DNA of 64,000 nt from Bacteroidales bacterium. Lineage in GTDB: Bacteria; Bacteroidota; Bacteroidia; Bacteroidales; Muribaculaceae. The position numbers and the translations under genes were made by a program. Below the pieces are notes generated by a model. It saw nothing but the letters and a program-made list of their open reading frames with translations. It was not told where the DNA came from and did not search any database. Location: the NCBI GenBank assembly GCA_015061055.1, contig SUXH01000002.1, positions 124,001 through 188,000 of the forward strand, written 5' to 3'. Shown here one piece after another: positions 1 to 64,000 of this stretch. The stretch's first letter is position 1, and each line of letters begins with the position of its first letter.

Positions 1-1722
1 ATTGCCGATGATATGAACAACGGCATTCATATGGAACAGGGGGATGCCGTAATCAATGCCCACAAAGCTAATGGAGGCGAAAATTACGTTTACAATCGTG
101 TTTATCTTGATGCGTTTGAAGTAGAAAGCTCAGGATCGGGACGCTCATACCCTCAAGCACGAAAAAAAATGTATCAACTACTCAACGAGGGCGTGTTATA
201 CCTCAACTACATAGGGCATTCAGGCAATTTCGCTTGGACAGCCGACGGACTGCTCACATTCAACGACATCAACTCTATGTACTTAAAACATCTGCCGCTT
301 ATGCTCACTGCTTCTTGCGAATTTACACGCCTCGACAAAGCAGAAGAAACAGGTGGCGAAATATTATTCCTCAACCCTCGCGGGGGAGCTATAGCACTCA
401 TCACGACAGCTCGACAAGTTTATATCACCGACAACGGCTCACTCAACAAATTAATTGCATCCTATATGTTTGACAAGGATAACGATGGCAGACATTACCG
501 CATCGGAGACATTCTTCGACTCGGCAAGAATGCAATACCAAATAATGTCAACAAACTGAAATATTTTCTTGTGGGCGACCCTGCTCTACGCTTGGCCTAC
601 CCAACCTACAATGTTAAGTTGGAATCAATCAACGACAATGCAATAAACACCGAAGATAAGCCTACTTTCAAAGCTCGCCAATCGATGACGCTCAAAGGCT
701 CTATAGTTGACTCTTATGGCAACAAAGCCACACACTTTAACGGGGCAATAATCCCCACACTCTACGACATCGAGAAAGAAGTTACCACACATGGATATAG
801 TGCCGGTAGCGACGAGGGAAAAGTATATACATTCCTCGATCGTTCCAACAAATTATCGATAGCAAAAGACTCGGTAAAAAACGGAGAGTTCACAGTTACT
901 GTATCTATTCCGTCGGAAATTGAAGCCCCTTCAAAATATGACAATTTCACTCCTGCGATGCTTAATTTCTATGCAAGTAGCAGCAACGGAATCGAAGCCA
1001 ATGGCAACAACGAACAATTCTACATCTACGGATACGACGACTTGGCAGAAAGCGATACTATCGGACCTGCCATCGAACTATTTACACTGAATTCAGAATC
1101 ATTTGTCGATGGTAATAATGTAAATGAATCACCTCTTGTTATCGCACAGATACAAGATGAGAGTGGCATCAACCTATCAAGCAGCGGTATCGGACATCAA
1201 ATGACATTGCTCCTTGATGGTAAGACCACTTATTCCGACATTTCTTCTTACTATACACCCGACTTTACTACGATAGGCAACAAGGGCTCGATATATTACA
1301 CTCTTAACAATTTGACCGAAGGTAATCACACTCTTCGTCTCAAAGTGTGGGATACATTCAACAACTCATCGGAGAAAACTATCTCATTCAACGTGATAAA
1401 AGGCTTACAACCCGAGATGTACGACGTGTATGCCGTTGGCAATCCCGCATCGGTCGATGCTAAGTTCTACATCAAGCACAATCGTCCCGAAGTTCTCATC
1501 ACCGTAACTCTCTATGTCTACGACCTTATGGGACGTCTTGTGTGGAGTACTCAAGAAAGTGGTAAGAGTGACATGTTCACATCTTTCCCTATCACTTGGA
1601 ATCTTACCGACCAAGCTGGCAAAAGAGTACCACGTGGCATATATGTATATAAGGCAGGAATATCCACCGATGGTATACATGAAACGACTAAAGCAAAGAA
1701 AATTGCCGTAGCTGCCGAATAA
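1..1722 (+). CDS. porU: PorU-like T9SS sortase, C25 peptidase family (5' truncated by window edge)
   Basis: The reading frame is open from base 1, so only the last 573 residues are present. PorU is the outer-membrane cysteine peptidase that removes C-terminal signal domains from type IX secretion cargo and attaches the cargo to the surface. Visible C25 hallmarks are the catalytic His in YIGHSGNFAW (codon at 217) and the catalytic Cys in LTASCEFTRLD (codon at 316). About 350 residues of beta-rich sequence follow, and the end carries a FlgD/CTD-like segment (LYVYDLMGRLVW, PRGIYVYKAGI). Assignment as PorU rather than a secreted gingipain rests on the long C-terminal part and the absence of cargo-like features. 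The N-terminus was not seen. Confidence 0.78.
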   Translation: MADDMNNGIHMEQGDAVINAHKANGGENYVYNRVYLDAFEVESSGSGRSYPQARKKMYQLLNEGVLYLNYIGHSGNFAWTADGLLTFNDINSMYLKHLPLMLTASCEFTRLDKAEETGGEILFLNPRGGAIALITTARQVYITDNGSLNKLIASYMFDKDNDGRHYRIGDILRLGKNAIPNNVNKLKYFLVGDPALRLAYPTYNVKLESINDNAINTEDKPTFKARQSMTLKGSIVDSYGNKATHFNGAIIPTLYDIEKEVTTHGYSAGSDEGKVYTFLDRSNKLSIAKDSVKNGEFTVTVSIPSEIEAPSKYDNFTPAMLNFYASSSNGIEANGNNEQFYIYGYDDLAESDTIGPAIELFTLNSESFVDGNNVNESPLVIAQIQDESGINLSSSGIGHQMTLLLDGKTTYSDISSYYTPDFTTIGNKGSIYYTLNNLTEGNHTLRLKVWDTFNNSSEKTISFNVIKGLQPEMYDVYAVGNPASVDAKFYIKHNRPEVLITVTLYVYDLMGRLVWSTQESGKSDMFTSFPITWNLTDQAGKRVPRGIYVYKAGISTDGIHETTKAKKIAVAAE

Positions 1723-1768
1723 ACCTTTTTTTTTACCAAATTATACACCATTTTTCATAATATATAAT

Positions 1769-1776
1769 TATCTTTG
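1769..1776 (+). promoter_or_regulatory. Bacteroidota -7 promoter element (TATCTTTG)
   Basis: TATCTTTG matches the Bacteroidota -7 consensus TAnnTTTG and lies 34 bases before the ATG at 1811. No clear TTTG -33 box was found at the usual 19-20 base spacing; only T-rich sequence is present there. Confidence 0.5.
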
Positions 1777-1810
1777 CGAAAGAAAATAACAATTTAATAA
1801 AAGACGAACT

Positions 1811-2083
1811 ATGCAACCAAATCAAAAACCCGACAATTATCTTGTGTGGGCAATTCTATCCACCGTACTATGCTGTCTTCCTCTTGGAATCGTAGCAATA
1901 GTAAAATCAAGCAAAGTAGACAGCCTTTGGGCACAAGGATATTACGATGAGGCAATCCAAACAGCTAACGATGCTAAAAAATGGTGTATTATCGGAGCAG
2001 CATCTGGTGTTATAGGTAGCATTTTATATATCATTTTTGTAGTAGTTCTTGGTGTCTTCGGTGCAATGTCAGGCGGATATTAA
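1811..2083 (+). CDS. CD225/dispanin-like small membrane protein
   Basis: A 90-residue protein with two hydrophobic segments (about 10-30 and 57-83) around a short polar loop containing KSSKVDSLWAQGYYDEAI. This is the layout of bacterial dispanin/CD225 (interferon-induced transmembrane-like) proteins: a Cys-containing first helix, then a KS-V loop and an A/D-rich turn. No molecular role is established for the bacterial members. The next gene starts 6 bases after its stop, so the two are probably translated from one mRNA. Confidence 0.7.
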   Translation: MQPNQKPDNYLVWAILSTVLCCLPLGIVAIVKSSKVDSLWAQGYYDEAIQTANDAKKWCIIGAASGVIGSILYIIFVVVLGVFGAMSGGY

Positions 2084-2089
2084 TCTACA

Positions 2090-2461
2090 GTGAAACACAA
2101 AACATTATTTGCAATCATAATGATACCGATGATTATCGGTATCATTTATTATTTTTTCAACCCTACTGAAGCTGTATGGATGCCTAAGTGCGTTTTCAAG
2201 CAGCTCACAGGGTGGGACTGTGCGGCTTGTGGTAATCAACGAGCTTTTCACGCCCTTCTACATGGACATTTCTGCGAAGCATTCCATTACAACCCCTTCG
2301 CCATTATATCAGTCCCTTACCTCCTACTCATCATTTTTACCACATTTTCCACATCTGCGATAGCATTGAAGTGGCGACGCTACGTTCAGCACCGCATCAC
2401 AATCCTAACCTACCTTGTTCTACTCATATTATGGTGGATAGGACGCAATATTTTCCTATAA
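2090..2461 (+). CDS. DUF2752 family membrane protein
   Basis: A 123-residue protein with three predicted hydrophobic segments. Its conserved core is DCAACGNQRAFHALLHGHF, matching the C-x-x-C-G signature of DUF2752. Translation starts at GTG 2090, the first possible start after the previous stop; no in-frame ATG gives a better N-terminus. The function of the family is unknown. In Bacteroidota it often follows a CD225-type gene, which is the arrangement here. Confidence 0.72.
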   Translation: MKHKTLFAIIMIPMIIGIIYYFFNPTEAVWMPKCVFKQLTGWDCAACGNQRAFHALLHGHFCEAFHYNPFAIISVPYLLLIIFTTFSTSAIALKWRRYVQHRITILTYLVLLILWWIGRNIFL

Positions 2462-2508
2462 AAAACTCTAATTGCAACACTGCGAGACTTTTTATCCACT
2501 TTTTTCGT

Positions 2509-2516
2509 TATCTTTG
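2509..2516 (+). promoter_or_regulatory. Bacteroidota -7 promoter element (TATCTTTG)
   Basis: TATCTTTG lies 21 bases before the ATG at 2538 and would start a short-leader transcript covering the DUF4199 gene and probably the following glycosyltransferase and nitroreductase genes. The -33 region is T-rich but not a clean TTTG. Confidence 0.5.
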
Positions 2517-2537
2517 CAAATTATATAATAGATTGTT

Positions 2538-3071
2538 ATGAACAAAGAAAAATCGGTTTTTAAAAGCAGTGCTGAAACTGGACTCTTTTTCGGAATTTAT
2601 CTTGTAGCCACATTCCTTTCGTTCGCCTACAGCAATGATGTGCCTCTATTAAGTTTCATTGGGTTGGCATTGTTTGCCGGAGTTCCAATAGTAATGGCTA
2701 TCCTGATGTACCGATACCACATAGCTAACCCCGAAACGAATTCATTCTCTTCGGTGTGGACTTTCGGCTCTACCACATTCATTTTCGGGTCTTTGATTTG
2801 GGCTTTTGCCACTTATATGTGGTTAGAATTTGTAGTCCCCGGATTTCTTGTTACACAAGCAAAAGAAGCTCTGATTATATACGAAAGCGTACCCGAGACC
2901 AAAAATCTTGAATTCACAAAAGCATTACGCTTGGCTATTGAGAACAACGATCTTCCTTCGCCCATTGAATTCACAATACAGATGCTATGGTCGTCGCTTT
3001 CGATTGGAATATTCACTTCGCTACTCATAACACCACTAGTGCGATTATTTAAGCACAAGAAATTACAATAA
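2538..3071 (+). CDS. DUF4199 family membrane protein
   Basis: A 177-residue integral membrane protein with four hydrophobic helices: two near the N-terminus, one around 70-95 and one around 148-170. Length and layout fit DUF4199, a Bacteroidota family of unknown function commonly encoded just upstream of a GT2 glycosyltransferase, as here (30-base gap). No catalytic motif is visible. Confidence 0.7.
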   Translation: MNKEKSVFKSSAETGLFFGIYLVATFLSFAYSNDVPLLSFIGLALFAGVPIVMAILMYRYHIANPETNSFSSVWTFGSTTFIFGSLIWAFATYMWLEFVVPGFLVTQAKEALIIYESVPETKNLEFTKALRLAIENNDLPSPIEFTIQMLWSSLSIGIFTSLLITPLVRLFKHKKLQ

Positions 3072-3101
3072 CTCAGTAAAACAATAAAACACTAACATAA
3101 T

Positions 3102-4052
3102 ATGGATATTTCAGTAATAGTTCCACTATACAACGAGGCTGAATCATTGCCCGAACTTACTGATTGGATTGAACGAGTGATGAATGACAATAATTTCACT
3201 TACGAAATTTTGTTTATCAACGACGGCAGTACCGACGAATCGTGGGAGGTAATCAAAGAGCTACAAGCCAAGAACGCTTGCGTAAAGGGAGTTTGTTTCC
3301 GACGCAATTATGGAAAATCACCTGCACTGAACACCGGCTTCCAACGCGCACAGGGCGATGTGGTTATCACTATGGATGCCGATTTGCAAGATAGTCCAGA
3401 TGAAATCCCGGAACTTTACCGAATGATAACCAAAGATGGATATGACCTCGTGAGCGGTTGGAAAAAGAAACGTTACGACCCACTATCAAAGACTATCCCA
3501 ACCAAATTGTTCAATGCTACAGCTCGCGCAGTGAGTGGCATCTATCTGCACGACTTCAACTGTGGGCTGAAAGCCTACCGCAAGAAAGTCGTAAAACACA
3601 TCGAAGTATATGGCGATATGCACCGATACATACCATTCCTCGCTAAAGTAGCGGGGTTCAAAAAAATTGGAGAAAAGGTGGTACAACACCAAGCTCGTAA
3701 ATACGGTGTTACAAAATTTGGTCTTAACCGTTTTGTAAATGGATATCTCGACCTTGCCACTCTTTGGTTTCAATCCAAGTTCGGCATCAAACCGATGCAT
3801 TTCTTTGGTCTGCTTGGTAGTTTGATGTTCCTACTCGGTTTTATCTCAGTTATTGTAGTTGGCGCAACAAAGCTATATAATATGCACTCGGGAAATCACT
3901 ATATTCTTGTAACCGACTCTCCTTATTTCTACCTTTCACTCACAGCTATGATACTCGGAACACAATTGTTCCTCACAGGATTTATAGGCGAGCTAATCGC
4001 ACGTAATTCACCCGAACGCAACAACTATGAGATTGAAGAGGAAATAGGCTAA
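3102..4052 (+). CDS. Membrane-anchored family 2 glycosyltransferase (DPM1/GtrB-like)
   Basis: A 316-residue GT-A enzyme. The N-terminal domain has the nucleotide-sugar motif VPLYNEAESL (7-16), INDGSTDES (39-47) and the metal-binding DAD at 92-94 in MDADLQDSPDE. Two transmembrane helices near 230-258 and 272-299 anchor it. This matches bacterial polyprenyl-phosphate glycosyltransferases (dolichol-phosphate mannose synthase/GtrB/ArnC type), which load a sugar onto a lipid carrier at the inner membrane. The sugar cannot be told from sequence. It sits between DUF4199 and a nitroreductase gene with short gaps, suggesting one transcript. Confidence 0.82.
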   Translation: MDISVIVPLYNEAESLPELTDWIERVMNDNNFTYEILFINDGSTDESWEVIKELQAKNACVKGVCFRRNYGKSPALNTGFQRAQGDVVITMDADLQDSPDEIPELYRMITKDGYDLVSGWKKKRYDPLSKTIPTKLFNATARAVSGIYLHDFNCGLKAYRKKVVKHIEVYGDMHRYIPFLAKVAGFKKIGEKVVQHQARKYGVTKFGLNRFVNGYLDLATLWFQSKFGIKPMHFFGLLGSLMFLLGFISVIVVGATKLYNMHSGNHYILVTDSPYFYLSLTAMILGTQLFLTGFIGELIARNSPERNNYEIEEEIG

Positions 4053-4062
4053 ACAAATTATT

Positions 4063-4587
4063 ATGAACAACAATTTCAAGAAATTAGCAAACGAACGATA
4101 CTCTTGTCGACACTACTCTCAAGAGCCTGTCGACAAGCAACTGATTCTCAATATACTTGAGTGCGCCCGCCTTGCGCCATCGGCTTGCAACCGTCAACCA
4201 TGGAAGTTTATCGTTATCACCGATGCCAATGAGCTCGCTGCTGTGTGGGAATGCTACGACCGCAGTTGGATAAAGGAAGCTCCTGCAGCTATCATAGTAC
4301 TTGGGAATCGCAACGAAGCATGGCATCGACAATACGATAACTATGATGCTACCGACATTGACATAGCCATAACAACCGAGCATATTTGTCTTGCTGCAAC
4401 CGATATGGGATTAGGAACTTGTTGGGTGTGCAACTTTGAGCCCACCAAGCTACGCAAAAGCCTCAACATTCCGCAAGAATGGGAGCCTCTCGTTATTATT
4501 CCTATTGGAAAGCCTGCCGAAAGGTTGACTTCCCCCGACAAAAAACGTAAAGAAATCGAAGAACTTGTGCAATGGGGAAAATTCTAA
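4063..4587 (+). CDS. Nitroreductase family FMN oxidoreductase
   Basis: A 174-residue compact nitroreductase-fold protein. RYSCRHY (12-18) and LAPSACNRQPWKF are the FMN-phosphate contacts of the family, and GLGTCWVCNF together with PIGKPAE lie in the C-terminal half. These enzymes use NAD(P)H to reduce nitro compounds, quinones or flavins; the physiological substrate is unknown. The start follows the glycosyltransferase stop by 10 bases, and its 3' end overlaps the next gene by 16 bases, so the genes are probably translationally coupled. Confidence 0.82.
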   Translation: MNNNFKKLANERYSCRHYSQEPVDKQLILNILECARLAPSACNRQPWKFIVITDANELAAVWECYDRSWIKEAPAAIIVLGNRNEAWHRQYDNYDATDIDIAITTEHICLAATDMGLGTCWVCNFEPTKLRKSLNIPQEWEPLVIIPIGKPAERLTSPDKKRKEIEELVQWGKF

Positions 4588-5063
4588 GAACAGTATTTGC
4601 AACAATTGCGTGTGCCATTGCTCTCGCATCTTGTTCTAATAAGGAGTGTTTCGACAACCAAAACACTCTTCCACTTGCAGGCTTCTATTCTATGCAGACA
4701 CAGAGCCAAATTACAGTGGACTCGCTCACAATATATGGAATAGGAGCTAAAGGTGATGCTAATCTGCTTGACAACGGCAGCGCTTCATCTATTTATATGC
4801 CTATGCCTATCAGTGGCGACAACGCAAGTTTTGTGTTTCATTATAACGCCACAAAACTCAACCATATTGAGCTAAATGATACACTGACTATCTATTACAA
4901 CAGCTATCCGAAATTTGTTTCCAACGAATGTGGGGCTATATATAATTACGAAGTCAAGGATTTCACTTGCACAAATCACCTTATCGATTCAGTTTCCATT
5001 CCCACAATGGAATTCAACAATATCGATATTGAAGTGATTAAAATTTATTTCCGAACCGAATGA
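4572..5063 (+). CDS. Conserved Bacteroidales lipoprotein (DUF6452-like)
   Basis: A 163-residue protein with a lipoprotein signal ending in ALASC (Cys21), so an envelope lipoprotein is predicted. The mature part is beta-rich with no enzymatic motif. Its position directly before a DUF6048-like gene, with a 4-base overlap, matches the pairing of DUF6452 and DUF6048 in Bacteroidales; the DUF names are assigned from memory and context. The role is unknown. It overlaps the nitroreductase gene by 16 bases. Confidence 0.65.
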   Translation: MGKILRTVFATIACAIALASCSNKECFDNQNTLPLAGFYSMQTQSQITVDSLTIYGIGAKGDANLLDNGSASSIYMPMPISGDNASFVFHYNATKLNHIELNDTLTIYYNSYPKFVSNECGAIYNYEVKDFTCTNHLIDSVSIPTMEFNNIDIEVIKIYFRTE

Positions 5064-5941
5064 GAATGAGAAATTACGTTTTCATAATATTGCTTTCTAT
5101 GTTGTTTTCTGCACACTTGACAGTGGCACAAAATCGTCGTGTAAACCCTGTGAAAGAAAACTACAACACTATTCTACGTGCCGACATCAAGAATCAAAAA
5201 AAACCTCCTTTCACCAAGAAAGTACCGGGATTAAAAGCCGACACTATAATTCGCGACACACTATTCATAGCTGTCGACACCACAAAAAAGGCTTTCCAAT
5301 ACCCAAAACTCAATGGATTAATCATAGGTGCCAACGTATGGGATCCTCTAATGCGTCTTTTCGGTCAATCTTATGGTGGAGTGGGATTCTCGGCCGAAAT
5401 GAGTATGTGGAACAAGCTATTCCCTCACATTGAAGTGGGAGTAGGTACCGCTTCCAATACTCCCGAAGATATGAATTTCTCCTACAAAGGTAAACTATCA
5501 CCCTATTTCAAACTTGGAGCACGCTACAATTTCCTACACGACAAGACCTCCGATTATCAACTACTATTGGGTCTAAATTTCGGTTATTCCAATTTTAAAT
5601 ACAATATCGAGAACATAGACATCAATTCCGACTATTGGGGCGATACCTCCAACACATCAATAACAGGACTGAAGTCGCACGCACTATGGGGAGAATTATC
5701 ACTATCGCTTCGTGTAAAAATCGTAAACAACATATCTATGGGGTGGTCGATTATCTACCATAACGTATTCTCCTACAAAGAAAACAAACAAGGAAATGCA
5801 TGGTATATTCCGGGATATGGTATTAAAGACAATAAATTCACCGGAGCATTCTCTATCTACTACACTTTGCCTTTCAAAAACAAAGAGTTAACAAAAAAAA
5901 CAGCAAAAGATATTTACACAGGCGAACAACTCAAGGACTAA
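5060..5941 (+). CDS. DUF6048-like predicted outer-membrane protein
   Basis: A 293-residue protein with a Sec signal peptide (ends near LTVAQ, about residue 24). The mature part has alternating hydrophobic strands and aromatic-rich segments such as LGARYNFL and SIYYTLPF near the end, suggesting a small beta-barrel. It overlaps the upstream lipoprotein gene by 4 bases, so the two probably act together. No substrate or enzymatic activity can be inferred. Confidence 0.65.
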   Translation: MRMRNYVFIILLSMLFSAHLTVAQNRRVNPVKENYNTILRADIKNQKKPPFTKKVPGLKADTIIRDTLFIAVDTTKKAFQYPKLNGLIIGANVWDPLMRLFGQSYGGVGFSAEMSMWNKLFPHIEVGVGTASNTPEDMNFSYKGKLSPYFKLGARYNFLHDKTSDYQLLLGLNFGYSNFKYNIENIDINSDYWGDTSNTSITGLKSHALWGELSLSLRVKIVNNISMGWSIIYHNVFSYKENKQGNAWYIPGYGIKDNKFTGAFSIYYTLPFKNKELTKKTAKDIYTGEQLKD

Positions 5942-6032
5942 AACTCAGCCCAAATTGTTTCTTCAAATTATTTTTTGTAAGCTAAAATGTAATTTCATTT
6001 GCATTTTGTTAGCTACACACATATTTTTTCAT

Positions 6033-6040
6033 TAATTTTG
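6033..6040 (+). promoter_or_regulatory. Bacteroidota -7 promoter element (TAATTTTG)
   Basis: TAATTTTG fits TAnnTTTG and lies 37 bases before the ATG at 6078, in an otherwise A/T-rich intergenic region. A TTAG at 6009-6012 has the right 20-base spacing but is a poor -33 match. Confidence 0.4.
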
Positions 6041-6077
6041 CAAATATTTTAACGAAAATAATAAAAAACATTATATT

Positions 6078-6860
6078 ATGAATAAGATCGTGAGCAAAAC
6101 GCATTTCTCTGAAAATGTCGTAAAACTCGTAGTAGAAGCTCCACTTATCGCCAAAGCCCGTAAAGCAGGTCACTTTGTGATTGTACGTTGTGGAGAACAT
6201 GGTGAACGCATTCCACTCACTATTTCCGATTCAGATGTCGAACGAGGAACAATCACTCTTGTAATTCAAGCCATAGGCGAATCTACCAAGAAGATTGTAG
6301 CACTCAACGAAGGCGACTACCTTACCGACGTTGTAGGTCCTCTCGGACAAGCCACTCATATCGAAAACTTCGGTACAGTAGTGTGTTGCGGTGGCGGTGT
6401 GGGAGTAGCTCCATTATTACCTATTGTCGTTGCTCTCAAAGCTGCAGGCAATCGCGTTGTGAGTGTACTCGCAGGACGCACTAAGGAACTTATAATTCTT
6501 GAAGATGAAATACGACGTCATAGCGATGAAGTTATAATAATGACCGACGATGGATCTTACGGCAAAAAAGGTCTTGTTACTGCAGGCGTAGAAGAAGTGA
6601 TTCAACGTGAGAAAGTTGACAAGGTAGTTACTATAGGTCCGGCTATTATGATGAAATTCGTGGCTCTACTCACTAAGAAATATGAAGTACCTACCGAATG
6701 TTCACTCAACACAATTATGGTAGATGGAACCGGTATGTGTGGAGCTTGCCGAATCACTATCGATGGGAAGACAAAGTTTGTGTGCGTAGATGGACCAGAA
6801 TTTGATGCGCATAAAGTGGATTTTGATGAAATGCTTATGCGCCTTAAGTCTTACAACTAA
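6078..6860 (+). CDS. NfnA/PyrK-like FAD/NAD(P)-binding [2Fe-2S] subunit
   Basis: A 260-residue ferredoxin-reductase-fold protein. RIPLTIS (44-50) is the FAD contact and CGGGVGVAP (104-112) the NAD(P)-binding loop. A C-terminal cluster C208, C221, C224, C236 (GMCGACRITIDG) should bind a [2Fe-2S] centre. This is the small subunit partner of a GltA-type flavoprotein, annotated in different genomes as NfnA, SudB or a dihydroorotate dehydrogenase electron-transfer-like protein. The pair with the next gene (14-base gap) fits NADH-dependent reduced ferredoxin:NADP+ oxidoreductase (NfnAB), or an accessory for NADPH-dependent glutamate synthesis. Confidence 0.8.
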   Translation: MNKIVSKTHFSENVVKLVVEAPLIAKARKAGHFVIVRCGEHGERIPLTISDSDVERGTITLVIQAIGESTKKIVALNEGDYLTDVVGPLGQATHIENFGTVVCCGGGVGVAPLLPIVVALKAAGNRVVSVLAGRTKELIILEDEIRRHSDEVIIMTDDGSYGKKGLVTAGVEEVIQREKVDKVVTIGPAIMMKFVALLTKKYEVPTECSLNTIMVDGTGMCGACRITIDGKTKFVCVDGPEFDAHKVDFDEMLMRLKSYN

Positions 6861-6874
6861 ATAATATCAGAACA

Positions 6875-8347
6875 ATGGAAAATAACGATATACTTGCTCA
6901 ATCACGTGCCGAAGAATGGCGCGAAGAGCTAAGAAAATCAAAAAACGCAAAAGAACGCACATCTATTCCTCGCGTGAAGATGCCTGAACTCGATCCGGAT
7001 TATCGCATCACTTGCAAGGAAGAAGTTAATCAAGGCATTACTGAGGAAATGGCTCTTATCGAAGCTTCTCGTTGTCTCGACTGCCCTAACCCTCAATGCG
7101 TAACAGGTTGTCCGGTCAATATTAACATTCCCGGGTTTATCAAGAACATCGAGCGTGGCGAATTTGGTCAAGCTCTTAACACTATCAAGAAAACAAGCGC
7201 ACTACCTGCAGTTTGCGGACGAGTTTGCCCTCAAGAAAAGCAATGCGAAAGCAAATGTATGTACCACAAAATGGGCAAAGAGCCTGTGGCTATCGGATAC
7301 CTCGAACGTTTTGCTGCCGATTATGGTCGCACCCATACTACCGCTGAAAAGCCTGCCGAAATTCCTTCTAATGGCATCAAAGTGGCTGTAGTAGGAAGTG
7401 GTCCTGCAGGTCTTTCTTTCGCCGGAGATATGATTAAACGAGGATATGATGTAACAGTATTTGAAGCGCTACACGAAATCGGTGGTGTGCTTAAATATGG
7501 TATACCTGAATTCCGCTTGCCTAATGCTATCGTCGAAACCGAAATCGACGGTCTTCGCGCTCTTGGCGTTAAGTTCATTAAAGATTGTATTGTCGGTAAA
7601 ACTATCACATACGACGACCTTCACGAAGAAGGTTTTAAGGGTATTTTCGTAGCTTCGGGCGCAGGTTTGCCTCGTTTTATGGGCATTCCGGGCGAAAACC
7701 TTAATGGAATTATGTCGAGCAACGAATATCTAACTCGTATCAATCTTATGGGTGCCGGTACCGAAGGTTGGGACACACCGGTTCTAAAGGGCGAGAATGT
7801 TGCAATCATCGGAGGTGGTAACACTGCTATGGACTCCGTACGCACAGCGTTGCGTGCCGGAGCTAAACGTGCAATGCTTATCTATCGTCGCGGCGAAGAC
7901 GAAATGCCTGCTCGTGCCGAAGAAATCAAGCACGCTAAGGAAGAAGGTGTAGAATTTATGACATTACACAATCCTGTTGAATACCTTGGAGATGAAAAAG
8001 GTCGTGTGTGCGCTATGCGTGTGCAACGTATGGAATTAGGCGAACCAGATGCGTCGGGTCGTCGCTCTCCTGTACCGGTTGAAGGTGCAATCGAAGAAAT
8101 TCCTGTCGATTTGGTTATTGTGAGTGTAGGGGTATCCCCAAATCCACTTGTTCCTCGCTCAATCGATGGTCTTGAAGTGAGCAAGCGCAACACTATCGTG
8201 GTGAATGAAGACACTATGCAATCATCACTTGCCGACCTTTACGCCGGTGGCGACATCGTGCGTGGTGGAGCAACAGTAATACTTGCAATGGGCGACGGTC
8301 GTCGTGCCGCTCTCAATATGCACGAAGCATTATCGAAACAATTATAA
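6875..8347 (+). CDS. gltA: NfnB/GltA-type NADPH-dependent iron-sulfur flavoprotein
   Basis: A 490-residue protein of the glutamate synthase small-subunit family. An N-terminal [4Fe-4S] domain has two Cys groups (C67, C70, C75, C79 and C114, C118, C124, C128). It is followed by the FAD motif VVGSGPAGLS (near 172) and the NADPH motif IIGGGNTAMD (near 312). Length matches GltA/NfnB. With the preceding NfnA-like subunit it probably transfers electrons between NADH, NADPH and ferredoxin; the traditional name is NADPH-dependent glutamate synthase. No glutamate synthase large subunit is nearby, which favours the Nfn reading. Confidence 0.82.
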   Translation: MENNDILAQSRAEEWREELRKSKNAKERTSIPRVKMPELDPDYRITCKEEVNQGITEEMALIEASRCLDCPNPQCVTGCPVNINIPGFIKNIERGEFGQALNTIKKTSALPAVCGRVCPQEKQCESKCMYHKMGKEPVAIGYLERFAADYGRTHTTAEKPAEIPSNGIKVAVVGSGPAGLSFAGDMIKRGYDVTVFEALHEIGGVLKYGIPEFRLPNAIVETEIDGLRALGVKFIKDCIVGKTITYDDLHEEGFKGIFVASGAGLPRFMGIPGENLNGIMSSNEYLTRINLMGAGTEGWDTPVLKGENVAIIGGGNTAMDSVRTALRAGAKRAMLIYRRGEDEMPARAEEIKHAKEEGVEFMTLHNPVEYLGDEKGRVCAMRVQRMELGEPDASGRRSPVPVEGAIEEIPVDLVIVSVGVSPNPLVPRSIDGLEVSKRNTIVVNEDTMQSSLADLYAGGDIVRGGATVILAMGDGRRAALNMHEALSKQL

Positions 8348-8350
8348 AAT

Positions 8351-8854
8351 ATGGGAGATTTTTATACCTCAACTCCTTCATTAACCATCGGAGAGGCTCT
8401 AAATAATGGTACAAGCAAATTGTTGACATTTGAAGGGCGTGCAAGACGGTCTGAATTTTGGTGGATGAAATTTATTGCTTTTGTTGTAAGTTGTGTACTT
8501 ACCCCGTTGGCAGGATTTGTAATGGAGATATTGATGATACCAATTACAGTGAGACGATTACACGATACAGGCAATAGTAGTTGGTGGGTATTAGTTGGTT
8601 TTTTGCTTAATGCGTTATTCATTGGGCTATTATTGTACGATTATTTTAGCATAATATTTTTCTATAGAGATGAATTTATTAATGCTAATCAAAGTGTTTT
8701 TGATATAATATCTAAATATATCATACTTGGGATATTTAATTGCATTTATGGCATTATGATGCTTCTGCTATTGTGTAAAGATAGCGATGCTTACGAAAAC
8801 CAATATGGTGAATCTCCTAAATATGTCTTTGATAAAAACTCTGTAGATGAGTGA
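8351..8854 (+). CDS. DUF805 family membrane protein
   Basis: A 167-residue membrane protein starting 3 bases after the GltA-type gene. The N-terminal LTFEGRARRSEFWW and the later RRLHDTGNSSWW are the conserved motifs of DUF805. Three to four hydrophobic segments follow each motif. Family function is unknown. The codon use is more AT-rich than in the preceding flavoprotein genes. Transcription probably ends at the hairpin centred on 8890. Confidence 0.82.
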   Translation: MGDFYTSTPSLTIGEALNNGTSKLLTFEGRARRSEFWWMKFIAFVVSCVLTPLAGFVMEILMIPITVRRLHDTGNSSWWVLVGFLLNALFIGLLLYDYFSIIFFYRDEFINANQSVFDIISKYIILGIFNCIYGIMMLLLLCKDSDAYENQYGESPKYVFDKNSVDE

Positions 8855-8873
8855 TTTTTAATTCATAAATCAC

Positions 8874-8908
8874 AAAAAATGGCGATGTCGTAACATCGCC
8901 ATTTTTTG
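8874..8908. terminator. Bidirectional rho-independent terminator
   Basis: A perfect 10-bp stem (8879-8888 with 8893-8902, loop CGTA) is flanked by an A run on the left and a T run on the right. It lies between the convergent DUF805 gene and the purine permease gene and can serve both strands. Confidence 0.88.
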
Positions 8909-8928
8909 TTTATTCTGTTTGATTATTC

Positions 8929-10215
8929 CTACAATAAGAACTTCAACAGGAAGAATGCCGATAGAATATACATTCCTATTGTTAGTTTCTTGTAATTTCC
9001 TCCAAGCAGATTCAACAACACATAGCTTAGCATACCAAGCACAATACCATCCGAGATACTATAGCACAATGGCATCATCACTATACAGATAAATGCAGGA
9101 ACCGCTTCGGTATAGTCCCTAAAGTCAATATTCACCACCGATGCCATCATCATCACACCCACAAGCACAAGCACCGGAGCTGTAGCTGCCGATGGAATCG
9201 ACAAGAACAACGGCGCAAAGAACATAGCACTCAAGAAACAAATACCACACACAAATGCAGTAAGACCACTGCGACCACCTTGTTCCACTCCTGAAGCACT
9301 TTCCACGTAGGTTGTAACTGTACTTGTTCCCATTACAGCACCCGCAGTGGTTGCAACAGCATCTACCATAAACGCTTCCTTTAAATGAGGGATTTTTCCA
9401 TTTCGATCAATCATTCCGGCTCGTGTTGTTACTCCAATTACCGTTCCTATCGTATCAAACAAGTCAACAAACAAAAGTGTGAACACAACAACAAACATCT
9501 CGCCGGTGAAAATATTCGACCATTCAAATTTGCATAAAATTGGTTCTATTGAAGGAGGTGTACTTAACACTCCGGTTATATTGGTAATTCCAAAAGGGAT
9601 TCCAATAAGAGTGGTTGCGATAATACCTATCAACAATGCACCTTTAACATTCTTAATCAACATTATTGCAGATATAAGCAATCCGATAATACACACAAGC
9701 GCCGAGCCTTGAGTTAAATCGCCTATACTCACAAGTGTAGCATCATTGTTTACAATTACACCGGCTCCACTTAGACCTATAAAGGCTATATATATACCAA
9801 TACCAACACTGATAGAATTTTTCAACGTAACCGGTATCAAATCAACAATCTTTTCACGAATATTACTCACAGTAAGAAGAATAAACAAAATACCTTCTAA
9901 AAACACTGCTGTAAGAGCAAACTGCCATGAATAGCCCATTATCATACAGATTGAATAGGCAAAAAAGGCATTCAGTCCCATACCAGGAGCTAATGCAAAC
10001 GGCAATTTTGCATACAATCCCATAAGTACTGTCGCTGCTGCCGAAATCAATATAGTAGTTGTAAACACAGCACCCTTGTCCATTCCTGCATCACCCAAAA
10101 TATTAGGGTTTACCGCCAAAATATAAGCCATTGTGAGGAATGTTGTAATTCCTGCCATAATCTCCGTTTTAACAGTAGTTTCTTTAGGATTAAATCCAAA
10201 TAATTTTCTAAGCAT
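8929..10215 (-). CDS. NCS2 family purine permease (adenine/guanine/hypoxanthine type)
   Basis: A 428-residue multi-spanning permease. MAGITTFLTMAYILAVNP near the N-terminus and APGMGLNAFFAYS are typical of the AzgA/PbuG branch of NCS2 proton symporters for purine bases. FVDLFDTIGTVIGV and the later TSTVTTYVESASGVEQGGR are also conserved in this branch. The frame is open to 10272, but the canonical N-terminus MLRKLFGFNP starts at 10215, so that start is chosen. It ends at the shared terminator. Confidence 0.85.
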   Translation of the reverse strand: MLRKLFGFNPKETTVKTEIMAGITTFLTMAYILAVNPNILGDAGMDKGAVFTTTILISAAATVLMGLYAKLPFALAPGMGLNAFFAYSICMIMGYSWQFALTAVFLEGILFILLTVSNIREKIVDLIPVTLKNSISVGIGIYIAFIGLSGAGVIVNNDATLVSIGDLTQGSALVCIIGLLISAIMLIKNVKGALLIGIIATTLIGIPFGITNITGVLSTPPSIEPILCKFEWSNIFTGEMFVVVFTLLFVDLFDTIGTVIGVTTRAGMIDRNGKIPHLKEAFMVDAVATTAGAVMGTSTVTTYVESASGVEQGGRSGLTAFVCGICFLSAMFFAPLFLSIPSAATAPVLVLVGVMMMASVVNIDFRDYTEAVPAFICIVMMPLCYSISDGIVLGMLSYVLLNLLGGNYKKLTIGMYILSAFFLLKFLL

Positions 10216-10239
10216 AATAGTTCTTTTGTAAATTTTTTG

Positions 10240-10272
10240 CAAAAATAAAAACAATATTACAAATAATACCAA
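10240..10272 (-). promoter_or_regulatory. Putative promoter of the purine permease gene
   Basis: On the minus strand, TATTTTTG (10247 to 10240) fits TAnnTTTG, with a TTG at 10272-10270, 22 bases upstream. The leader would be about 20 bases. The spacing is slightly long, so confidence is limited. Confidence 0.4.
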
Positions 10273-10380
10273 TCGTTAACAACTTTATTTTATTCAAAAA
10301 AAGTATCTTCGCTTCTTTTTTGATTTTCAACCCATTACACCTCACATCAAAAAAAGTATCTATATTTTCTGAGAAAAAAG

Positions 10381-10411
10381 TTTGTAGATTTGAAAAAAAT
10401 GCGTACCTTTG
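10381..10411 (+). promoter_or_regulatory. Promoter of the SRP RNA gene
   Basis: TTTG (10381-10384) and TACCTTTG (10404-10411) are separated by 19 bases, an exact match to the Bacteroidota consensus TTTG-N19/20-TAnnTTTG. The predicted RNA start near 10416 coincides with the first paired base of the SRP RNA. Confidence 0.85.
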
Positions 10412-10416
10412 CAGTC

Positions 10417-10513
10417 GGGTAAGTCCTATACGGCCAGCTCCTTGTCAACTCCCCCAGGTCTTGACCGAAGCAAGGGCAGCAGGTTGTAGCGGCGCGATGT
10501 AGTAAGCTTGCCC
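10417..10513 (+). ncRNA. ffs: Signal recognition particle RNA (4.5S type)
   Basis: About 97 nt. The ends pair (GGGTAAG at 10417-10423 with CTTGCCC at 10507-10513), and the middle has the domain IV signature AGGTCTTGACCGAAGCA followed by AGGGCAG, aligning with the E. coli GGAAGCAGCCAAGGCAG region that binds Ffh. The apical loop reads GGT-CTTG-ACC and not the usual GGAA tetraloop. A T5 stretch at 10514-10518 follows, and the tRNA-Thr gene begins at 10519. Confidence 0.85.
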
Positions 10514-10518
10514 TTTTT

Positions 10519-10592
10519 GCCTCTTTAGCTCAGTTGGCCAGAGCACGTGATTTGTAATCTCGGGGTCGTTGGTTCGAATCCGACAAGAGGCT
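10519..10592 (+). tRNA. tRNA-Thr (UGU)
   Basis: Cloverleaf: acceptor GCCTCTT (10519-10525) pairs AAGAGGC (10585-10591); D stem GCTC/GAGC; anticodon loop TTTGTAA with anticodon TGT; T arm GTTGG-TTCGAAT-CCGAC. CCA is not encoded. The anticodon stem CGTGA/TCTCG has one central T-T mismatch. It starts 5 bases after the SRP RNA and has no promoter of its own that I can see. Confidence 0.92.
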
Positions 10593-10595
10593 CAA

Positions 10596-10625
10596 AAGGA
10601 ATCAACAATGTTGGTTCCTTTTTTT
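10596..10625 (+). terminator. Rho-independent terminator after tRNA-Thr
   Basis: An 11-bp stem (10596-10606 with 10610-10620, one G-T pair, loop AAT) is followed by a run of seven T. It closes the SRP RNA/tRNA-Thr transcript. Confidence 0.82.
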
Positions 10626-10653
10626 GTTTATCTTACAAACACAATATTATATT

Positions 10654-11640
10654 ATGAGTACAAATATTCTCCACAAACACAGTAATTCAATCTACATCGT
10701 ATTAGTTGCACTACTATCTATCGGTCTGTTATCAGACTACGCTCCGAATATCGACACACTCATTTCTCCTCCGGTTGCGCTTTTTCTTGGATTAGTATTT
10801 GCTCTATTGTGTGGCAAGGCATATCCGACTTTCAATAAAAAGATGTCAAAAAAGCTATTGCAATACTCTGTAATCGGTCTGGGATTCGGTATGAACTTGC
10901 AAGCCTCTCTTGCTTCGGGAGCCGAAGGTATGGCTTTCACCATAATATCAGTGGCGGGAACTATGATTATCGGCTGGTTTGTAGGAAGAAAACTTCTTAA
11001 AATGGAGCAGAACACTTCCTATCTCATAAGTTCGGGAACTGCTATCTGCGGAGGGAGTGCGATAGCCGCAGTTGGGCCTGTAATCAAAGCCAAAGACACC
11101 GAGATGTCGGTAGCTCTTGGCACTATATTTATCCTTAATGCCATTGCGCTGTTCATTTTCCCTGTGATAGGTAATTACCTTGGAATGACACAAGAACAAT
11201 TCGGTCTTTGGGCGGCTATTGCCATTCACGACACTAGTTCGGTGGTGGGAGCCGGTGCAGCCTATGGCGAAGAAGCCCTAGAGATAGCAACCACAGTCAA
11301 ACTCACACGAGCATTATGGATTATCCCACTTGCACTCGCCACTTCTTTTATCTTCAAGACTAAAGGACAAAAGATATCTATTCCTTGGTTCATCTTGTGG
11401 TTTGTGGTGGCAATGATAATAAACACATACGTACTCAGCCTCAACGAAACAGGTGTTGCAATAGGCAATTTCATAAATGGACTTGCTCGAAAGGCACTCA
11501 CTCTCACGCTGTTCTTCATCGGAGCATCACTTTCAATGGACACACTGAGAGCCGTAGGTATAAAACCACTTATCCAAGGCATTCTCCTCTGGGTAGTAAT
11601 CAGCCTTTCCACCCTCGCCTATATCTTCTACACAGCATAA
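10654..11640 (+). CDS. YeiH family (UPF0324) putative sulfate exporter
   Basis: A 328-residue protein with about ten hydrophobic helices. Conserved family segments are GLGFGMNLQAS, SSGTAICGGSAIAA and AIHDTSSVVGAGAAYG. YeiH-type proteins are putative exporters of anions such as sulfate or sulfite at the inner membrane; the substrate has not been shown for this gene. The frame is open to 10624, but ATG 10654 (MSTNILHKHS) is the first sensible start and leaves room for the preceding terminator. Confidence 0.82.
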   Translation: MSTNILHKHSNSIYIVLVALLSIGLLSDYAPNIDTLISPPVALFLGLVFALLCGKAYPTFNKKMSKKLLQYSVIGLGFGMNLQASLASGAEGMAFTIISVAGTMIIGWFVGRKLLKMEQNTSYLISSGTAICGGSAIAAVGPVIKAKDTEMSVALGTIFILNAIALFIFPVIGNYLGMTQEQFGLWAAIAIHDTSSVVGAGAAYGEEALEIATTVKLTRALWIIPLALATSFIFKTKGQKISIPWFILWFVVAMIINTYVLSLNETGVAIGNFINGLARKALTLTLFFIGASLSMDTLRAVGIKPLIQGILLWVVISLSTLAYIFYTA

Positions 11641-11649
11641 AAAAATATT

Positions 11650-12045
11650 ATGACATCAAATAAAATTTTAGATACTTTATATACAGACTCTACTATAATT
11701 TCTAAGGAAATTACGTTAGAAACTTTATATAATGAAATCGAAATCATTAAAGACACATTAGCTTCTGTAGCAACAAACACAGAACCTTCTACATTTCTGT
11801 GGGTAGATTCATCAATTTCCAACAATACAATTGGCTTAATTGCCGCCATTTTTGGAATAGTAGCTACTTTTTTTGGATATTTAGGCTACAAATATCAAAA
11901 AATATCATCTGAAGAGTTAAAAAAAATGGTTCCTTTGGGGCAGCCCTTTTTCGGCGGTGAATTAATTTTCACCGCCGAATTTGTTTATTTACAATATGTT
12001 AGGTCGTTAGATTGTGAAACGACTTTTCTTGCAATAATCGCTTAA
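11650..12045 (+). CDS. Orphan small membrane protein, possibly 3' truncated
   Basis: A 131-residue unrecognised protein starting 9 bases after the YeiH gene. It has an acidic N-terminal region, one hydrophobic segment (about 60-82, GLIAAIFGIVATFFGYLGY) and a short charged stretch SSEELKKM. The last roughly 35 codons read through a perfect palindrome at 11951-11978 and look unlike protein-coding sequence, so the natural gene may once have been longer and been cut near 11930. AT content is higher than in the neighbouring conserved genes. Confidence 0.45.
   Translation: MTSNKILDTLYTDSTIISKEITLETLYNEIEIIKDTLASVATNTEPSTFLWVDSSISNNTIGLIAAIFGIVATFFGYLGYKYQKISSEELKKMVPLGQPFFGGELIFTAEFVYLQYVRSLDCETTFLAIIA
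11951..11978 (+). terminator. Perfect 11-bp hairpin with T-rich tail
   Basis: 11951-11961 pairs perfectly with 11968-11978 (loop TTAATT), followed by ATTTGTTTATTT. It would work as a terminator for the YeiH transcript. It lies inside the reading frame of the preceding orphan gene, which is unusual and supports the idea that the end of that frame is not native. Confidence 0.6.
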
Positions 12046-12065
12046 ACCGTAATATTACTTATTGA

Positions 12066-12083
12066 GTGTAGTCTTCTATGTAG
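12066..12083 (+). repeat. 18-bp direct repeat, left copy
   Basis: GTGTAGTCTTCTATGTAG occurs here and identically at 12996-13013. The two copies enclose a 912-base unit with its own promoter, a structured RNA, a small secreted protein gene and a terminator. Confidence 0.85.
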
Positions 12084-12102
12084 TCTAAATTAACACCAAT
12101 TA

Positions 12103-12133
12103 GTTGAACTTTTCAAAAAAATACTTAACTTTG
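12103..12133 (+). promoter_or_regulatory. Consensus promoter upstream of the structured RNA
   Basis: TTG (12104-12106) and TAACTTTG (12126-12133) are 19 bases apart, an excellent match to the Bacteroidota promoter. The predicted start near 12138 puts the whole rod-like RNA fold in the transcript. Confidence 0.75.
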
Positions 12134-12178
12134 TAGAAACATTAAACATTTTGCCTATGAAACATTGCGTATAATTTG

Positions 12179-12381
12179 ATACGCACATTTTAGACATATT
12201 GAAAAAGCGTTTTAGCTTTATTCTGTCATTTCGAAAGTTTGGCGACTAATGAATACCGACAAGAATACTGCAAAAATGCTCGCACGTAACGGTGCGGGCT
12301 TTTGGTTATTCTGTCGGTAGGTTACGCCAAACACCTTGAAATGCGGATACACTAAAAGTACCGCGCTTTTTTTGTGCGTAT
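12179..12381 (+). ncRNA. Long rod-like structured RNA, unassigned
   Basis: Read inward, the nested complementary segments are: ATACGCAC 12179-12186 with 12374-12381; AAAAAGCG 12202-12209 with 12364-12371; TTTTAG 12210-12215 with 12352-12357; CATTTC 12227-12232 with 12338-12343; GTTTGGCG 12237-12244 with 12325-12332; TACCGACA 12254-12261 with 12312-12319; GCTCGCAC 12278-12285 with 12292-12299. The apical loop is GTAACG. Internal loops of about 11/8 and 9/5 bases interrupt the rod. The 5' arm of the outermost helix can instead form a local hairpin (12166-12172 with 12179-12185). A T7 run at 12367-12373 follows the 3' arm. It could be a free small RNA or the leader of the gene at 12459. I recognise no named family with certainty. 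Confidence 0.65.
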
Positions 12382-12458
12382 TTGTTAAAGTCATTCAAGG
12401 TACAACGGAGTAACCGAAAAGCCGTCAAGTGAGTAGGGAATATTAATAATTATGAAAT

Positions 12459-12833
12459 ATGAAAAAATATCTTTTAATAATGCTTGCATGCTTTGGGATG
12501 ATCTTTACAGCTAATGCTGATGGAAGAAAAACTTGTCCCGTATACAATTCACAATATACAGCAACTGTAGCCCATGGCTCTACAATGGTTTCTGGAGATA
12601 GTCCTTATGTAACCATAATCGTTGAGGGTACTAAAGAGGCTCTCGGTTATGGAGATCAAGTTACAGTCTGGGTGAATGCATTAGATCGTTCAACTGGGTG
12701 TATTGTAGAAACAATCGAAGTAAGTGTAAGTGTTAAAGGTGGTAAAACCAGCGGTTTGGCTCAAAAAGCCTTTCGCAAACTCAAAGAAGGCGTATTTTAT
12801 AATGTAAGTATTGATAGCGCATCATGTAAATAA
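12459..12833 (+). CDS. Small secreted protein of unknown function
   Basis: A 124-residue protein with a clear Sec signal peptide (MKKYLLIMLACFGMIFTANA, cleavage before DGRK). The mature part is about 104 residues of beta-rich sequence with three Cys (in RKTCPV, STGCIV and SASCK at the C-terminus) and no motif I recognise. It lies between the two 18-bp repeats, 78 bases after the structured RNA, and is followed by a hairpin terminator. An out-of-frame ATG at 12452, 7 bases upstream, could interfere with initiation. No Shine-Dalgarno sequence is evident, which is usual in this phylum. Confidence 0.7.
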   Translation: MKKYLLIMLACFGMIFTANADGRKTCPVYNSQYTATVAHGSTMVSGDSPYVTIIVEGTKEALGYGDQVTVWVNALDRSTGCIVETIEVSVSVKGGKTSGLAQKAFRKLKEGVFYNVSIDSASCK

Positions 12834-12846
12834 AACCGTATAATAA

Positions 12847-12887
12847 GTGGCGTATGTAGTGAACCGTGTAGTTTCTTCATACGCCAC
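12847..12887 (+). terminator. Hairpin terminator after the small secreted protein gene
   Basis: A perfect 10-bp stem, GTGGCGTATG (12847-12856) with CATACGCCAC (12878-12887), closes a 21-base loop. The T tract after it is weak. The loop contains CCGTGTAGT, which partly resembles the 18-bp repeat. Confidence 0.65.
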
Positions 12888-12955
12888 CTTTGTTCATTTG
12901 CAATACATCTTCGAAAGATGCCCTGTTTCAGCGGTTTACTTTCAAAAGTTTTATT

Positions 12956-12963
12956 TACCTTTG
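12956..12963 (+). promoter_or_regulatory. -7 promoter element (TACCTTTG)
   Basis: TACCTTTG matches the consensus and precedes the right 18-bp repeat and the orphan gene at 13131. The -33 region (GGTTTAC near 12934) is only a partial match. The rest of 12888-13130 holds the right repeat and no other recognisable feature. Confidence 0.45.
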
Positions 12964-12995
12964 CATTTGTAGTTTTTGGCTTAATTACGACTTCC

Positions 12996-13013
12996 GTGTA
13001 GTCTTCTATGTAG
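12996..13013 (+). repeat. 18-bp direct repeat, right copy
   Basis: Identical to 12066-12083. Its last three bases, TAG, are the stop that bounds the open frame running into the orphan gene at 13131. Confidence 0.85.
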
Positions 13014-13130
13014 GATTTCGCAATTTTCGTAAAGACTAACACTGAAAATCAATCAGTTAAAAATAAAAAGCATAGTCCTGTAAGAGCTCCTCTTCTTCCT
13101 ATTGTAAAAAAACTTTATGATAACTATATT

Positions 13131-14039
13131 ATGCTCGTATTAATATATGGAAACACAAAATATACTCCTAAAGAACATACTGAAGATGAATTCGATCCAG
13201 AATACAAACATCTGTATTTTGACGAAATCATACAATCCTTTGAACTCCCTATTGATATATTTGATTTAAGTAAATTCGAGAAATATAACGATAAAGAAAT
13301 ATATAACTTTGCTGTTAAACTAAAATTAAGATGGAACGAATATAATCAAGCACTAAAAATTACTATCCAAGAATTAAAAGATGACTATATTGGCGAGGTT
13401 TCTTTTCAAAACATTTCAGATCTTACAGAATCTTTAGCTTATTATATTTTTGAATTTGACGATCTTATTAATCAAGTAGAGTCTAAACAATATAACACTC
13501 CTTACTTTCAAAATCAATTAGAAATTAATTTCAAAGAAGACGTAATCTTCTTATTTATCAATTCCATTGAAAATTTGAGAAATAACACCCCTTCTACATT
13601 TGATATTATCAATCAGGATGACACATTCTTCTCGTTCTGTAGCTTCACTAACAACAACACTAATAATATTACTATTAATAATTTAATACAACGAACACAT
13701 CCTTCCAAATATAAAGATTACCTTACACAACCAATATCAATAAAAACATATCTCGAACAACCAAATATTAATTCAGCTTTATCAACAATCGAAGAATTAC
13801 ACAACCAAATAAATTCCCCTAATCAGTCTCAGAAAAAGTTACTCAACTCATTAACTGATATTTTTGGACAACATTTAGTCGATACACTTGACAAATTTTA
13901 TACATCAGGGGAAGTCAATTATGATAACATCATAGGTTACGATATTGCATTTCGAATCTCCAAATTGAAAGTTGATTATATCGAATGGGATCAATTGTAT
14001 TCAGAAATATCTCGTATACGCTATTATCAAAATCATTAA
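13131..14039 (+). CDS. Orphan 302-residue protein, AT-rich, possibly 5' truncated
   Basis: A soluble, acidic, Asn/Ile/Lys/Glu-rich protein with no signal peptide, no transmembrane segment and no motif I recognise. The DNA is markedly more AT-rich than the core genes, suggesting acquisition. The frame stays open for 117 bases upstream of ATG 13131, back to the TAG at 13011-13013, and the encoded residues (for example SPVRAPLLPIVKKLYDNY) look like genuine protein although no ATG, GTG or TTG starts them. The original N-terminus may have been lost. It converges with metH. Confidence 0.6.
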   Translation: MLVLIYGNTKYTPKEHTEDEFDPEYKHLYFDEIIQSFELPIDIFDLSKFEKYNDKEIYNFAVKLKLRWNEYNQALKITIQELKDDYIGEVSFQNISDLTESLAYYIFEFDDLINQVESKQYNTPYFQNQLEINFKEDVIFLFINSIENLRNNTPSTFDIINQDDTFFSFCSFTNNNTNNITINNLIQRTHPSKYKDYLTQPISIKTYLEQPNINSALSTIEELHNQINSPNQSQKKLLNSLTDIFGQHLVDTLDKFYTSGEVNYDNIIGYDIAFRISKLKVDYIEWDQLYSEISRIRYYQNH

Positions 14040-14150
14040 TTAATCAATAATATTCTAATTATTATACCATTTTGAGATTTTCATTCTAACGTAAATTGCC
14101 ATAAGCGACAACTCTAAATATTATGTCAAAAATTTAAAGCATTTCATTTA

Positions 14151-17100
14151 TCAAATCACGAAATAGCTACTATCGGGGTGGGAAATCATAAGCCCGCAAG
14201 TGCTCGACGAAGGTATCATCGCTCCATTTTCGGTAAGAGAAATTCCTATTTCGCCAAGATTAATGAGTTTATCTAGTTGGAATATTACTTTTTGATCAGG
14301 AAGCGACGGATAACCCACAGCCGGTCGAATACCTTGATAATATTGACGCAGTAAGTTATCCACATTTTGTGGCTCATTTTTGGCATATCCCCATATTTCT
14401 CTGCGCACTCGAGCATGAATAAACTCTGTAGCAGCTTCGGCAAGACGGTCGGCTATAGATTGTATCAACATAGCACGATACTCATCGCCAGCCTCACGAC
14501 TCGCTTGTATCATATCATTTATCTTAGCACCCACTGTCACTGCAAACACACCCACATAATCATCATTTGGAGCAACATAGTCGCACAGCGACAACGACAC
14601 ATCGCTATCAGTCTTGCGTTGTTGGCGTTGCATTTCTATGCGTTCATCGCCTATCACAACAGTCTCTCCATCTCGATAAGCAGGTAGAATTCCCACACGA
14701 GCCTTTATGCTATCATTTGCCACTTGTTCGAGTTCTTCAAGCACCTTGCAAGCATCGGCATATAGCTCTTTACCCTCATCAGAATCTTCTTTCACTTTCC
14801 ACAATGCAAAGAACGGAATCCGGTTAATAAGTTCTCGAGCTTCAGCAATAGTAATATCATAAGTTGCCACACCTTCCACATTTGGCACTATCGGATTGTA
14901 TTCCAACTTTGGCGCACGACTTCGAGCCTCTTCTATAGAATAGAAATCACGCTTCTTGTTATAATCAATTCGTAAAGCCTCTTGCTTTTCGGCCCATTCA
15001 GCCACAAATGCATCCCTATTTGACAATAATTGTTGTGCTACCACAGGCATCATAGCCGCATCACGAGTATACACTACAGGACCTGAATATTCGGGAGCTA
15101 TCTTCACCGCCGTATGTAATTCGCTTGTTGTGGCTCCCCCTATCATAAGAGGTATATCCAATCCTTTTTCTTGCATTAATCGAGCCACACTGCACATTTC
15201 ATCAAGCGATGGTGTTATAAGTCCACTCAGAGCCACAATATCGGCTTGTTCGGCAATAGCTCGCTCCACAACGTCCTCGTTCGGCACCATCACTCCCATA
15301 TCTATCACTTCAAAACCATTGCAACGCATAATCACCGACACAATATTCTTACCTATGTCGTGTACATCACCTTTCACTGTAGCAAGAACTACCTTTCCGA
15401 CCTTTCCCGACTCTCCTATCGTTTGTTTCTCTGCTTCTATATATGGATTGAGCCAAGATACAGCTTGTTTCATCGTACGAGCACTCTTTACCACTTGTGG
15501 TAAAAACATTTTTCCTTCGCCAAACAATCGACCCACTTCATTCATTCCCGCCATAAGCGGACCATCGATAACGGCAAGAGCCGAACCGAGTTCGCAATGC
15601 ACACATTCAAGCGTGTCTTCAAGCATCTCGGTACGACCTCGCACAATAAGGCTTTTCAAATATTCCGATGACGTCATATCTGCGTTGGCAGACACATCTA
15701 TCGATTTATCATTTGTTTCGGCAAGTCTTTTTATTTTTTCGGCAATGGAAATCAGCCTGTCGGCAGCATCAACATCCCTATTAAAAATCACATCCTCAAT
15801 AGCAATACGTAATTCGTCATCTATTTCATTATATGGAATTATTGCACCGGCATTCACTATTGCCATATCCAGTCCTTTTGCTATAGCATGATACAAGAAA
15901 ACAGAGTGCATAGCTTCGCGCACAGCATTATTTCCACGAAATGAAAACGACAGATTGCTCACTCCTCCACTCACTTTAGCACCGGGCAAATTAGTTTTTA
16001 TCCATTCTACTGCACGAATAAAATCTAATGCATAGTTGTTATGTTCTTCAATACCTGTTGCAACTGAAAGTATATTAGGATCGAATATTATATCGTAGGG
16101 ATTAAAACCCACTTCTTTAACAAGAATATCGTATGCTCTGCCACATATCTCAATTTTTCGGTCATAAGTGTCGGCTTGCCCATACTCATCAAACGCCATC
16201 ACTACCACTGCTGCGCCCATTCGCTTTATGTACTCAGCCTTTTCCTTAAACTTTTCCTCTCCATCTTTCAAACTTATGGAATTTACAATACCCTTACCTT
16301 GTAAGTTCTTTAGACCCGCCTTTATCACATTCCATTTCGAAGAATCGATCATCACAGGCACTCGTGCCACCTCAGGTTCCGATGCCATAAGTCGTAAAAA
16401 ATGCGACATCTCATATTCGGCATCGAGCATGGCATCGTCCATATTCACATCAACAATCTGAGCGCCGCTCTCCACTTGCTTGCAGGCAATCATCAACGCC
16501 TCATCATAACTTTTCTCGTTGATAAGACGCAGGAACTTTCTACTTCCTGCCACGTTACAACGTTCTCCTACATTTACAAACATTCGTTCGGGAGTTACCT
16601 CTGTCACCTCAAGCCCTGACAACTGCATCACTGTCTTTTGTTCAGGAATTTTGCGTGGATTATACTTCCTCGCCACATCGGCAACAGCCTTAATATGCTC
16701 AGGTGTTGTGCCACAACATCCTCCTATGATATTCACCATACCTTTTTCAAGCATCGGAAGCACGTTCTTGGCCATTGTAGCAGGTGTTTCATCATATTCT
16801 CCCATCTCGTTTGGCAAACCTGCATTAGGATACACACTCACTGCACACCTTGCTATAGCCGACATACCTTCAAGCCACTTTACCATACCCTCTGCTCCGA
16901 AACCACAATTAAGTCCTACACTCATAACATCGCAATGGCTCACACTTGCCAAGAAAGCCTCAATAGTTTGACCGCTCAATATTCTACCACTCTCGGTAAG
17001 TGTTACCGAAAGCATTATCGGAACTCTACGACCACACACTCTCATTGCTTCATCGGCAGCCCACAATGCAGCTTTAGCATTAAGTGTATCAAATATCGTT

Positions 17101-17627
17101 TCTATAAGCAACACATCTACTCCGCCATCAATCAAGCCTCGCATCTGTAGAACATAAGCATCTACAAGCTCATCCCAACCGAGGCTTCGAGCCGAAGGAT
17201 CATCTACCGAAGGCGACATTGACAGACTTTTATTAGTGGGTCCCACACTTCCTGCTACCCATTTTTTTTGTTCGTATTCCGATGCAACTCGTTTTGCCAA
17301 TCTTGCCGCTTCTATATTTATTTCATATGCATCTTGTTCTATTTCATAATCGCTCAATGAGATAGCATTAGCATTGAAAGAATCGGTTTCAATAATATCG
17401 GCACCTGCATCGATATATTGTCGATGTATATCGGCAACCACATCAGGACGAGTCAGCACAAGCACATCGTTACAGCCCTTCATCTCACATTTGGAGTTGG
17501 CATAACACTCTCCCCTGAAGTCAGACTCACATAATCCTGCCAACTGAATCATAGTACCCATTCCACCATCAAGCACAATGATTCTACGACCCATCAAGTA
17601 TTCCAATTCCTCTCTATTGCTATCCAT
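14151..17627 (-). CDS. metH: Cobalamin-dependent methionine synthase
   Basis: A 1158-residue four-module enzyme that transfers the methyl group of methyltetrahydrofolate to homocysteine through methylcobalamin. Homocysteine module: zinc ligands in GLNCGFG (near 240) and GGCCGT (near 305). Pterin module: VNVGERCNVAGSRKF (from about 350). B12 module: DVHDIGKN with the cobalt-ligating His near 756. Reactivation module: SAM-binding RPAVGYP near 1104. All modules are present, and length is close to the E. coli enzyme (1227), slightly shorter at the end. No cobalamin or SAM riboswitch was recognised in the 363 bases upstream. Confidence 0.95.
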   Translation of the reverse strand: MDSNREELEYLMGRRIIVLDGGMGTMIQLAGLCESDFRGECYANSKCEMKGCNDVLVLTRPDVVADIHRQYIDAGADIIETDSFNANAISLSDYEIEQDAYEINIEAARLAKRVASEYEQKKWVAGSVGPTNKSLSMSPSVDDPSARSLGWDELVDAYVLQMRGLIDGGVDVLLIETIFDTLNAKAALWAADEAMRVCGRRVPIMLSVTLTESGRILSGQTIEAFLASVSHCDVMSVGLNCGFGAEGMVKWLEGMSAIARCAVSVYPNAGLPNEMGEYDETPATMAKNVLPMLEKGMVNIIGGCCGTTPEHIKAVADVARKYNPRKIPEQKTVMQLSGLEVTEVTPERMFVNVGERCNVAGSRKFLRLINEKSYDEALMIACKQVESGAQIVDVNMDDAMLDAEYEMSHFLRLMASEPEVARVPVMIDSSKWNVIKAGLKNLQGKGIVNSISLKDGEEKFKEKAEYIKRMGAAVVVMAFDEYGQADTYDRKIEICGRAYDILVKEVGFNPYDIIFDPNILSVATGIEEHNNYALDFIRAVEWIKTNLPGAKVSGGVSNLSFSFRGNNAVREAMHSVFLYHAIAKGLDMAIVNAGAIIPYNEIDDELRIAIEDVIFNRDVDAADRLISIAEKIKRLAETNDKSIDVSANADMTSSEYLKSLIVRGRTEMLEDTLECVHCELGSALAVIDGPLMAGMNEVGRLFGEGKMFLPQVVKSARTMKQAVSWLNPYIEAEKQTIGESGKVGKVVLATVKGDVHDIGKNIVSVIMRCNGFEVIDMGVMVPNEDVVERAIAEQADIVALSGLITPSLDEMCSVARLMQEKGLDIPLMIGGATTSELHTAVKIAPEYSGPVVYTRDAAMMPVVAQQLLSNRDAFVAEWAEKQEALRIDYNKKRDFYSIEEARSRAPKLEYNPIVPNVEGVATYDITIAEARELINRIPFFALWKVKEDSDEGKELYADACKVLEELEQVANDSIKARVGILPAYRDGETVVIGDERIEMQRQQRKTDSDVSLSLCDYVAPNDDYVGVFAVTVGAKINDMIQASREAGDEYRAMLIQSIADRLAEAATEFIHARVRREIWGYAKNEPQNVDNLLRQYYQGIRPAVGYPSLPDQKVIFQLDKLINLGEIGISLTENGAMIPSSSTCGLMISHPDSSYFVI

Positions 17628-17919
17628 ATATAAATCACATTGAAAATCTCTGCAAATTTAACAATTCTACCCTACACTCCATCCTTTTAATTCCACAATC
17701 TAAGTTTTTAGAGCATTCTATTCTATCTTCTGTTAAATAACGTAAACAAGGCAGAGAAATATCACACTTATTATGATGTTAAATATTCTTAAAACAATCT
17801 GCTTGTATATTATTTTTACAATAAAAAACACTAATTTTACCAACGAAATTTAATTGGAACGTAAATAATAAATCTTTTCATACTATTTGTAGGGCTATAA
17901 ATTAAGTTGATTCAGAGAG
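17628..17919. other. Intergenic region upstream of metH
   Basis: AT-rich, no gene seen. On the minus strand TAAATTTG (17660 to 17653) fits the -7 element and would give metH a leader of about 20 bases, but no -33 box is evident. Nothing resembling a cobalamin riboswitch was found. Confidence 0.5.
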
Positions 17920-17943
17920 GGAGCTGCTCGTGTGAGTCGCTCC
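17920..17943 (+). terminator. Hairpin with T tail on the plus strand
   Basis: GGAGC (17920-17924) pairs GCTCC (17939-17943), extended inside by CTC/GAG, with loop GTGT and a following TTTTCATTTTT. No plus-strand gene precedes it, so it may end a small unannotated RNA, or simply support the terminator of the convergent minus-strand transcript. Confidence 0.5.
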
Positions 17944-17962
17944 TTTTCATTTTTATAACAAA

Positions 17963-17986
17963 AACGGCACCGCTTCGGTAGCCGTT
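17963..17986 (-). terminator. Terminator of the lpxB-phosphatase transcript
   Basis: AACGGC/GCCGTT plus ACCG/CGGT form a hairpin with one bulged base. On the minus strand a short T run follows. It lies 4 bases beyond the phosphatase stop codon. Confidence 0.65.
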
Positions 17987-17990
17987 CTAC

Positions 17991-18461
17991 TTATACTAAT
18001 TGCGAAAGCAACTCTTCACAAGCATCTTCAAGAAGATTCAACACAAGTTCAAATCCTTCGGCTCCCTCATAATATGGATCAGGAATATGATCATAATGTT
18101 GATAATGACGTATGTAATCACCCATCATCACAATCTTTTGGGTTTCGTCAACCGTTGCCGCCATATTTTCAAGATTATACCTATTTGATGCATCCATAGC
18201 CACTATTAGGTCAAAATCCTCAAAATCTTGCCCTGTCACTCGTCGGCTACGATGCGTAAGTGTGTAGCCACGTTGTTGTGCATGTACTCTCATTCGTCTG
18301 TCAGGCAGTTCGCCTGCGTGTCCGCCATACGTACCGGCAGAATCCAAATAAAAACGGTCGGTCAATCCACGTTCATCAATCATACGTTGCATAACACCCT
18401 GAGCAGCAGGCGAACGACATATATTTCCAAGACACACAAAGAGAATCTTATATCTTTCCAT
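17991..18461 (-). CDS. Low-molecular-weight protein-tyrosine phosphatase
   Basis: A 156-residue cytoplasmic phosphatase. The P-loop CLGNICRS has nucleophile Cys10 and Arg16 (C-x5-R-S), and the general-acid Asp lies in HIPDPYYEG near residue 128. Such enzymes dephosphorylate protein tyrosine, often of polysaccharide-export kinases, but no kinase gene is in this window. It starts 10 bases after the lpxB stop and is probably in the same transcript. Confidence 0.9.
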   Translation of the reverse strand: MERYKILFVCLGNICRSPAAQGVMQRMIDERGLTDRFYLDSAGTYGGHAGELPDRRMRVHAQQRGYTLTHRSRRVTGQDFEDFDLIVAMDASNRYNLENMAATVDETQKIVMMGDYIRHYQHYDHIPDPYYEGAEGFELVLNLLEDACEELLSQLV

Positions 18462-18471
18462 TATATCACAA

Positions 18472-19629
18472 TTATCTAGTTATATTTAATTTATTCCAAA
18501 GTCTTTCGGCAGCCACATCAGCACTCTGAGCATCGGTCAATCGGCGGGCAATCTCTTTGTATCCGGCTTGCATAGCCTTATAACGTTCACTATCAGTATC
18601 AAGCAACAACATCAATTCGGCAGCAATATTTTCGGCATTACAAAAATGTAACAAGAGTTCTTTCACCACAGGTGCATCAGCAATAAGATTCGGTAGCGAC
18701 ACATATTTCACCTTAAGGATATGAGAATAGATATTATATAGCAACTTACTGCCACCCATTCGATAACACACTACCTGCGGAGTTTGCAATATTGCAGTTT
18801 CAAGTGTTGCCGTTCCACTCGTCACAAGTGCAACTTTAGCGTGCTTCACAAGTTCAAACGACTTACCAAACAGCACCTTAGGCCTATTGTCGGAATATCC
18901 AAGAGCATCAAACACTTCATCATAAAACTGCGATGACAATCCAGGTGCGCCACCTACCACAGGAACACACTCAGGGAATCTCAATACAGCATCAAGCATC
19001 TCTCTCAAGTTATCTCTAATCTCCTTCTTTCGCGAGCCGGGTAATAGAGCCACTATTTCTTTATCTTCACTAATGCCATTATCTTTGTAAAAAACGTCTT
19101 TTGAGCGAAACTCCGCTTGAACTTCAGCTATCTCATTCACTGTAGGATTACCGACATACTCAACATTGTAATTATGACGAGCAAAAAAATCGATTTCAAA
19201 TGGCAGAATGGAGTACAACTCGGTAACATATTTCTTTATTTCCTTAACGCGATACTCTTTCCACGCCCACACTTTCGGCGAAATATAGTAAAACACCGGA
19301 ATATTTAGCGAATGAGCATATTTGGCAATTTTAAGGTTGAACGACGGATAATCTACTAGTATTACTGCATCAGGACGCCAATCAGTTACTATTTGACGTG
19401 CTTTTTTCATAAAACCCATTATGGACTTTAGGTGCTTTATCACCTCTATAAAGCCCATAAAAGCCATATCCCTATAATGCACCTCAGGAGCTACACCACC
19501 TGCCTGCTCCATAAAGTCACCTCCAAAGAAACGAAATTCTGCACTTGCATCTTTTTTCTGCAACGCTTTTATTAATTGAGAAGCGTGTATATCGCCCGAT
19601 GCTTCTCCTGCTATCATAAAATATTTCAT
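18472..19629 (-). CDS. lpxB: Lipid-A-disaccharide synthase
   Basis: A 385-residue GT19 enzyme of the Raetz pathway; it joins UDP-diacylglucosamine and lipid X to the lipid A disaccharide at the inner membrane. The diagnostic N-terminus is MKYFMIAGEASGDIHAS, followed by YISPKVWAWKE and LPGSRKKEI, with SGTATLE in the C-terminal nucleotide-binding half. The N-terminal motif fixes ATG 19629 as the start, only a few bases after the predicted promoter, so the mRNA should be almost leaderless. Confidence 0.93.
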   Translation of the reverse strand: MKYFMIAGEASGDIHASQLIKALQKKDASAEFRFFGGDFMEQAGGVAPEVHYRDMAFMGFIEVIKHLKSIMGFMKKARQIVTDWRPDAVILVDYPSFNLKIAKYAHSLNIPVFYYISPKVWAWKEYRVKEIKKYVTELYSILPFEIDFFARHNYNVEYVGNPTVNEIAEVQAEFRSKDVFYKDNGISEDKEIVALLPGSRKKEIRDNLREMLDAVLRFPECVPVVGGAPGLSSQFYDEVFDALGYSDNRPKVLFGKSFELVKHAKVALVTSGTATLETAILQTPQVVCYRMGGSKLLYNIYSHILKVKYVSLPNLIADAPVVKELLLHFCNAENIAAELMLLLDTDSERYKAMQAGYKEIARRLTDAQSADVAAERLWNKLNITR

Positions 19630-19636
19630 AACTCAA

Positions 19637-19667
19637 CAAAGATAACCAATTTAACGCAAAGGCACAA
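19637..19667 (-). promoter_or_regulatory. Consensus promoter of lpxB, overlapping the upstream terminator
   Basis: On the minus strand TTTG (19667 to 19664) and TATCTTTG (19644 to 19637) are 19 bases apart. The TTTG lies in the T tract of the terminator at 19674-19700. The predicted RNA start is about 4 bases from the lpxB ATG. Confidence 0.75.
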
Positions 19668-19673
19668 AAAAAA

Positions 19674-19700
19674 GCTGTAACTCTCGTCGAGAGAAACAGC
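19674..19700 (-). terminator. Terminator of the cysteine-rich lipoprotein gene
   Basis: GCTGT (19674-19678) pairs ACAGC (19696-19700), and CTCTC (19681-19685) pairs GAGAG (19689-19693). The minus strand then has a run of nine T. It ends transcription from the small gene at 19902. Confidence 0.8.
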
Positions 19701-19725
19701 TTCAAACCTTTTAATCTTGCTAAGA

Positions 19726-19902
19726 TTACTTAACTGAATCAGCAACAACTGTATCAGCACAGCAAGTATCAGCGCAGCAAGTATCAACAGCAGTTGTGTC
19801 AACAACTTCAGCAACTTCAGCAGCAGCTTCAGTCTTTGCACCACCACAAGAGAACAATGATACGCTAAATACAACAGCAAGTAGTAGAACTAACTTTTTC
19901 AT
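19726..19902 (-). CDS. Mini-lipoprotein with Cys-Cys repeats
   Basis: A 58-residue protein with a lipoprotein signal (MKKLVLLLAVVFSVSLFSC, lipidated Cys in LFSCGG). The mature peptide is only about 40 residues, Ala/Glu/Val/Thr/Asp-rich, and ends with a duplicated DTCCA unit (AVDTCCADTCCADTVV). The open frame extends to 19956, but MKKLVLLLA at 19902 is the typical start. It has its own terminator. Function is unknown; vicinal cysteines could bind metal or be redox active. Confidence 0.7.
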   Translation of the reverse strand: MKKLVLLLAVVFSVSLFSCGGAKTEAAAEVAEVVDTTAVDTCCADTCCADTVVADSVK

Positions 19903-19953
19903 CTTTTCTAAATTTAATAATAAAACAATATTTTTTAGCTTCAAAAATCTTTG

Positions 19954-19961
19954 CAAATTTA
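19954..19961 (-). promoter_or_regulatory. -7 promoter element (TAAATTTG)
   Basis: TAAATTTG on the minus strand lies about 50 bases before the mini-lipoprotein start. No convincing -33 box. Confidence 0.4.
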
Positions 19962-20156
19962 TAACATTTTTTTCAGATAGGAGAACTTTTTTTCGTTTTT
20001 TTTATCTACGCTATGTCTTTTTCCTCATTTTTTCAAAAAATATGCAAAAAATCTTTTTTATACATCTATCTTATACAAAGGAAAATTAAGGATAACCACA
20101 ATTTATATTTATAAATCTATGATTATCCTTAACACCATTAAACTTAACAATAAATA

Positions 20157-21818
20157 TTAATTTGTATATAAGAAACGCTTAATACTACGCTTAGGCGTTT
20201 TCTCAAACTCATTTGCAAACAGCTGGATCTTATATACTTGTTCGTATGGCGCAAGCAATTTATTCAATTCCTTACGCACCTCTTCCATTACTTCAGGCAT
20301 CTTTTCACGAGTCATACCCTCAGCGTCCATTTTTTCGTAATCAGGATACACAAGCGCCACAATTTTACCTTCGCGTTCCACGATAAGACTCTCCATCACA
20401 TAAGGCATATTATTCAATTTCGACTCTATTTCCTCAGGATATACATTCTGTCCGTTTGCTGTAAGGATCATTGTCTTCGAACGTCCTTTGATATAGATTG
20501 TTCCATCTTCGTCCATTGTACCCATATCACCGGTATTCAACCAGCCATCATCATACAACACACGATCGGTAGCTTCGGTATTATTATAATAACCCTTCAT
20601 TACATTTTCACCGCGGACATATATTTCACCCGGTATATTTTTAGGGTCGCTCGACAACACCTTTGCTTCCATTATACCGGGAAGCACTTTTCCTGCCGAA
20701 TGCAATTTAAACTCGCTCCAATGCGTATAGCTCACAAGAGGGGCACACTCTGTCATACCATAACCTACGGTAAATGGGAATTTTATCTTATATAAGAACT
20801 CTTCAACTTCCTTATTCAATGGAGCTCCACCCACAATTACCTGTTCAAAATTTCCTCCAAACGCATCTATCAGTGTTTGGCGAATCTTACTATGAATAGT
20901 ACGATCAAGAAGTGGTATAGCAAGCACCCATCGAGCCAAACCTTTACTAATCTTAGGCACAATCTGCTTTCGATATATCTTTTCAAGAATCAATGGCACA
21001 CAGATAATAAGATTTGGCTTCACCTCAGCCAAGGCTTTTAGCATAATCTTTGGAGATGGTATCTTACCTAACAAGGTGATATGAGTTCCCACTGCCAATG
21101 GAGTAAGAAGATCGAAAGCACAACCATAAGCATGAGCAAGAGGTAAAAACGACAAACATTTAGAACCTTTAAAATGCAAATTTTGACGGATTCCAAACAC
21201 CACATTACCTGCGATATTGTTACCTGTAATCATCACGCCCTTGCTGAATCCTGTAGTCCCCGATGTGTAGTTAAGAATCATCAATTCACTATTGCTTACG
21301 TTAGCATATTTCACATCACTACGATTAAAGCCCGACTTGTATCTCGCAAAGAAATTCTTTTGTAAAGAAGTCAGTTCGTTTCCTATTGTTTCGCCTGTAC
21401 GTTGAGCCAACAACTCATTCTTATCAAGACCTATCACAGCTCGCACATTACGCAATGACGATGCGTCAAGATTTTCCCAAATGCTGTTTGAACTGAACAT
21501 CATCACTGCACCCGAGTGATTCACAATATGCTGAACGTCATTAGGATTGAATTCTTGCAGAATTGGAACAACTACTGCGCCATAAGTGATTGTTCCAATA
21601 AATACTGTGATCCAATTACTTGTGTTTTTGCCTATCAATGCAATTTTTTCACCTCTCTTAACACCACAACGGTTATAAAATTCGTGAAGCATTGCTATTT
21701 TTTCTGCAAAATCACCATATGTCATTGTCCTTTTTTCAGAATAGTCGGTCAATGCCGGTAAATTCCAGTTTTCACGAAAGCTATTCTCATAGATCTTAAT
21801 TATATTCTCACTTATCAT
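20157..21818 (-). CDS. AMP-binding long-chain acyl-CoA synthetase
   Basis: A 553-residue ANL-superfamily ligase that adenylates a fatty acid and forms its CoA thioester. ATP loop: NYTSGTTGFSKGVM (near 195). Other motifs: VGYGMTECAPLVSY (near 335), DDGWLNTGDMG (near 415) and a C-terminal catalytic Lys region KTPKRSIKRFLY. The frame is open to 21848 (MRKKHKK...), but that codon lies about 5 bases from the predicted transcription start, so MISENIIKIY at 21818 is the preferred start. Chain length and physiological role are not determined. Confidence 0.88.
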   Translation of the reverse strand: MISENIIKIYENSFRENWNLPALTDYSEKRTMTYGDFAEKIAMLHEFYNRCGVKRGEKIALIGKNTSNWITVFIGTITYGAVVVPILQEFNPNDVQHIVNHSGAVMMFSSNSIWENLDASSLRNVRAVIGLDKNELLAQRTGETIGNELTSLQKNFFARYKSGFNRSDVKYANVSNSELMILNYTSGTTGFSKGVMITGNNIAGNVVFGIRQNLHFKGSKCLSFLPLAHAYGCAFDLLTPLAVGTHITLLGKIPSPKIMLKALAEVKPNLIICVPLILEKIYRKQIVPKISKGLARWVLAIPLLDRTIHSKIRQTLIDAFGGNFEQVIVGGAPLNKEVEEFLYKIKFPFTVGYGMTECAPLVSYTHWSEFKLHSAGKVLPGIMEAKVLSSDPKNIPGEIYVRGENVMKGYYNNTEATDRVLYDDGWLNTGDMGTMDEDGTIYIKGRSKTMILTANGQNVYPEEIESKLNNMPYVMESLIVEREGKIVALVYPDYEKMDAEGMTREKMPEVMEEVRKELNKLLAPYEQVYKIQLFANEFEKTPKRSIKRFLYTN

Positions 21819-21858
21819 AATATCATCTTTTTTGTGCTTTTTGCGCACTTTATATTTG

Positions 21859-21889
21859 CAAAGATACTAACTATCGGCTCTACATCAAA
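21859..21889 (-). promoter_or_regulatory. Consensus promoter of the acyl-CoA synthetase gene
   Basis: TTTG (21889 to 21886) and TATCTTTG (21866 to 21859) on the minus strand with 19-base spacing. The predicted start near 21854 gives a leader of about 35 bases to ATG 21818. Confidence 0.82.
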
Positions 21890-21991
21890 AAAAAACGACA
21901 CATTTTAGCACTTTTTGCGCAAAAAAAGCACATTCACCATTCTTTAATATGTGATTTTTCTGCAACATATACCAATTACACAAGTTTTTCG

Positions 21992-21999
21992 TAACTTTG
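21992..21999 (+). promoter_or_regulatory. -7 promoter element (TAACTTTG) upstream of mtaB
   Basis: TAACTTTG lies 21 bases before ATG 22021. The -33 box is not clear. It likely drives the four-gene run mtaB-acyltransferase-GT2-surE. Confidence 0.5.
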
Positions 22000-22020
22000 C
22001 ATTAATCTACATTGATAATT

Positions 22021-23352
22021 ATGATTGACAACTCGATTTTCAATAATTATACAGCACAATTCCACACTCTTGGATGTAAACTTAATTTTGCTGAAACATC
22101 TACAATCGGGAAAATACTTGCCCAGAAAGGAATTAGACGCGCTCACTTGGGCGAAACTCCCCACATCTGCGTAGTAAATACGTGTAGTGTAACCGAAGAA
22201 GCCGACAAGAAATGCCGCCAACTCATTCGCCGACTCGTCAAGAAATACCCCGATGCGTTAATGATAGTTACCGGATGCTATGCCCAACTTAAAGGCAACG
22301 ACATTGCTCAAATGGACGGTGTCGACATCGTACTCGGAAGCGAGCAAAAACTTGATGTGGCACAATACATCGACAAATGGATTGAAGATCATAAACCCAC
22401 TATCGAAATCACTCCTACAAAAGATATCCGTCGATTCAGTCCGTCGTGCTCTCGCGGCGACCGCACACGATATTTCCTCAAGGTGCAAGACGGATGCGAC
22501 TACTACTGCAGCTACTGCACCATACCAAAGGCTCGAGGACGCAGCCGCAGTGGAACCATCGAAAGCCTTGTAGCTCAAGCTAAAGAAGTAGCTAACGAGG
22601 GCGGACGCGAAATAGTTATCACCGGTGTCAACATAGGAGATTTCGGAAAAAATACAGGCGAACGCATCATCGACTTATTCCGACAACTCGATTCAATCGA
22701 AGGTATAAATCGCTATCGTATTTCTTCGTTAGAACCCGACTTACTCACCGATGAAATCATCGATTTTGTGGCACATTCACGAGCTTTTATGCCACATTTC
22801 CATATTCCTCTTCAGTCGGGAAGCGACTCTATCCTCAAATTAATGCGCCGTCACTACAATTCGGCTCTATTTGCCGATAAAGTACACAAAATCAAGGAAC
22901 TCATTCCCGATGCGTTCATCGGGGTCGACCTCATCGTGGGTGCTCGTGGAGAGAACGACGAGCAATTTGCCATATCACGCGATTTTGTGAGTGGTCTGCC
23001 CATTTCACGACTACACGTATTCCCTTATTCCGAACGCCCGGGTACTCTTGCCCTCACACTCGATGGTGTGGTTGACCAACGCACCAAGAGCGTACGCGCC
23101 GGAATAATGATTAACATATCGGAAGACAAATTAAAAACATTCACAAAGCAATTTATCGGCACTGTGCGACCGGTACTTTTTGAGCAGCCTCAGAAAGGAC
23201 AACCTATGCACGGATTCACCGACAACTATATTAAGGTATATGCTCCCTATCAACCGGAGTACATCAACAAGATTGCTCTTGTGAAGCTAATTGAAATGAA
23301 TAATGACTGTTCGGTTAATTGCGAAGTTATATCCGAACCCGACAAATATTAA
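22021..23352 (+). CDS. mtaB: tRNA N6-threonylcarbamoyladenosine methylthiotransferase
   Basis: A 443-residue radical-SAM enzyme that adds a methylthio group to t6A37 of ANN-decoding tRNAs. The N-terminal UPF0004 domain has Cys19, Cys55 and Cys86 for one [4Fe-4S] cluster. The radical-SAM motif GCDYYCSYC supplies C159, C163 and C166 for the other. A C-terminal TRAM-like part follows from about 375. ATG 22021 (MIDNSIF) is preferred to the in-frame TTG 9 bases upstream. Cys spacing and HTLGCKLNFAE fit the MtaB subgroup better than MiaB or RimO. Confidence 0.9.
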   Translation: MIDNSIFNNYTAQFHTLGCKLNFAETSTIGKILAQKGIRRAHLGETPHICVVNTCSVTEEADKKCRQLIRRLVKKYPDALMIVTGCYAQLKGNDIAQMDGVDIVLGSEQKLDVAQYIDKWIEDHKPTIEITPTKDIRRFSPSCSRGDRTRYFLKVQDGCDYYCSYCTIPKARGRSRSGTIESLVAQAKEVANEGGREIVITGVNIGDFGKNTGERIIDLFRQLDSIEGINRYRISSLEPDLLTDEIIDFVAHSRAFMPHFHIPLQSGSDSILKLMRRHYNSALFADKVHKIKELIPDAFIGVDLIVGARGENDEQFAISRDFVSGLPISRLHVFPYSERPGTLALTLDGVVDQRTKSVRAGIMINISEDKLKTFTKQFIGTVRPVLFEQPQKGQPMHGFTDNYIKVYAPYQPEYINKIALVKLIEMNNDCSVNCEVISEPDKY

Positions 23353-23366
23353 ATCTTCTTTGACTT

Positions 23367-24296
23367 ATGGCAAAAGTTAAACTAAAAGACAAAATACTTT
23401 ACGCTCCTCTTGCGTTACTATTTCATTGTATTGCGCTCTTACCATTCTGGGTGCTTTACCGCATCTCCGACCTACTGTTCTTGTTAATGTTCTACGTGGT
23501 GCGCTACCGCAAAAAAGTAGTTATCCAAAACCTTAACGAATGTTTCCCCGAAAAAAGTGAAAGCGAGCGCAAACAGATAATGAAGGACTTCTACAAGCAC
23601 CTTGCCGACACATTTATCGAAACCATCAAGTTGCTTCACGTTTCCGACGATGAGATGCGACGTCGAATCGTATTTCACAACGTAGACGAAGTGGACAAAA
23701 GTATCGAACAAGGGCGATCGGTGGCTATGTATGCTTCTCACTACTGCAATTGGGAATGGCTTTCGGCAATCACAATGTGGTCAAAGTATGACACAAGCGT
23801 GATGCAGTTCGGACAAGTGTACCACCCCCTTGAAAACGCGTGGTGGGACGAATTTCTCCTAAATCTGCGCAGCCGATTCAAGTCTTATTCCTACCCTATG
23901 AGTCGCGTGCTTCGCGAACTGCTTGCAGCCAAGAGCAAGGGTAAAATCACTATCACAGGATTCATTTCCGACCAACACCCTCACGCCAACGACATCGATG
24001 ATGTAATCACATTTCTCAACCACTACACCGCCTTCATCACAGGTCCTGAAATAATGGCAAAAAAGATGGATATGGACGTACTCTATTTTGACGTACGTAA
24101 AGTGCGACGTGGCTATTACGACTGCACCATTCGTGTAATATCGCGCACTCCAAAAGAGGAGCCGCAATTCAAAATCACCAACACTTATGCACAAATGCTC
24201 GAAAACGTGATTAAAGAAAGTCCTGCCGAATGGCTTTGGACTCACAAACGTTGGAAACGCCCTGTAACACCTAAAAATCTTAACACAGATGAATAA
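23367..24296 (+). CDS. Lysophospholipid/lipid A-type acyltransferase (LpxL/HtrB-like)
   Basis: A 309-residue membrane-associated acyltransferase with an N-terminal hydrophobic anchor (13-47) and the catalytic H-x4-E motif H125-YCNW-E130. PAEWLWTHKRWKRP near the C-terminus is typical of Kdo2-lipid A late acyltransferases, which add secondary acyl chains to lipid A. It starts 14 bases after mtaB and overlaps the following GT2 gene by 8 bases, so it is in the same operon. Confidence 0.85.
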   Translation: MAKVKLKDKILYAPLALLFHCIALLPFWVLYRISDLLFLLMFYVVRYRKKVVIQNLNECFPEKSESERKQIMKDFYKHLADTFIETIKLLHVSDDEMRRRIVFHNVDEVDKSIEQGRSVAMYASHYCNWEWLSAITMWSKYDTSVMQFGQVYHPLENAWWDEFLLNLRSRFKSYSYPMSRVLRELLAAKSKGKITITGFISDQHPHANDIDDVITFLNHYTAFITGPEIMAKKMDMDVLYFDVRKVRRGYYDCTIRVISRTPKEEPQFKITNTYAQMLENVIKESPAEWLWTHKRWKRPVTPKNLNTDE

Positions 24297-25290
24297 GCCT
24301 GTAGCTGTAATTATCCTTAATTGGAACGGAGCTAAACTATTGAAGGAGTTTCTGCCATCGGTGTGCGAACACACCAATGCACAACTTGCCGATGTCATTG
24401 TTGCCGACAATGGTAGTACCGACGACTCGCTTGAGGTACTGAAAAACGAATTTCCCCACGTAAAGACACTCGTTTTCGACCAAAACTACGGCTTTGCCGA
24501 AGGCTACAACCGAGCTATCAAAACTTGCGCGCAATATAAATACACCGTTCTGCTCAATAGCGATGTTAAGTGTGCCAAAGGGTGGCTCGAACCTCTATAC
24601 GAACTATGCGAGACGCAACCCGACGTGGCAGCTTGCCAACCTAAGATATTATCTTATAACGAACCCGACAAATTTGAATATGCAGGAGCTGCCGGCGGTT
24701 TCATCGACTGTCTTGGCTATCCTTATTGTCGTGGACGCATATTCGGCTCGGTTGAGACCGACAACCACCAGTACGACACTGCACCTATCGATATTATGTG
24801 GGCAACAGGCGCGGCACTTTTTGTCCGCACCGACACATATATTGCTGTCGGTGGTCTTGACGCCAAGTTCTTCGCCCACATGGAAGAAATCGATCTTTGT
24901 TGGAGAATACATCTCGCCGGACACAAAATCAAGGCTGTAACAAGTGGTACAGTCTATCATCTCGGTGGAGGCAGTTTACCCGCATCCAACCCTCGTAAGA
25001 CATACCTCAACTTCCGCAATAACTTACTGCTACTGCACAAAAATATGCCATCGAAGGAAGGTAAACGCTTGCTTTTCATTCGTCGCCTTTACGACACATT
25101 GGCTTTCTTTATGTTTGTCGCTAAATTTGATTTCAAGAATGCGAAGGCTGTATTGAACGCTCATTCCGACTTCAAGAAAATGAGAAAAGAATACACCACA
25201 TTCCCAAGCAAGAACCTTATCGGCGTGTTGCCCGGAAGCGATTGCAATATAATAATTGACTACTACCTAAAAGGTAGAAAAACTTTCTAA
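24289..25290 (+). CDS. Family 2 glycosyltransferase (rhamnosyltransferase-like)
   Basis: A 333-residue soluble GT-A enzyme. Motifs are ILNWNGAKLL (9-18), ADNGSTDDS (39-47), NSDVKCAKGW as the metal-binding region and ATGAALFVRTD followed by MEEIDLCWRIHLAG in the acceptor half. These are typical of WbbL-type transferases acting on surface glycans. The acceptor is unknown. It overlaps the acyltransferase by 8 bases and precedes surE by 12. Confidence 0.87.
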   Translation: MNKPVAVIILNWNGAKLLKEFLPSVCEHTNAQLADVIVADNGSTDDSLEVLKNEFPHVKTLVFDQNYGFAEGYNRAIKTCAQYKYTVLLNSDVKCAKGWLEPLYELCETQPDVAACQPKILSYNEPDKFEYAGAAGGFIDCLGYPYCRGRIFGSVETDNHQYDTAPIDIMWATGAALFVRTDTYIAVGGLDAKFFAHMEEIDLCWRIHLAGHKIKAVTSGTVYHLGGGSLPASNPRKTYLNFRNNLLLLHKNMPSKEGKRLLFIRRLYDTLAFFMFVAKFDFKNAKAVLNAHSDFKKMRKEYTTFPSKNLIGVLPGSDCNIIIDYYLKGRKTF

Positions 25291-25302
25291 AACCGTACCA
25301 AT

Positions 25303-26067
25303 ATGAACAATAACCGACCTCTTATATTCATCAGTAACGACGATAGCTACAACGCTCCGGGAATTAAATTTCTCACTGAGATTGCAAGAAGCTATGGGGA
25401 TGTATTTGTAGCTGCACCCGAAACGCCTCAATCAGGAAAATCATCGGCAATCACTATGGAACAACCTATACGGGCTCGACTTGTATCTCAAGAAGAAGGG
25501 CTAACAATATATGCCGTAAACGGCACACCTGTCGACTGCATCAAACTTGCACTTAATGAGCTCGTACCTCGTTTGCCTGATTTTATTTTTTCGGGAATGA
25601 ACCATGGCTATAATTCAGGGAATTGTGTTACCTACTCGGGAACTATGGGTGTAGTGTTTGAAGGAAGTTTCTATGGCATTCCAAGTATGGGATTTTCTTA
25701 TGGTTCTCACGACCATAGTCTCAATCTTTCAGCATGCGAACCTATTATTCGCCAAGGTATTGAGCTTCTTATGAATCACACATTCGACAAAGGCACTTGC
25801 TTCAACCTCAACATTCCTGCTTGCGAAAAGATTATTGGTCTGAAACCTGCTATCAATGCTCGCGGACGCTGGATGCACGAGTACGAAAAACGTATCGACC
25901 CGTTTGGCAAACCTTATTATTGGACTACCGGTTCATACGTTGCAGAAGACCCTACTAATCCTCTTAACGATGTCGCATTACTCGAACAAGGATATGCCAC
26001 AATAGCCCCCTGCACAGCCGACCAAACTCTCCACTCGGCAATAAAAGAACTTCAAAAATTATTGTAA
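25303..26067 (+). CDS. surE: 5'/3'-nucleotidase SurE
   Basis: A 254-residue stationary-phase survival phosphatase acting on nucleoside monophosphates. ISNDDSYNAPGI holds the metal-binding Asp pair (D13, D14), and NGTPVDCIKLAL and FSGMNHGYNSG complete the active site. Length is typical of the family. It is the last gene of the plus-strand operon and is followed by a strong terminator. Confidence 0.93.
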   Translation: MNNNRPLIFISNDDSYNAPGIKFLTEIARSYGDVFVAAPETPQSGKSSAITMEQPIRARLVSQEEGLTIYAVNGTPVDCIKLALNELVPRLPDFIFSGMNHGYNSGNCVTYSGTMGVVFEGSFYGIPSMGFSYGSHDHSLNLSACEPIIRQGIELLMNHTFDKGTCFNLNIPACEKIIGLKPAINARGRWMHEYEKRIDPFGKPYYWTTGSYVAEDPTNPLNDVALLEQGYATIAPCTADQTLHSAIKELQKLL

Positions 26068-26095
26068 GATAGAAACCTTACAAAGGAACTTCTAT

Positions 26096-26139
26096 AATCT
26101 CATTGTGCCACACTCGTGCCATAATGAGATTGTTTTTTT
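26096..26139 (+). terminator. Rho-independent terminator after surE
   Basis: AATCTCATT (26096-26104) pairs AATGAGATT (26123-26131) across an 18-base loop, followed by a run of eight T. Confidence 0.8.
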
Positions 26140-26221
26140 ATTACCATAAAAAAAACAATGTTACCCCACCGCTATGGTGCAGTAACATTCTCTATGCGTA
26201 AAAGACAGGAATTTATCAAAA

Positions 26222-26524
26222 TTATCTATTTGACTTCTTCCATACAGGGTCTTTGCCTGATCCCTTACATCGTTGACACACGCCGGTTCCTCTACAATCA
26301 GAACATTTTCTTTTTACATACCCAACTATATATCCTTTGCCTGAACAAGTAGTACATTTTCCTTTACCTTTACAACGATAACAAACATCTTGTGCTTGTG
26401 CCGACATTGCAATTTCATCTTGAGCGCCTACCGAAGTAGCTAAATCTGTATTACTTTGAAAACACAAAGCAATTCCACCTAAAACCATTAGGCTAAGGGT
26501 AAGAGTAATCCACAATTTTTTCAT
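26222..26524 (-). CDS. Secreted protein with four DnaJ-type CxxCxGxG repeats
   Basis: A 100-residue protein with an N-terminal signal sequence (MKKLWITLTLSLMVLGGIAL) and no J domain. The mature half consists of four zinc-binding repeats: CYRCKGKG, CTTCSGKG, CSDCRGTG and CQRCKGSG, the pattern of the DnaJ central zinc finger, where repeats 1/4 and 2/3 pair to bind two zinc ions. The open frame runs to 26587, but MKKLWITL at 26524 is the clear start. An exported stand-alone DnaJ finger is unusual; a redox, metal or folding role is possible but unproven. Confidence 0.72.
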   Translation of the reverse strand: MKKLWITLTLSLMVLGGIALCFQSNTDLATSVGAQDEIAMSAQAQDVCYRCKGKGKCTTCSGKGYIVGYVKRKCSDCRGTGVCQRCKGSGKDPVWKKSNR

Positions 26525-26691
26525 AATAATATATGTGTTAAGTGTTAAAAATTGAGCGAATATATATAGATATATATATATAACCAAATGTTTTTATATG
26601 TTTAATAACATCTACGCAATTTATTTACACTCCTGATAAGTATAAATGGATTATTATTAACCGCAACATCGAGCGATAACGATGACCTTTA

Positions 26692-27459
26692 CTACTTTAG
26701 CTTATCAAACTGATAACCTTTAGACTTCAATGCGTTTATTATTTCTTCTAATCGATAATATAGCTTATCGGTGCGTTTAGGCGATGTACCCGGGTGGATT
26801 AGGATTATACGACCATCAAGAGTGCGGGTTTGCTCATAGTTCATCAACGCATCTATCAGTTCTTGAGAAGATTTGTAATTTGCCATATCGGGAGTGGTAT
26901 AATCATCAAACGTCACTGTACCTGGAGTAAAATTCACCGGTACAACTCCCCACTCTCTTATTGCAATCACATTTTGTGCATTATACCACTCATATGGGGG
27001 TAAGAAATATGGCGCATCGCTCTTTTTTATACCTATTTTAGCCAATTCAGCATAATTTGCAGTCAAATCTTGCTTCAAACTATCATCACTCACAAGACTT
27101 GTGCGCATTCTATCCCAATCGGCATAAAGAATGTGTTTATCTGAATGACCACCGACATAATGCCCGCCCGAAATAACACGCTTTATCACATCACGATGTT
27201 CTGGCATTCGTAAGCAGTTGCCTGTAAAAAAGAAAGAACCTTTTAACTTATGCTTATCAAGCACATTTAAAATCGTATCAGCACCCTCAAACAACGAATC
27301 GGCACTAAACATAAGATAGACACTCTTGCCAACTCCAATGCGTTTCACCACCACACCATAGCTATCGCATTCATTGATAAAATCAGTGTGGCGACTACCT
27401 TTGTCACCACAAGCAACAAGAGCCATCGCCACACCTATATAAAATAACACCTTAATCAC
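26692..27459 (-). CDS. NodB-like polysaccharide deacetylase family lipoprotein
   Basis: A 255-residue predicted lipoprotein (lipobox ALVAC, Cys17). The NodB fold is indicated by SFFFTGNCLRMPE (75-87) and the metal-binding HSDKH (H105, H109), followed by APYFLPPYEWYN and IILIHPGTSP. The usual TFDDGP motif is replaced by MFSADS (50-55), so the catalytic base Asp is not evident, as in a divergent Bacteroidota branch. It may act on an unusual substrate or be non-catalytic. It starts 7 bases after the upstream hypothetical gene. Confidence 0.75.
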   Translation of the reverse strand: MIKVLFYIGVAMALVACGDKGSRHTDFINECDSYGVVVKRIGVGKSVYLMFSADSLFEGADTILNVLDKHKLKGSFFFTGNCLRMPEHRDVIKRVISGGHYVGGHSDKHILYADWDRMRTSLVSDDSLKQDLTANYAELAKIGIKKSDAPYFLPPYEWYNAQNVIAIREWGVVPVNFTPGTVTFDDYTTPDMANYKSSQELIDALMNYEQTRTLDGRIILIHPGTSPKRTDKLYYRLEEIINALKSKGYQFDKLK

Positions 27460-27466
27460 TTCTCTT

Positions 27467-28132
27467 TCAGTTCTTCAAAAAATCAAGTACAAGCACAAGG
27501 CTTTCCGGATTTTTCCACTTAATCTTATTCTTTTTCAAAAATTGTTTCCAAGCGTCTTTTTGACCGTCGGCAAGTATCTTCTCCACATCCTTTTTACCGG
27601 CCTCTATCACCTTATTTCCCAATTTCAAAAAGTATTTCTTGCACATATACAATTCACTACCGTCATTCTTTTCTTGCAGTAGCAACCCATGCTTAGGATT
27701 ATTCATTCCGGCAAGGTCTATCGAAGTAAGTTGGCGAGTAGCCGAGCTGTTTGTACTTGACCCATATGCACCTTTTGCTTGATTCATACCGCTAAAATCG
27801 GCATACTCACACAACAGCACCATATTTTGTCCGTTACTGCCCACCACTTGCATCAATTCACCATCGGCAAGCACAAATTTCTTTCCTCCGATTACCACAC
27901 TATCCATATCATTCTGACGAGATTCACATATTTTGTCGTCCTTAGGATTCACATAATGCAACTTATTGCCCATTAAATGTATATTGAATTGGGCTATACT
28001 ATAATCCTTACCTCGATAAAGCGTGCCTTCTTGGAAATTTTCCAAAAGATAAGGCCACTTTGTGTTTGGAGTGAACGCATTCATTGTCAATGCCACCACC
28101 AACATGATCATCAATGTTACTTGTTTTCTCAT
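27467..28132 (-). CDS. Secreted protein of unknown function
   Basis: A 221-residue protein with a signal peptide (cleavage near MNAFT, about 20). The mature part is Lys-rich with a C-terminal segment rich in Lys and Leu (KKNKIKWKNPESLVLVLDFL). No motif is recognised. It lies 42 bases after the C10 peptidase gene and 7 bases before the NodB-like gene, with no terminator between, so the three are probably one operon. Confidence 0.6.
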   Translation of the reverse strand: MRKQVTLMIMLVVALTMNAFTPNTKWPYLLENFQEGTLYRGKDYSIAQFNIHLMGNKLHYVNPKDDKICESRQNDMDSVVIGGKKFVLADGELMQVVGSNGQNMVLLCEYADFSGMNQAKGAYGSSTNSSATRQLTSIDLAGMNNPKHGLLLQEKNDGSELYMCKKYFLKLGNKVIEAGKKDVEKILADGQKDAWKQFLKKNKIKWKNPESLVLVLDFLKN

Positions 28133-28174
28133 AACAATAGCCTTTTATTAAGTTCAACCTTTATTTATCTCTAA

Positions 28175-29746
28175 TTAAAGAATAACCTTCGAGGTTTTTG
28201 TTCCTTGTTTCTTGATATACAAACCTTGAGTCGGATTTTCCACCTTTACACCTTGAAGATTATAATATTCCACAGGAGCATTTTCATCAATAGTCACATC
28301 AGTGATAGCACTTGCAGCTTTGATAGAGATATTGAACTGACGGCTCACCGATTCATTCTTTGTATTTGTTGCTGTGATTGTGATATTGCACATGCTTGTA
28401 CCTGTTACGATATCTTCATAATCCATAGCATTGATTGGCTTTGTAGTCACAAGATTTCCATCTTTCACTTCAAATGGAGCCTCTGTATAGCCAAACAATC
28501 CCTTTGGACCTTGCACCTTAAATGTATAGGTAACATTATCATAATCACATTCCACACTCACAGCACCTACCACTGTTCCTGCAGGTTGTTTTTCTGCTAC
28601 AACAGTATTAGAAAGAGATATGCTTGTAGGAGCACTGCTTGGAGCGCGAACGCCTGTAACCATACCATGACCCATTGTAAAACTCATAGTTGGACCACCG
28701 GGAACAACCTGTGCGGCAAGCTTATCTAGAGAGAAGTTACCATTACCAACGCCTCCCCAGCCCCAATTCACGTGGTAAAATGCTCCGTCATAACCATCAA
28801 GGTTAAAACAGTGACCTGCAGTTCCATCATCAGGATAACCATGATAGATTATAGGTCGACCTGCCTTAAGTTCGTCAAGAATGATTGCATTCCAATCTTT
28901 ATCACTATAATTATCACGTGAGATATATGTCACCGACTTTGGATAGTCAAAGTATTTCTTCAATGCGGCTGGTACCTTTGTAGTATAAGTACCAGAACCA
29001 CCAGGACCATAATTCATTTCAGTTGCCATACCACAATGCCACAAAAGACGTGCTACATCATCTTTGCTATTTGCACCGCTAAGGATATTTGCCCAATTAT
29101 AAGCAGGCTCCTTAGTGAAATCAATCGAAATATTACCATAAGAGTTGCCTGAATTAAAGCTAATGCTATTCACAGGACGCTCAGGATATTGAGGTACTGA
29201 CATTGCTTGAGCCATTGCCACAGCCACACAACCCACTACGGCACGACCGGAAGCATTGCTTGGACAATACTTATTGTAAGGATTTCCTTGATCCCAATTT
29301 ACCTTGATTATCGGAGAAACCTTATCGCTCGCTGCCTTTGGTTTAGCAGACTTAAGTTTGATTTCACTCTTATCCCAATCGGCATTGCGAGTTTTAACCA
29401 CATTTCTGTATTCAATAACTTGTTCTGCATTAAGACCAAGCCAACCACGCATATTATCAGGCATTTCAGTTGCCGAGAATGAGCCGTTTTCAGAATACCC
29501 CATAATTGGAGCCACCACATCGTCAGAATTCACCAACACCCAACCTTGTGGAGCAAAATTCACAACATAATAAGTTTTTTCACCATGGAAATACACCGGT
29601 GTAACCGATTCCACACTGCTTACACTCACATTCTTCTCTGCCATGAGACGCATAGCCGCCTTTGAAGCCTCACTCGGCGATACGTCTTTTGCAAAACCTG
29701 TTGCACATAGCAACAATCCTAATATAGATAAAGTAATTTTCTTCAT
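28175..29746 (-). CDS. C10 family cysteine peptidase with C-terminal sorting-like tail
   Basis: A 523-residue secreted streptopain/interpain-type protease. Order: signal peptide (1-19), Spi/inhibitory propeptide (about 20-145), catalytic domain with Cys173 in VGCVAVAMAQ and His312 in GHCFNLDGYD followed by YHVNWGWGG, an immunoglobulin-like stretch (about 375-470), and a tail EYYNLQGVKVENPTQGLYI like those of Prevotella and Bacteroides surface proteins. The proenzyme should be activated by removal of the propeptide. Neighbours suggest envelope or extracellular protein degradation. Confidence 0.88.
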   Translation of the reverse strand: MKKITLSILGLLLCATGFAKDVSPSEASKAAMRLMAEKNVSVSSVESVTPVYFHGEKTYYVVNFAPQGWVLVNSDDVVAPIMGYSENGSFSATEMPDNMRGWLGLNAEQVIEYRNVVKTRNADWDKSEIKLKSAKPKAASDKVSPIIKVNWDQGNPYNKYCPSNASGRAVVGCVAVAMAQAMSVPQYPERPVNSISFNSGNSYGNISIDFTKEPAYNWANILSGANSKDDVARLLWHCGMATEMNYGPGGSGTYTTKVPAALKKYFDYPKSVTYISRDNYSDKDWNAIILDELKAGRPIIYHGYPDDGTAGHCFNLDGYDGAFYHVNWGWGGVGNGNFSLDKLAAQVVPGGPTMSFTMGHGMVTGVRAPSSAPTSISLSNTVVAEKQPAGTVVGAVSVECDYDNVTYTFKVQGPKGLFGYTEAPFEVKDGNLVTTKPINAMDYEDIVTGTSMCNITITATNTKNESVSRQFNISIKAASAITDVTIDENAPVEYYNLQGVKVENPTQGLYIKKQGTKTSKVIL

Positions 29747-29775
29747 TTTTTAAGCATTTATTAGTAATTAGGTTA

Positions 29776-29783
29776 CAAATATA
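29776..29783 (-). promoter_or_regulatory. -7 promoter element (TATATTTG) of the C10 peptidase gene
   Basis: TATATTTG on the minus strand lies 29 bases before the ATG. The nearest TTTG (29810 to 29807) is 23 bases upstream, slightly too far for the consensus. Confidence 0.45.
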
Positions 29784-29844
29784 AAGAAAGAGTTTCAATT
29801 ATAAAACAAATCATAACTTTTTTCAATTCTTTTCACTAAAACAA

Positions 29845-29881
29845 TAAAAAAACCGGGCTATTCTCACATGAGAACAGCCCG
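29845..29881 (-). terminator. Terminator of the susCD operon
   Basis: CGGGCT-A-TTCTCA (29854-29866) pairs TGAGAA-C-AGCCCG (29869-29881) with one mismatch, and the minus strand then reads a run of T (29852-29845). It lies 22 bases beyond the last lipoprotein stop codon. Confidence 0.85.
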
Positions 29882-29903
29882 ACACTATTACTTATGAATA
29901 AAA

Positions 29904-31583
29904 TTACTTGCTAATTCTTTTCATATCCTTTACAGCCTTAACGCCTACATTCTTTGCACCAAAGCTCTTAACCTTAGCAGAAGCTGTTTCTGCACCGATT
30001 CTTGTAAGAGTTGTTGTAGAGAACTTATCTAGGAAACCTACTGCTGAAGTATATTCAAGGTCAGTAGCAACCCACGCCAAGTCAGTAGCAACCAAAGTTT
30101 GATCCTTAGTTACTTCAAACTCAATCCAGTCATTACCGCTCTTAGAGTAAGTGATTGAGCCATATTGAGTACCATCTTTCATTTGAACTGTACCAACTTC
30201 AAAGAATGCGCCCAAATACAACTTAGCTGTAGCCAAGTCATAATAGCCAACAAGTACAGAACCATCAAGGATCAAATTTTGTAAAGCTACACAACAACCG
30301 CCGGCTGGAATACCAAATTGAGTATCAAATTCTGGCATACGTGTAATAATCACGTTTTGACCAAGATCAACTGGTGCATTGTCATATTCACTCACACCTA
30401 CTGCTGTGAATACACCAGTAAATGTTTCTTCTGTTACAGGAACACCAGTACCCATAGTCCAAGCATTTTCAAGCTCTATAGCAGCATTTGGATTTCCGTA
30501 TGCATCTGTGAATGCACCTTCAGCAATCTTCAAAGAAATCTTATCGCCACCTTGTGGAGCTTGTGGAAGAACGAAGATGAATGAATCACCATCAACATCC
30601 CAATGAGTACCATAAGTAAGGTTGATTATTGTTTGAGTATTTGCATTTGTATATGTCATTGACACAGCACCCTTAGTTTCTTCTGCAGCAAAGATGTCTT
30701 GACCAAAAGACAATGTACCGAAGAATGTTTCAGCATCTTCAATAATTGTACCAAGTTCTGGGCTTACTGTTAAGTTTTCTTCAGCAACTTCGAATGCTTC
30801 AACTTCATTTTCACCTACAAGACCTACAAACTTACCAGTGTTAGGATTGAAACCACTGTTCAAAGCAGTACAAGGGTGACCGGCTGCATCAACAAATGCA
30901 CCTGCTTCCCAACTGAATGCTACATAAGCACCTGGGTAAGTGTTAGCTGTAATAGCGATAATATCACCATCAACCAATACTTCTACTTCTTCTACTGGTT
31001 CACTAACAATGTTACCCTTAACCAAGTCTTGATACTTGTAAGAAACTGCCTTAACAGCACCTTCTCCACGAGCAATTTCTTCTGAGAAAAGAACAAGCAT
31101 TGTCTTTTCTTCAGTATCATATTCATATTGCAATGGTTTTGGTGCAATTTGGTCTGTAGTAGAAACTGTCTTAACAACAATTTCACCTATGATACCCTTA
31201 TCATTTGCAGCCACAGCATATACTTGGTAAGTTTTGCCAGGTTGACAGATAGGAGTACCATCAGCCTTACGCATATTGTATGTGAAAGTCTTAGAGTCGT
31301 TTGTATTTTTCACTACGTTAAATACGCTTGAGTAAGTACCCTTCAATAGGCTTTCAGCGTCTACTGCAGCAGTGTCAGCCGATTGGTCAACCAAGATTGA
31401 ATAGTAAAGGGCATTTTCACCTGGATTCACTGTGAATGTGAAAGCAGAGTCTGTAGCTTCTGTTACTGTTATGGTTGCTGTTGGACCAACACCATAATTC
31501 TCTGTAACAGGATCATCGAAGCTGATGCAACTTGTTGTCATCAGGCCGGCAACTGCCATTAAGCTATATAAAATCTTCTTCAT
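29904..31583 (-). CDS. Lipoprotein with SbsA-type Ig-like domains
   Basis: A 559-residue predicted surface lipoprotein (lipobox MTTSC, Cys19). Two repeats, near 150-240 and 290-375, have the SbsA Ig-like pattern (LVLFSEEI ... AGAFVDAAGHP and SFGQDIF ... EGAFTDAYGNP). A C-terminal beta-rich domain with a GGCC pair (near 430) and a basic tail follow. No enzymatic motif. As the fourth gene of a susC-susD operon (24-base gap) it probably binds ligand at the cell surface together with SusCD. Confidence 0.7.
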   Translation of the reverse strand: MKKILYSLMAVAGLMTTSCISFDDPVTENYGVGPTATITVTEATDSAFTFTVNPGENALYYSILVDQSADTAAVDAESLLKGTYSSVFNVVKNTNDSKTFTYNMRKADGTPICQPGKTYQVYAVAANDKGIIGEIVVKTVSTTDQIAPKPLQYEYDTEEKTMLVLFSEEIARGEGAVKAVSYKYQDLVKGNIVSEPVEEVEVLVDGDIIAITANTYPGAYVAFSWEAGAFVDAAGHPCTALNSGFNPNTGKFVGLVGENEVEAFEVAEENLTVSPELGTIIEDAETFFGTLSFGQDIFAAEETKGAVSMTYTNANTQTIINLTYGTHWDVDGDSFIFVLPQAPQGGDKISLKIAEGAFTDAYGNPNAAIELENAWTMGTGVPVTEETFTGVFTAVGVSEYDNAPVDLGQNVIITRMPEFDTQFGIPAGGCCVALQNLILDGSVLVGYYDLATAKLYLGAFFEVGTVQMKDGTQYGSITYSKSGNDWIEFEVTKDQTLVATDLAWVATDLEYTSAVGFLDKFSTTTLTRIGAETASAKVKSFGAKNVGVKAVKDMKRISK

Positions 31584-31607
31584 AATTTAAATCCAATTAA
31601 TAGTTAA

Positions 31608-32480
31608 TTACTGTTTTGTCCATACAGATCCCAACAACAATTCGAACCAACCAAGTTCTGCACCATTTGCGTCAAATACGTGTGAACCGTAGAAATCGCG
31701 AATTACGATGTAGATTTGACCGTCTTCTTCGATGATTTCAGCATCGATAGTGCCACCTGTAGGGATAGCTGTACCATCTTCGCCATAGAAACCATGCAAT
31801 AGGATAGTTGGATATGTGCTTGATTTAGCAATAGTTTGGTCTACCGGAATGCTGATAATTGTCTTATCTTCGTTCACTATACCATAAACCTTTTCGCTTG
31901 TAGCACCAGGTACCATATTGCCAATCCAAACTGTATTGATGTCATTTTCGTCCTTGTAAAGTGTAACAATATCTTCAACTGCACCACCAAAGTTAGATTC
32001 AGATTGAAGCTTATAGTCGCCCAACAAGTAACCTAATGGGTGTTCATCGTCAACAATTGTAATAGTACATTGTGTATTCTTACCCTTATTAAATGTACCA
32101 ATAACTGTACCGATATTCAAAACAAGCTTAACGTCACCAGTAAATTCAGCATTGTCGATAATTTCAATCTTCAATACATTTGATTTTTTCTCAGGAGTAA
32201 AGCTCATTGACGCACCTTCTTTAATCTTGTAATGCAAACCTTCCTTTGCAGTCGAAGATGGATCCACTGAAATGGCAATTGTACCATAATATCCTTCAAT
32301 AGAAGTCAACAACACAGGGACTTCAGCAGAACCTGCTGTCTCGTCAACGCTAATAGCAGTCTTTGTGAATGCTACAAATGCATCGGCATCGTTAAATTTT
32401 GGTGAGTTATTAAGATTACAAGATGTAAAAGTCATCGCACCTGCAACCAATGCACCAAGTATATAATTAAACTTTTTCAT
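31608..32480 (-). CDS. Lipoprotein with Calx-beta-like domain
   Basis: A 290-residue predicted lipoprotein (lipobox MTFTSC, Cys20). Residues 35-145 resemble a Calx-beta repeat, ending in the characteristic CTITIVDDEHPLG. A second beta-rich domain (150-290) has no recognised family. It lies 23 bases after susD and 24 before the next lipoprotein gene. A surface ligand-binding role beside SusCD is inferred from position only. Confidence 0.7.
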   Translation of the reverse strand: MKKFNYILGALVAGAMTFTSCNLNNSPKFNDADAFVAFTKTAISVDETAGSAEVPVLLTSIEGYYGTIAISVDPSSTAKEGLHYKIKEGASMSFTPEKKSNVLKIEIIDNAEFTGDVKLVLNIGTVIGTFNKGKNTQCTITIVDDEHPLGYLLGDYKLQSESNFGGAVEDIVTLYKDENDINTVWIGNMVPGATSEKVYGIVNEDKTIISIPVDQTIAKSSTYPTILLHGFYGEDGTAIPTGGTIDAEIIEEDGQIYIVIRDFYGSHVFDANGAELGWFELLLGSVWTKQ

Positions 32481-32503
32481 TTTCTTAATTCTCGATTAAT
32501 TGA

Positions 32504-33949
32504 TTAATATCCTTCGTTTTGTTTCATATTAGGATTTACATCCATTTCGTGCAAAGGAATTGGCAATGCCCATTGATAGCTTGGGAATGCTACATTTTGA
32601 TTCTTGTCTTCGTGGAAATCTTTACGAACCACGCTCTTTTGTGAACGGTGGAAATCAAAGAAACCATGACCTTCAAATGCAAGCTCACGACGACGTTCAT
32701 CAAATATATTAGCAAGAGTTGCTGCTGGAGCTTCCACACCTCGCTTATTAGCGATAGTTGCCATATCCATATCAGCCGACACACCGGCAATCTTAGCGCC
32801 ATTTACAAGAGCTTCAGCACGTGTCAAATACAATTCTGAAAGACGAATCAAGCAAATATTGTTAAAACGAGGTACTGATGCACCTTCCTTACCGGGATAT
32901 TTCTTTGTATAGAATTCACCCTTGTTTTCTGCATACATTTCAAGACGCACGTCACCTTCTTCATACAAGTCGATAAGGTCTTGTGTTGCACACACGTCAG
33001 CCGATCCGTCTTCACCAAAGTTGGTTACATAGCTCAAGTGCGACCATCCTGAGTTATCCCAATAACCATTTTGGTTAGAACCAAACACTTCAAAGATGAT
33101 TTCACCACCTTCAGGAGCAACTGTTGCACCAAACATACTCTTGTATTCAGCTTTGTCAGCAAGAGCATACTTACCACAGTTGATTACCTTAGTAGCATAG
33201 TCGGCAGCACCTTGCCAATTTTCCATATGAAGGTAAACACGTGAAAGGAATGCTTGGATAGTTGTCTTTTGGATAGTAGCAGCCTTATCAAGAGCGCCTG
33301 AACGCACATAATCGTCGGCCATAATTGCTTCTGCTTCAAGAAGGTCGGCTTCGATTTGAGCATAAACTTCTTGAACTGTGTTACGAGCAGGGAAACCGAA
33401 TTCAGTCTTAGTTACCACAGGGATACCAAGAGCCTTAGGATCGTCAGCAGGAAGGTCCTTAACGTATGAATAAGGTTGTGCATACACACACACCATTTGA
33501 TGCATTGAGAATGCACGCATAAACAATGCTTCAGCCTTAATGTTATTAATCATTTGTTCTGTAACAACATTTGAAGTTTTTCCTTCAAGGTTGTTAAGAA
33601 TATTGTTACAACATGCTACAGTATAATATCCGTATGAGAACAAACCAAGTGTTGATGACTTATGGTAGTTCCATGTAGTAAGACCACGATAACGTCCTGA
33701 ACCTGCTTCTTGAAGAGGATTGCGAGCATTACCCACCATCATTTCAGCAGCCATAGTCAACTGACCGTCCATCCAGCCATCACTTTGCATCAATGCGCAA
33801 AGAGCAGCAGCAGCACTATTCAAACCGTCGTACTCAGATAGAGTCAATACGTCAGATTGGCTTCCGGTTGGTTCTTGTTCAAGGAATCCTTCGCAAGATG
33901 CAAACGACATTGAAGCAAGAACAGCGAAACCTAATAATATCTTTTTCAT
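32504..33949 (-). CDS. SusD/RagB family outer-membrane lipoprotein
   Basis: A 481-residue nutrient-binding lipoprotein (lipobox SFASC, Cys19) of the SusD family. An N-terminal TPR-like helical part (RAFSMHQMVCVYAQPY, LPADDPKALGIPVVT) and a C-terminal SusD_RagB domain (RFNNICLIRLSELYLTRAEALV, FDERRRELAFEGHGFFD) are both present. It caps the SusC barrel encoded 28 bases upstream and captures the ligand. The ligand, glycan or peptide, is not known; see the findings. Confidence 0.93.
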   Translation of the reverse strand: MKKILLGFAVLASMSFASCEGFLEQEPTGSQSDVLTLSEYDGLNSAAAALCALMQSDGWMDGQLTMAAEMMVGNARNPLQEAGSGRYRGLTTWNYHKSSTLGLFSYGYYTVACCNNILNNLEGKTSNVVTEQMINNIKAEALFMRAFSMHQMVCVYAQPYSYVKDLPADDPKALGIPVVTKTEFGFPARNTVQEVYAQIEADLLEAEAIMADDYVRSGALDKAATIQKTTIQAFLSRVYLHMENWQGAADYATKVINCGKYALADKAEYKSMFGATVAPEGGEIIFEVFGSNQNGYWDNSGWSHLSYVTNFGEDGSADVCATQDLIDLYEEGDVRLEMYAENKGEFYTKKYPGKEGASVPRFNNICLIRLSELYLTRAEALVNGAKIAGVSADMDMATIANKRGVEAPAATLANIFDERRRELAFEGHGFFDFHRSQKSVVRKDFHEDKNQNVAFPSYQWALPIPLHEMDVNPNMKQNEGY

Positions 33950-33977
33950 ATCTTTAATTCTGCTTTAATAAATTTAA

Positions 33978-36950
33978 TTAAAATGTTACTTCAACACCCA
34001 CTGCGAAAGTCTTAGTTACAGGATATACACCATATCCCATACCATCGATACCACGTTCTGGATCCCAGAACTTAACATCGTGGAATGTGTACAAGTTTTG
34101 TGCACTACCATATACACGTACATTGTTCAAAGACGCCTTCTTAATAAGATTCTTTGGCAATGTGTAAGATAGTGTTACGTCTTTGATACGGAAATAGCTA
34201 CCGTCTTCCAAGAAACGAGTTGAATTAGCAGTCATTGAACTTGTAGAGTTGTTTGCGATTGGCTTAGGATTACAGCCTGTATCACCAGGTTTCTTCCAGT
34301 AGTCAAGTGCGCTGTTAGCTTGGTTTACACTCATTTCAGCACCATCGGCACAGAAGATTGAGTTTTCAGCGATAAGCACCTTGTTACCATACTTCAATTC
34401 ACCCACTGCGCTCAATGTAAAGTCTTTATAGCTCAATGTAGTGTTGATACCACCGGTCAACTTAGGTTCTGGAGAACCGCAATATACACGACGTGCATCC
34501 GATACATTATTAGTCAAAGTACCTTCTTCTGTGCGCCATAGAGCTTCACCATTTTGTGGGTTAACTCCATAATAGTCACGAAGGTAGAATGTATAAAGGC
34601 TCTTACCTTCTACAATGTGATAATATGTACTTGTCAACTTGTCAACGTCACCAAGGTCAAGAACCTTAGTCTTGTTGTGTGCCAAGTTGAAACCTACATT
34701 CCAGCTCCAGTCCTTATTTTCAAAAACATTCACATCTACTTGAGCTTCGATACCGGTGTTACGCATAGAACCTACATTATCAAGAATTGAAGAGAAACCT
34801 GATGTGTAAGATTGCGACTTGCTCAACAACATATCAGTTGTCTTACGAGTATAGAAGTCGATGCTACCTGTGATACGGTTCAAGAAACCGAAGTCGATAC
34901 CAACGTTGAATGTATTATTCTTTTCCCAAGATAGGTTATCGTTAGCTGGAGTAGAAGGAAGCATACCTGTGATACCATTGTAGCTTGATGGAGCATAAGT
35001 ACCGTATTGCTTGTAAGAACCGATACCGTCGTTACCATTCACACCATAGCTCACACGTAGCTTAGCCATATTCAACCAACTCTTGTATTCTTGCATAAAT
35101 GCTTCGTTATGAGCATTCCATGAAGCACCAAGTGCATAGAAGAAACCCCATTGGTTGTTCTTACCAAACTTAGAGCTACCGTCGTAACGACCTGAAAGTT
35201 GCAAGTAGTAACGTGAATCGTAGCTATAATCAACAATACCCAAGAATGAAAGAAGTGTAGATGTTACATCGCTGTAAGCAGCTTCCCACATACCGGCAGT
35301 ACCTGTTGAGTGATTTGGAATATCAGGATTCAAACCTTGTGAATAGATATAGTATTGGTGTCCGTAATCGTGAGTTGCTTCTTGACCCAACAACACGCGC
35401 AAGTTATGAACATCAGCATAAACATCTTGCCATGTAGCAGTGTTTGATGTTGTAAGTGTGCGGTAGTGTGTGTTAGTTGTTTGAAGCACAGGATAACCAG
35501 CAGCATAGTTGTGAGCTTCTTGGCTCCAGTAACGACGTCCGTCAGTCCAACGTACTTCGACAGCATTAGTTGTGCGAAGAGTCAATTGACGTATTGGATT
35601 CCAATCCAAATACATATTACCTTGAATGTGCCAAACCTTTTCAGATTGGTCATCATAAGCTGCTGTAGCAAGAGGGTTGCTATCAGAATTTTCAGGGATA
35701 TCTGAATTAAAGTTTCCGTTTTCATCAAGGAATGGAGTCCAAGGAAGAATCATAAGACCGGCAAACGCAGGGTTAGCATAGAAAAGGTCTTGAGTAGGAA
35801 CGTCATTTGATTGAGTGTAGTTCAAGTTAACACGTACACCTGTCTTCAAGTACTTGCTAAGTTCGTGATCCACGTTGATACGACCACCGAATTTCTTATA
35901 ATCGAATCCGTAGTAGATACCTTCATTTTGGTGATATTGCAATGAGCTATAGTATGTAGTCTTTGCTGAACCACCTGATGCACCTACCTCATATTCTTGC
36001 ATTGTTCCAAGACGAGTAAACTCATCCATCCAGTTAGTTTGAGGACGTGTAAGTAGTTCGTAAGGACGATAATAGTTCACACCACCGGTTGGGTCATCCG
36101 GGTTCTTACCGGCATTGATAATAGCATCACGTTGGAATTGAATAAGTTCTTGACCTGTCATCACGCCGAAGTCATTATCGTTTGCAAGTGATGACACACC
36201 ATAACGTGCGCGTACATTGAATGTATTCTTACCAGCCTTACCGCTCTTAGTTGTAATCAAGATTACACCATTTGCAGCACGAGAACCATACACTGATGCA
36301 GCTGCAGCGTCCTTCAACACGGTTACATTGTCAATGTCGTTTGGATTGATTGTTGCAATAGCATTGTTTGTGTTTGATAGGTCTGAATAATCACCACTCA
36401 TCACAGGAACACCGTCAACCACATACAAAGGAGCATTTGATGAGTTGATTGAAGATGTACCGCGAATACGGATACTTGTTGAAGCACCTGGTTGACCTGA
36501 ACTTGTTGTGATCGATACACCAGCCATCTTACCTGAAAGCATCTTATCGATAGATGTTGCAGGAACGTCTGCAATATCTTCAGCCTTCACTGTAGTGATA
36601 GAACCGGTTTTAGCTTCGCGCTTTTGGCTACCGTAACCCACTACAACCACGTCATCAAGAGTGTGGTCGGATGATTCCAATGCCACAAGCATATTGTTAC
36701 TTACATTCGCTGTCTTTGTCACAAATCCGACATAAGACACCTTAATCTGCTTAACATCGTCAGCGACATTAAGCACAAAACCACCGTTAACGTCGGTAGC
36801 GACTCCCTGGCCTTTACCTACAGGCATTACGGTTGCACCCACAAGAGGTTCGTTGTCGCTCGCGCTAACTACTTTACCAGTCACTGTGCGTGCTTCTGCC
36901 GCAAAAGCGATGGTACAAACTGCAATTAATAAGAATAACAGCTTTCTCAT
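33978..36950 (-). CDS. SusC/RagA family TonB-dependent outer-membrane transporter
   Basis: A 990-residue barrel protein. Order: signal peptide (1-20), carboxypeptidase-regulatory-like domain (about 22-95, TGKVVSASDNEPLVGATV), TonB box region and plug (VVVGYGSQKREAKTGSI, SIRIRGTSSINSSNAPLYV, AAASVYGSRAANGVILITT), then a 22-strand barrel ending in VGVEVTF. It imports large ligands across the outer membrane using TonB energy with its SusD lid. First gene of a four-gene operon; no sigma/anti-sigma pair or hybrid two-component regulator is nearby. Confidence 0.95.
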   Translation of the reverse strand: MRKLLFLLIAVCTIAFAAEARTVTGKVVSASDNEPLVGATVMPVGKGQGVATDVNGGFVLNVADDVKQIKVSYVGFVTKTANVSNNMLVALESSDHTLDDVVVVGYGSQKREAKTGSITTVKAEDIADVPATSIDKMLSGKMAGVSITTSSGQPGASTSIRIRGTSSINSSNAPLYVVDGVPVMSGDYSDLSNTNNAIATINPNDIDNVTVLKDAAAASVYGSRAANGVILITTKSGKAGKNTFNVRARYGVSSLANDNDFGVMTGQELIQFQRDAIINAGKNPDDPTGGVNYYRPYELLTRPQTNWMDEFTRLGTMQEYEVGASGGSAKTTYYSSLQYHQNEGIYYGFDYKKFGGRINVDHELSKYLKTGVRVNLNYTQSNDVPTQDLFYANPAFAGLMILPWTPFLDENGNFNSDIPENSDSNPLATAAYDDQSEKVWHIQGNMYLDWNPIRQLTLRTTNAVEVRWTDGRRYWSQEAHNYAAGYPVLQTTNTHYRTLTTSNTATWQDVYADVHNLRVLLGQEATHDYGHQYYIYSQGLNPDIPNHSTGTAGMWEAAYSDVTSTLLSFLGIVDYSYDSRYYLQLSGRYDGSSKFGKNNQWGFFYALGASWNAHNEAFMQEYKSWLNMAKLRVSYGVNGNDGIGSYKQYGTYAPSSYNGITGMLPSTPANDNLSWEKNNTFNVGIDFGFLNRITGSIDFYTRKTTDMLLSKSQSYTSGFSSILDNVGSMRNTGIEAQVDVNVFENKDWSWNVGFNLAHNKTKVLDLGDVDKLTSTYYHIVEGKSLYTFYLRDYYGVNPQNGEALWRTEEGTLTNNVSDARRVYCGSPEPKLTGGINTTLSYKDFTLSAVGELKYGNKVLIAENSIFCADGAEMSVNQANSALDYWKKPGDTGCNPKPIANNSTSSMTANSTRFLEDGSYFRIKDVTLSYTLPKNLIKKASLNNVRVYGSAQNLYTFHDVKFWDPERGIDGMGYGVYPVTKTFAVGVEVTF

Positions 36951-37059
36951 AGTTTTACATAAAAATTATACATATATTACTTTAACTCTCTTTCTTTTCT
37001 ATATCTGTCAAGCCCCAAAACAACCCAAAAGTAGACTTTTTTGGATTTTAACATAGGCG

Positions 37060-37067
37060 CAAAGATA
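37060..37067 (-). promoter_or_regulatory. -7 promoter element (TATCTTTG) of the susC operon
   Basis: TATCTTTG on the minus strand gives a leader of about 105 bases before the susC ATG. No clean -33 box at the usual distance, which may point to an activator-dependent promoter. Confidence 0.55.
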
Positions 37068-37501
37068 CATCTTTTAGTCTAAACAGCCATTGGCACACAT
37101 TTACATTTACAACTTTTTAACTATTTTTACTTATCTAAATACTTAGAGATATTCGCACATTCAATGTATTACATTAATTATCAATTACATTAAGCAATTT
37201 AACCAATAAGACAAAAATTACGCCACTGTTAAATATTTTAACAGTATACATTTCTCATTTTTAAGCAAAAATATACAAAAAGTTAAAATTCGATTTAATT
37301 TTAGCCAATTTACTGAAAAATCGTAAGCAAAACCCTATATTTTACTCACATATTTCATTAAAACTTCACTATTTCATTACATATACAGATATATAATAAG
37401 CGATGTGCCGAAATTTAACGACACATCGCCACTATACCTCACGACAGCCTTCGCAATCGAAGACTTCACACCTTTATTATATAAGATACAATGTGATTGG
37501 G
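37068..37501. other. AT-rich intergenic region
   Basis: No gene, RNA or strong hairpin seen between the susC promoter and the stop codon of the DUF2807 gene. Confidence 0.55.
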
Positions 37502-38503
37502 CTAAAGTTTGTAAATATTGTCCTTATCTCCTTCAATAACAACTTGCGGATTACCTTTATAACCTACACATCCACTGCCCGTAACCTTAGCTGTGAGGCG
37601 TCGCTGTGCATTGCAAGTGATATCACCCGAATGAGTCACTTTAGCATCAACTTCTTGAGCCTCCAACATCTTTGCCGAAATATCACCCGAACCTATCAAC
37701 GAAAGTGTAGCACTTTCGCACTTCCCGCTCATCACCACATCGCCACTTCCGGTCATTGTGGCGATTATAATGTCGCATTCTATGTTATTTGTTTTAACGT
37801 CGCCAGAACCATTCACTCCAAATTGGCTCTTGACAGCCAACACATTTGACATCACCACATCTCCCGAGCCATTAACCTGCCCCACCACATTGTAGGCTGT
37901 GAGCATTTCACACTTCACGTCACCCGAGCCATTTACATTCACATTGACCGTTTTCGCCTTTACTTCTCTACTCACAATCACGTCGCCCGATCCATTCACA
38001 CTCACATAGAAATCTCCTTTGGCACATTGCACACCATTTAACGACACATCTCCCGAGCCATTCAACTGAGCCCAAAACTCATCGGTATACAAATCCCCAT
38101 TTACCACAAACGAGCTACTACCATTAACAACCACCTTTGTAAGATTAACCGACGTAACATATAGTTTACTCTTACTTAATTTTCTCGACAACACATTACG
38201 TTCACTGTCACTGAGTTTTGAATCAAGAGAAACCGCCATATTACCATTTTCCACCTTTATCTCGATATGTTTACTACACTCCTCAGGACACATCAATTCA
38301 ACCAATTCGGTACTATCCTGCTTATATACGACATCAATCACCGTATAATTGGCAATACTTGAAAAAGATTCTTTCATCGCTATCTTTTTCGTCACAAGCG
38401 GTAGATTATCTTCGGCATACGACTGTTTAAAAGCACTTGTTACCTCGCAAGAAGCCATAGTTATCATTGCTAACAACACTACAACAAACATCATTCTTTT
38501 CAT
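37502..38503 (-). CDS. DUF2807 (GIN domain) lipoprotein with repeated NGSGDV strands
   Basis: A 333-residue predicted lipoprotein (MASC near 19). From about residue 115 on, the motif V-x-G-S-G-D-V recurs about every 20 residues (for example LNGSGDVSL, VNGSGDVIV, VNGSGDVKC, VNGSGDVVM, MTGSGDVVM), as expected for the right-handed beta-helix of the putative auto-transporter adhesin head GIN domain. Envelope-located; function in Bacteroidota is unknown. The gene stands alone with no obvious promoter or terminator. Confidence 0.85.
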   Translation of the reverse strand: MKRMMFVVVLLAMITMASCEVTSAFKQSYAEDNLPLVTKKIAMKESFSSIANYTVIDVVYKQDSTELVELMCPEECSKHIEIKVENGNMAVSLDSKLSDSERNVLSRKLSKSKLYVTSVNLTKVVVNGSSSFVVNGDLYTDEFWAQLNGSGDVSLNGVQCAKGDFYVSVNGSGDVIVSREVKAKTVNVNVNGSGDVKCEMLTAYNVVGQVNGSGDVVMSNVLAVKSQFGVNGSGDVKTNNIECDIIIATMTGSGDVVMSGKCESATLSLIGSGDISAKMLEAQEVDAKVTHSGDITCNAQRRLTAKVTGSGCVGYKGNPQVVIEGDKDNIYKL

Positions 38504-38601
38504 ATATTATTCATTTTTTATTGTTTCAATACTCAATCATTAGAGTTCTTTATGTATTAGACGCAACAAACAGGTATTTCGTTGCACTCATCAAGCGTTT
38601 T

Positions 38602-38633
38602 TTTGCCAATATCACAAAAAATTACTATCTTTG
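38602..38633 (+). promoter_or_regulatory. Consensus promoter of tRNA-Pro
   Basis: TTTG (38602-38605) and TATCTTTG (38626-38633) are 20 bases apart, 15 bases before the tRNA 5' end. Confidence 0.85.
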
Positions 38634-38648
38634 CATCACAAAATCATT

Positions 38649-38723
38649 CGGGATGTAGCTCAGCCCGGTTAGAGTACACGTCTGGGGGGCGTGTGGTCGC
38701 AAGTTCGAATCTTGTCATCCCGA
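38649..38723 (+). tRNA. tRNA-Pro (GGG)
   Basis: Acceptor CGGGATG (38649-38655) pairs CATCCCG (38716-38722), with discriminator A. The anticodon loop CTGGGGG gives anticodon GGG, and the T arm is GCAAG-TTCGAAT-CTTGT. The leading C is typical of tRNA-Pro. CCA is not encoded. Confidence 0.93.
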
Positions 38724-38726
38724 CAT

Positions 38727-38757
38727 AAAAAACGCATTGAAAATCAATGCGTTTTTT
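38727..38757. terminator. Bidirectional terminator overlapping the permease stop codon
   Basis: AACGCATTGA (38731-38740) pairs TCAATGCGTT (38744-38753), loop AAA, with flanking A and T runs. It ends tRNA-Pro on the plus strand. Its right arm contains the stop codon and last codons of the convergent permease gene. Confidence 0.85.
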
Positions 38758-39904
38758 TCTTTTCAAGCAGCAACACTATTAAGAAATATACCAACGAGAG
38801 TATCCATAATGCTATATATGGCCCACGTTGTTGTTCCAAAGCGGCTCCCGCCGTATTTATTCCCACAAATCCGTTGATTGCCCAAGTGGACGGTATACAA
38901 TCGCCAACCAACCGCCAAAACTCACTCATCGCATAACGAGGCCACGATACACCCGACAAAAACACAAACGCAACCGACGTAAACACAAATACAAGAAATG
39001 TACTTTCTCTATCGGGAACTATTCGTTGCAATATCATTGAGAAGAATATTACGGCAAAAAAATATGGCACAAAGAACACTATTACATCCCACACATCACC
39101 ATTCATCGGGAAATCAAATATTATCGGGATAAAATGCAACACAAACACTGCGGGTACTGCTATCAGCACTAAATAACATAACGCTTTACCCACCACACGT
39201 GCCACAACACCTACTCGCGCTATTTCTTTCGGATCTATTCCTCCATTCAACCTTGCTCGCTCTCGCGAAGTAGCTCCAAGAAAACATATTGCCAACAGCA
39301 AACATTGTTGCAATATCAACACCAACACCCCGGGCATTATTGCCGAAGCCAGACCTTGCGACACATTTCCTATCGGTATCATAGTGAATTGTATCGGTTC
39401 ACTCGCGTCATGTACTGATGCTTCACCCGATAGTTCTGTCATTCGTTCCACTTGAACCGACTTTCCCATTTCGCGCGCCACCGCAGTAACTGCCACAAGC
39501 ACACTCTTATAACGCAACAGCAAGCTCATATCACAAAACACTTCCACCGTAGCCACCTCTCCTCGCCCTGCCTTCTGCGAGAAATCACGCAGAAAATGTA
39601 TCACTCCATAACACGCTTTTTCTGCCATTGCCTGACGGGCTTCTTGCATATTGGCTGCATAACCTGCAATATGCAATTCTTGAGTTGAATTGAGATGACG
39701 GGCATATTCGCGTGTCAGCTCGCTACGACTGTCATCGACAATTACCACAGGCACATCACGCACCACTTCGGGGTTATATATCGCCGAATACACAAGCGGA
39801 TAGGCAAACGGCAACAAAAACAGGAATATCAACACTCCCATATCGGCACGCACAACTCCAAACTCGTTGCGCCACACTTTCAGTATATCTGTAATCCGCT
39901 TCAT
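38744..39904 (-). CDS. ABC-2 type permease (YhhJ-like), second copy
   Basis: A 386-residue inner-membrane protein. One N-terminal helix (about 25-45) is followed by a large periplasmic domain (PVVIVDDSRSELTREYARHL) and five C-terminal helices including SGVSWPRYAMSEFW, the ABC2_membrane_3 layout. It is the last gene of a TolC-HlyD-permease-permease operon. The two permeases probably form a heterodimer exporting a drug or envelope compound. No ATP-binding subunit is encoded here. Confidence 0.85.
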   Translation of the reverse strand: MKRITDILKVWRNEFGVVRADMGVLIFLFLLPFAYPLVYSAIYNPEVVRDVPVVIVDDSRSELTREYARHLNSTQELHIAGYAANMQEARQAMAEKACYGVIHFLRDFSQKAGRGEVATVEVFCDMSLLLRYKSVLVAVTAVAREMGKSVQVERMTELSGEASVHDASEPIQFTMIPIGNVSQGLASAIMPGVLVLILQQCLLLAICFLGATSRERARLNGGIDPKEIARVGVVARVVGKALCYLVLIAVPAVFVLHFIPIIFDFPMNGDVWDVIVFFVPYFFAVIFFSMILQRIVPDRESTFLVFVFTSVAFVFLSGVSWPRYAMSEFWRLVGDCIPSTWAINGFVGINTAGAALEQQRGPYIALWILSLVYFLIVLLLEKKKTH

Positions 39905-39932
39905 ATTCTATACTCAACCTATCACACTTTAA

Positions 39933-41108
39933 TTATGGCACATACACCGTAGGCTTTTGCATCACTTTTTTCAATCGTGGCAAAAACAGCATCGCTACAA
40001 GAGGATACACTGCCAATGCCACAAAATAATATCGAGAGTAGACCAATTCCAATCCATTCAAAGCTTGGTCGATATATATCAAGAAATAATAGCGCATAGG
40101 CAATATATAGCTGAAAATGCCTAACCCGGGATACATATCCTCAACAGGAAACGAATATCCTCCAAGCGAAAAAGCAAGCACTCCAAACAACGAGCACACC
40201 GACAGAGCATAGCGAGGATTGGGCACTATGGCACACACCACAACAGCCAGAGCCTCACACGCCACCACAAGCAGCCACATCGCAAGCAGCATCACCCACA
40301 TTTCACCATTCATCGGGTATTGAGCCATTCCATAGAACACTATTTGCATTACCCAACCAACAATCGTAAAAAGCATTGTCAACGGCAACAACTTTCCTAC
40401 AAGTGCCACGATAATCGAACCTCCGGCAGCATCAATCCACTCTCGGCTCGCACCGCTCTTTATCTCAGCCGTAATATTATATGCCGTTACCAGTAGCACC
40501 ATCAATGCAAGCACACCTGGAGCAAACGAATTCACAAGATACACTCCATAGTTCATCGTTGGATTCCCAAGTTGGTGTACCTTATTTACAAATGGCTGAA
40601 GTATCGGAGTAATTTCTACTTCAGGCATCCCCTTTGCACTTAATAAACCTTGTACCACTGCTCCATTGGCAAGCATCGACATCGTGGTATACCCTTTAAC
40701 AAGCAACGAGCCGGGCACTATATAGCCAAAATTGATATAGTAGGACAATTCAGGTTGCCTTCCGCTCAACGCATCATCGCCAAAGTTATCGGGAATCAAA
40801 AAGAATCCCATTATATCGCCACGCTTCACATAGTCCATTGCTTCGGCGTAGCTATCCAATTTATAGCACACATCCACCTGTTGCATAGATTCCAAATTAC
40901 GCACAACTCGACGCGACATCTCGCTATGGTCAAGGTCGACTATTGCGCTTGGTACTCGTTCGGCTACTCCCTTATCCAAGAGCGACACAAAAAATGCCGT
41001 CATAGCGAGTGGCACTATCACCACACACATCACATAGAACATAGGGCGACGCACCAACATCGACCACTCTCGCTTCACCGAACGCATCAACACATTCATA
41101 CCATTCAC
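39933..41108 (-). CDS. ABC-2 type permease (YhhJ-like), first copy
   Basis: A 391-residue paralogue of the next gene with the same layout: an N-terminal helix (about 22-45), a periplasmic domain (SAIVDLDHSEMSRRVVRNL, YYINFGYIVPGSLLVKG), then five helices with LGGYSFPVEDMYPGL. Its ATG overlaps the HlyD stop by 4 bases, showing translational coupling. The ATPase partner is absent from the operon. Confidence 0.85.
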   Translation of the reverse strand: MNGMNVLMRSVKREWSMLVRRPMFYVMCVVIVPLAMTAFFVSLLDKGVAERVPSAIVDLDHSEMSRRVVRNLESMQQVDVCYKLDSYAEAMDYVKRGDIMGFFLIPDNFGDDALSGRQPELSYYINFGYIVPGSLLVKGYTTMSMLANGAVVQGLLSAKGMPEVEITPILQPFVNKVHQLGNPTMNYGVYLVNSFAPGVLALMVLLVTAYNITAEIKSGASREWIDAAGGSIIVALVGKLLPLTMLFTIVGWVMQIVFYGMAQYPMNGEMWVMLLAMWLLVVACEALAVVVCAIVPNPRYALSVCSLFGVLAFSLGGYSFPVEDMYPGLGIFSYILPMRYYFLIYIDQALNGLELVYSRYYFVALAVYPLVAMLFLPRLKKVMQKPTVYVP

Positions 41109-42115
41109 TCTATTAGTATTCCACTCATTCCGGGACGCAAGTTTTCCACTTGCTCCATAGGGCGAGCTTTCACCTCAAAGGTCTTGCTGTCATACTCTCC
41201 GGCGGCTTTCGTTGCACTCCACACCGCATAGCTGCCCATATCACGAATGTAGAACACACGAGCTTTTACCACTTTATCGGCAAGGGCTGGAATCATAACT
41301 TCTATTTCCTTATCCATAGTGAGCGTATTTAGCATTTCCTCGCGCACATTGAACACCACCCAAGCATCTTCAATCTGAAGCACACTCATCACAGGCGCAC
41401 CTGTAGCCACAAGTTCGCCCTCATTAGGATATATCTCAGATATTTCACCATCACAAGGGGCTGTAAGATATTGGTCCTCAAGAATCGATTCCACCTCCAT
41501 CACTCCGCCTCGAGCCGCATTTTTCATTGCGAGTGCAGCCTTTTTATCCTCTTTCTGAGCCCCTTCCACAGCCATATCATACTGTGATTTTGCCGCAGCC
41601 GATTGCGCCACCGCCGCATCATAGGCAGCACGAGCCTCATCACGTTTTTGTTCGCTCACCACTCCTTGTTTGTACAGATTTTCAAGGCGTACATATGTCT
41701 TTTTGGCTATTTCTTCTGCTGCTTGTGCTTGCAACCATAGGTCACGAGCCGAATTCACAACTTGTATTCGCGCTCCGGCATCAACCTTTGCATTTTGAGC
41801 CGATGCAGCATCGGCCATCATCTGTGCTTGATACAATTTAGCATCGACTGTGGACGAATATATATGCACAAGCGTATCTCCTGCCTTCACTCTATCGCCT
41901 TCCTGTACATAAAAATGTGTAACCCTGCCGGGCAGTTTACCCGATACTCGCACCGAACGAGCGTCGACCTCTCCTTGTACAACAGGCTTGGCAGGCTTTA
42001 TAAGGAACATACCCACCAAAAACAACCCTATCATCACAAGCACAAGTATTCCAAGAGACGCAAGCAATCTGCGATCCTCGCGTTCCACCTCATTTATAGT
42101 CTTTTTATCTTCCAT
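41105..42115 (-). CDS. HlyD family periplasmic adaptor (membrane fusion protein)
   Basis: A 336-residue adaptor. One N-terminal helix (about 20-42, LGILVLVMIGLFLVGMFL) is followed by a lipoyl-like half-motif (VRVSGKLPGRVTHFYVQEGD), an alpha-helical hairpin (about 90-200, Ala/Gln/Lys-rich) and the second half (CDGEISEIYPNEGELVATG). It would bridge the inner-membrane permeases and TolC. The open frame reaches 42139, but MEDKKTINEV at 42115 is the more usual start. Confidence 0.88.
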   Translation of the reverse strand: MEDKKTINEVEREDRRLLASLGILVLVMIGLFLVGMFLIKPAKPVVQGEVDARSVRVSGKLPGRVTHFYVQEGDRVKAGDTLVHIYSSTVDAKLYQAQMMADAASAQNAKVDAGARIQVVNSARDLWLQAQAAEEIAKKTYVRLENLYKQGVVSEQKRDEARAAYDAAVAQSAAAKSQYDMAVEGAQKEDKKAALAMKNAARGGVMEVESILEDQYLTAPCDGEISEIYPNEGELVATGAPVMSVLQIEDAWVVFNVREEMLNTLTMDKEIEVMIPALADKVVKARVFYIRDMGSYAVWSATKAAGEYDSKTFEVKARPMEQVENLRPGMSGILIE

Positions 42116-42154
42116 AATCACTAATTTCTGATTTCTCACTTTTCAACAACAACA

Positions 42155-43585
42155 TCATATTATCACTCCCAACTTAACAAGTAATGCTTTACACAAGCGC
42201 ACATCGATTAGAGCATCTGCCATATCGGCATTTGCCTTAAGCCAAGCAGTTTGAGCTGCCATCACAGCATCGACGGCAAGCACACCTTCCTTATACCCTA
42301 ACTGAGCAGTGCGCAAATTACTCTCGGCACTATCACAATTAGACTTCGCCACACCATACACCTTCATCGCTTCTTGCATCTTGAACGTGGCTTGACGCAC
42401 TTGTAACGAGATTCGTTCTTTGGCATCATCAAGTGTAAGACGACTTATTACGGCATCACTTTTCGCAACCTTGTATTTATTGTAGTTTCCTCCCCAGTGC
42501 CACAAAGGTATCTTAACCATTGCTCCCACACTGAACATTCCGCCAAATTCATTCTTAAATCCATTGAACGAATTAGGATTTGTAACCGAATATGCACCCA
42601 CGACTGCAATTTGGGGCAACATTGAAGCTCGTTCCACCACTGCCTTTTGTTCGTTTACAGCAACTGCTAATTTAAGTGCATTTACATCGTTTCGGCGATT
42701 ATACACTTCATTTATATCATAAACAACCGAATGAGCAAACTCTCTTTCATAATCCACATCTCTGATTTCGTCATCAAGAGTCATTTCGGAGTCAACAGGC
42801 AAGCCACATAGTTGCGCAAGTTGCATACGAGCAAGGCTCAAGCCATTCTCCACCTTCACAAGATCCACATTTGCTTCATTAAGTTTCACCTTCACACTCA
42901 ACGCATCGGCTTGAGTGGCTACACCTTGCGCCAACATAGCATTCACATTGTAATTCAACGTATCAAGCAACGACACATAACTCTTTGCCAATCGTTCCTT
43001 TGATTTCAGTGATACCACAAGCCAATAAGCCACATCTACATTATATATCACATCTTCGGCTACCATATTTTGTTCATATCGGGCAATCTGCCCGGCATAA
43101 TCGGCGATTTTGTTCAATGCACGAATCTTACCACCCATATACACCGGTTGAGTAAGTGTTACAGCTCCCGCAAACACATTATGTATATCGTAGGTTAACG
43201 CACTCTTAGGGAGCAATGCCACTTCACTCGGCACTGGTGTTCCATTCACTATCAATGGAGTTCCTCCCGCACCATTCACCTCATTATATTCATATCCTCC
43301 TGTCGTAGGATTAAAACTCATTGTAGGCAACTTCGCATCCTCCTCTATCAATGCAAGTTCTTTCTGATTATACACATAGCTCGCCTCCGCATCAAGTGCA
43401 GGTAGATAAGCCGAACGTGCCGACTTTCGTTGATACTCTGACTTTGACACTTTTTCTGTCGCTATTTTCAGTTGCTTATTATTGGCAAGAGCCAACACCC
43501 TGCAAGAGTCAAGCGACACTGCAACCGCCGACATAGTAGCAACCGCCACATTGAAGCAACACAACAACAATCTAATTCGTTTCAT
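42155..43585 (-). CDS. TolC family outer-membrane efflux protein
   Basis: A 476-residue TolC-type protein with a signal peptide (about 1-24) and two OEP repeats. Conserved pieces include VFAGAVTLTQPVYMGGKI (about 135) and KIPLWHWGG (about 360), with long amphipathic helices LAQLCGLPVD between. It forms the outer-membrane exit duct for the HlyD/permease pump. MKRIRLLL at 43585 is preferred to an ATG 12 bases upstream. First gene of the operon. Confidence 0.88.
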   Translation of the reverse strand: MKRIRLLLCCFNVAVATMSAVAVSLDSCRVLALANNKQLKIATEKVSKSEYQRKSARSAYLPALDAEASYVYNQKELALIEEDAKLPTMSFNPTTGGYEYNEVNGAGGTPLIVNGTPVPSEVALLPKSALTYDIHNVFAGAVTLTQPVYMGGKIRALNKIADYAGQIARYEQNMVAEDVIYNVDVAYWLVVSLKSKERLAKSYVSLLDTLNYNVNAMLAQGVATQADALSVKVKLNEANVDLVKVENGLSLARMQLAQLCGLPVDSEMTLDDEIRDVDYEREFAHSVVYDINEVYNRRNDVNALKLAVAVNEQKAVVERASMLPQIAVVGAYSVTNPNSFNGFKNEFGGMFSVGAMVKIPLWHWGGNYNKYKVAKSDAVISRLTLDDAKERISLQVRQATFKMQEAMKVYGVAKSNCDSAESNLRTAQLGYKEGVLAVDAVMAAQTAWLKANADMADALIDVRLCKALLVKLGVII

Positions 43586-43597
43586 CACAAAAAACAA

Positions 43598-43913
43598 AAT
43601 AACACACCTCTATGAGGCTCAATTATCAGATTCATTTTTTTAGGGCTATTTACCTCCCTTATTAACACAACAAATTTCCTCTCACACTGTTGAAGAGGAA
43701 TTACAAATATAAACGTATTACACCAAAAACCATTCCCCTCTCAACCCTTTTGGCGTCAAAATGCGAAAAATTGACCAAACAACAACACTACTCACATCTT
43801 TCATTGGCTACAATAGCAAGAATTGCTTTGATGCAGTCAGTCAATTCTTACAATTTGTTCAATCCCCCCAAAAAAGTCCCAACCGCTGACTATAAAAAGC
43901 ATAGATACGAAAA
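43598..43913. other. Intergenic region with putative efflux promoter and 5' hairpin
   Basis: On the minus strand TATATTTG (43711 to 43704) fits a -7 element for the efflux operon; the -33 box is poor. A perfect 7-bp hairpin, 43677-43683 with 43694-43700, would sit at the very 5' end of that mRNA, which has a leader of about 115 bases. No gene seen. Confidence 0.45.
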
Positions 43914-43935
43914 AAGCCACCCGTTTAGGTGGCTT
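43910..43935 (-). terminator. Terminator of tRNA-Lys
   Basis: AAGCCACC (43914-43921) pairs GGTGGCTT (43928-43935) with a 6-base loop; the minus strand then has a T run. Confidence 0.8.
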
Positions 43936-43951
43936 CGTTCTGAATTTCCAG

Positions 43952-44024
43952 TGATCCGTCTGGGGCTCGAACCCAGGACCCCAACATTAAAAGTGTTGTG
44001 CTCTACCTGCTGAGCTAACGAATC
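43952..44024 (-). tRNA. tRNA-Lys (UUU)
   Basis: On the minus strand acceptor GATTCGT (from 44024) pairs ACGGATC (ending at 43953) with one T-G pair, and the discriminator is A. D stem GCTC/GAGC, anticodon loop CTTTTAA with anticodon TTT, T arm CTGGG-TTCGAGC-CCCAG. CCA is not encoded. Confidence 0.93.
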
Positions 44025-44039
44025 TCCTTAAAAGCGGTG

Positions 44040-44071
44040 CAAAGATACAACCTTTCTATCTAATATGCAAA
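44040..44071 (-). promoter_or_regulatory. Consensus promoter of tRNA-Lys
   Basis: TTTG (44071 to 44068) and TATCTTTG (44047 to 44040) on the minus strand, spacing 20, 15 bases before the tRNA. Confidence 0.85.
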
Positions 44072-44121
44072 TTTTACAAGCTTTTTTTTACATTCTGCAC
44101 CCAAATAACTCTCAAAAAGAC

Positions 44122-45237
44122 TCATTTTGAATCTTTGACTTCATTATTTTCGTCAACAAAAGGCGCACTTTGAAGGACGTATCGTTTATAATAAGATATA
44201 ATCAACGCTGTGAATGGCAACGCCACAATCAGTCCGATAAACCCTAACAACACACTCCATATAGATAATGACAGAAAGACAAACACCGGATTTATACCCA
44301 TCTGCTTTCCCATTATTCGAGGCGTTAGAAAGAGGTCTTGAATCACCTGCACAATACTATACACAAGAACCACTTCAAATAACATCACCCAAAAATTTCC
44401 ACCTGTGGTAATCGAATCAACCATACAAAGTACTAATGCTATTGGAAAGGATATCACTTGAAGATAAGGAACAAGGTTAAGCACTCCAACAAACAACCCG
44501 AACACAAGCCCTAATGGCAACCCCACTATAACAAATCCTATGCTGTACAGCACACCCACAATAAATGCGATAAGAGACTGACCTCGAAAATATCGTTGCA
44601 TCACATTGCCGGTGTCTTGCATCACTTGCCACACTGTACCTTGAAAACGTTGTGGTATCGCATTATAAAATCCTTTTTTTATCTTTGGATAATCAATCAG
44701 CAAAAACACAAGGTACAACAATACAACTATCCAACCCAACACTGCAAACGCCACACTCATTGTTGAGCCTACAAATGTCCAAGTCTTATTCACTGTTGCA
44801 CTCAATACATTTATCCATTGCTCGCGTGTAAGGTATTTCGACAAAACATCTACATTTACATACTCACGTATAAATTCATGGATTGTTTCCGAAAAATATT
44901 TGCCATTGGTATTGATTTCATTATATTGACGCATCATCTCCACGAGTTCAGCCATTTCCGACACCACAAGCGGATACACACAATAAATAGCAATTGTTAC
45001 GATCAGCACTATCTCAAGCAACGTCAATACCGTAGGTAATACCCTGTTTTTCATTCGTAGCATACGGCAATTAAACTCCACCATAGGATTGAGCATATAG
45101 GCCAACACACAAGCCACCAAAAAAGGTAATAACACCCCGCTCAGATAATCCACAAGCAAGATTCCACATACTAAGCACACTGCCGACAACAACCATCGAG
45201 CCATGCGGTCGAATGTAAATGGTTTATCGATATTCAT
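44122..45237 (-). CDS. AI-2E family (PerM-like) membrane transporter
   Basis: A 371-residue inner-membrane protein with about seven helices. GLVFGLFVGVLNLVPYLQ (near 250) and FLTPRIMGKQMGINPVFV (near 308) are the conserved core of the AI-2E/PerM family, whose members export autoinducer-2 or act as cation antiporters. Substrate unknown. It follows the Cbp1-like lipoprotein gene by 14 bases and closes a four-gene operon. Confidence 0.88.
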   Translation of the reverse strand: MNIDKPFTFDRMARWLLSAVCLVCGILLVDYLSGVLLPFLVACVLAYMLNPMVEFNCRMLRMKNRVLPTVLTLLEIVLIVTIAIYCVYPLVVSEMAELVEMMRQYNEINTNGKYFSETIHEFIREYVNVDVLSKYLTREQWINVLSATVNKTWTFVGSTMSVAFAVLGWIVVLLYLVFLLIDYPKIKKGFYNAIPQRFQGTVWQVMQDTGNVMQRYFRGQSLIAFIVGVLYSIGFVIVGLPLGLVFGLFVGVLNLVPYLQVISFPIALVLCMVDSITTGGNFWVMLFEVVLVYSIVQVIQDLFLTPRIMGKQMGINPVFVFLSLSIWSVLLGFIGLIVALPFTALIISYYKRYVLQSAPFVDENNEVKDSK

Positions 45238-45251
45238 CTTCGTTTCTTTTC

Positions 45252-46112
45252 TTAATCAACTTGAACTATCAAGAAATTGGTTAATTCCCAGAATCTTGAC
45301 GCATCATTTATTACAAGTTCCTTTGCTCCGCCATTATCAACAATCGAATATGAACCTTCGGGATGTTTACTTAACACTTTGGCTTTATTTGAGTATAATT
45401 TCACAACACTGAGTGTACGCTTATCGGCTTTTGTAAAGTAAGAACGTTCAAAATCACCTTCAAGAATCTTTGTTTTCTTCAAAAAACCGGTTTCGATAAT
45501 CTTATTTTCCTTCAATTCCGACTTTGAGCCTACCACATAATAACAAGTATTTAACTTATTAGCAAGCTGTTCGGCTTCATCAAGAGCGTTCTTCTTTTCT
45601 TGATTTACTTTTTCATTCTCCACATTAAGCGAATCTACCCTCACATTCAAATCTTCAATTTTCACATTTGCCTTATACAATTCTTCTTGAAGTTGAGCAA
45701 TAGTTGCTTCTTGTGTTTCAATTTGTGTACGTAAGCTCTCGATTGTTTTCTTCATTTCAGCATTATAATTGGCCGATTTCTTCAGCTTTGCTTCAAGTGC
45801 TTCAAGACGTTCTCTACGTTCTTGCATTGCCTGCTTGATAAGAAGCATATCGTTTTTTAATTCTTCCTTGCGACTAGGAGTTTCCTTATCAAGGTTTGAA
45901 CTCATCAATTTTTCAATTTCCTTAATTTGCGTCATTCCTATATTTATCTCATTCAGAAGCGACAGCAAACTATCTTTTTCAGAAATTACAGTGTTCAACG
46001 AGTCAGTAAGCTCAGTTCTTTTTGCAATCTCTTCAGCCGATTCACCACTTGACTTACATGAAATCATTCCAAATAAGGCCACACATGTCAAAATTAATAC
46101 AACTCTTTTCAT
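45252..46112 (-). CDS. Coiled-coil lipoprotein, Cbp1-like
   Basis: A 286-residue predicted lipoprotein (lipobox GMISC, Cys19). Residues about 25-185 form long heptad-rich coiled coils, including KKTIESLRTQIETQEAT and VDSLNVENEKVNQEK. The C-terminal 100 residues (TCYYVVGSKSELKENKIIE) match the globular end of Bacteroidota Cbp1-type proteins, named for a collagen-binding adhesin. Whether this protein binds collagen is unknown. It starts 4 bases after rsmI. Confidence 0.75.
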   Translation of the reverse strand: MKRVVLILTCVALFGMISCKSSGESAEEIAKRTELTDSLNTVISEKDSLLSLLNEINIGMTQIKEIEKLMSSNLDKETPSRKEELKNDMLLIKQAMQERRERLEALEAKLKKSANYNAEMKKTIESLRTQIETQEATIAQLQEELYKANVKIEDLNVRVDSLNVENEKVNQEKKNALDEAEQLANKLNTCYYVVGSKSELKENKIIETGFLKKTKILEGDFERSYFTKADKRTLSVVKLYSNKAKVLSKHPEGSYSIVDNGGAKELVINDASRFWELTNFLIVQVD

Positions 46113-46116
46113 ATTA

Positions 46117-46854
46117 CTAAAAATTTTGCTTGTTTGTATTTTTAAATTTAGCGTATTTATCCACTTTTTCGGCAGGAGCTTCCTCTTTTCCTGCCACTAC
46201 TATCACGATTTCGCCTCTTGGAACGGTGGCAGTAAAATACTCAACCAATTCGGCAAGAGTACCATTGTGTGTAGAGTTATGCACTTTAGATATTTCACGA
46301 CTAACCGATGCTTCTCTATCAGAACCAAAATATTCAGCCAGTTGTTGCAATGTCTTTAGCAGACGCATAGGCGATTCATAAATAATCGTTGTGCGAGGTT
46401 CTTCAGAAAGTTGCTGTAATCGTGTTGTGCGCCCTTTCTTCTGGGGTAAGAATCCCTCAAAGCAGAACTTATCACATGGCAATCCCGAATTAACCAAAGC
46501 AGGCACAAAGGCTGTTGGACCGGGCAGACACTCCACTTCTATACCCCTACGACGGCATTCACGCACAAGTAGAAAACCGGGATCGGAAATAGCCGGAGTT
46601 CCGGCATCACTCACCAAAGCTATCACTTCACCTGCCTCAAGACGCTGAGCTATTGCATTTACCGATTCATGTTCATTAAACTTGTGATGGCTCTGCATTC
46701 GAGTCTCTATACCAAAATGCTTCATCAACACCCCACTCGTGCGAGTATCTTCGGCAAGAATCAGTCCAGCATCCTTAAGAGTGCGCACTGCACGCACACT
46801 CATATCGTCAAGATTTCCTACCGGAGTAGGCACTATATAGAGTTTACCACTCAT
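46117..46854 (-). CDS. rsmI: 16S rRNA (cytidine1402-2'-O)-methyltransferase
   Basis: A 245-residue SAM-dependent tetrapyrrole-methylase-fold enzyme. LYIVPTPVGNLDDM at the start, EDTRTSGVLMKHF, SDAGTPAISDPGFLLV and CLPGPTAFVPALVNSGLP are diagnostic of RsmI. It modifies C1402 in the 30S decoding centre. It starts 12 bases after the acidic protein gene and ends 4 bases before the lipoprotein gene. Confidence 0.94.
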   Translation of the reverse strand: MSGKLYIVPTPVGNLDDMSVRAVRTLKDAGLILAEDTRTSGVLMKHFGIETRMQSHHKFNEHESVNAIAQRLEAGEVIALVSDAGTPAISDPGFLLVRECRRRGIEVECLPGPTAFVPALVNSGLPCDKFCFEGFLPQKKGRTTRLQQLSEEPRTTIIYESPMRLLKTLQQLAEYFGSDREASVSREISKVHNSTHNGTLAELVEYFTATVPRGEIVIVVAGKEEAPAEKVDKYAKFKNTNKQNF

Positions 46855-46866
46855 AAATCAATTTTA

Positions 46867-47679
46867 TTACAAAAAATGCTTTCTAATAATTTCCATAAAA
46901 TCTTTCACTTCGGGTGACTCTGCGTCCCACTCGAGATCGGTGTAAAAATATTCTTCGGCTTCGGCAAACGATTGCATTGCCTCTACCATATTGATGGTGT
47001 TTCTCATCTCCAAATCACTATTTGAGAACAACTCTCTGCGATATCGGAAATGGTCATTAAGTGAAAATGCCTTCCAAAGATTCTTCGATAAACTTCGCTG
47101 AAGTGCTTCATCTACCGTCAAAACCTCATCAACTTCGTCAATTAAACAATCGTCAATATCATCTTTGGATAGATCATCATATACATCGATGTTGTCATCA
47201 TCCATAGAATCATCATCAACAATATCATTAGGCTGTTCCGATTCACAAGTATTCTCATCGGTATCATTTACATCAGAGACCTCAACCGCACCATACAATT
47301 CACATCCCTCATCTTCCGATTCATCAAAAGCATCATGATGTTCCCCCTCTATTGGTTCACAATCTTCGGACGCATCATCAGTCATAGGATTTTCTTCAAC
47401 TTTAGGTTCACCTCCAAGTTTAGAATCTTCAACTTCAGGTTCCACCGCCGAATCTTTTTGCTCCATCATAGCACCAATTTCCACAACATCTTCGGAGGTA
47501 CTTTTATGCCCCAAAACTTCCGGCACGCACATCGGTGCAAGCTCATTTATACGCTCCACTTTGCGACGCACCATTTCATATATAAACTCCGAAGTATCTC
47601 CTTTGTGGCGTTCTATCACAAGCAACAAGCCCTCAAGTTCATACACCTGCGACAACATTTGATCTAAAAACGGATTCAT
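46867..47679 (-). CDS. Conserved acidic protein with disordered Asp/Glu-rich middle
   Basis: A 270-residue soluble protein. The N-terminal helix (MNPFLDQMLSQVYELEGLLL) and a C-terminal segment (LQRSLSKNLWKAFSLNDHF) look folded and conserved, separated by about 130 residues dominated by Asp, Glu, Ser and Asn that should be disordered. In related Bacteroidales a similar gene sits next to rsmI. Function is unknown. It has no signal peptide. Confidence 0.6.
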   Translation of the reverse strand: MNPFLDQMLSQVYELEGLLLVIERHKGDTSEFIYEMVRRKVERINELAPMCVPEVLGHKSTSEDVVEIGAMMEQKDSAVEPEVEDSKLGGEPKVEENPMTDDASEDCEPIEGEHHDAFDESEDEGCELYGAVEVSDVNDTDENTCESEQPNDIVDDDSMDDDNIDVYDDLSKDDIDDCLIDEVDEVLTVDEALQRSLSKNLWKAFSLNDHFRYRRELFSNSDLEMRNTINMVEAMQSFAEAEEYFYTDLEWDAESPEVKDFMEIIRKHFL

Positions 47680-47741
47680 AACCTATCTCAAATTGAATTA
47701 CCTAATTTATAAACAACATTTTCTCAAAAAATATCATACTA

Positions 47742-49196
47742 TCATTTATTAGATAGTCCCGCATCAATGCCCACAAGCATTTCACCCACCATTTTCACGA
47801 GTTCCGAACGAGGACAAGTAAAACTATTGATTAATATACCAACAGTATATTTAGGTGCTTCCACCGGATAATATCCCACATAGCATTGTACATGACTCAT
47901 ACTACCCGACTTAAGAGCAAACTTACCCGCTGCCGGCGTATTAGCTGCCACGCGACGCACTGTTCCATTCTTACCTGCAACCGGGAACAACAATTCAAAA
48001 TCTACTCCTTGTTCTTTTAGTGTTGGATAAGCAGATGCAAGCATTTGAGTAAAGAACGATACCGGAGCCTTATTGGTACGCGACAAACCACTACCATCAA
48101 GCATAAACAAACCATCTACGTCAAGCCCCCTTTCTTTCCAGAATTTCTTCACGATTGATACTCCGTTGCTTGATGTTGGTTGTTTTCCGGCGTGTGAAGC
48201 GATGGCGCGAAGGACACATTCTGTATACATATTGTCACTTCTAATAAGAAGTGATTCAATAATCTTAGTCAATTCCAATGACTTATAGTCAAGCACCAAG
48301 ATTGTTCCTTGTTTCTTTTCAGCCTTGATATTTTTATGCTTAACCTTGATTCCTGCAGCTTTCAATGCAATCTCCAAACTATCACGCATCAATAAATCTG
48401 GCGATGGATTAGCGATAGTCATTCTTTCTTTTAATGGGAATTTTACTGTACCATTTAGGTGCAACACATCGTTTTCGATGTCAAGACGCATTCCAAGACC
48501 ATCATACTTCAAACTATCTGTTTCGCTTGCAATTGTTGTGCAACGATTTTCCACCTTTAGGTAGCTTTGAGTTTGGTCGGTATAATAATTCAAGCCATTT
48601 TCATCGATTGAAACATTAAGTTTCAACTCATTGTCGGCAAAATTCAATGCGTGAATACTTGTTCCATAACCATACCCAAGGTCTTCAATCATCCAACTTG
48701 CCGGTACATTCGGCTCCGGAATTGCAGAATCATCAACCACGATATTCCCCTTCACTTCCTTGATACCTTTAGCCTTCAATTCGGCCACCAAAGCATCAAT
48801 AAAATTAACTTCACGAGGCAAATGACGTGAGCCAAGAGTTGGGTCACCACCGCCTTTTACCACCAAATCGCCATTGATTCGACCTTTTTTGTCTATCACA
48901 CCTGCGGCATACACCTTTGTACTGAATTTGAAATCCTTTCCAAGCAGATGCAAGGCTGTAGCCGAAGTTACGGTCTTCATTGTTGATGCTGTGATTTGCG
49001 ATTGCAATTCATTCGATGCACCCACCACTTTCATACTATCAAGAGTCATCACACACACGCCCACCGAACCATTTCTTAACGCCGGTGCACTCATAAACTT
49101 ATCGATAGCTTCTTGAACTGCACTATTTTGTGCACTTACACTCGTTACAGATGCCAATAGACATACTGCCGACACTAATTTTCTGTATAGTTTCAT
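47742..49196 (-). CDS. dacB: D-alanyl-D-alanine carboxypeptidase/endopeptidase (PBP4 type)
   Basis: A 484-residue periplasmic S13 peptidase with a signal peptide (about 1-22). The three active-site motifs are visible: S71-TMK74, SDN (near 319) and KSG (near 427). It trims peptidoglycan side chains and cross-links. The frame begins at 49208, but MKLYRKLVSAV at 49196 is the sensible start. A short gap (62 bases) separates it from the acidic protein gene upstream. Confidence 0.92.
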   Translation of the reverse strand: MKLYRKLVSAVCLLASVTSVSAQNSAVQEAIDKFMSAPALRNGSVGVCVMTLDSMKVVGASNELQSQITASTMKTVTSATALHLLGKDFKFSTKVYAAGVIDKKGRINGDLVVKGGGDPTLGSRHLPREVNFIDALVAELKAKGIKEVKGNIVVDDSAIPEPNVPASWMIEDLGYGYGTSIHALNFADNELKLNVSIDENGLNYYTDQTQSYLKVENRCTTIASETDSLKYDGLGMRLDIENDVLHLNGTVKFPLKERMTIANPSPDLLMRDSLEIALKAAGIKVKHKNIKAEKKQGTILVLDYKSLELTKIIESLLIRSDNMYTECVLRAIASHAGKQPTSSNGVSIVKKFWKERGLDVDGLFMLDGSGLSRTNKAPVSFFTQMLASAYPTLKEQGVDFELLFPVAGKNGTVRRVAANTPAAGKFALKSGSMSHVQCYVGYYPVEAPKYTVGILINSFTCPRSELVKMVGEMLVGIDAGLSNK

Positions 49197-49230
49197 ATAT
49201 TTACACATTTATTCTAATTTAATATTTCTA

Positions 49231-49238
49231 CAAAGTTA
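49231..49238 (-). promoter_or_regulatory. -7 promoter element (TAACTTTG) of dacB
   Basis: TAACTTTG on the minus strand about 35 bases before the dacB ATG. The -33 box is not clear. Confidence 0.5.
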
Positions 49239-49277
49239 ATGTTTTACTCAATACAATAATAATAATCAAGCAAAAAA

Positions 49278-49304
49278 AATAAGCCGAATTAAATTCGACT
49301 TATT
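49278..49304 (-). terminator. Hairpin terminator after the first phosphodiester glycosidase gene
   Basis: AATAAG-CCGAA (49278-49288) pairs TTCG-A-CTTATT (49294-49304) with one mismatch, and the minus strand continues with a run of eight T. Confidence 0.72.
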
Positions 49305-49332
49305 TCAATCAGTTTATTATTTTATTCTTTTC

Positions 49333-51732
49333 TTATTTCACAAGCAAGCGAGCAGAGTTCAAACCTTCTACTTTCACTATATACATTCCTGTTGCGAATC
49401 CTTCAGTTGATAATTCAGTGCCTTCACCTTGTGCCACCACTGCTCCATTAAGCGCAGTTACTGTATATTTCACATCTTCATTCACTCCCAATTTCACCAC
49501 TGTACCTGCATCAACAGGATTTGGCGATAAAATCAACGATTTTCCACCCAAAATCACTTGTTCCACAGCACTTGTTGCCGGTACTGCATTGTAAATCCAA
49601 GCAAGTTTCTTCAATTCCACATGGTGAGTAGTTCCATTTTTATCCGATAACACCACATACAAATTCTTGAACACAAGAGGATAAGTCGACATATCCTTCA
49701 AATCAACAATTGCACTCATCGGTATTGAGATTCGATTCATCTCATTTGCTGTCAATTTAGGTTCAAATTCATATGCCACCAACGCATCCGGAGTGCGATA
49801 ATCAGCAAAGTTCACTACCAAAGCCTTCCAAGAAGATGTACCCGGATTTAGCTCAATTACCAACGAGTCAGGACGGCTCCAACTTTGAGCATCTTTTGCT
49901 ATTGTAAGGTAAATCTTACGCGATGCAGTAGTGGTGTAATCCACTGCAATACCACCATCTGACAATGCTGTAACACTCTGATTCGATAAGTTTGACACTT
50001 CCAAAGCCCAACCTTCATTGCTTGTAACATCTTGACAATGTACTGTTGGAATTTCAACTGTAACTTCAATATCCTCAGAGAAATCGCCTACAGTACCCTT
50101 GATTGTAGCCTTACCATTCTTCAAACCTTTCACAATACCATTTTCATCAACTGTTGCGATAGAAGCATCACTTGTTTCCCATACAAAAGCACTGTTTTCT
50201 ATAGCTACATCAGCACCACGCACCACGCCATAGATATCAATCTTGTAATCGTCGTAGCTGTTTAGCACCACCTTTTCGTGACGGAAGATTGGATTAGTCT
50301 TATCATCTACCGACACTGCCAACGTAGCAGTTGCACCATTGTAAGTAGCTGTAAGAGCATGTGTTCCCCCTCCATTACAGAACAATGTTTCTCCATTTTG
50401 CACCACTTCACCAAGTTCGGCAGAGCAACTCAACTTCACACCTTGCAAATCGGTATCAACAAGATAGCCATATTTGTTAAATCCATAGAATTTAGGCTTA
50501 TAGTATCCATACTTTGGCATTTCTCTCACCCAATCCACAAATTGTATTTCGGCAATTTCATTATCGGTAGGAGTGTTCGATACAAGATACACACCATTAG
50601 TTACAGTTCTTTCAGCACCTTCACTTGGGATGTTTCTTACTCCCAATTTTTGCACGTAAAGTGTCGACGAGCCTCCACCATCAAAATTCATTGCCTCCTT
50701 ACATCCCACTTCACGCATAATATCGCCCAACACTTGAGGATATGCTCCGGCTGAGATAGATGAACGTCCGTCAACCACAAGCATCACCATCTTTGTTCCT
50801 GTTTCGTCGTAACCGATTGCAGTACGTGGGTGACGATTTGGAGTAGCTTCAAGAAGGTGATCATTATTAAGCACTACGCCATTCGACAATATCATTGGAC
50901 AACCACTGGCAAGTTGAACAGGTGTAATCTTTTCTCCTGTGGGCATTTGCACAATTGTTTCTACTTCAACTTCTTCGCCATCGGTTAATGTAGCCACAAA
51001 ATCACTACCGGCACCATGTCCCGAAAGCACCACAGCCCCCGAAGGAATAGCCATATTGCCGGCTGTGGCAGGCGTTCCACTCACGCGCCACTTTTTAGTT
51101 TCGCCCGATGTTAAAATTCCGTTTGTTTCAAGTGGAACAAGCACAACTTCTGTACCATACTGGTTGGTATAAGTCGATGAGCCAAACTTTGGAGTATAAA
51201 TTGTCAGATTATCTTGATTTCGATCATAGTTTACAGCTGTAATAGGATATGATGTACCATCAGCCTTGCGCACATAACCACCAAATGTCATATCTCCAAG
51301 ATAAATCTTTCTATCCTTATCCATAGCCCATTGTGTACGCCATGGCACTGCATAGTACACTTCCTTATCTACCACTGCCGAGCCCACCGGCTTTGAATTA
51401 GCAAAGAAATCGGCGTTGATACCCACAAAATATTGTGCGCCTTCTTTGCTCTTCGACTTTGCCATCGATGCCACAGTAGCAAGACCTGCCAACTTATCGC
51501 CTGCCATCACGTGTTTCACGTCAAGATTCTTGTTGGTAATATCAGTTGTTGTATAAAACACTCGCAACTGCACCGGTCCATTAACGATCAACGATGTTTG
51601 AGTTGTTCCGGGACCCACTTTTGCATGATAAATAGTATCCACATTATAGGTATCACCCCATAATGACCATGTTGTTGATGCCGATGCAATCATTGCACAC
51701 ATCATCATTACAAGTAATGTAATTTTTCTCAT
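49333..51732 (-). CDS. T9SS-sorted phosphodiester glycosidase (NAGPA domain), paralogue A
   Basis: A 799-residue secreted protein. Order: signal peptide (1-19), N-terminal beta region, NAGPA/DUF2233 domain with HPRTAIGYD (near 301), MLVVDGRSSISAG and NFDGGGSSTLY (near 350), an Ig-like Big_2 domain (about 500-560, VDENGIVKGLKNGKATIKG), a beta-sandwich, and a C-terminal T9SS sorting domain (SPNPVDAGTVVKLGV ... GMYIVKVEG). The family hydrolyses phosphodiester-linked N-acetylglucosamine or related sugars; the substrate here is unknown. It has its own terminator and probably its own promoter. Confidence 0.85.
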   Translation of the reverse strand: MRKITLLVMMMCAMIASASTTWSLWGDTYNVDTIYHAKVGPGTTQTSLIVNGPVQLRVFYTTTDITNKNLDVKHVMAGDKLAGLATVASMAKSKSKEGAQYFVGINADFFANSKPVGSAVVDKEVYYAVPWRTQWAMDKDRKIYLGDMTFGGYVRKADGTSYPITAVNYDRNQDNLTIYTPKFGSSTYTNQYGTEVVLVPLETNGILTSGETKKWRVSGTPATAGNMAIPSGAVVLSGHGAGSDFVATLTDGEEVEVETIVQMPTGEKITPVQLASGCPMILSNGVVLNNDHLLEATPNRHPRTAIGYDETGTKMVMLVVDGRSSISAGAYPQVLGDIMREVGCKEAMNFDGGGSSTLYVQKLGVRNIPSEGAERTVTNGVYLVSNTPTDNEIAEIQFVDWVREMPKYGYYKPKFYGFNKYGYLVDTDLQGVKLSCSAELGEVVQNGETLFCNGGGTHALTATYNGATATLAVSVDDKTNPIFRHEKVVLNSYDDYKIDIYGVVRGADVAIENSAFVWETSDASIATVDENGIVKGLKNGKATIKGTVGDFSEDIEVTVEIPTVHCQDVTSNEGWALEVSNLSNQSVTALSDGGIAVDYTTTASRKIYLTIAKDAQSWSRPDSLVIELNPGTSSWKALVVNFADYRTPDALVAYEFEPKLTANEMNRISIPMSAIVDLKDMSTYPLVFKNLYVVLSDKNGTTHHVELKKLAWIYNAVPATSAVEQVILGGKSLILSPNPVDAGTVVKLGVNEDVKYTVTALNGAVVAQGEGTELSTEGFATGMYIVKVEGLNSARLLVK

Positions 51733-51780
51733 ATTTGTAATTATTTTATTGTTTCCGTTTGTTTTTCTGTTTATAAAATG

Positions 51781-51812
51781 TAAAATTAGACATAAACACT
51801 AAAACAGCCAAA
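51781..51812 (-). promoter_or_regulatory. Putative promoter of paralogue A
   Basis: On the minus strand TTTG (51812 to 51809) and TAATTTTA (51788 to 51781) are 20 bases apart. The last base of the -7 box differs from consensus. Confidence 0.45.
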
Positions 51813-51826
51813 CTTTATTAAAAAAA

Positions 51827-51856
51827 ATAGGTCGAAGTTCCTTCACTCCGACCTAT
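51827..51856 (-). terminator. Terminator of the two-gene paralogue C-B operon
   Basis: ATAGGTCG (51827-51834) pairs CGACCTAT (51849-51856), extended inside by four more pairs, with a long T run on the minus strand. Confidence 0.82.
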
Positions 51857-51877
51857 CTACTATTATTTTCATTCTGT

Positions 51878-54307
51878 TTATTTAATCATCAATCGCGCCG
51901 ACTTCACTTTGTTGCCTTCTTCAACGGTTACTATATATACTCCGGCACTCATTCCGGCAGTATCGATTGACACTCCTTCGCCTTGCGTTACAATAGCTCC
52001 GTTCAATGCACACACTGCATATTTCACTGCTTGAGATACACCCAGTTTAACCACAGAACCTGCATCAACAGGATTTGGCAACAACACCAACGTTTCTACA
52101 CCTTTTGCCACGTTTTCAATGCCACTTGCATCGGCAGGAATAGCATTGTAAACCCACGCAATTCGATTAATCTCTACATGATGATTGCTCCCCTTTGAGT
52201 CTGAGAGAACCACATACAGATTCTTAAATGTAACCGGATAAGTCGACATTGCATCTACATCTACTATCGAACTCATTGGTATCAGTAAGCGGTTTGTTGT
52301 GTTTGCTACCATATTAGGAGTTAACTCACACGACACCATAGCATCCTGTGTGCGATAATCCTCCATATTGATAGTAAGAGTTTTCCAAGATGATGTGCCC
52401 GGATTGATTTCTATCAACAATGAATCGGGGCGACTCCAGCTCTTCGCATCTTTAGCTATAGTAAGGTAAATCTTACGAGATGCATCAGCTGTATAGTCTA
52501 CTGCGAAACCTCCATTTGGCAATGCTGTTATACTTTGGTTCGACAAATTTGTCACTTCAACAGCCCAACCTTCATTATTAGTAATATCTTGATAGTGTTT
52601 TGTTGGGATTTCTACTATCACATCTATTTCCTTTGAGAATGAACCTACTGTACCGGTTATCTTTGCTGTACCATTTTTCAAGCCTTTCACTACACCATTT
52701 TCGTCAACTGTAACCACACTTGCGTCACTTGTTTCCCAAGTAAATGCGGTATTGTCGATAGTTACATCAGCACCACGCACCACACCATACACGTCAATTG
52801 TGTAATCCTTATAGGTATCCAGCATTATTTGTGGATGACGGAATATAGGTTCGGTGGTATTGTCTACCGTAACAGCCAATGTTGCAGTAGCACCATTATA
52901 AGTAGCTGTAAGAGCGTGCGTTCCACCACCATTACAGAACAAGGTAGTGCCATCTTTCACTACTTCACCAAGTTCAGCCGGGCACGACAATGTAACACCT
53001 TTCAAATCGGTATTAATCAACACACCATATTGGTTGTAACCATAAAATTTAGGAGTATAATAACCATATTGAGGCATTTCCTTAACCCAATCCACAAATT
53101 CAATCTTTGTCACAGTATTATCGGTAGGAGTTGTTGCTACAGCAAATAATCCATTAGTTACCGAACGTTCCACACCTCCACTTGGAACATTTTGAATACC
53201 AAGTTTTTGGTGATATAGTTCTGTCGAACCACCTCCATCGAAGTTCATTGCTTCAGTACAGCCCACTTCGCGCATAATATCAGCAAGAATCTTTGTGCGA
53301 CAACCGTCCGAAATATCAGAACGTCCATCTACAACAAGCATTACCACCTTAGTACCTGTAGCATCATAGCCCACTGCTGTGCGTGGCTCTTTGCTTGGCA
53401 AGTGGCTTATGATATTTGCATCTTCTGTTTCAAGCACTATACCTTTGCTCAAGATTGCAGGACAACCTCCAATACTCCACACAGGATTGATAGCTTCGCC
53501 ATTAGCTGTAGCTGTAAGTGCAAGTTCCACTATATCGCCATCTTTCAAATCTTTAATGAAAGTATTTCCAATACCATGTCCCGATAGCACATAGCTTCCT
53601 GAAGGGATAGTCATATTACCTGCTGTGGCAGGTGTTCCCACCACTTTCATCTTCACCGATTTACCCAATGCTATAGTTGCATCATTTTCCACAGGAGTTG
53701 CCACTACCTCTATTCCCCATTGATTGGTCGATGTTGATGTACCAAAACGTGGAGTATATACTATCAACTGATTTTCGCCACGTCCTGCATTTACTGCAAT
53801 ATCGTATTCAGTGCCATCAGCTTTCTTCAAACTGCCCGAAAATGTCAATTTACCCAAATAAGGCTTTTTATTAGCATCAAACGACAATTCAAGCCAATTT
53901 GCGTTTGTTGTGGTATTATACACTTCAGAGTTAAGCACATTCGTACCAATAGGCTGACCGTTACTCATATCGAAAAAGTCGCCGTTTACTCCTGTAAAGA
54001 ATTGAGCACCTTCCACACTATTGTCCTTCGACAGATTAGACACCGAACGCGAAGCCTTAATCACATTTCTGGCTTTTGCGACGCGCATCTCCACATTAGG
54101 ATTAGTCAAATCGGTTGTAGTATAGAAAATTCGCAGATTCAAACTTCCTTTAACGTCCAACGATGTTTGAGTCGTTCCGGGTCCCACAACTGCATGATAC
54201 AATGTATCAACATTATAAGAACCTCCTTGCAATGTCCATGTCTTGCCCACAGCATATGCAGACAATATGGTCAATACCATTGCAAATGTCATGAATATTT
54301 TCTTCAT
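51878..54307 (-). CDS. T9SS-sorted phosphodiester glycosidase, paralogue B
   Basis: An 809-residue secreted paralogue of the genes on both sides with the same order: signal peptide, NAGPA domain (MLVVDGRSDISDG, NFDGGGSTELY), Big_2 domain (VDENGVVKGLKNGTAKITG) and T9SS tail (LPNPVDAGSVVKLGV, GVYIVTVEEG). It differs from A and C at the usually conserved HPRT motif, which reads KEPRTAVG (near 307), and at GGGST in place of GGGSS. It starts 11 bases after paralogue C, so the two are co-transcribed. Confidence 0.85.
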   Translation of the reverse strand: MKKIFMTFAMVLTILSAYAVGKTWTLQGGSYNVDTLYHAVVGPGTTQTSLDVKGSLNLRIFYTTTDLTNPNVEMRVAKARNVIKASRSVSNLSKDNSVEGAQFFTGVNGDFFDMSNGQPIGTNVLNSEVYNTTTNANWLELSFDANKKPYLGKLTFSGSLKKADGTEYDIAVNAGRGENQLIVYTPRFGTSTSTNQWGIEVVATPVENDATIALGKSVKMKVVGTPATAGNMTIPSGSYVLSGHGIGNTFIKDLKDGDIVELALTATANGEAINPVWSIGGCPAILSKGIVLETEDANIISHLPSKEPRTAVGYDATGTKVVMLVVDGRSDISDGCRTKILADIMREVGCTEAMNFDGGGSTELYHQKLGIQNVPSGGVERSVTNGLFAVATTPTDNTVTKIEFVDWVKEMPQYGYYTPKFYGYNQYGVLINTDLKGVTLSCPAELGEVVKDGTTLFCNGGGTHALTATYNGATATLAVTVDNTTEPIFRHPQIMLDTYKDYTIDVYGVVRGADVTIDNTAFTWETSDASVVTVDENGVVKGLKNGTAKITGTVGSFSKEIDVIVEIPTKHYQDITNNEGWAVEVTNLSNQSITALPNGGFAVDYTADASRKIYLTIAKDAKSWSRPDSLLIEINPGTSSWKTLTINMEDYRTQDAMVSCELTPNMVANTTNRLLIPMSSIVDVDAMSTYPVTFKNLYVVLSDSKGSNHHVEINRIAWVYNAIPADASGIENVAKGVETLVLLPNPVDAGSVVKLGVSQAVKYAVCALNGAIVTQGEGVSIDTAGMSAGVYIVTVEEGNKVKSARLMIK

Positions 54308-54318
54308 ATAATCATTCC

Positions 54319-56814
54319 TTATTTAATTATCAATTTACCAAGCGAGCCACCCACTTTAACCACATAAACTCCGGCTGCCAAGTTTGCCGTAGCAATCTCT
54401 ATGCCTTCGCCTTGAGCTACTACTGACCCATTGAGAGCATTTACTGTGTACTTCACCGGCTCAGCTACACCAAGACGTACCACTTCTCCTGCCTTTACCG
54501 GATTAGGAGTAAGCATCAATGTGTTATTATTGTTTTCCACGTCTTCCACGCCACTCACATCAGCAACGGAATCGTATACCCAAGAGAAACGAGGGATTTG
54601 TAGGCTTACCACTGTACCTGAGGCATCTTTTGGAACAATTCTCAACTTTGTAATCTTTATTGGGTAAGCACCCATATCCTTCAAGTTGATGAATGTATCC
54701 ATTGGCACCTTGATTGTGTTAAGTTCGTTTTCCTTCAATGTTGGTTCAAGAGTGCAGTCCACTGCCTCTGTCGCACCTTGCAACATCAATGAGAATGTGA
54801 TATTCTTAATTTTAGCGGTTCCGGGATTGATATCCATACGCAATGAATCAGGACGGCTCCATGATGTAACGTCCTTCATCAGATTTACTTCAATCTTACG
54901 AGTACTCAAAGTGGTGTAGTTGATTACCATTCCTTCAACGCCAAGAGGAGCAACACTGAAGTTCTCAACATTCGAGCCTTCAAGAGTCCATGTTGATGCG
55001 TCAAGATTTTCGTCAATACCGTGGTAACGCTTAGCAGGCACTTCAACTTTTACGGTAACTTCCTTTGTAAATTCGCCTAAAGTACCTTTCACCACTGTTG
55101 TACCATTCTTCAATCCCTTCACTACACCATTAGCATCTACTGTAGCGATGGTTTCATCTTCCACATTCCAAGTAAACTCTTTATTTTCAATTGCGATATC
55201 GTGCCCTCTCACTGTTCCATAGATATCAACTTTATAGTCGTGGAATGAGTCAAGCAACACATTTGAATGACGGAATATTGGTTCGGTCTTATCATCTACT
55301 GTTACCACCAATTCAGTAGTAACGCCATTGTAAGTGGCTTGCAATGTGTGGCAACCACCTCCATTTGCATATAAAGTTGTTCCATCGTTTTGAACCTCAC
55401 CAAGTTCTTCTGAGCAAGATAGTGTTACACCTTTCAAATCGGTGCTTACCATCACTCCATATTTATTATATCCGTAAAACTTAGGAGTATAATAGCCATA
55501 CTTAGGAAGTTCCTTCACCCAATCCACATAACGTATTTCGGTAATTTCCTTATCATCGGGAGCTGTAATTGTTGCAAAGATACCGTTACCTACAGCACGT
55601 TCGCTACCATCACTACCATTGTTTCTCACTCCAAGAGCCGAAGTGTACAAACATGATGAGCCGCCACCATCAAGGTTAACTGCTTCATAAGCTCCAGCAT
55701 AGCGCATAATATCTGCCAACTGAGAGGTGCGAACACCTGCCGAGATTGATGAACGACCATCTACTACCATCATGATGATGCTATCGCCCGATTGACTCAC
55801 TCCAATACCTGTACGTGGGTGTAAATCAGATGCGTCACCACGTTCACTTTCGGTATCAAGAGTTACTCCTCCTCCCACATTCTTTGGGTTACCGGATACG
55901 ATTTGAGCAGGAACCACACGTTCGGTGCTACCTTGTTCCTTTAGCACTATATTTTCAAATTCTACAATATCACCAACTTTTAGGTTTTGCACAAAACTCA
56001 ATGAACCTGTGTTCACGCCACCCGATGTAGAAGTTCCACGACCATGGATTACATATCCGTTGCTCGGTATTGTGGTATCACCTGTGTCATTCGAAGTTGA
56101 TGTCACTTCAAGACGGAATTTACATCCGGCATACATCTTATCGTCTTCCACAAGTTTCGCTGTTACTTCAGCACAATTACCTGCCTTATCGTTTTGATTG
56201 GTACTACCCCAATACTTTGGAGTGTAGATAGTTATACCATTGTTTGGAGAAGCAACATTAATACCCTTGAATAAAGTGGTCTTTTCGCCAAGTGTTGCAG
56301 TACCTGTGTAGTAATACAAACGACTCACACGAGCTACGCCTGCTGTATCTACCGAGAATTGATAATTACCATTCGAGGTCTTATAAGTTTCACGGTCTAC
56401 AGTACATCCTGTTGTTGGAGAACCCACCTTTGAGCTACCATTTGTAGCTGTTCCGCTTGTTGAATAGAAGTCTCCATTAGTCCCTGCAAAGTAAAGCACG
56501 CCATTGCCGCTCTTACGTTTTGCCATTGCACTTGGACGTTCTTGTCCGGCCACCTTATCGGTAGCACACACAGCACGCATCGACACGCCCGGAGTTGTCT
56601 TGTCCACTGTAAGGTAGAATACTTGCAATGTGGTTCCGGTACTCACCTTTGTCAACTCAAGATGGGTTTGTGTTGTACCCGGGCCCACCTTAGCATGATA
56701 GATAGTATCCACTGAATACTCCGTACCTATAATGTTGATTGAATTTTTTGCTTGCATTGTAAATGGCAAACACAATGCCACTAGTGCAATCGATTTTAGT
56801 AATAATTTTTTCAT
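54319..56814 (-). CDS. T9SS-sorted phosphodiester glycosidase, paralogue C
   Basis: An 831-residue secreted protein with signal peptide (MKKLLLKSIALVALCLPF), NAGPA domain (LHPRTGIGVS near 333, MMVVDGRSSISAG, NLDGGGSSCLY), Big_2 domain (VDANGVVKGLKNGTTVVKG) and T9SS tail (TPNPVKAGEVVRLGV, GVYVVKVGGS). It is the most divergent copy, with an insertion in the N-terminal part. The open frame starts at 56841, but ATG 56814 begins the signal peptide. First gene of the C-B operon. Confidence 0.85.
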   Translation of the reverse strand: MKKLLLKSIALVALCLPFTMQAKNSINIIGTEYSVDTIYHAKVGPGTTQTHLELTKVSTGTTLQVFYLTVDKTTPGVSMRAVCATDKVAGQERPSAMAKRKSGNGVLYFAGTNGDFYSTSGTATNGSSKVGSPTTGCTVDRETYKTSNGNYQFSVDTAGVARVSRLYYYTGTATLGEKTTLFKGINVASPNNGITIYTPKYWGSTNQNDKAGNCAEVTAKLVEDDKMYAGCKFRLEVTSTSNDTGDTTIPSNGYVIHGRGTSTSGGVNTGSLSFVQNLKVGDIVEFENIVLKEQGSTERVVPAQIVSGNPKNVGGGVTLDTESERGDASDLHPRTGIGVSQSGDSIIMMVVDGRSSISAGVRTSQLADIMRYAGAYEAVNLDGGGSSCLYTSALGVRNNGSDGSERAVGNGIFATITAPDDKEITEIRYVDWVKELPKYGYYTPKFYGYNKYGVMVSTDLKGVTLSCSEELGEVQNDGTTLYANGGGCHTLQATYNGVTTELVVTVDDKTEPIFRHSNVLLDSFHDYKVDIYGTVRGHDIAIENKEFTWNVEDETIATVDANGVVKGLKNGTTVVKGTLGEFTKEVTVKVEVPAKRYHGIDENLDASTWTLEGSNVENFSVAPLGVEGMVINYTTLSTRKIEVNLMKDVTSWSRPDSLRMDINPGTAKIKNITFSLMLQGATEAVDCTLEPTLKENELNTIKVPMDTFINLKDMGAYPIKITKLRIVPKDASGTVVSLQIPRFSWVYDSVADVSGVEDVENNNNTLMLTPNPVKAGEVVRLGVAEPVKYTVNALNGSVVAQGEGIEIATANLAAGVYVVKVGGSLGKLIIK

Positions 56815-56852
56815 ATAAGTATATTTTAGTTTTATAGGCATATTAATCTATG

Positions 56853-56883
56853 CAAATATAAAGTATTTACATCTTTTATCAAA
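56853..56883 (-). promoter_or_regulatory. Consensus promoter of the paralogue C-B operon
   Basis: TTTG (56883 to 56880) and TATATTTG (56860 to 56853) on the minus strand, 19-base spacing, leader about 35 bases. Confidence 0.8.
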
Positions 56884-56955
56884 ATTTTCACTCTAATAAA
56901 ATAATTTCAACAAAAACTATTTCAGTAAAAACTATTTTTTCTCAGTCCAAGATAT

Positions 56956-56963
56956 TATCTTTG
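56956..56963 (+). promoter_or_regulatory. -7 promoter element (TATCTTTG) of the GSCFA-murF operon
   Basis: TATCTTTG lies 25 bases before ATG 56989. The -33 position is a T run without a clean TTTG. Confidence 0.5.
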
Positions 56964-56988
56964 TGTAGTAAAACGCAAACAAGAATAT

Positions 56989-57960
56989 ATGGAATTCAGG
57001 ACGTCAATAGGTAATCTCAATAATCAAGGAATGATTCAGCATTCCCATCGCATTATGCTTTTAGGCTCTTGCTTCTCCGATAACATCGGTAGCAAACTGA
57101 GACGTTCTTTGATGCAAGTGCAGATTAACCCCTTTGGCACCGTATACAACCCTGCAAGTATTCTTTGCGAAGTGGAACGTATCATTGATGGCACTCCTGT
57201 GAGCGAAAATGAGTTATTCAAGCACAACGATATGTGGCATCATTATGGATTTCACTCCAAATTTTCGAGCGACTCAACCGATAAAGCATTAACCAAGATG
57301 AATTTATCGATTTCGACAGCTCACAACCACTTAAAACAATGCGATTTTATTATTATAACTCTCGGCACTGCATTCGTATACGAAGCCAAGAGTATAAACA
57401 AAATTGTAAGTAATTGCCACAAAGTCCCTGCCAAGGAGTTCAATCGTTATTTGCTTACTTTTAATCAAATACGCCACATTCTTGATACCATTGTAACAAA
57501 AATAACCGATTTCACACCTAAAGCAAAAATAATCTTCACTGTAAGTCCTATAAGACACATCGGCGACGGATTGGAGCAAAATCAGCTTAGCAAGTCCTTA
57601 CTTCGCGCCACTGTGGGCGAAACCGTCTCGGTTCACTCGCAAGTGTGCTCATATTTCCCTGCTTATGAAATAATGCTCGACGACTTACGCGACTACCGAT
57701 TTTATGCCTCCGATATGCTTCACCCGAGCGATGTTGCCATCGACTATATCTGGAACACATTCAAGGCTTCATTCTTCGACGATAGTACGGCACAATTAGT
57801 GGCACGATGCGAACGAGCCTGCAAACGAATCGAGCATCGTCCGTTCACCGACAATGCCACTGAAATCGAGAAGTTTCGCACTGAAACTGCTAAGGTTCTC
57901 GATGCTTTAGCCAACGAATATCCTTACATCAAACAAGTTTTGCAACAATATTATAAGTGA
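56989..57960 (+). CDS. GSCFA domain protein
   Basis: A 323-residue protein with the name-giving motif LLGSCFSDNIG (24-34) and the later YASDMLHPSDVAIDYIW, both characteristic of the GSCFA family, a GDSL/SGNH-like hydrolase group. The Ser of GSCF and the D-x-x-H of DMLH could form the active site. No signal peptide. Substrate unknown. It is 7 bases upstream of murF-alr, an association common in Bacteroidota that hints at a cell-wall or acyl-glycan role. Confidence 0.85.
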   Translation: MEFRTSIGNLNNQGMIQHSHRIMLLGSCFSDNIGSKLRRSLMQVQINPFGTVYNPASILCEVERIIDGTPVSENELFKHNDMWHHYGFHSKFSSDSTDKALTKMNLSISTAHNHLKQCDFIIITLGTAFVYEAKSINKIVSNCHKVPAKEFNRYLLTFNQIRHILDTIVTKITDFTPKAKIIFTVSPIRHIGDGLEQNQLSKSLLRATVGETVSVHSQVCSYFPAYEIMLDDLRDYRFYASDMLHPSDVAIDYIWNTFKASFFDDSTAQLVARCERACKRIEHRPFTDNATEIEKFRTETAKVLDALANEYPYIKQVLQQYYK

Positions 57961-57967
57961 TTGCGTT

Positions 57968-60445
57968 ATGAAATATTCAATAAAAGAAATAGCAACCGCT
58001 CTACGCATCAACCATAATGCGCTCAATGCACCTAAAGCAACAATAAGTGCATTGCTTACCGATTCTCGTTCACTCACTTACCCCGAAGAAACATTGTTTT
58101 TTGCCATTCGCACAAAAAACAACGACGGACATTACTACATAGCCGAACTCTATGAGAAAGGCGTACGAAATTTTGTTATTGAATCGGCGTTGGGTATACC
58201 ATCCGAGTTTAACGATGCTAATTTTCTCCTTGTCAACGATAGTTGCAAGGCTTTGCAAGAGATAGCTGCTTATCATCGCCGACGTTTCGACTGCCCTGTT
58301 ATTGGAATCACCGGCAGCAAAGGGAAAACCACACTTAAAGAACGACTCAACCAACTACTAAAAGATGACTTCAATATCGTGCGTAGCCCTCGCAGTTTCA
58401 ATTCGCAGATTGGTGTTCCACTTTCGTTATGGGAAATAGACGACAACACCACACTGAGTATCATTGAAGCAGGCATATCGCAACCTAAAGAAATGTACGC
58501 ACTGCAAACAATGATTCGCCCAACTATCGGAGTGTGGACTAATCTTGGTGATGAACACAGCGATGGGTTTATGTCCATTTATCAAAAAGCCGAAGAAAAA
58601 GTTCAATTGTTCACCGCTTGCGACCACATTATCTATTGCGCCGACGATGCGCTCATTGCCAACAGCATATCGCCTATATTATCTATCAGCAACGGAATCG
58701 GATGGTCACATAAAAATCCCAATGCCGACATATATGTGTCGCAAGTGATAAAAAACGAGAAAACAACCGACATTATTTATAAGTACGATAACAATACATC
58801 ACAAATCACCGTCCCTCTCACACGCGAACGCGACATCGAGAATGTACTCAATTGCCTTGCCGTAATGTTATGCCTTGAAGTGGACAGGGATGTGATTGCC
58901 GATAGAATGATGCATCTCACACCTATCGATACTCGTCTGAACGTGATTGAGGGGACTAATAATTGTATGGTGATTGCCGATTCCTACACAAGCGACTATA
59001 ATTCGCTTGCGCCGGCTCTCGACTTTATGGCTCGACGTACAACTCCCGACACCACGATGACAGTGATTCTATCCGACGTACAGCACGAAGCTTTCTCACA
59101 AGAGGAACTCTACCGCCTCATTGCCGAACTGATGAAGAATAAAAATATTACTCGTTTTATCGGTATCGGAGAAGAACTTTTTGCCAACCGTCGATATTTC
59201 GATGTGAATGCACAATTTTTCACATCTACTCAAGATTTCATTTCGGGAATCACACAAAGCGACTTTGAAAATGAAATAATTCTTGTAAAAGGCGCTCCCG
59301 GATTTGAATTCAAGCAGATTATCGATATGCTCGAAGCCAAGCAACATCAAACAGTTTTGCAAGTGAACCTCGATGCTGTGGCACACAACTATAATTTCTT
59401 CCGTTCTCGACTTCGCCCCGACACTAAAATTGTGTGTATGGTGAAAGCTTCGGGATATGGTGCCGGTTCCGATGAAATAGCCAAGACCTTGCAAGATCGT
59501 GGAGCCGCCTACCTTGCTGTTGCGGCACACGACGAGGGAGCCGAGTTGCGCAAAGCCGGAATCACAATGCCTATTATGGTGTTGAACCCCAAAGTTACAA
59601 ACTACAAGGCTATGTTTACCTACAACCTCGAACCCGAAGTGTACAGCATCGAAGAATGTAGGGAAATCATCAAGGAAGCCGAAAAATACGGCATCACCGG
59701 CTACCCTGTGCATATCAAGATAGAAACCGGTATGAACCGACTTGGATTCTTGAAAAAGCAATTACCCGAATTAATCAACTTGCTACAAAGCCAAGATGCC
59801 ATAATACCGGCAAGCGTATTTTCACACCTGAGTGTGGCCGATGAGCCTTCGCAAGACGAATACACTATGCAACAATTCAAATACTTCGATGAATGTGCAG
59901 GTATGTTGCAAGCTGCATTCAAGCATCACATTATGCGACACATTCTCAACACCACAGGCATAGTACGTTTCCCTGAATATCAACACGATATGGTGCGAGT
60001 AGGTATCGGATTATATGGAATCCCTACAGTGAACGACGGTTCTGAGACCGATTTACAGCCTTCATCATCGCTACACTCTGTAATAATCTCAATAAAAGAC
60101 CTGCCGGCGGGAACTTCTATCGGATACGGACGCAAAGGTACTCTCACACGCGACTCACGCATCGCCACCATTCCTATTGGCTATGCCGACGGATTCTCTC
60201 GATGCTTCGGCAATGGTAATGCTAAAATGTGGATTAATGGCACTCTTTGCCCCACCATAGGCAACATATGTATGGACTTATGTATGGTAGATGTTACCGA
60301 TGCTATATGCAAAGTGGGCGACAACGTCGAAATTTTTGGCAACCATATTCCTGTGGAAAATCTTGCCGAAACAAGAGGAACGATTCCTTATGAGATTCTC
60401 ACATCTATCTCCAATCGTGTGAAACGGGTATATTACCGAGAATGA
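57968..60445 (+). CDS. Bifunctional MurF ligase / alanine racemase
   Basis: An 825-residue fusion. The N-terminal MurF-like half has ATP loop GITGSKGKTT (near 117) and the substrate segment EAGISQPKEM, and adds D-Ala-D-Ala to UDP-MurNAc-tripeptide. The C-terminal half (from about 470) is a PLP-dependent alanine racemase with Lys493 in VKASGYGAGS and the Tyr region SIGYGRKG. Such fusions are known in Bacteroidota. The product of one half feeds the pathway of the other. It lies between GSCFA (7 bases) and tadA (7 bases). Confidence 0.93.
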   Translation: MKYSIKEIATALRINHNALNAPKATISALLTDSRSLTYPEETLFFAIRTKNNDGHYYIAELYEKGVRNFVIESALGIPSEFNDANFLLVNDSCKALQEIAAYHRRRFDCPVIGITGSKGKTTLKERLNQLLKDDFNIVRSPRSFNSQIGVPLSLWEIDDNTTLSIIEAGISQPKEMYALQTMIRPTIGVWTNLGDEHSDGFMSIYQKAEEKVQLFTACDHIIYCADDALIANSISPILSISNGIGWSHKNPNADIYVSQVIKNEKTTDIIYKYDNNTSQITVPLTRERDIENVLNCLAVMLCLEVDRDVIADRMMHLTPIDTRLNVIEGTNNCMVIADSYTSDYNSLAPALDFMARRTTPDTTMTVILSDVQHEAFSQEELYRLIAELMKNKNITRFIGIGEELFANRRYFDVNAQFFTSTQDFISGITQSDFENEIILVKGAPGFEFKQIIDMLEAKQHQTVLQVNLDAVAHNYNFFRSRLRPDTKIVCMVKASGYGAGSDEIAKTLQDRGAAYLAVAAHDEGAELRKAGITMPIMVLNPKVTNYKAMFTYNLEPEVYSIEECREIIKEAEKYGITGYPVHIKIETGMNRLGFLKKQLPELINLLQSQDAIIPASVFSHLSVADEPSQDEYTMQQFKYFDECAGMLQAAFKHHIMRHILNTTGIVRFPEYQHDMVRVGIGLYGIPTVNDGSETDLQPSSSLHSVIISIKDLPAGTSIGYGRKGTLTRDSRIATIPIGYADGFSRCFGNGNAKMWINGTLCPTIGNICMDLCMVDVTDAICKVGDNVEIFGNHIPVENLAETRGTIPYEILTSISNRVKRVYYRE

Positions 60446-60452
60446 TTACATT

Positions 60453-60911
60453 ATGGAAAATAACTTAACAGAACAAGAAAAACAAGATATTCGCTTTATG
60501 CGAATGGCACTCGACGAAGCTCACAAAGCTATGGAACGTGATGAAGTGCCTATCGGGGCAGTGATTGTGGCTGGCAACCAAGTGATAGCTCGAGGACACA
60601 ACCTCACAGAAACTCTAACCGACGTTACGGCTCACGCCGAAATGCAAGCCATAACTTCGGCTGCCGATTTTCTTGGTGGCAAATATCTCACCGATTGCAC
60701 TCTTTACGTTACTGTCGAACCGTGCCTTATGTGTGCAGGAGCTTTAGGGTGGAGCCAAATAAAAAGAGTGGTATTCGGCGCCCACGACGACAAACGTGGC
60801 TATCACACTTTCTGTTCCAATCCATTCCACAAAAAGACCGAAGTTAAGAGCGGTGTGCTTGCCGATGAATGTGCATCGCTTATGACCGCTTTTTTTAAGA
60901 ACAAACGATAA
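60453..60911 (+). CDS. tadA: tRNA-specific adenosine deaminase
   Basis: A 152-residue cytidine-deaminase-fold enzyme that converts A34 to inosine in tRNA. Zinc ligands and catalytic Glu are H61-A-E63 and P90-C91-LM-C94. Residues after GALGWSQIKRVVFGA match TadA. Other nucleoside deaminases such as guanine deaminase are less likely because of length and the conserved C-terminal helix (DECASLMTAFF). Confidence 0.9.
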   Translation: MENNLTEQEKQDIRFMRMALDEAHKAMERDEVPIGAVIVAGNQVIARGHNLTETLTDVTAHAEMQAITSAADFLGGKYLTDCTLYVTVEPCLMCAGALGWSQIKRVVFGAHDDKRGYHTFCSNPFHKKTEVKSGVLADECASLMTAFFKNKR

Positions 60912-60936
60912 TAATCAAACACTAACCACATATTTT

Positions 60937-61800
60937 ATGAAATCAACTAAAAAATTTATCACAGTTTGCACACTTTTGTTTGCACTCGCTTTATCGTTCA
61001 GCACCAGTGCTGCCGAATTCAACCAAGTTGACACCATTGCGATAAAAAGCGAAAAAATGGGACGAGAAATCAAAAATGTAGTAATTATGCCTGCTTGCTA
61101 CAACGATCCCGACTTACAAGAAGAACAGTATGCAGTGCTATATCTTCTACATGGATACGGAGGCACTTATAAAGATTGGATTACTAAGAAACCCGAACTT
61201 AAAGACCTTGCTACCGAACATAGCGTAATTATCGTTTGCCCCGACGGACAAGACAGTTGGTACCTCAATTCGCCTATCGATCCCGAAATGCAATACGAAA
61301 CTTATATGACTGAGGAACTTATCGAGTATATCGACAACCATTACCGCACTATTGCCGACCCAAAATTCCGAGCTATCACAGGGCTCAGTATGGGTGGACA
61401 TGGTGCTATGAGCCTTGCTCTTAAGCATCCCGAAGTGTATTGGCAATGTGGCAGTATGAGCGGCGGTCTCGACATCACTCCATTCCCTAAGAGTTGGAAA
61501 ATCAAGCTTCGCCTCGGCGAATATGACAACAACAAGGAACTATGGAAAGAACACAGTGTGCAAGGTATCGTTGAAACACTCGAAAGCACCAATCAAAGAA
61601 TCATTATCGATTGTGGCATCGACGATTTCTTCTACAAAGTAAACACCACACTGCACAACACTCTCCTTGAGAAGAAAATTGCACACGATTTCATCAGCCG
61701 TCCCGGACGTCACACTTGGGATTTCTGGTGCAACTCAATCGATTACCAACTACTTTTCTTCAGCAAAGGATTTTACCAAGCTGCTCAACAAGAGAAATAA
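60937..61800 (+). CDS. Secreted esterase of the putative esterase (esterase D) family
   Basis: A 287-residue protein with a signal peptide (cleavage near STSAAE, about 25) and an alpha/beta-hydrolase fold. Nucleophile Ser151 lies in GLSMGGHGAM, the acid Asp probably in IDCGIDDFF and the His in GRHTWDFW. YLLHGYGGTYKDW forms the oxyanion region. Related Bacteroidota enzymes are acetyl-xylan or feruloyl esterases, but the substrate is not fixed by sequence. Last gene before the terminator at 61823. Confidence 0.85.
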   Translation: MKSTKKFITVCTLLFALALSFSTSAAEFNQVDTIAIKSEKMGREIKNVVIMPACYNDPDLQEEQYAVLYLLHGYGGTYKDWITKKPELKDLATEHSVIIVCPDGQDSWYLNSPIDPEMQYETYMTEELIEYIDNHYRTIADPKFRAITGLSMGGHGAMSLALKHPEVYWQCGSMSGGLDITPFPKSWKIKLRLGEYDNNKELWKEHSVQGIVETLESTNQRIIIDCGIDDFFYKVNTTLHNTLLEKKIAHDFISRPGRHTWDFWCNSIDYQLLFFSKGFYQAAQQEK

Positions 61801-61822
61801 ACATTTACTCACAAAAAACCAA

Positions 61823-61856
61823 GAAAGCACTTGCCCCAAGCGGAACAAGTGCTTTC
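61823..61856. terminator. Bidirectional terminator between esterase and GHL10 genes
   Basis: GAAAGCACTTG (61823-61833) pairs perfectly with CAAGTGCTTTC (61846-61856), followed by ATTTATTTT on the plus strand and by TTGGTTTTTT on the minus strand. Confidence 0.85.
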
Positions 61857-61877
61857 ATTTATTTTACAGAACCGATT

Positions 61878-63467
61878 TTACTTTTTTCCTTTGTAATTCA
61901 CTGTTACAGGTGTGAACTCGTTGCTATATCCATCGTACACACACACTGCATACCAATGACTCTTTTGTTTCTTCTTTGGCAATTGATACTTATTGTCGTA
62001 AGATATTGCAAGCAGATACTTTGCATCAAGTCCGTCGCCGTCCTTGCTCATTGCATCGGCATAAGAAACCTTGTTTGGCACAGCATAAACGGTATATTTC
62101 ACAATCGACTTGCCCTTTTCCACCTTATCCCATGTCAAAACACCTTTTTTCAACACAGCATTGCTCACTTCACCAAGATTCGGAGCTTTCTTCCAAGTAA
62201 TTACAGGATTCAGAGCCAATGTGTTATAACAATATTTCATCAGTGTATCGCCCACTGCCGCATCACCGGGTCTACGACCATAAAGTCCTCTTGACGAGAA
62301 ATAAATTGAGCCCGAAGCATTGTTCAACGTATATTTGCGATTAGCTTCCACTTGCTTCACATATTCGCCAAACACCGATGGATCAGGACCTTTGCGACGA
62401 GGTTCACCCTTCACGCGGCGATTTGCCGAACCTATCGAATGGCTTGAATAGAAATGGCGACCGAAATAGTTGGCGGCGCGACTCCAATATTCACATATTG
62501 GTCCGTAAGGAGCTGTTTCGTGCCAAGTAGCCCAATAGATTTGAGGCGATATGAAATCGATACTCTTTTCATCGAGCCATGCTACAGGATCGGAGAAGAT
62601 TGTGGCATACTGCCAGTCGGGAGCCTTAACATCGCAAGGTTTCAAGTCGGCATAACGAGCACCCGAAGTCTCAGCCTTTCCGGCCACACCCGCAGGCGAA
62701 ATTCCGAAACGCACATCAGGACGCAAATTCTGAATCATATCATACACCTCTTTCACCATCAAGTTCACGTGAGCACGACGCCAATCGCCAATACTCATCC
62801 CCTTCGATGTAGCATTATACAATGCATAATCGGCAGCGGTGCTGTCCTGTGCTATATTGTTGGGATAGAAATAGTCGTCGAAAAGCACACCATCCACAGC
62901 ATAGTTTTCCACCACTTCACGACACACATCTACGATACGCTTACGACACTTATCGAGAGCCGGATTTAGTGTGATGTACTTACCGTCGTGCGACAGCAAC
63001 CATCCGTCACGTTGCATTTCCATATCATGCTCGGTAGTCCAGCGGTCATAACCCGAACGCGACCAACGATAAGGATTCATCCACGCCCAGCACTCTATAC
63101 CACGCTTATGGCATTCTTCCACACAGAACGCCAATGGGTCCCAACCTGGTTCGAGACCACGCTCGCCGGTGAGATAAGACGACCAAGGACAATAAGCCGA
63201 CTTGTACATCGCATCACTCTCGCTGCGCACCTGGAAGCACACCGAAGTAATGTTAAGAGCCTTCATCTTGTCAAGATAATCACACATTTCTTGTTTCTGA
63301 GCTGCTTGAGCCTCGGCACCCACGCCGATAGTCTTAGGCCAATCCATACTGCTCACTGTGGTGTACCACACCGAACGAAGTTCACGTTTGGGATTCTCAG
63401 CATTCATCGAACCACAAAACAGCGCCACAAGCGCCATTACAGCCCATAGTTTTAGATTCTTTTTCAT
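61878..63467 (-). CDS. GHL10 (DUF187) family glycoside hydrolase
   Basis: A 529-residue secreted protein with a signal peptide (about 1-23). The catalytic barrel (about 27-390) begins ELRSVWYTTVSSMDWPK and includes CWAWMNPYRWSR, VDGVLFDDYFYP (probable acid Asp pair) and DFISPQIYWATW, typical of the GHL10/family-10-like hydrolases that act on cell-wall or mucin-type glycans. A fibronectin-III-like C-terminal domain (about 430-529) follows. Substrate unknown. Confidence 0.88.
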   Translation of the reverse strand: MKKNLKLWAVMALVALFCGSMNAENPKRELRSVWYTTVSSMDWPKTIGVGAEAQAAQKQEMCDYLDKMKALNITSVCFQVRSESDAMYKSAYCPWSSYLTGERGLEPGWDPLAFCVEECHKRGIECWAWMNPYRWSRSGYDRWTTEHDMEMQRDGWLLSHDGKYITLNPALDKCRKRIVDVCREVVENYAVDGVLFDDYFYPNNIAQDSTAADYALYNATSKGMSIGDWRRAHVNLMVKEVYDMIQNLRPDVRFGISPAGVAGKAETSGARYADLKPCDVKAPDWQYATIFSDPVAWLDEKSIDFISPQIYWATWHETAPYGPICEYWSRAANYFGRHFYSSHSIGSANRRVKGEPRRKGPDPSVFGEYVKQVEANRKYTLNNASGSIYFSSRGLYGRRPGDAAVGDTLMKYCYNTLALNPVITWKKAPNLGEVSNAVLKKGVLTWDKVEKGKSIVKYTVYAVPNKVSYADAMSKDGDGLDAKYLLAISYDNKYQLPKKKQKSHWYAVCVYDGYSNEFTPVTVNYKGKK

Positions 63468-63583
63468 ATAATAGTAGTTTTGGTAAGTAAATTTAGCTAT
63501 AAAGGTACAACAATTTCCGTAAATCCAACAAATTTTAAGCTCCTTCTATTAACCACGTGTAAGAAAACCTTGATATATATCAC

Positions 63584-63602
63584 GAACGCCCGAAGGGTGT
63601 TC
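63584..63602. repeat. Small palindrome, first of the terminal repeat cluster
   Basis: GAACGCCC-GAA-GGGTGTTC (one G-T pair). A related inverted copy lies near 63913-63931 (CATCCTTCGGGCATTC). Confidence 0.7.
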
Positions 63603-63606
63603 CGCA

Positions 63607-63624
63607 ATAGAAGCCCTGAGATGA
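63607..63624. repeat. 18-bp inverted repeat, left copy
   Basis: ATAGAAGCCCTGAGATGA is the exact reverse complement of 63783-63800, spanning 194 bases in all. Confidence 0.85.
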
Positions 63625-63652
63625 CGTGAGCGTAGCGAACGGAATCTTAGGG
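63614..63652 (+). repeat. Mini-repeat unit bounded by CCCTGAGAT / ATCTTAGGG
   Basis: A 39-base unit with near-perfect inverted ends. The segment 63740-63793 is a 54-base version in the opposite orientation with a different inside. Confidence 0.7.
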
Positions 63653-63739
63653 ATAACCAATCACCCTGCCGATGCCTACGTAGAATACGTTGCACTAATG
63701 AAACATCTCCGATGTTTTTTCTCGTGGGTATCTTATTTC

Positions 63740-63793
63740 CCCTAAGATTACGGCAAGCCGTGAGCTAAAGGTTCACTATCGTTCATCTCAGGG
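63740..63793 (-). repeat. Mini-repeat unit, inverted copy
   Basis: Bounded by CCCTAAGAT and ATCTCAGGG. Contains a small hairpin ACGGC-AA-GCCGT followed by GTGAGCTAAAGGTTC, which is repeated at 63888-63902 after another hairpin (ACGAC-GCA-GTCGT). Confidence 0.7.
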
Positions 63794-63800
63794 CTTCTAT
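63783..63800. repeat. 18-bp inverted repeat, right copy
   Basis: Exact reverse complement of 63607-63624. Confidence 0.85.
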
Positions 63801-64000
63801 TATGTTACGCATTCTGCGTAAATTATTCCGTTATTGTACTCGAACTGAAGATTCACTATCGCTCATCTCAGGGTTTACGACGCAGTCGTGAGCTAAAGGT
63901 TCCATTGCAAAACATCCTTCGGGCATTCTTTATCGCAATTAAATGCTTTCAGCATTATAAAGACACTTCAGATACCCTCGAAGATGTTCTCTACGCCGAA

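Follow-up and report, generated by a model that had tools for sequence, protein, structure and literature searches.

Does the long rod-like RNA that can be folded in front of a secreted-protein gene in a 64,000-nucleotide stretch of Bacteroidales DNA (the whole of which is called the window hereafter) act as a stand-alone RNA, or as a leader of the gene behind it? Bacteroidota are dominant in animal guts, and their translation starts are independent of Shine-Dalgarno pairing. The initial annotation of this locus offered both readings, the former as an RNA recalling 6S RNA and the latter as a switch-like leader, and it contained neither the Px helix, nor the start-stop ORF (12157-12174), nor the DUF805b-like element (12405-12439) described below. 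With these included, the promoter is followed on the + strand of the window by the start-stop ORF, the pseudoknotted rod, the DUF805b-like element and finally the secreted-protein gene (Table 1). We lean towards the reading that the secreted-protein gene at 12459 has the RNA from about 12140 onward as its 5' leader, and that this leader belongs to a large, uncatalogued family of such RNAs.

Table 1. Coordinates of the features around the rod RNA (window numbering)
Feature	Position	Strand	Remarks
-7 promoter box TAACTTTG (TAnnTTTG), Bacteroidota type	12126..12133	+	from sequence
Start-stop ORF, ATG AAA CAT TGC GTA TAA	12157..12174	+	conserved GCCT in front
Local 5' hairpin GCGTAT/ATACGC	12167..12184	+	alternative to P1; in minimum-energy fold
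P1 5' strand ATACGCAC	12179..12186	+	partner 12374-12381
P2 5' strand AAAAAGCG	12202..12209	+	partner 12364-12371; doubles as 5' arm of local hairpin with 12215-12219
Rod	12227..12343	+
Rod H3	12227-12232/12338-12343	+
Rod H4	12237-12244/12325-12332	+
Rod H5	12255-12260/12313-12318 and 12263-12267/12307-12311	+
Rod apical hairpin	12278-12285/12292-12299	+
Px 5' strand GTACC	12358..12362	+	just before P2 3' strand
P2 3' strand, CGC and T7 run	12364..12373	+
P1 3' strand GTGCGTAT	12374..12381	+	partner 12179-12186
Px 3' strand GGTAC	12399..12403	+	about 20-45 nt behind T run in homologues
DUF805b-like cis element (RF02914)	12405..12439	+	28.1 bits, E 7.4e-6
124-aa ORF with signal peptide	12459..12833	+	gene behind leader
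Hairpin terminator GGCGTATG...CATACGCC	12843..12890	+	kept in paralogous unit; aligned with L002 and L058

Structure and covariation of the rod RNA

The seven nested complementary segments that the initial annotation had reported over 203 nt (12179-12381) are all present in the sequence, and the promoter that it had claimed (TAACTTTG), the T7 run (12367-12373) and the ORF were found at their places. Folding of 12135-12458, which it had proposed as a check, gave -93.9 kcal/mol compared with -68.6 +/- 4.8 kcal/mol for shuffled sequences (z -5.25), with none of 100 dinucleotide shuffles being equally good. The minimum-energy fold keeps the inner five helices and forms local hairpins instead of the outer two.

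Compensatory changes, named in the same annotation as the kind of support to look for, were found in 21 close homologues, where 21 of 68 pairs had changed on both sides. Standard pairs account for 95.5% of the pair cells in this set, a level that none of 500 shuffles reached, and pairing falls to 31-47% when the partner is shifted by 1-3 columns. H4 is invariant among these 21 copies, most members having been retrieved by a pattern inside H4, a bias from which a set of 94 diverse copies (median identity 0.59) is free. In the alignment of these 94 copies, most positions of H3, H4 and H5 have 0-3 mispairs and draw on three or four kinds of Watson-Crick pair (one position, for example, has GC 35, AT 27, CG 21 and TA 6), a diversity of pair types far beyond the reach of fitting even though the alignment was fitted to the covariance model and is hence biased towards it. 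Because G-U cells number 713 and A-C cells 48 in the same alignment, the RNA is read from the + strand. The rod is a real, large RNA structure that has been conserved through massive compensatory change. Amid these changes, the internal-loop letters A52 and A53 and their counterparts A221, C222 and C223 (alignment columns) are 96-100% conserved in the 94 copies, with AA and ACC facing each other across the unpaired loop below H4.

The outer helices were examined by exchanging strands among 152 homologues. For P1, matched strands scored 13.9 and swapped strands 10.9 (max 11.4). P2 has a few compensatory changes, from A-U to G-C and the reverse, and barely passes this test because its letters hardly vary. 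The T run is kept across the family, its U residues pairing with the A run of P2, and the local GCGG/CCGC hairpin that precedes it in the window is not kept. A classical intrinsic terminator or transcription attenuator was rejected, GCGG/CCGC being missing in the second copy of the window genome (L002) and in a homologue from another genus (L014).

A pseudoknot helix spanning the T run

An eighth helix, Px, was recognized between the segment just before the P2 3' strand and a segment behind the T run. In the exchange test with 152 homologues, the mean complementary run was 4.84 for true partners and 3.89 (max 4.09) over 500 exchanges, and the two strands co-vary as GTTCC/GGAAC, AGCTCC/GGAGCT, GCACC/GGTGC, TTGTCC/GGACAA, AAGTCCC/GGGACTT and TTAGCCC/GGGCTAA. 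Comparison of the homologues thus establishes Px as a pairing of the pseudoknot. Px crosses both P1 and P2; should the three helices form together, the result would be a pseudoknot of the H type whose loop contains the rod. In the leader reading, this pseudoknot would end immediately ahead of the DUF805b-like element and of the start codon at 12459.

Distribution of the family

The window genome carries a second copy with 87% identity (L002) and a distant third one in front of a membrane-protein gene, while L014 was found via a DUF805b search. When one genome per species was scanned with a pattern, copies turned up in metagenome-assembled genomes labelled Rikenellaceae, Alistipes, Bacteroidaceae, Paraprevotella, Prevotellaceae and Muribaculaceae. 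Searching with a covariance model built from 21 copies (172 positions, 55 pairs) located the rod in 92 genomes among 393 sampled from the order and in 89 among 397 from the family, with up to 7 copies per genome in these samples, and in 15 further genomes, all outside the order, among 345 genomes sampled across the phylum. Altogether, 154 rod copies were collected with their flanks. Rfam 15 contains no family that matches the rod, be it the window copy or those at 36 other family loci; weak matches in the region to Thr_leader, Fusobacteriales-1 and others were far below the cut-offs and taken as chance. Nothing on DUF805b or on the rod family was found in a literature search whose reach stopped short of supplementary tables and much subscription literature. 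The best reading of the rod is a large, uncatalogued family of structured leader RNAs in gut and environmental Bacteroidota. RNAs of this size that are absent from Rfam and show such deep covariation are rare, and the rod is common, occurring in about a quarter of the sampled species of the order.

Among the copies from outside the order (L210-L224, probably Flavobacteriales), the Px partner and the exported gene are often missing, and some possess a GCCTATG-NNN-TAA-like start-stop behind the rod, not before it.

Promoter and start-stop reading frame

In 68 of 92 homologues, the 75 nt ahead of the start-stop ATG contain a TAnnTTTG box, compared with 10 of 92 when control windows placed further upstream are examined. 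The box is mostly 22-34 nt away from this ATG, a spacing expected for a start codon. Judging from the box, transcription would begin near 12140. Behind the box stands GCC(T/A)ATG. Following the GC(C)xATG motif, an in-frame stop occurs within 6 codons in 89 of 90 non-identical copies, compared with 35 and 49 copies when either of the remaining frames is read, and these counts are not probabilities because the copies are related by ancestry and hence not independent. The frame holds despite its variable length, the stop coming after 0 to 6 codons, and the ATG-to-TAR distances follow a three-base period (20, 57, 40 and 31 copies at 0, 3, 6 and 12 nt vs. mostly 4-20 elsewhere). TAA serves as the stop in 59 copies, TAG in 32 and TGA in 1. 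The GCC-ATG motif is missing in about 60 of 150 homologues, and ATG-NNN-TAR is still found in 16 of 59 copies without it. These regularities show that the start-stop ORF has been conserved as a reading frame. A ribosome could initiate at AUG 12157 and would be forced to stop within a few codons. Its second codon varies (AAA, GAA, AAG, ATA, GTA, ACA and others), indicating that no amino acid is read by it. A pairing between GCCT and the AGGU conserved in the rod was considered and rejected, as it is broken in the GCCA members.

Genes behind the leader and the DUF805b-like element

Nearly all homologues are followed by a co-oriented ORF within about 50-100 nt, the median distance from the T run to its start being 72 nt. 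Under a strict rule requiring a signal peptide or a lipobox, 102 of 146 downstream genes (70%) encode exported proteins, compared with 67 of 235 (29%) background genes taken from the window and other loci (Fisher p 3e-15); a looser signal-peptide rule used at first had given 78% against a background of 53%, and the stricter one was therefore adopted. This comparison demonstrates an association of the rod RNA with exported-protein genes. The downstream genes are diverse and some are not exported. Eight of nine downstream proteins tested had no Pfam family, the remaining one being a BspA-type leucine-rich-repeat protein. The 12459-12833 protein has no Pfam family and shows no relationship to the one encoded behind the paralogous leader (best BLASTP match 14 aa, E 0.051). 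Read by eye, the downstream products are mostly small exported proteins with no recognizable reverse transcriptase, and a retron ncRNA (msr-msd) was rejected on the basis of this reading, no reverse transcriptase being seen beside the RNA. Position and co-oriented, export-enriched ORFs behind the homologues support the leader hypothesis of the initial annotation, and the RNA quite probably acts in cis on the gene behind it, judging from position, strand and Px.

Between Px and the start codon, ending 19 nt before the ATG at 12459, sits the DUF805b-like element. Its score and that of the paralogue copy (31.5 bits) do not reach the 35.6-bit gathering threshold of RF02914, and it is likely a divergent relative of DUF805b, the relationship being confined to this 3' element of the leader. 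A regular-expression count placed this 3' motif behind 22 of 37 close and 4 of 117 distant homologues. DUF805b (RF02914) and DUF805 (RF03081) of clan CL00115 are likewise cis elements before start codons in Bacteroidales; however, at 35 and 68 nt, respectively, and with one short stem, their models contain neither rod, pseudoknot nor start-stop ORF. DUF805b alone is common in the order, usually directly after a promoter and without the rod. In L003-L018, up to 21 weak or strong RF02914 matches per genome precede varied genes, including those of bacteriocin-like and secreted peptides, beyond those of DUF805 proteins. At L088 (1501-1865), the rod is followed by a DUF805 RNA (RF03081, 61 bits) inside a script-called ORF, a second case in which the rod and a member of the DUF805 clan occur together. 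A candidate DUF805-type membrane protein gene, its domain read from the sequence, lies 4 kb upstream in the window (8351-8854); a link between it and the DUF805b element is probably coincidence.

A possible ribosome-gated switch

The initial annotation had also suggested a pairing switch. The alternative pairings stood, in that ATACGC(AC) of the + strand can pair with 12167-12172 or with 12374-12381, so that a pairing switch may exist. In the 21 close homologues, the local 5' hairpin has 94.3% of its cells paired and zero double-sided changes. The local fold of the window RNA (-93.9 kcal/mol) and the fold with P1/P2 forced (-93.6 kcal/mol) are 0.3 kcal/mol apart in an energy model that ignores the pseudoknot, and removing 37 nt from the 5' end, as a ribosome-sized mask, flips the predicted fold to P1/P2. 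Among 94 homologues, removal of the 5' end changed the number with the local fold from 34 to 5 and that with P1 from 62 to 67. Because 62 of the 94 already favour P1 in the full fold, a switch might hold for only part of the family.

That the RNA has two states between which a ribosome at the start-stop ORF decides is, on these fold predictions, possible but doubtful. According to such a model, with the start-stop ORF occupied, the local 5' hairpin would be held open and ATACGCAC would be free to close P1/P2 and the pseudoknot. With the start-stop ORF empty, the local hairpins would form. A ribosome parked or terminating there might thus act as a latch that decides between local hairpins and the pseudoknotted rod. 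That the start-stop ORF is such a latch throughout a phylum-wide family is a tentative and rather unlikely proposal. If it were true, synthesis of many exported proteins would track the state of translation rather than a metabolite or an amino acid, ribosomes would have a new way to gate genes, and surface-protein control in Bacteroidota would be testable by simple reporters. The rod family ties exported-protein genes to a long rod with a pseudoknot and to a minimal reading frame.

Alternative explanations

Could the rod instead act in trans, as an RNA about 200-235 nt long with its end at the T run, the exported gene being a neighbour or reached by read-through? Its own promoter, the T run, the multi-copy paralogues and those members outside the order that have no immediate exported gene or Px partner are all in keeping with this. 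However, the covarying Px extends about 20-45 nt past the T run, so that the functional fold includes RNA behind it; there is no conserved terminator hairpin ahead of the T run, and the export bias of the downstream genes is strong. We therefore hold a stand-alone RNA to be improbable. The 6S RNA likeness raised in the initial annotation was not supported: although 6S RNA is likewise a long rod with internal loops, 11950-12560 matched neither RF00013 nor 6S-Flavo (RF01685) even with E up to 10, the 36 other loci of the family gave no match to 6S models either, and the rod differs in being pseudoknotted, linked to downstream genes and present in up to 7 copies per genome. The paralogous FopS/GibS sRNAs of Bacteroides are likewise a multi-copy Bacteroidales family behind their own promoters (PMC11697453). 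FopS is described as a single-stranded 5' seed followed by a terminator hairpin (PMC11697453), and an sRNA of this kind was rejected by the published description, the rod RNA being a rod with a pseudoknot.

In parts, the leader resembles riboswitches and uORF-controlled leaders. A ligand-sensing riboswitch would take the invariant loops around H4 (AA/ACC and GGU) as its pocket and the pseudoknot as its expression platform, and such a design suits unpaired letters that stay invariant (AA/ACC 96-100%) amid fully covarying helices, a pseudoknot that adjoins the gene start and several copies per genome. By contrast, the downstream genes have export in common and no pathway, suggesting no ligand, and a start-stop ORF is not a usual component of riboswitches, leaving this reading with a small chance of being right. 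Leader-peptide attenuators such as the ilvB uORF motif (PMC11109978) likewise place a conserved in-frame start and stop before alternative folds, and a start and a stop in one frame ahead of the main ORF, by which uORF leaders are recognized, are indeed conserved here. The rod leader differs from them in having mostly 0-5 codons after the AUG, no amino-acid theme and diverse exported genes behind it.

Genomic context

The leader unit and two other small ORFs occupy about 2.5 kb between yeiH and metH (window 11641-14150). In both congeners, yeiH and metH are adjacent and no rod is found there, indicating that the leader unit is recent at this place. The two copies in the window genome have about 500 bp in front and 260 bp at the rear in common at 85-87% identity, with unrelated ORFs inside; across window 11945-12465 and 12845-13103, L002 and L058, the flanks are 76-87% alike around unrelated ORFs. 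A direct repeat, TGTAGTCTTCTATGTAG, lies at both unit ends, about 930 bp apart. The arrangement suggests, from its sequence, exchange or duplication of whole units.

One might accordingly ask if selection has kept the RNA as the constant front part of an expression cassette that can move or be exchanged and that carries varying secreted-protein genes. The shared flanks around unrelated ORFs, the insertion between genes that are adjacent in both congeners and the direct repeat at each end would agree with such a cassette; yet no transposase or integrase was seen, the flanks are shared in close relatives only while the RNA spans the phylum, and covariation at the RNA level would be left unexplained. 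We regard it as very improbable, and keep to the leader reading. A phage, plasmid or viral origin was rejected, with no plasmid match, one metagenomic phage record and none in three viral-contig pattern scans.

The unit ends of L002 (about 1330-1350 and 2495-2530) resemble the arms of a split inverted repeat (CAATTAGGGCAGTCCC ... GGGACTGCCCTAATTG), and those of L058 present a similar one, TAGGAGTTG(T/C)CT .... Judged from these ends, the unit may have entered a terminator hairpin, a resemblance that could be chance. Elsewhere in the window, a Bacteroidales small SRP RNA lies at 10410-10517, with a tRNA gene directly after it (10519-10592).
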